Shown piece by piece: positions 1 to 11,014 of a stretch of DNA of 11,014 nucleotides; the first letter of the stretch is position 1; each line of letters starts with the position of its first letter. A program made the translations under genes and the position numbers. The notes under the pieces are model-generated. The model saw only the letters and a list, made by a program, of their open reading frames with translations. It was not told where the DNA came from and did no database searches. Source of the stretch: Leclercia sp. UBA7405 (GTDB lineage Bacteria; Pseudomonadota; Gammaproteobacteria; Enterobacterales; Enterobacteriaceae); NCBI GenBank assembly GCA_002469605.1, contig DKMV01000317.1, forward strand, positions 574 to 11,587. Direction: 5' to 3'.

Positions 1-146
1 ATGCGCAGCAGCGTCGACTTGCCGCAGCCGGAGGGCCCCACCATCACCATAAACTCGCCCTCGTTGATGGTGATGGTCAGCGGCTGGATCACCGCATTTT
101 TGCCGTCATACGATTTCGTCACGCTCTGTAAGGTTACGCCTGCCAT
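1..146 (-). CDS. ugpC: Glycerol-3-phosphate importer ATP-binding subunit, N-terminal part (runs off window)
   Basis: ABC-transporter ATPase of the sn-glycerol-3-phosphate (and glycerophosphodiester) importer; it acts on the cytoplasmic face and drives the UgpA/UgpE permease. Only the first 48 codons are present. They begin [19 protein letters not shown] and contain the complete Walker A motif GPSGCGKST at about residues 37-45, followed by LLRM. The N-terminus matches E. coli UgpC as I remember it (MAGLKLQAVTKSWDGK), which favours ugpC over malK or another sugar ATPase. The ATG follows the upstream stop codon directly (TAGATG), so translation is probably coupled to the preceding frame. That frame ends as UgpE does, which agrees with the ugpE-ugpC order, but the rest of ugpE, ugpA and ugpB is missing (see the chimeric frame). 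If transcribed, ugpC would be read from the promoter of the SMR genes. Confidence 0.9.
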
Positions 147-1223
147 CTATTTCTCATTCTCCACCAGGCCACGCACAAACGCGCGCTGCATTACAAGAAC
201 CACCACAACCGGTGGGATCAGGGTTAATAACATCGCCGCCATCACTTCATTCCACTGCGTCGGGCCGCCGCTGCTTTTGATCATGCTTTTTACCCCCGCC
301 ACGGCGGTGCTCAGACTGGCATCATTGATAATCAGCAGCGGCCAGAGATACTGATCGACGCGGCCCAGGGAGATGCCGGTCTGGTTCTCTTCCAGCATAA
401 AAAGGGAGTGTACAAACCAGATGGCCTGAAGCGCCTCGTGGAAGGTGCGCGGCGGATGTTCGGGTACGCGGGCGCAGATAGCCGCAAGATGCAGCAGCTC
501 TTCACGGCGCTCGGGCGAGCCGGCAGCCTCTGCCAGCTGGTGAAGATACTGGCTGTAGCGCCGGGCGTAGGCCACCACGCCGTCGCAGGTGTGCAGCATG
601 GCGGTATAAAAGCAGAAGGCATCGTTGCCTTCGGGCGTCGCCGGGTCGAGTGCAGCAAGGTGTGCTGCCGCCTCGTCGCGAATCCCTTTTATCCCTTTGA
701 TAAGCAGGATGTTGTCATAGCCCGGGCAGGAGTCGCCGCCGCCGTTCTGGGTCTTGATAGTGACGTCGCAAATGCCATCGTCATGGCACCACTCCCACAG
801 CCCCAGGGTGGCAAGCTGCGTTTGTGCCATCTCATCCAGGGAGCGCCCCTCCCAGAAGGGAAACACCTCTTCCCGCAGCAGGCGCTTTGTCTCGTCGTCA
901 ATCTGATAGGGGTCCTGCGCCCGGTGCGGCAGGTTATCAAGCTCCTCAGCCACCCAGCGCCAGCTTATCTCGGGAGAGATCTCTCCCCCACGCGCGCCGC
1001 CCGCCGGGTGGCTGACGATCAGTTCATTTTCTGCAACGTACAAAGGGGCGTGCTCACAGGCCCGGCGAAAGGCCAGCGCCCGGAGCAGGCTGTTATTCAT
1101 CCCCGGGTTTTCCCGGTACACGGCGGTCACGTTACGCGCCCGGTGGGCCGAGATAAAGGGCTTTGCCCGTAAATAGGTATCGCGAAGCTGGGTCACCCGC
1201 GGTGAAAGGGCATCGGTATGCAT
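147..1223 (-). CDS. Chimeric frame: CutC-like glycyl radical enzyme N-terminus fused to UgpE C-terminus; probably non-functional
   Basis: A 358-residue open frame made of parts of two unrelated proteins. Residues 1-290 read as the N-terminal third of a pyruvate formate-lyase/choline trimethylamine-lyase type glycyl radical enzyme: [11 protein letters not shown] at 51-61, [11 protein letters not shown] at 86-96, [13 protein letters not shown] at 119-131, [12 protein letters not shown] at 159-170, and [15 protein letters not shown] at 278-292. Residues 298-358 read as the C-terminus of the permease UgpE, including the last membrane helix ([20 protein letters not shown]) and the ending [19 protein letters not shown] (291-297) suits both. 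Such lyases are usually about 800 residues long; the catalytic Cys-x-Glu and the C-terminal radical Gly are absent, and the UgpE part lacks the loop that contacts the ATPase. I chose the ATG at 1223 because AGGAG lies 8 bases before it; an upstream in-frame ATG at 1247 lies inside the SMR gene. The lyase part is closest to CutC, but the Tyr eight residues before Asp164 in CutC is Ile156 here, so its substrate is uncertain. Confidence 0.85.
333..353 (-). other. Junction of the two gene halves at a shared QYLWPLL-coding segment
   Basis: This 21-base segment encodes QYLWPLL. Upstream, the frame is an unbroken glycyl radical enzyme up to GRVD, and this family normally continues GRVDQY followed by an aromatic residue and Pro. 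Downstream it is an unbroken UgpE, where E. coli UgpE reads [11 protein letters not shown]. The join is in frame with no extra or missing base, as expected for recombination, template switching or mis-assembly at a short identical stretch. The parental genes are not in the window, so the real length of identity cannot be measured here; CAG-TAT for Gln-Tyr may be all that is shared. Confidence 0.75.
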
Positions 1224-1236
1224 TTTGCCTCTCCTG

Positions 1237-1560
1237 TTAAAACGCAATCACAATCAGCCCGGCCACGATGCAGCAGATCCCCAGTTTTTCGAGGGCGCTG
1301 GTGCGCAGCGGGTAAAAGATGCTACTTACAAGCGTGATCATTACAATGCCCATCCCGGACCAGATGGCGTAAGCCACCACAGGTGAGATCCAGCCCATTA
1401 ACATTGACAGGGCATAGAATGAGATGGCGTAACAGGCCAGGCATACTATAGCGAGCGAGGTTATTTTAAAGTTATTCGTTTTAGGTAATAACAGCGTGGC
1501 GATAACTTCCATAGAGACGGAAATAAAAAGCCAACATAAATAGCTTAAAATGTTAAACAT
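1237..1560 (-). CDS. Small multidrug resistance (SMR/EmrE-family) transporter, second of a pair
   Basis: A 107-residue inner-membrane protein with four hydrophobic helices, the usual SMR size and topology. SMR proteins exchange protons for cations, often quaternary ammonium compounds, and work as dimers. The key residues are visible: membrane Glu18 (in SMEVIA, equal to EmrE Glu14), Tyr44 (EmrE Tyr40) and Trp67 in the signature [12 protein letters not shown] (EmrE Trp63), with the same spacing as EmrE. It ends 13 bases before the glycyl radical frame and starts 13 bases after the stop of the other SMR gene, so the three are probably one operon. No clear Shine-Dalgarno sequence precedes its ATG (the bases just before read ATCACCTCAT), so translation may depend on the upstream gene. 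The paired, non-identical arrangement suggests a heterodimer. Given the neighbouring CutC-like lyase, choline or a related amine is a plausible substrate; this is inference. Confidence 0.88.
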
Positions 1561-1573
1561 ATGAGGTGATATT

Positions 1574-1912
1574 TTATTTATTTTGTTTAATGGCGAGATT
1601 AAGAATTAACGTGCCGGTAATTACCATGCTCAGTCCGATAACCGTCTCATGGGACATAAGAAAGTCAAAGTAGCGCCCCTGAATAAATGTAATGCTGAGT
1701 ATTCCCACCGCAGACCAGATGGCGTAGGCCACGCCAATATGGATCCGGCGCAGCGCCAGCGATAAACAGTAATAGCTCAGGCCATAGAAAATTAGCGCCG
1801 TCATGCCAATGACCGGTCGTTGAAAACTATTCGAAAGCGATAATAAAGTCGTGGCGATAACTTCAATGGTAACCGCGGCAATTAACGCGGCTACGCATTT
1901 AGATAACGTCAT
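1574..1912 (-). CDS. Small multidrug resistance (SMR/EmrE-family) transporter, first of a pair
   Basis: A 112-residue, four-helix inner-membrane protein of the SMR family. The proton/substrate-binding Glu17 lies in TIEVIATTLL, Tyr43 and Trp66 (in VAYAIWSAVGI) have the spacing seen in EmrE, and the C-terminus ends with charged, soluble residues (IKQNK). The start is well placed: TGAGGTG lies about 5 bases before the ATG. It is the first gene of a leftward set with the second SMR gene and the glycyl radical frame. Codon and base use are visibly richer in A+T than in the neighbouring phzF-like and bet genes, which may mean transfer. The 105 bases upstream (1913-2017) are very A+T-rich and contain the perfect palindrome AATAATATTATT (1966-1977); I could not pick a convincing promoter there, so read-through from the phzF-like gene is possible. 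Pairs of SMR genes are reported in choline trimethylamine-lyase clusters, which fits the gene downstream. Confidence 0.9.
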   Translation of the reverse strand: MTLSKCVAALIAAVTIEVIATTLLSLSNSFQRPVIGMTALIFYGLSYYCLSLALRRIHIGVAYAIWSAVGILSITFIQGRYFDFLMSHETVIGLSMVITGTLILNLAIKQNK

Positions 1913-2017
1913 TTTTCACCTCAGGAAAAAGGGCGGAGCGGTTGTTCAATAAATAGCAAAATAGAAATAATATTATTGCAGCAGTAGTTCTGGATTAAAA
2001 TAACCTCTTATTGGTAA

Positions 2018-2818
2018 TTATAAAATAAGCACGCCTTCTATTACCCGATATGCTTCGCCAGAAAGCGCGACGCGATCGTTATCTTTCATTTCGCAAATAA
2101 GCTCCCCTTTACGGCTGCCGCCCTGCTGGGCATGTAACCGCGTCTTCCCCAGTTTCTCGCTCCACAGCGGAGCCAGGAAAGTATGGGCAGAGCCGGTAAC
2201 CGGATCTTCGTTTACGCCCACCTGCGGGCCGAACCAGCGGGAGCGAAAATCAAAGGTGCGCGAGGGGGCGGTCACCACCACGCCGCGCACGTCGAACGTT
2301 GCCAGGGCGGTAAAATCAGGCGTGATACCGTCAAGCTGGGCTTCATCGTCCAGCACCACGATAAGATCGGACGCCTGCCAGAATTCACAGGCTCCCTGCT
2401 CAATGCCAAGCGCCGACAGCAGCCCCTGCGGGGCGGCTATGCGGGACGGTTTAACCCGCGGGAAGTCGAGGGTAAAGGTGCCTATATCGGCGGTCACGGT
2501 CAGTTCGCCGCTGCGGGTAAAAAAGCGCAGGCGTTCGCCGTTTTCACCGCCCAATAGCACGCTTGCGGCGGCGAGAGTGGCGTGGCCGCAGAGATCCACC
2601 TCCGTTGCCGGGGTAAACCAGCGCAGCGCAAATCCCTCGTCCTGTTTCACCACAAAGGCGGTTTCCGACAGGTTATTTTCCGTGGCAATGCGCTGAAGCA
2701 GCGCATCTTCCGGCCATGCCTCCAGCAGGCAAACGGCGGCGGGATTGCCCGTAAAAGGCCCGGTAGAGAAGGCGTCAACCTGGTAAAACGGAATGCGTTG
2801 TGAACCGTTAATTTTCAC
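2018..2818 (-). CDS. PhzF-family isomerase-like protein
   Basis: A 266-residue cytoplasmic protein of the PhzF/diaminopimelate-epimerase-like fold. Visible family marks: YQVDAFSTGPFTGNPAAV near the N-terminus, NLSETAF containing the Glu that acts as the general acid/base in PhzF, FTPATEVDLCGHATLAAA, and EDPVTGSAHTFLAPLW in the second half-domain. These are the usual places where the two pseudo-symmetric halves close over the substrate. Members range from the phenazine enzyme PhzF to many proteins of unknown substrate (such as E. coli YddE); nothing here points to phenazine genes, so only the family is assigned. The start is GTG: GAGGT lies 5 bases before it, and no ATG lies near. It overlaps the end of the upstream regulator gene by 11 bases, so the two are translated together and the regulator probably senses the substrate or product. 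Confidence 0.88.
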   Translation of the reverse strand: MKINGSQRIPFYQVDAFSTGPFTGNPAAVCLLEAWPEDALLQRIATENNLSETAFVVKQDEGFALRWFTPATEVDLCGHATLAAASVLLGGENGERLRFFTRSGELTVTADIGTFTLDFPRVKPSRIAAPQGLLSALGIEQGACEFWQASDLIVVLDDEAQLDGITPDFTALATFDVRGVVVTAPSRTFDFRSRWFGPQVGVNEDPVTGSAHTFLAPLWSEKLGKTRLHAQQGGSRKGELICEMKDNDRVALSGEAYRVIEGVLIL

Positions 2819-3476
2819 TTATTACCTCGAGGTCGTTATAAACCGTATAGCGCGTTACGCCCAGCGCCTGGGCGGCATGTTGTACGCCGCCCCGCATCTT
2901 GAAAATACCTTTTGCCTGCATTTCAGCGACGATTTTCAACCGCTGCGCTTTCTGTATTTTCTTGCCGGAGACCGAATGTTTTTCAATGAGCTCCTGAATC
3001 GACTGCTCAATCAGCCCACCCAGATTCGTCTCCGCACCTTCAGCGTCAGCCGGCGCAGTGGCTATTATCGCGTCGAGACTTTTGCGTAGTTGCTCATACG
3101 GCGAGGTATCGACATTGATACAGAAAGCGATCAACGGCTGACCATCATCAGCATAGTAGAGGGTAGAGGCGCTAATCAGCACCTTCCCCGATGCGGTCAC
3201 CGTTTTGTAGTCTTTTAACGTCCTCGGCTTACCGTCTTTGCTTTTATTGAGCACCAGGGCAAATCCTTTATCCCTTTCCGGGCCGGACAGCAGATGATCG
3301 CCCGTGCCACGCCCGCTGACGTGCCCATTGATAATTTTTACAATCGAGCTATCCGGGGTGGTGAGATCGTGTAAAACAACCTCCTGGTTTGCCGATAAGG
3401 TGCCCGCCATCGCCTCCATGGCCGCCTCGAGCGGCCCGGAAATCAGTTCAATCTGCTGCCTGTAGTCTGATTTCAT
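2808..3476 (-). CDS. YheO-like transcriptional regulator (PAS-like domain plus C-terminal HTH)
   Basis: A 222-residue DNA-binding regulator. Residues about 8-120 form the YheO/PAS_6-type sensor domain (LEAAMEAMAGTLSANQEVVLHDL, IINGHVSGRGTGDHLL, ISASTLYYADDGQPLIAFCINVD). The C-terminal ~60 residues carry the DauR/YheO-type helix-turn-helix (KAQRLKIVAEMQAKGIF, then HAAQALGVTRYTVYNDLEVI). Relatives include YheO and the D-arginine utilisation repressor DauR. The ATG follows AAGGA at 7 bases. It is the first gene of a two-gene unit with the phzF-like gene, the two coding ends overlapping by 11 bases. A near-consensus promoter and an inverted repeat lie in the 190 bases upstream, so it may control itself and perhaps the divergent lipoprotein gene. 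The ligand is not evident from sequence; an amino acid or related metabolite is a guess from DauR and from the epimerase-like partner. Confidence 0.87.
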   Translation of the reverse strand: MKSDYRQQIELISGPLEAAMEAMAGTLSANQEVVLHDLTTPDSSIVKIINGHVSGRGTGDHLLSGPERDKGFALVLNKSKDGKPRTLKDYKTVTASGKVLISASTLYYADDGQPLIAFCINVDTSPYEQLRKSLDAIIATAPADAEGAETNLGGLIEQSIQELIEKHSVSGKKIQKAQRLKIVAEMQAKGIFKMRGGVQHAAQALGVTRYTVYNDLEVISEN

Positions 3477-3547
3477 CGTTAATCCTTCGTCTGCATCGTT
3501 ATCAGTTACCGGGGCGTCACTCTACCATGGCGGGGCCGACGGGCTTA

Positions 3548-3570
3548 AATTATACGCATGATGTGTAATT
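3548..3570. promoter_or_regulatory. Inverted repeat, candidate operator for the YheO-like regulator
   Basis: Arms AATTATAC (3548-3555) and GTGTAATT (3563-3570) match in 7 of 8 pairs around a 7-base spacer. The left arm contains the -10 element of the leftward promoter, so a protein bound here would block transcription of the regulator and phzF-like genes. That the YheO-like protein itself binds is inference from position. Confidence 0.45.
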
Positions 3571-3578
3571 ATCAACAA
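3549..3578 (-). promoter_or_regulatory. Promoter of the yheO-like/phzF-like unit
   Basis: On the minus strand a perfect -10 TATAAT (3549-3554) follows a -35-like TTGTTG (3573-3578) at 18 bases. Transcription would start near 3542 and leave a leader of about 65 bases before the ATG at 3476. Confidence 0.55.
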
Positions 3579-3668
3579 AAAGTTGAATTTATCGGCCAGG
3601 CGACGTACCTTTTGCCGCTATAAGGGCAGGCGCTCATTCCGGGCGTCTCTGTAGGTAGTGGAAAAACA

Positions 3669-4025
3669 ATGAAATTTATTGGCATTATCCTGGCCGCCTC
3701 TCTGCTGGTGGCGTGCGGCCTGATCCGCCCCTTCGGCGATGCAACGGTATATGAGCCTTATTCGGTGTCGGCGCGACCGGGAGTGGTCTGGCGGTATGAG
3801 TGCATGCGAGACGTGCTGGAGGCCCGCGGCTACGACGTGGAGAGCATTTTCCCGGAGCAGGATAGCCCCAACTTTTTTGATATCTCGCGGGACGGGCAGC
3901 GAATTGCGCGGGTGGATATGAGCGGTGGCAAAGGGGACAGAACCACTGCTATTACGTTAATTGCCGGATCGAAAGCGGTTAACGAGGCGCTCGGAAGGCT
4001 TATCGCGCCTTGCCTGCAACGATAA
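3669..4025 (+). CDS. Small lipoprotein of unknown function
   Basis: A 118-residue exported lipoprotein that I do not recognise. Residues 1-15 form a short signal peptide (MKFIGIILAASLLVA) and Cys16 completes a lipobox (LVAC); Gly17 at position +2 gives no inner-membrane retention signal, so the outer membrane is the likely home. The mature part is about 100 residues, soluble, with two more cysteines (Cys45 and Cys115) that could form a disulfide. It has an aromatic/charged stretch (VVWRYECMRDVLEARGYDV) and a glycine-rich turn (DMSGGKGDRT). GTGGA lies 6 bases before the ATG, a weak but acceptable ribosome site. It stands alone on the plus strand, divergent from the regulator and convergent with betA, and is followed by a strong hairpin. 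No clear promoter was found; TATAAG at 3619-3624 could be a -10 element but lacks a good -35. Confidence 0.75.
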   Translation: MKFIGIILAASLLVACGLIRPFGDATVYEPYSVSARPGVVWRYECMRDVLEARGYDVESIFPEQDSPNFFDISRDGQRIARVDMSGGKGDRTTAITLIAGSKAVNEALGRLIAPCLQR

Positions 4026-4039
4026 GTCGCACGCGGTTT

Positions 4040-4066
4040 CTCCCCCCATCCGCTGGATAGGGGGAG
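4040..4066. terminator. Hairpin between convergent lipoprotein gene and betA
   Basis: Stem CTCCCCCCATCC / GGATAGGGGGAG pairs at 11 of 12 positions around a 3-base loop (GCT). It sits between two convergent genes, so it may end transcription from both sides. Neither strand has a run of T after the stem, so it may instead be one of the short intergenic palindromes common in enterobacteria. Confidence 0.45.
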
Positions 4067-4074
4067 AGGTGCCC

Positions 4075-5739
4075 TTAGAGGCGAACCGGTGCCCCGTTCG
4101 CCACATAATAGGCGGCCGTGCTTTTCGCCAGCGGCTCGCGCCCGCGAATGGCGTCGGCAATCTTCTCGCCAATCATGATGGTGGTGGCGTTCAGGTTGCC
4201 GGTGACGATCTGCGGCATGATAGAGGCATCCACCACGCGCAGCCCCTCCAGCCCGTGGACGCGGCATTCGCCGTCCACCACTGCCATCTCGTCGACGCCC
4301 ATCTTGCAGGTGCCGCACGGGTGGAAGGCGGTTTCGGCATGGTTACGCACGAACTCGTCCAGCTGCTCGTCGGTCTGGCACTCCGCCCCCGGGCTTATCT
4401 CCCGGCCGCGGTATTTATCCAGCGCCGGCTGGTGCATGATCTCGCGGGTGATGCGGATGGCGTCGCGGAACTCCTGCCAGTCCTGCTCGTGGGACATATA
4501 GTTAAACAGAATTGCCGGATGCTGGTGCGGATCGCGGGATTTGATGCGCACGTGGCCGCGGCTCGGCGAGCGCATGGAGCCGACGTGACACTGGAATCCG
4601 TGCTCTTTTACCGCGTTGGAGCCGTTGTAGTTAATCGCCACCGGCAGGAAGTGGTACTGAATGTTCGGCCACTCAAATTCTTCCCGGCTGCGGATAAACC
4701 CGCCCCCTTCGAAGTGGTTGCTGGCCCCCACGCCGGTGCCGCCAAACAGCCACTCGGCGCCAATCTTCGGCTGGTTCCACCACTGCAGGGCAGGGTAGAG
4801 GGAGACCGGCTCTTTGCACTCGTACTGGAGATACATCTCCAGGTGATCCTGTAGGTTCTCCCCCACGCCGGGCAGATCGTGCACCAGCGGGATATCGAAC
4901 TGCTTCAGCAGCTCGGCGCTGCCCACGCCGGAGCGCTGCAGGATCTGCGGCGAGGCGATAGCCCCCGCGCAGAGCAAAACTTCCTTGTTGGCGGTCGCCT
5001 TCGACGGGATGCTGCTCTCGCCCTCCAGCCACTCCACGCCCACCGCGCGCTTGCCGTCAAAAATAATGTGATCGGTCATGGCGTGGGTGCGGATGGTCAG
5101 ATTCGGACGCTGTTTTGCCTGATCCAGATAGCCGCGCGCGGTACTGGCGCGTCGGCCCTGCGGCGTCACCGTCCGGTCCATCGGGCCGAAGCCCTCCTGC
5201 TGGTAGCCGTTGAGATCGTCCGTGCGCGGATAGCCCGCCTGCACGCCCGCCTCAATCATCGCCTCAAACAGCGGATTCACGCCCGGTTTAGAGGTGGTGA
5301 CGCTCACCGGGCCGTTACTGCCGTGGTAGTCGTTAGCCCCCACGTCGCGGCTCTCGGCCTTGCGGTAGTAGGGCAGGCAGTTGAGATAACTCCAGTGCTC
5401 AAGGCCCGGTACTTTCGCCCAGTTATCGAGATCCAGGGCGTTGCCGCGCACGTAGCACATGCCGTTGATGAGCGACGAGCCGCCCAGCCCTTTGCCGCGT
5501 CCGCACTCCATGCGGCGGTTGTTCATGTGTGGCTCAGGCTCTGTCTCATAAGCCCAGTTATAGCGCTTGCCCTGCAGCGGATACGCCAGCGCGGCGGGCA
5601 TCTGGGTGCGGAAGTCAAGGCGGTAATCCGGCCCGCCTGCCTCAAGCAGCAGAACGGTGGTATTCGCATCTTCCGTCAGTCGTGTTGCCAGTACGTTGCC
5701 GGCAGAGCCGGCACCAATAATGATGTAGTCAAATTGCAA
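4075..5739 (-). CDS. betA: Choline dehydrogenase
   Basis: Membrane-associated FAD enzyme that oxidises choline to betaine aldehyde (and can carry this on to glycine betaine) in osmoprotectant synthesis. The 554 residues compare with about 556 in E. coli, and similarity runs end to end. A GMC-oxidoreductase layout is visible: FAD-binding GAGSAG at residues 9-14, the GMC signature [20 protein letters not shown] near residues 85-105, a second signature around [15 protein letters not shown], and the C-terminal HPCGTCKMG and [15 protein letters not shown] segments that carry the active-site region. The start is TTG at 5739, giving (M)[13 protein letters not shown] as in E. coli; GGGAGG lies 5 bases before it, whereas the longer frame to 5784 runs into betB. 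It is the last gene of betIBA, 13 bases after betB. Confidence 0.97.
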
Positions 5740-5750
5740 ATAAACCTCCC
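5737..5750 (-). promoter_or_regulatory. betA ribosome binding site with TTG start
   Basis: Minus strand reads GGGAGG, five bases (TTTAT), then TTG. This strong ribosome site decides for the TTG start; no ATG or GTG gives the family N-terminus. Confidence 0.8.
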
Positions 5751-5752
5751 GG

Positions 5753-7225
5753 TTAAAATATGGACTGGAATTTACCCATCTCAACCTGGATGGACTTCAC
5801 CTGGGTGTAGCTTTGCAGCGTCATCACGCCGTTCTCGCGGCCAATGCCGGAGTGTTTGTAGCCGCCTACCGGCATCTCTGCGGCGGATTCACCCCAGGTA
5901 TTGATCCAGCAGATGCCCGCTTCGAGCTGATGGATAGCGGCGTGGGCGCGGTTCAGATCGCGGGTGACGATGCCCGCCGCCAGGCCGTAGTCGGTGTCGT
6001 TGGCGCGGCGAATCACCTCTTCGTCGTTTTCATAGGTGAGGATGGACATCACCGGGCCGAAGATCTCTTCGCGCACGATGGTCATCTCGTCGGTGCAGTC
6101 GGTAAAGACGGTGGGGGCCACCCACGCGCCCTGGTCAAAGTCGTCGCCCTTCAGCACGTCGCCGCCGCAGAGCACGCGTGCCCCTTCTTCTTTGCCTTTG
6201 GCGATGTAGCGCAGCACGTTGTCCCGGTGCGGGAAGCTCACCAGCGGACCAAAGTTGGTCTGTTCATCGAACAGATCGCCCGCACGGATGCGGCCCACGC
6301 GCTCGACAATTTTCTGCTCAAATTCGGCTTTATACTTCGCAGGCACAAAGACGCGGGTGCCGTTGGTGCACACCTGGCCGGAGCTGAAGAAGTTGGCCAT
6401 CATGGCGATGTCGGCCGCCATATCAAGATCCGCGTCGTCGAAGACGATCAGCGGCGATTTGCCCCCCAGCTCCATGGTCACCTCTTTCAGGGAGGAGGCC
6501 GCCGCGTTGGCCATCACCTTTTTGCCGCTGGCAACGCCGCCGGTGAAGGAGACTTTTTCGATGCCGGAATGCTCGGTAAGGAACTGGCCGGTTTCGGCGC
6601 CCACGCCCGGCAGGACGTTAAACACGCCGTCCGGCAGGCCCGCTTCGGTGTAGATCTCCGCAAGCTTAAGGGCGGTGAGCGGCGTCACTTCGCTCGGCTT
6701 GAAGATCATCGCATTGCCCGCTGCCAGCGCCGGGGCCGATTTCCACAGGGCGATCTGGATCGGGTAGTTCCACGCGCCGATACCCGCCACCACGCCCAGC
6801 GGCTCCCGGCGGGTGTAGACGAAGGAGCTGTCGCGCAGGGGGATCTGGCTGCCTTCCAGCGCCGGGATCAGCCCCGCGTAGTACTCCAGCACGTCGGCGC
6901 CGGTGACGATATCGACGGTGGAGGTCTCAGAGAAGGCCTTACCGGTGTCGAGGGTCTCAAGCTTCGCCAGCTCGTCGTTGCGCTCGCGCAGGATGTCGAC
7001 CGCGCGGCGCAGAATGCGCGAGCGCTCCATTGCGGTCATTGCCGCCCAGATTTTCTGCCCACGCGTTGCGCTCTCGACGGCGCGATCCACGTCGTCTCGT
7101 CCGGCGGCCTGAACGGTCGCCAGAACCTCACCGTTGGCCGGGTTGATGGTCTCGAAGGTGCGACCGCTGGTGGCCGATGTATAACCACCATTGATATAAA
7201 GCTGCTGTTCTGCCATTCGGGACAT
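5753..7225 (-). CDS. betB: Betaine aldehyde dehydrogenase
   Basis: Cytoplasmic NAD(P)-dependent aldehyde dehydrogenase that converts betaine aldehyde to glycine betaine, the second step of the choline-glycine betaine pathway. The 490 residues equal the E. coli length, and the sequence is nearly the same throughout, including the N-terminus [20 protein letters not shown]. Catalytic Cys286 lies in [13 protein letters not shown] and the general base Glu252 in [10 protein letters not shown]; the cofactor-binding region includes [20 protein letters not shown] and [10 protein letters not shown] (about 227-236). The C-terminus carries [21 protein letters not shown] lies 5-6 bases before the ATG. It is the middle gene of betIBA, 13 bases from each neighbour, and is under BetI control from the shared betT-betI region. 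Confidence 0.98.
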
Positions 7226-7238
7226 AAATTCTCCTCGG

Positions 7239-7826
7239 TTAATCGGTGGGTAAATGCTGACTGATAAAGTGGCTGGTCAGCGACTGGGCCAGGGTCTTAT
7301 CGAGCGGCTTGCCGCTCAGGGCCGCGCGCAGCCAGAGCCCGTCAATCAGGGCTGCAAGACCGTAGCCCGCCTCCTGCGCCTGCTCGCGCGGCAGCTCGCG
7401 GCGAAACTCGTACACCAGATTCGACAGCAGGCGGCGGCTGCTCACTTGCTGCAGACGGTAGAGCATCGGCTGGTGCATGCTGCTCGCCCAGAAGGCCAGC
7501 CAGGCCTTCATCGCCGCGCCGCTGATTTGGGTTTCATCGAAGTTGCCGCCGACGATCGCCTGTAATCGCTGCTCCGCGCTGCCGTCGGGCAGAGCGCGCA
7601 GGCGGCTTAAGACCGCATCGCGCAGCTGGCCGGTGATGTCGCGCATCGTCGCTTCCAGCAGACCGTTTTTATCCCTGAAGTAGTGGCTGATGATCCCGGT
7701 AGAGACGCCCGCCCGACGGGCGATCTGCGCGATGGTTGCATCGTGCATGCCCACTTCATTTATTGCTTCCAGCGTGGCGTCGATAAGCTGCCTGCGCCGG
7801 ATCGGCTGCATCCCCAGTTTGGGCAT
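7239..7826 (-). CDS. betI: Choline-sensing TetR-family repressor BetI
   Basis: Repressor of the bet genes; in E. coli it is released when choline is present. The 195 residues equal the E. coli length. A TetR-type N-terminal helix-turn-helix is visible ([20 protein letters not shown], about residues 32-51), followed by an all-helical ligand domain with the conserved [20 protein letters not shown]. The start at 7826 gives [13 protein letters not shown] as in E. coli; GGAG lies 8 bases before it. An in-frame ATG at 7844 has no ribosome site and would add six residues, so I rejected it. It is the first gene of betIBA and lies divergent to betT; the BetI-type palindrome lies within the control region about 50 bases upstream. 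Confidence 0.97.
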
Positions 7827-7859
7827 TATTGCCACTCCATTCATCAGCGTTGGTTATGT

Positions 7860-7888
7860 ATTAAAGCGGTTTTTGATTGGACGTTCAA
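7860..7888 (-). promoter_or_regulatory. betIBA promoter
   Basis: On the minus strand -35 TTGAAC (7883-7888) and -10 TTTAAT (7860-7865) are separated by 17 bases, placing the transcript start near 7853, about 27 bases before the betI ATG. The -35 lies inside the BetI-type palindrome, which explains repression. In E. coli this promoter is induced by osmotic stress and choline. Confidence 0.65.
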
Positions 7889-7889
7889 T
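7876..7889. promoter_or_regulatory. BetI-type operator in the betT-betI control region
   Basis: ATTGGACGTTCAAT is a palindrome around ACGT with a single mismatched pair (G7880/T7885). It lies between the divergent betT and betI genes and overlaps the leftward -35, the expected place for the BetI site that controls both directions in E. coli. The betT promoter is not clear: TTGGAC (7877-7882) could be its -35, with TTAATT (7902-7907) as a poor -10 at 19 bases. Confidence 0.65.
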
Positions 7890-7954
7890 ATAAAATGTGT
7901 CTTAATTGTTGCGATTTTGGATTTCAATAGTTACAAAAAAGGTGGGGATACTGG

Positions 7955-9988
7955 ATGACAGATCTTTCGCAGAACAGAGAAAAGGACAAAATCAATCCTG
8001 TTGTGTTCTACACGTCCGCAGGACTGATTTTGTTGTTTTCCCTGACGACGATCTTCTTTAGAGAGTTTTCGGCCGAGTGGATTGGACGCACCCTCAACTG
8101 GGTGTCGAAGACCTTCGGCTGGTACTATTTGCTGGCGGCGACGCTCTATATTGTTTTTGTGGTCTGCATTGCCTGCTCGCGCTTTGGCTCGGTCAAGCTC
8201 GGGCCCGAGCAGTCAAAACCGGAGTTCAGCCTGCTGAGCTGGGCGGCCATGCTGTTTGCCGCCGGGATTGGCATCGATCTGATGTTCTTCTCGGTGGCCG
8301 AACCGGTGACGCAGTATATGCAGCCGCCGGAAGGGGCGGGGCAGACGATGGAGGCCGCGCGCCAGGCGATGGTCTGGACGTTGTTCCACTACGGCCTGAC
8401 CGGCTGGTCGATGTATGCCCTGATGGGGATGGCGCTCGGATACTTTAGCTATCGTTATAATTTGCCCCTGACTATCCGCTCTGCGCTCTATCCGATCTTC
8501 GGTAAAAAGATTAACGGACCCATCGGCCACAGCGTGGATATTGCGGCGGTGATTGGCACCATCTTCGGCATTGCCACCACGCTTGGGATCGGCGTGGTGC
8601 AGCTCAACTATGGCCTGAGCGTGCTCTTTGATATCCCGGACTCGATGGCGGCCAAAGCGGCGCTGATTGCGCTGTCGGTGATTATCGCCACCATATCGGT
8701 CACCTCCGGGGTCGATAAGGGCATCCGCGTGCTTTCCGAGCTGAACGTGGCGCTGGCGCTGGGCTTAATCCTGTTTGTGCTCTTTATGGGCGACACCTCG
8801 TTCCTGCTCAACGCCTTAGTGCTGAACGTCGGTGACTATGTGAACCGCTTTATGGGCATGACGCTGAACAGCTTCGCCTTTGATCGCCCGGTGGAGTGGA
8901 TGAACAACTGGACGCTCTTCTTCTGGGCGTGGTGGGTGGCGTGGTCGCCGTTCGTTGGCCTGTTCCTGGCGCGTATTTCGCGTGGGCGCACCATCCGTCA
9001 GTTTGTGCTGGGTACGCTGATTATTCCGTTCACCTTTACCCTTCTGTGGCTGTCGGTCTTTGGCAACAGCGCCCTGCACGAGATCATTCACGGCGATGCG
9101 GCCTTTGCCCAGGAGGCGATGGCGCACCCGGAGCGCGGCTTCTATAGCCTGCTGGCGCAGTATCCCGCCTTTACCTTTAGCGCCTCGGTGGCCACCATCA
9201 CCGGCCTGCTGTTCTACGTCACCTCGGCGGACTCCGGCGCGCTGGTGCTGGGGAACTTCACCTCGAAGCTGAAGGACATTAACAGCGATGCGCCGAACTG
9301 GCTGCGGATCTTCTGGTCGGTGGCTATCGGTCTGCTGACGCTTGGCATGCTGATGACCAACGGCATTTCGGCCCTGCAAAACACCACGGTGATCATGGGG
9401 CTGCCGTTCAGCTTTGTAATCTTCTTTGTGATGGCGGGGCTCTATAAGTCGCTGAAGGTGGAAGATTATCGCCGGGAGAGCGCCAACCGGGATACCGCCC
9501 CGCGCCCGATGGGAACCCAGGATCGCCTGAGCTGGAAGAAGCGCCTGTCGCGCCTGATGAACTATCCTGGCACGCGCTATACCAGCCAGATGATGGAGAC
9601 GGTCTGTTTCCCGGCGATGGAAGAGGTGGCTCAGGAGCTGAAGCTGCGCGGCGCACGCGTCGAGTTGAAAAACCTGCCGCCGGAAGAGGGCGAGACCCTG
9701 GGGCATCTGGATCTGCTGGTGGATATGGGCGACGAACAGAACTTTGTCTACCAGATCTGGCCGCAGCAGTATTCGGTGCCGGGCTTTACCTACCGCGCCC
9801 GTAGCGGTAAATCCACCTACTACCGGCTGGAGACCTTCCTGCTGGAGGGGAGCCAGGGGAATGACCTGATGGATTACAGCAAAGAGCAGGTGATTACCGA
9901 TATTCTGGATCAGTACGAGCGGCACCTGAACTTTATCCACCTGCACAGGGAGGCGCCGGGGAATAGCGTTATGTTCCCGGACGTGTAG
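7955..9988 (+). CDS. betT: High-affinity choline:proton symporter BetT
   Basis: Inner-membrane BCCT-family transporter that imports choline, driven by protons, for conversion to glycine betaine. The 677 residues equal the E. coli length, and the two are nearly identical in the membrane part. About 12 helices span residues ~15-510. The BCCT tryptophan-rich signature WTLFFWAWWVAWSPFVGLFL lies at about 318-337, followed by ARISRGRTIRQF. Residues ~510-677 form the long hydrophilic C-terminal tail that, in BetT, takes part in osmotic activation. The ATG follows AGGTGGGG at about 8 bases, and the protein begins MTDLSQNREKDKINPVVFY as in E. coli. It diverges from betIBA over a 128-base control region and is followed by a 12-bp hairpin. 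In E. coli it is repressed by BetI and by ArcA in low oxygen; only the BetI palindrome is visible here. Confidence 0.98.
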   Translation: MTDLSQNREKDKINPVVFYTSAGLILLFSLTTIFFREFSAEWIGRTLNWVSKTFGWYYLLAATLYIVFVVCIACSRFGSVKLGPEQSKPEFSLLSWAAMLFAAGIGIDLMFFSVAEPVTQYMQPPEGAGQTMEAARQAMVWTLFHYGLTGWSMYALMGMALGYFSYRYNLPLTIRSALYPIFGKKINGPIGHSVDIAAVIGTIFGIATTLGIGVVQLNYGLSVLFDIPDSMAAKAALIALSVIIATISVTSGVDKGIRVLSELNVALALGLILFVLFMGDTSFLLNALVLNVGDYVNRFMGMTLNSFAFDRPVEWMNNWTLFFWAWWVAWSPFVGLFLARISRGRTIRQFVLGTLIIPFTFTLLWLSVFGNSALHEIIHGDAAFAQEAMAHPERGFYSLLAQYPAFTFSASVATITGLLFYVTSADSGALVLGNFTSKLKDINSDAPNWLRIFWSVAIGLLTLGMLMTNGISALQNTTVIMGLPFSFVIFFVMAGLYKSLKVEDYRRESANRDTAPRPMGTQDRLSWKKRLSRLMNYPGTRYTSQMMETVCFPAMEEVAQELKLRGARVELKNLPPEEGETLGHLDLLVDMGDEQNFVYQIWPQQYSVPGFTYRARSGKSTYYRLETFLLEGSQGNDLMDYSKEQVITDILDQYERHLNFIHLHREAPGNSVMFPDV

Positions 9989-10000
9989 ATGTGTTGAGGG

Positions 10001-10030
10001 ATCGGCGCCGTACTGGGATACGGCGCCGAT
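10001..10030. terminator. Hairpin after betT, between convergent betT and hcp
   Basis: A perfect 12-bp stem ATCGGCGCCGTA / TACGGCGCCGAT with a 6-base loop (CTGGGA) begins 12 bases after the betT stop. The T run after it is weak on the plus strand (AGTTT) and absent on the minus strand. A terminator for betT, possibly for both directions, is the likely role. Confidence 0.65.
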
Positions 10031-10048
10031 AGTTTGGGGTAGAAGAGA

Positions 10049-10549
10049 TCATACGTCTGTTGATTCTCTCTTTTCTGGTTTAAGCCAGGCATCACTATAT
10101 TTGATATTACTTTTAACGTAGTGCCACTCAATACTGCGTGAGCGAAGCTTTACCACCTCATGCATATTGGGCGCCGAGCTGCCCGGATAATAGACATGGG
10201 TAAATTCCACGGCGGCGATAACCACGCTATCAAGCGTGATGGTATAGATTTCGGTTTCGATACCGGCATCAGCAATTTCATAATATTTGATAACCGCTTT
10301 TTGCAGGCGCTTGCTTTCGCAAACGGCGACGGCGAGCCAAGGACTAATCCTGTCCAGTTGCTTATGTAGGACCACAGGATCGTGTTGTCTCGTGCCGGTC
10401 ATATTTCCGGTATGGCCATCGACGCTCTGTTTTACGCCATAGCTACTGTTCATGATCTCTATCGCACCTTCACGGCCTGGCATCACGCAGTTACCCTGAA
10501 CCTGCGTTCCATTTTCGTCGTAGAGAAATAAATAAGCGGGTAGTGACAT
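10049..10549 (-). CDS. Hcp-family type VI secretion tube protein (orphan copy)
   Basis: A 166-residue protein that matches the Hcp/TssD family over its length. Visible family segments: MSLPAYLFL at the N-terminus, VVLHKQLDRISPWLAVAV (the Hcp VHKPL...SP.L region), KAVIKYYE, ETEIYTITLDSVVIAAVEF and, near the end, VKLRSRSIEWHYVKSNIKYSDAW. Hcp forms stacked hexameric rings, the inner tube of the type VI secretion system, and also carries effectors in its lumen. No other tube, sheath or baseplate gene is in the window, so this is an orphan copy or the edge of a larger cluster. Its ATG overlaps the stop of the upstream lipoprotein gene (TAATG), with AGGAG 8 bases before the ATG inside that gene, so the two are translationally coupled. 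The residues after EWHYVK (KPEKRESTDV) form only a short tail, with no toxin domain. Confidence 0.85.
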   Translation of the reverse strand: MSLPAYLFLYDENGTQVQGNCVMPGREGAIEIMNSSYGVKQSVDGHTGNMTGTRQHDPVVLHKQLDRISPWLAVAVCESKRLQKAVIKYYEIADAGIETEIYTITLDSVVIAAVEFTHVYYPGSSAPNMHEVVKLRSRSIEWHYVKSNIKYSDAWLKPEKRESTDV

Positions 10550-10905
10550 TAGAATTCTCCTGTATGTGTTAACATTCCGTTATTATCAATAAAAAACTCA
10601 TGATGATAATCTTTGTTATTTAGTCCGTAGGAAACGGTATAGCTATATCCATATTTCCATTTAATGTTTATACAGGTATTGGGATAAGATACATTGAGGT
10701 TGATATTATCAGAAGCTTTAATTATAGGGCTTTTTAGATTTTCACTCGAATAAATAACATAATAATCTAACACGTCGTTCTTATTGATGCTAAAACAAAG
10801 ATAATCTCCATTAATAAATGTGGAGCGGGTTTTTGGTGCTCGTTTGCCGCCGGGGCAGCCCGTTAATAATGAGCATAACAGCAAGATCAGTATTGTTTTT
10901 TTCAT
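10549..10905 (-). CDS. Lipoprotein, putative type VI secretion immunity protein
   Basis: A 118-residue exported lipoprotein. Residues 1-16 form the signal peptide (MKKTILILLLCSLLTG) and Cys17 completes the lipobox LTGC, followed by PGGKR; with Pro at +2 it should reach the outer membrane, facing the periplasm. The mature part is small and beta-rich in appearance, with two cysteines (Cys37 in GDYLCFSI, Cys78 in YPNTCINI) that could form a disulfide, and a C-terminal motif YHHEFFIDNNGMLT. The CPGG start, CFS and FIDNN pattern resembles a widespread enterobacterial family annotated as putative type VI immunity lipoproteins; this is from memory. AAGGA lies 9 bases before the ATG. Its ATG overlaps the stop of the upstream partial gene (ATGA) and its stop overlaps hcp (TAATG). 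Base use is much richer in A+T than in the bet genes, a common sign of transfer in toxin/immunity genes. Which toxin it would neutralise is unknown. Confidence 0.8.
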   Translation of the reverse strand: MKKTILILLLCSLLTGCPGGKRAPKTRSTFINGDYLCFSINKNDVLDYYVIYSSENLKSPIIKASDNINLNVSYPNTCINIKWKYGYSYTVSYGLNNKDYHHEFFIDNNGMLTHTGEF

Positions 10906-11014
10906 CCAGGAAATCCTTTCAGGATATTTTGATATTTTTGTAAAATGTAATAGATGGTTTCATTAAGGTGTAAATCCCGGTAATCTAATAGATATGCATT
11001 ACTTTCCAGTCCGT
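10902..11014 (-). CDS. C-terminal end of an unknown gene, candidate effector (runs off window)
   Basis: An open frame enters from the right edge (first whole codon at 11012-11010) and ends with TGA at 10904-10902. The 36 visible residues read GLESNAYLLDYRDLHLNETI, then YYILQKYQNILKGFPG. I do not recognise the family. It is taken as real because its stop overlaps the start of the immunity-type lipoprotein by four bases (ATGA), the frame stays open to the window edge, and the two other frames on this strand have stops. In type VI loci the gene before an immunity lipoprotein is often the cognate effector, so that is the first thing to consider; it is inference from position only. The segment is as rich in A+T as the lipoprotein gene. 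Confidence 0.6.
   Translation of the reverse strand, partial: GLESNAYLLDYRDLHLNETIYYILQKYQNILKGFPG

Follow-up and report, generated by a model that had tools for sequence, protein, structure and literature searches.

The frame that joins the choline lyase CutC to the end of the permease UgpE in this DNA very probably represents an assembly (or library) chimera formed at a 24-nt word shared by the two genes, and not a new gene. As far as the sequence tells, a foreign piece of 355 bases resembling Pantoea eucrina almost certainly sits within an otherwise ordinary host cutC, as an error of the record. The initial annotation had left two readings side by side, a false join by an assembler at a short common sequence and a real fusion by deletion or rearrangement. 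The former is supported by the presence of two source genomes, a shared word and an edge made of a 21-nt copy of this word followed by two Ns, while the latter is not supported. The window, i.e. the whole stretch of 11,014 nucleotides that was analysed, corresponds to bases 574-11587 of contig C113 (11,587 bases), which belongs to a draft genome (G000) of 3.57 Mb in 396 contigs with a completeness of 79.6% and an estimated contamination of 1.05%.

As recorded, window positions 147-1223 hold a 358-codon open frame on the minus strand (mechanical ORF start: TTG at 1247; likely ATG: 1223), in which a CutC part of about 297 residues is followed by a UgpE tail before the frame meets the start of ugpC. 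The CutC-like part, the UgpE end and the passage into ugpC had all been described initially, and they are confirmed by the open reading frame, by the NCBIfam and Pfam matches and by the presence of ugpC codons 1-48 at window 1-146. The NCBIfam model choline_CutC (TIGR04394) aligns its positions 2-292 with residues 7-297 of the fused protein (E 2.9e-109), and Pfam reports a PFL-like domain at residues 8-296. The UgpE model (NF008210) aligns with residues 290-358 (E 2.9e-32), its score of 112.5 bits against a cut-off of 297 covering only positions 213-281 of a 281-position model. Read from the left end of the window, the start of ugpC (codons 1-48; window 1-146, minus strand) abuts the two-N gap at C113:572-573 and forms, together with the ugpE tail (147-355, minus strand), one foreign P. 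eucrina-like block of 355 bases. The last bases of this block (332-355, no strand assigned) are the word that host cutC has in common with ugpE of P. eucrina, and mark the join site; being the maximal common word, they agree with the site at 333-353 proposed at first. The 5' part of the host's own cutC, encoding residues 1 to about 289, then occupies 356-1223 on the minus strand, the shared word supplying the next residues.

The host gene does not end at the foreign block. The window starts directly after the NN at C113:572-573, and cutC resumes to the left of it: read on the same strand, C113:1-571 gives more CutC, which picks up at the same motif (YLWPLLKRDLDDG...). Its translation (...YLWPLLKRDLDDGTLSLPQAEELLCC...) contains a GCVEP segment and corresponds to positions 289-464 of the CutC model. 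The rest of the gene lies at C269:3-929 (model positions 481-789; 91% identity to the intact gene of the related genome G033), with an RVAGYSAF segment near its end. The host pieces thereby tile the 789-position model as 2-292 (window), 289-464 (left part of C113) and 481-789 (C269). Scored apart and unjoined, they reach 366.8, 284.7 and 433.4 bits, the cut-off of 1050 applying to the whole protein. Both GCVEP and RVAGYSAF, which we take to be the catalytic cysteine and radical-glycine segments of CutC, respectively, are thus found in the host cutC pieces, in each case outside the window. A glycyl-radical activase gene follows the end of cutC at C269:895-1854. It passes the general model for glycyl-radical activating proteins (TIGR02494, 329.7 bits against a cut-off of 174.35), although it scores 293.3 bits against a cut-off of 360 with the CutC-specific activase model TIGR04395 in spite of adjoining cutC; this model may be tuned to other types of CutD. 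Since cutC sequence resumes beyond the ugp piece, the host gene is not truncated at window position 355. A deletion that removed the lyase active site, the radical glycine and the activase, as initially suggested, is therefore contradicted by C113:1-571, C269:3-929 and C269:895-1854. The lyase side does run on into further lyase sequence in C113 and C269, which is one half of the mark of an assembly error named beforehand, the other half being reads that span the join.

A close cutC was found in two of the 35 same-genus genomes searched, G009 (81% over the first 307 residues) and G033 (80% over the first 305), and in both it is preceded by two small SMR-type transporter genes in the same order as in the window (1237-1912, minus strand; named from the look of the sequence). 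These relatives provide the intact cutC locus, one of the two that the initial annotation had proposed to look for, and in each of them the two cutC flanks of the block abut within one gene. In G033 (L008), both host flanks fall within one intact cutC of 793 codons, the left one ending at base 2372 and the right one starting from base 2391; they have 20 bases of the duplicated word in common, with zero bases missing between them. In G009 (L007), the corresponding positions in one continuous gene are 2374 and 2391. The flank overlap in the two relatives is hence 18-20 bases of duplicated word and no more. C269 also falls in line after C113, base 1 of C113 corresponding to base 2542 and base 6 of C269 to base 2556 of L108. 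The host pieces match across the model of CutC (TIGR04394), in its 793-residue Enterobacter form with an adjoining activase gene, the activase being placed as in G033. The closest full-length relative of the G033 protein is annotated as Enterobacter cloacae complex (94%), which makes Enterobacter the probable genus of the host. Whereas the host cutC of this record is split by a foreign block and by a contig break, the genes of G009 and G033 show neither.

At the right edge of the block, the exact match between Pantoea ugpE and the host cutC is TCAGCAGCGGCCAGAGATACTGAT (window 332-355), so that the parental DNAs, whose comparison at the join had been called for, are identical over 24 nt. Past the word, the contig continues as cutC (CGACGCG...) and P. 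eucrina as ugpE (TCCAGCC...). When the foreign block is omitted, the host contig has no word of at least 25 nt in common here with the two P. eucrina loci of 8 kb. The word translates as NQYLWPLL in ugpE and as DQYLWPLL in cutC, and it is present in both genes because QYLWPLL happens to occur in either protein and to be encoded identically. In a public collection with one genome per species, which possibly leaves out the genome of the window, the word occurs in 32 records, all of them with UgpE-type permease-like frames as judged by eye from the translated segments, including eight from Pantoea and none with a lyase. Because all 32 are permease-like, we regard it as a normal ugpE word that is shared by chance with this cutC. 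The left edge is of another kind. Here, 21 nt of the shared word recur as a direct copy at C113:551-571 (two copies in none of 200 shuffles), followed by NN and then by codon 48 of ugpC, a point at which P. eucrina ugpC runs on uninterrupted. No continuous sequence crosses this edge in the record. Since it consists of NN, and since runs of 142 and 151 Ns were seen in two other contigs inspected, the genome is a scaffolded draft. The reading frame is kept at the shared word because the shared codons force it; it is also kept across the NN, provided that the gap really measures two bases, which is explained by a one-in-three chance.

The origin of the block was indicated by comparison with ugp loci. 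It aligns with P. eucrina LMG 5346 (L094) at 98.6% over its full 355 bases (5 mismatches, 0 gaps), with P. eucrina Russ (L083) at 96.9% and with nine other loci of the genus Pantoea at 80.9-88.5%, some of these nine being probably one genome under two identifiers. The genome's own ugp locus, on C350, reaches 74.9% and carries frames of 281 codons for ugpE and 360 codons for ugpC, so the loss of most ugp genes put forward initially is not supported. Of 392 genomes of the family, 231 have a match to the ugp piece; leaving aside the window's own genome, the best match, at 87%, lies in genus g170. In this genus, 60 of 61 genomes match the piece, with two well ahead at 98% and 97% and the next ones at 88%; on account of their equal figures, these two are probably P. 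eucrina LMG 5346 and Russ. The UgpE tail is found at 72-75% protein identity to the piece in 34 of the 35 same-genus genomes searched. A second, diverged ugp locus of the host is therefore an unlikely source, given these 72-75% (protein) versus 98.6% (DNA) for P. eucrina. As the piece is closest to another genus, the cutC and ugp "parents" need never have adjoined in one genome. The piece comprises 69 codons from the end of ugpE and 48 from the start of ugpC; compared with the P. eucrina sn-glycerol-3-phosphate ABC transporter genes, the gene order is normal and the remainder of the operon is absent beside it. Its G+C content (56.2%) is not set apart from that of its flanks (56.8% and 60.9%), so base composition gives no evidence either way.

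A comparison of 8,000 bases of the P. eucrina locus with the genome, in which 40 of 154 first-look candidates were scored, reported 21 matches. Identities above 90% are confined to the 355-base block (99%) and an exact scrap of 27 bases, the rest being four scraps of 43-60 bases at 82-86% and fifteen matches at 65-79%. The 27-base match, between G000:C324:103-129 and P. eucrina LMG 5346 L094:7931-7957, is possibly conserved sequence or another scrap. As to further origins, a search of E. coli, sensitive only to near relatives, gave no match. PLSDB, where likewise only near relatives are detectable, returned just six plasmid records, in which 62-104 bases of ugpC align at 79-87%, and an origin from E. 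coli or from a PLSDB plasmid was rejected.

A search with the fused protein as query covered about 5.8 billion proteins and gave 845 matches among 8,000 scored candidates, the best 120 of which were listed; its length limits excluded full-length CutC, which suited a test for fusions. With the two parts compared separately, 40 of these best 120 match the lyase part and 81 the UgpE part, the query being the only one to match both, and a match covering both halves was found in none of 60 relatives searched (39 with any match). Among the best 120 of 845 matches, the fusion is thus known from a single sequence, on a single contig (11,587 bases). On these results, a real CutC-UgpE fusion family, which the initial annotation had considered as a true two-part family, was rejected. 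They also bear on the idea of an old fusion gene in which a deletion between two loci of one genome brought a glycyl radical enzyme and a UgpE tail together. Such a history could claim that the frame is open and that both halves are well conserved, but its probability is negligible: the same genome also contains more cutC, an activase gene and frames of full length for ugpE and ugpC, and the ugp part is closest to another genus. A deletion between the two loci was itself rejected on the sequence of both loci elsewhere in the genome. In the literature, searched among others for cutC together with ugpE, no account of this join was found, the cutC and ugpE papers being judged by title.

The chimera can be pictured as follows. 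The host would have an ordinary cutC holding a 24-nt word that is also found in P. eucrina ugpE. Via this word, a short stretch of ugpE and ugpC, whose source (an organism or a library) resembled P. eucrina, would have been joined to the contig carrying the 5' part of cutC, and the next cutC contig, with the same word at its end, would then have been scaffolded on with two Ns. The joining step itself may have been a graph path (with k no larger than 24), the filling of a gap or a chimeric molecule in the library, and Pantoea would have been present in the sequenced material. Three observations fit this picture: each side has a source genome of its own (the block agrees with P. eucrina at 98.6% and with the host's ugp locus at 74.9%, while cutC continues in the host), the join lies in an exact 24-nt word common to both parents, and the second edge is a copy of 21 nt of this word followed by NN (C113:551-573). 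Chimeric contigs produced by k-mer based metagenome assembly (PMC8172020) offer a likeness, although the host genome may be no metagenome bin. The low estimated contamination speaks against a chimera. In the comparison with one 8-kb P. eucrina locus (40 of 154 candidates scored), no second P. eucrina-like stretch besides the 27-base scrap was reported.

Within this explanation, the chimera may have arisen during library preparation, when a polymerase switched templates at the 24-nt word, rather than in the assembly software. We hold this route to be unlikely, and its share lies inside the high probability granted to an assembly or library chimera as a whole. Template switching also uses short shared words, and we infer a length of roughly one sequencing insert for the piece; nevertheless, a library chimera would have to outvote the normal cutC reads in the assembly. 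Outside this explanation, a fragment of P. eucrina ugp may really have recombined into cutC at the 24-nt word, an event that would inactivate cutC and place direct copies of the word on both sides of the fragment. Such an insertion would agree with a block that is a clean 355-base foreign piece, and a single crossover of a circularised fragment also gives a direct repeat on both sides. Moreover, the NN may not equal the true length of the gap, and a longer real insert is compatible with the record. However, a true crossover would, after the left copy, enter the upstream part of Pantoea ugpE, where the record instead gives NN and codon 48 of ugpC, and a second illegitimate junction would be needed exactly at the assembly gap, unless this gap far exceeds two bases. 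In addition, the comparison with the P. eucrina locus reported no further long stretch in the genome (40 of 154 candidates scored), there is no second example among the 120 listed proteins (best 120 of 845), and we consider a real insertion highly improbable. In its most far-reaching form, this same improbable insertion would be a capture of P. eucrina ugp DNA at a 24-nt chance match of unrelated gene families in an Enterobacter-like cell, with choline cleavage switched off in that strain. Were it real, the join would offer an exceptionally clear example of foreign DNA being taken up through a chance match.

With an assembly or library chimera as the preferred explanation, the record is to be corrected to a genome with an ordinary cutC-activase locus, whose cutC has been split by assembly, and with a separate ugp locus of its own. 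Neither a lyase-permease fusion nor a broken choline lyase should be read from it. More generally, a chimera can pass for a clean gene fusion when the window under study happens to begin just behind a scaffold gap, and in this case a few hundred bases past the window, together with the species of each side, settled most of the question.

Among the proteins related to this locus, P0039 (221 residues, "Pyruvate formate-lyase [Enterobacter cancerogenus]") combines an SMR domain (PF00893) with a lyase domain (PF02901). The lyase portion aligns with residues 1-89 of the fused protein at 83%, with off-frame-looking sequence on both sides, and the protein looks like the product of frameshifts across two neighbouring genes and not like a fusion.

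In the remainder of the window, the SMR pair is followed at 2018-9988 by what we take to be a PhzF-like gene and a regulator-like gene, then by look-alikes of betA, betB, betI and betT. The right end (10049-10905) presumably encodes one protein like Hcp-type secretion proteins and one like small lipoproteins. If, as we assume, the bet-like set converts choline to glycine betaine, aerobic choline genes would lie beside the anaerobic cutC locus.
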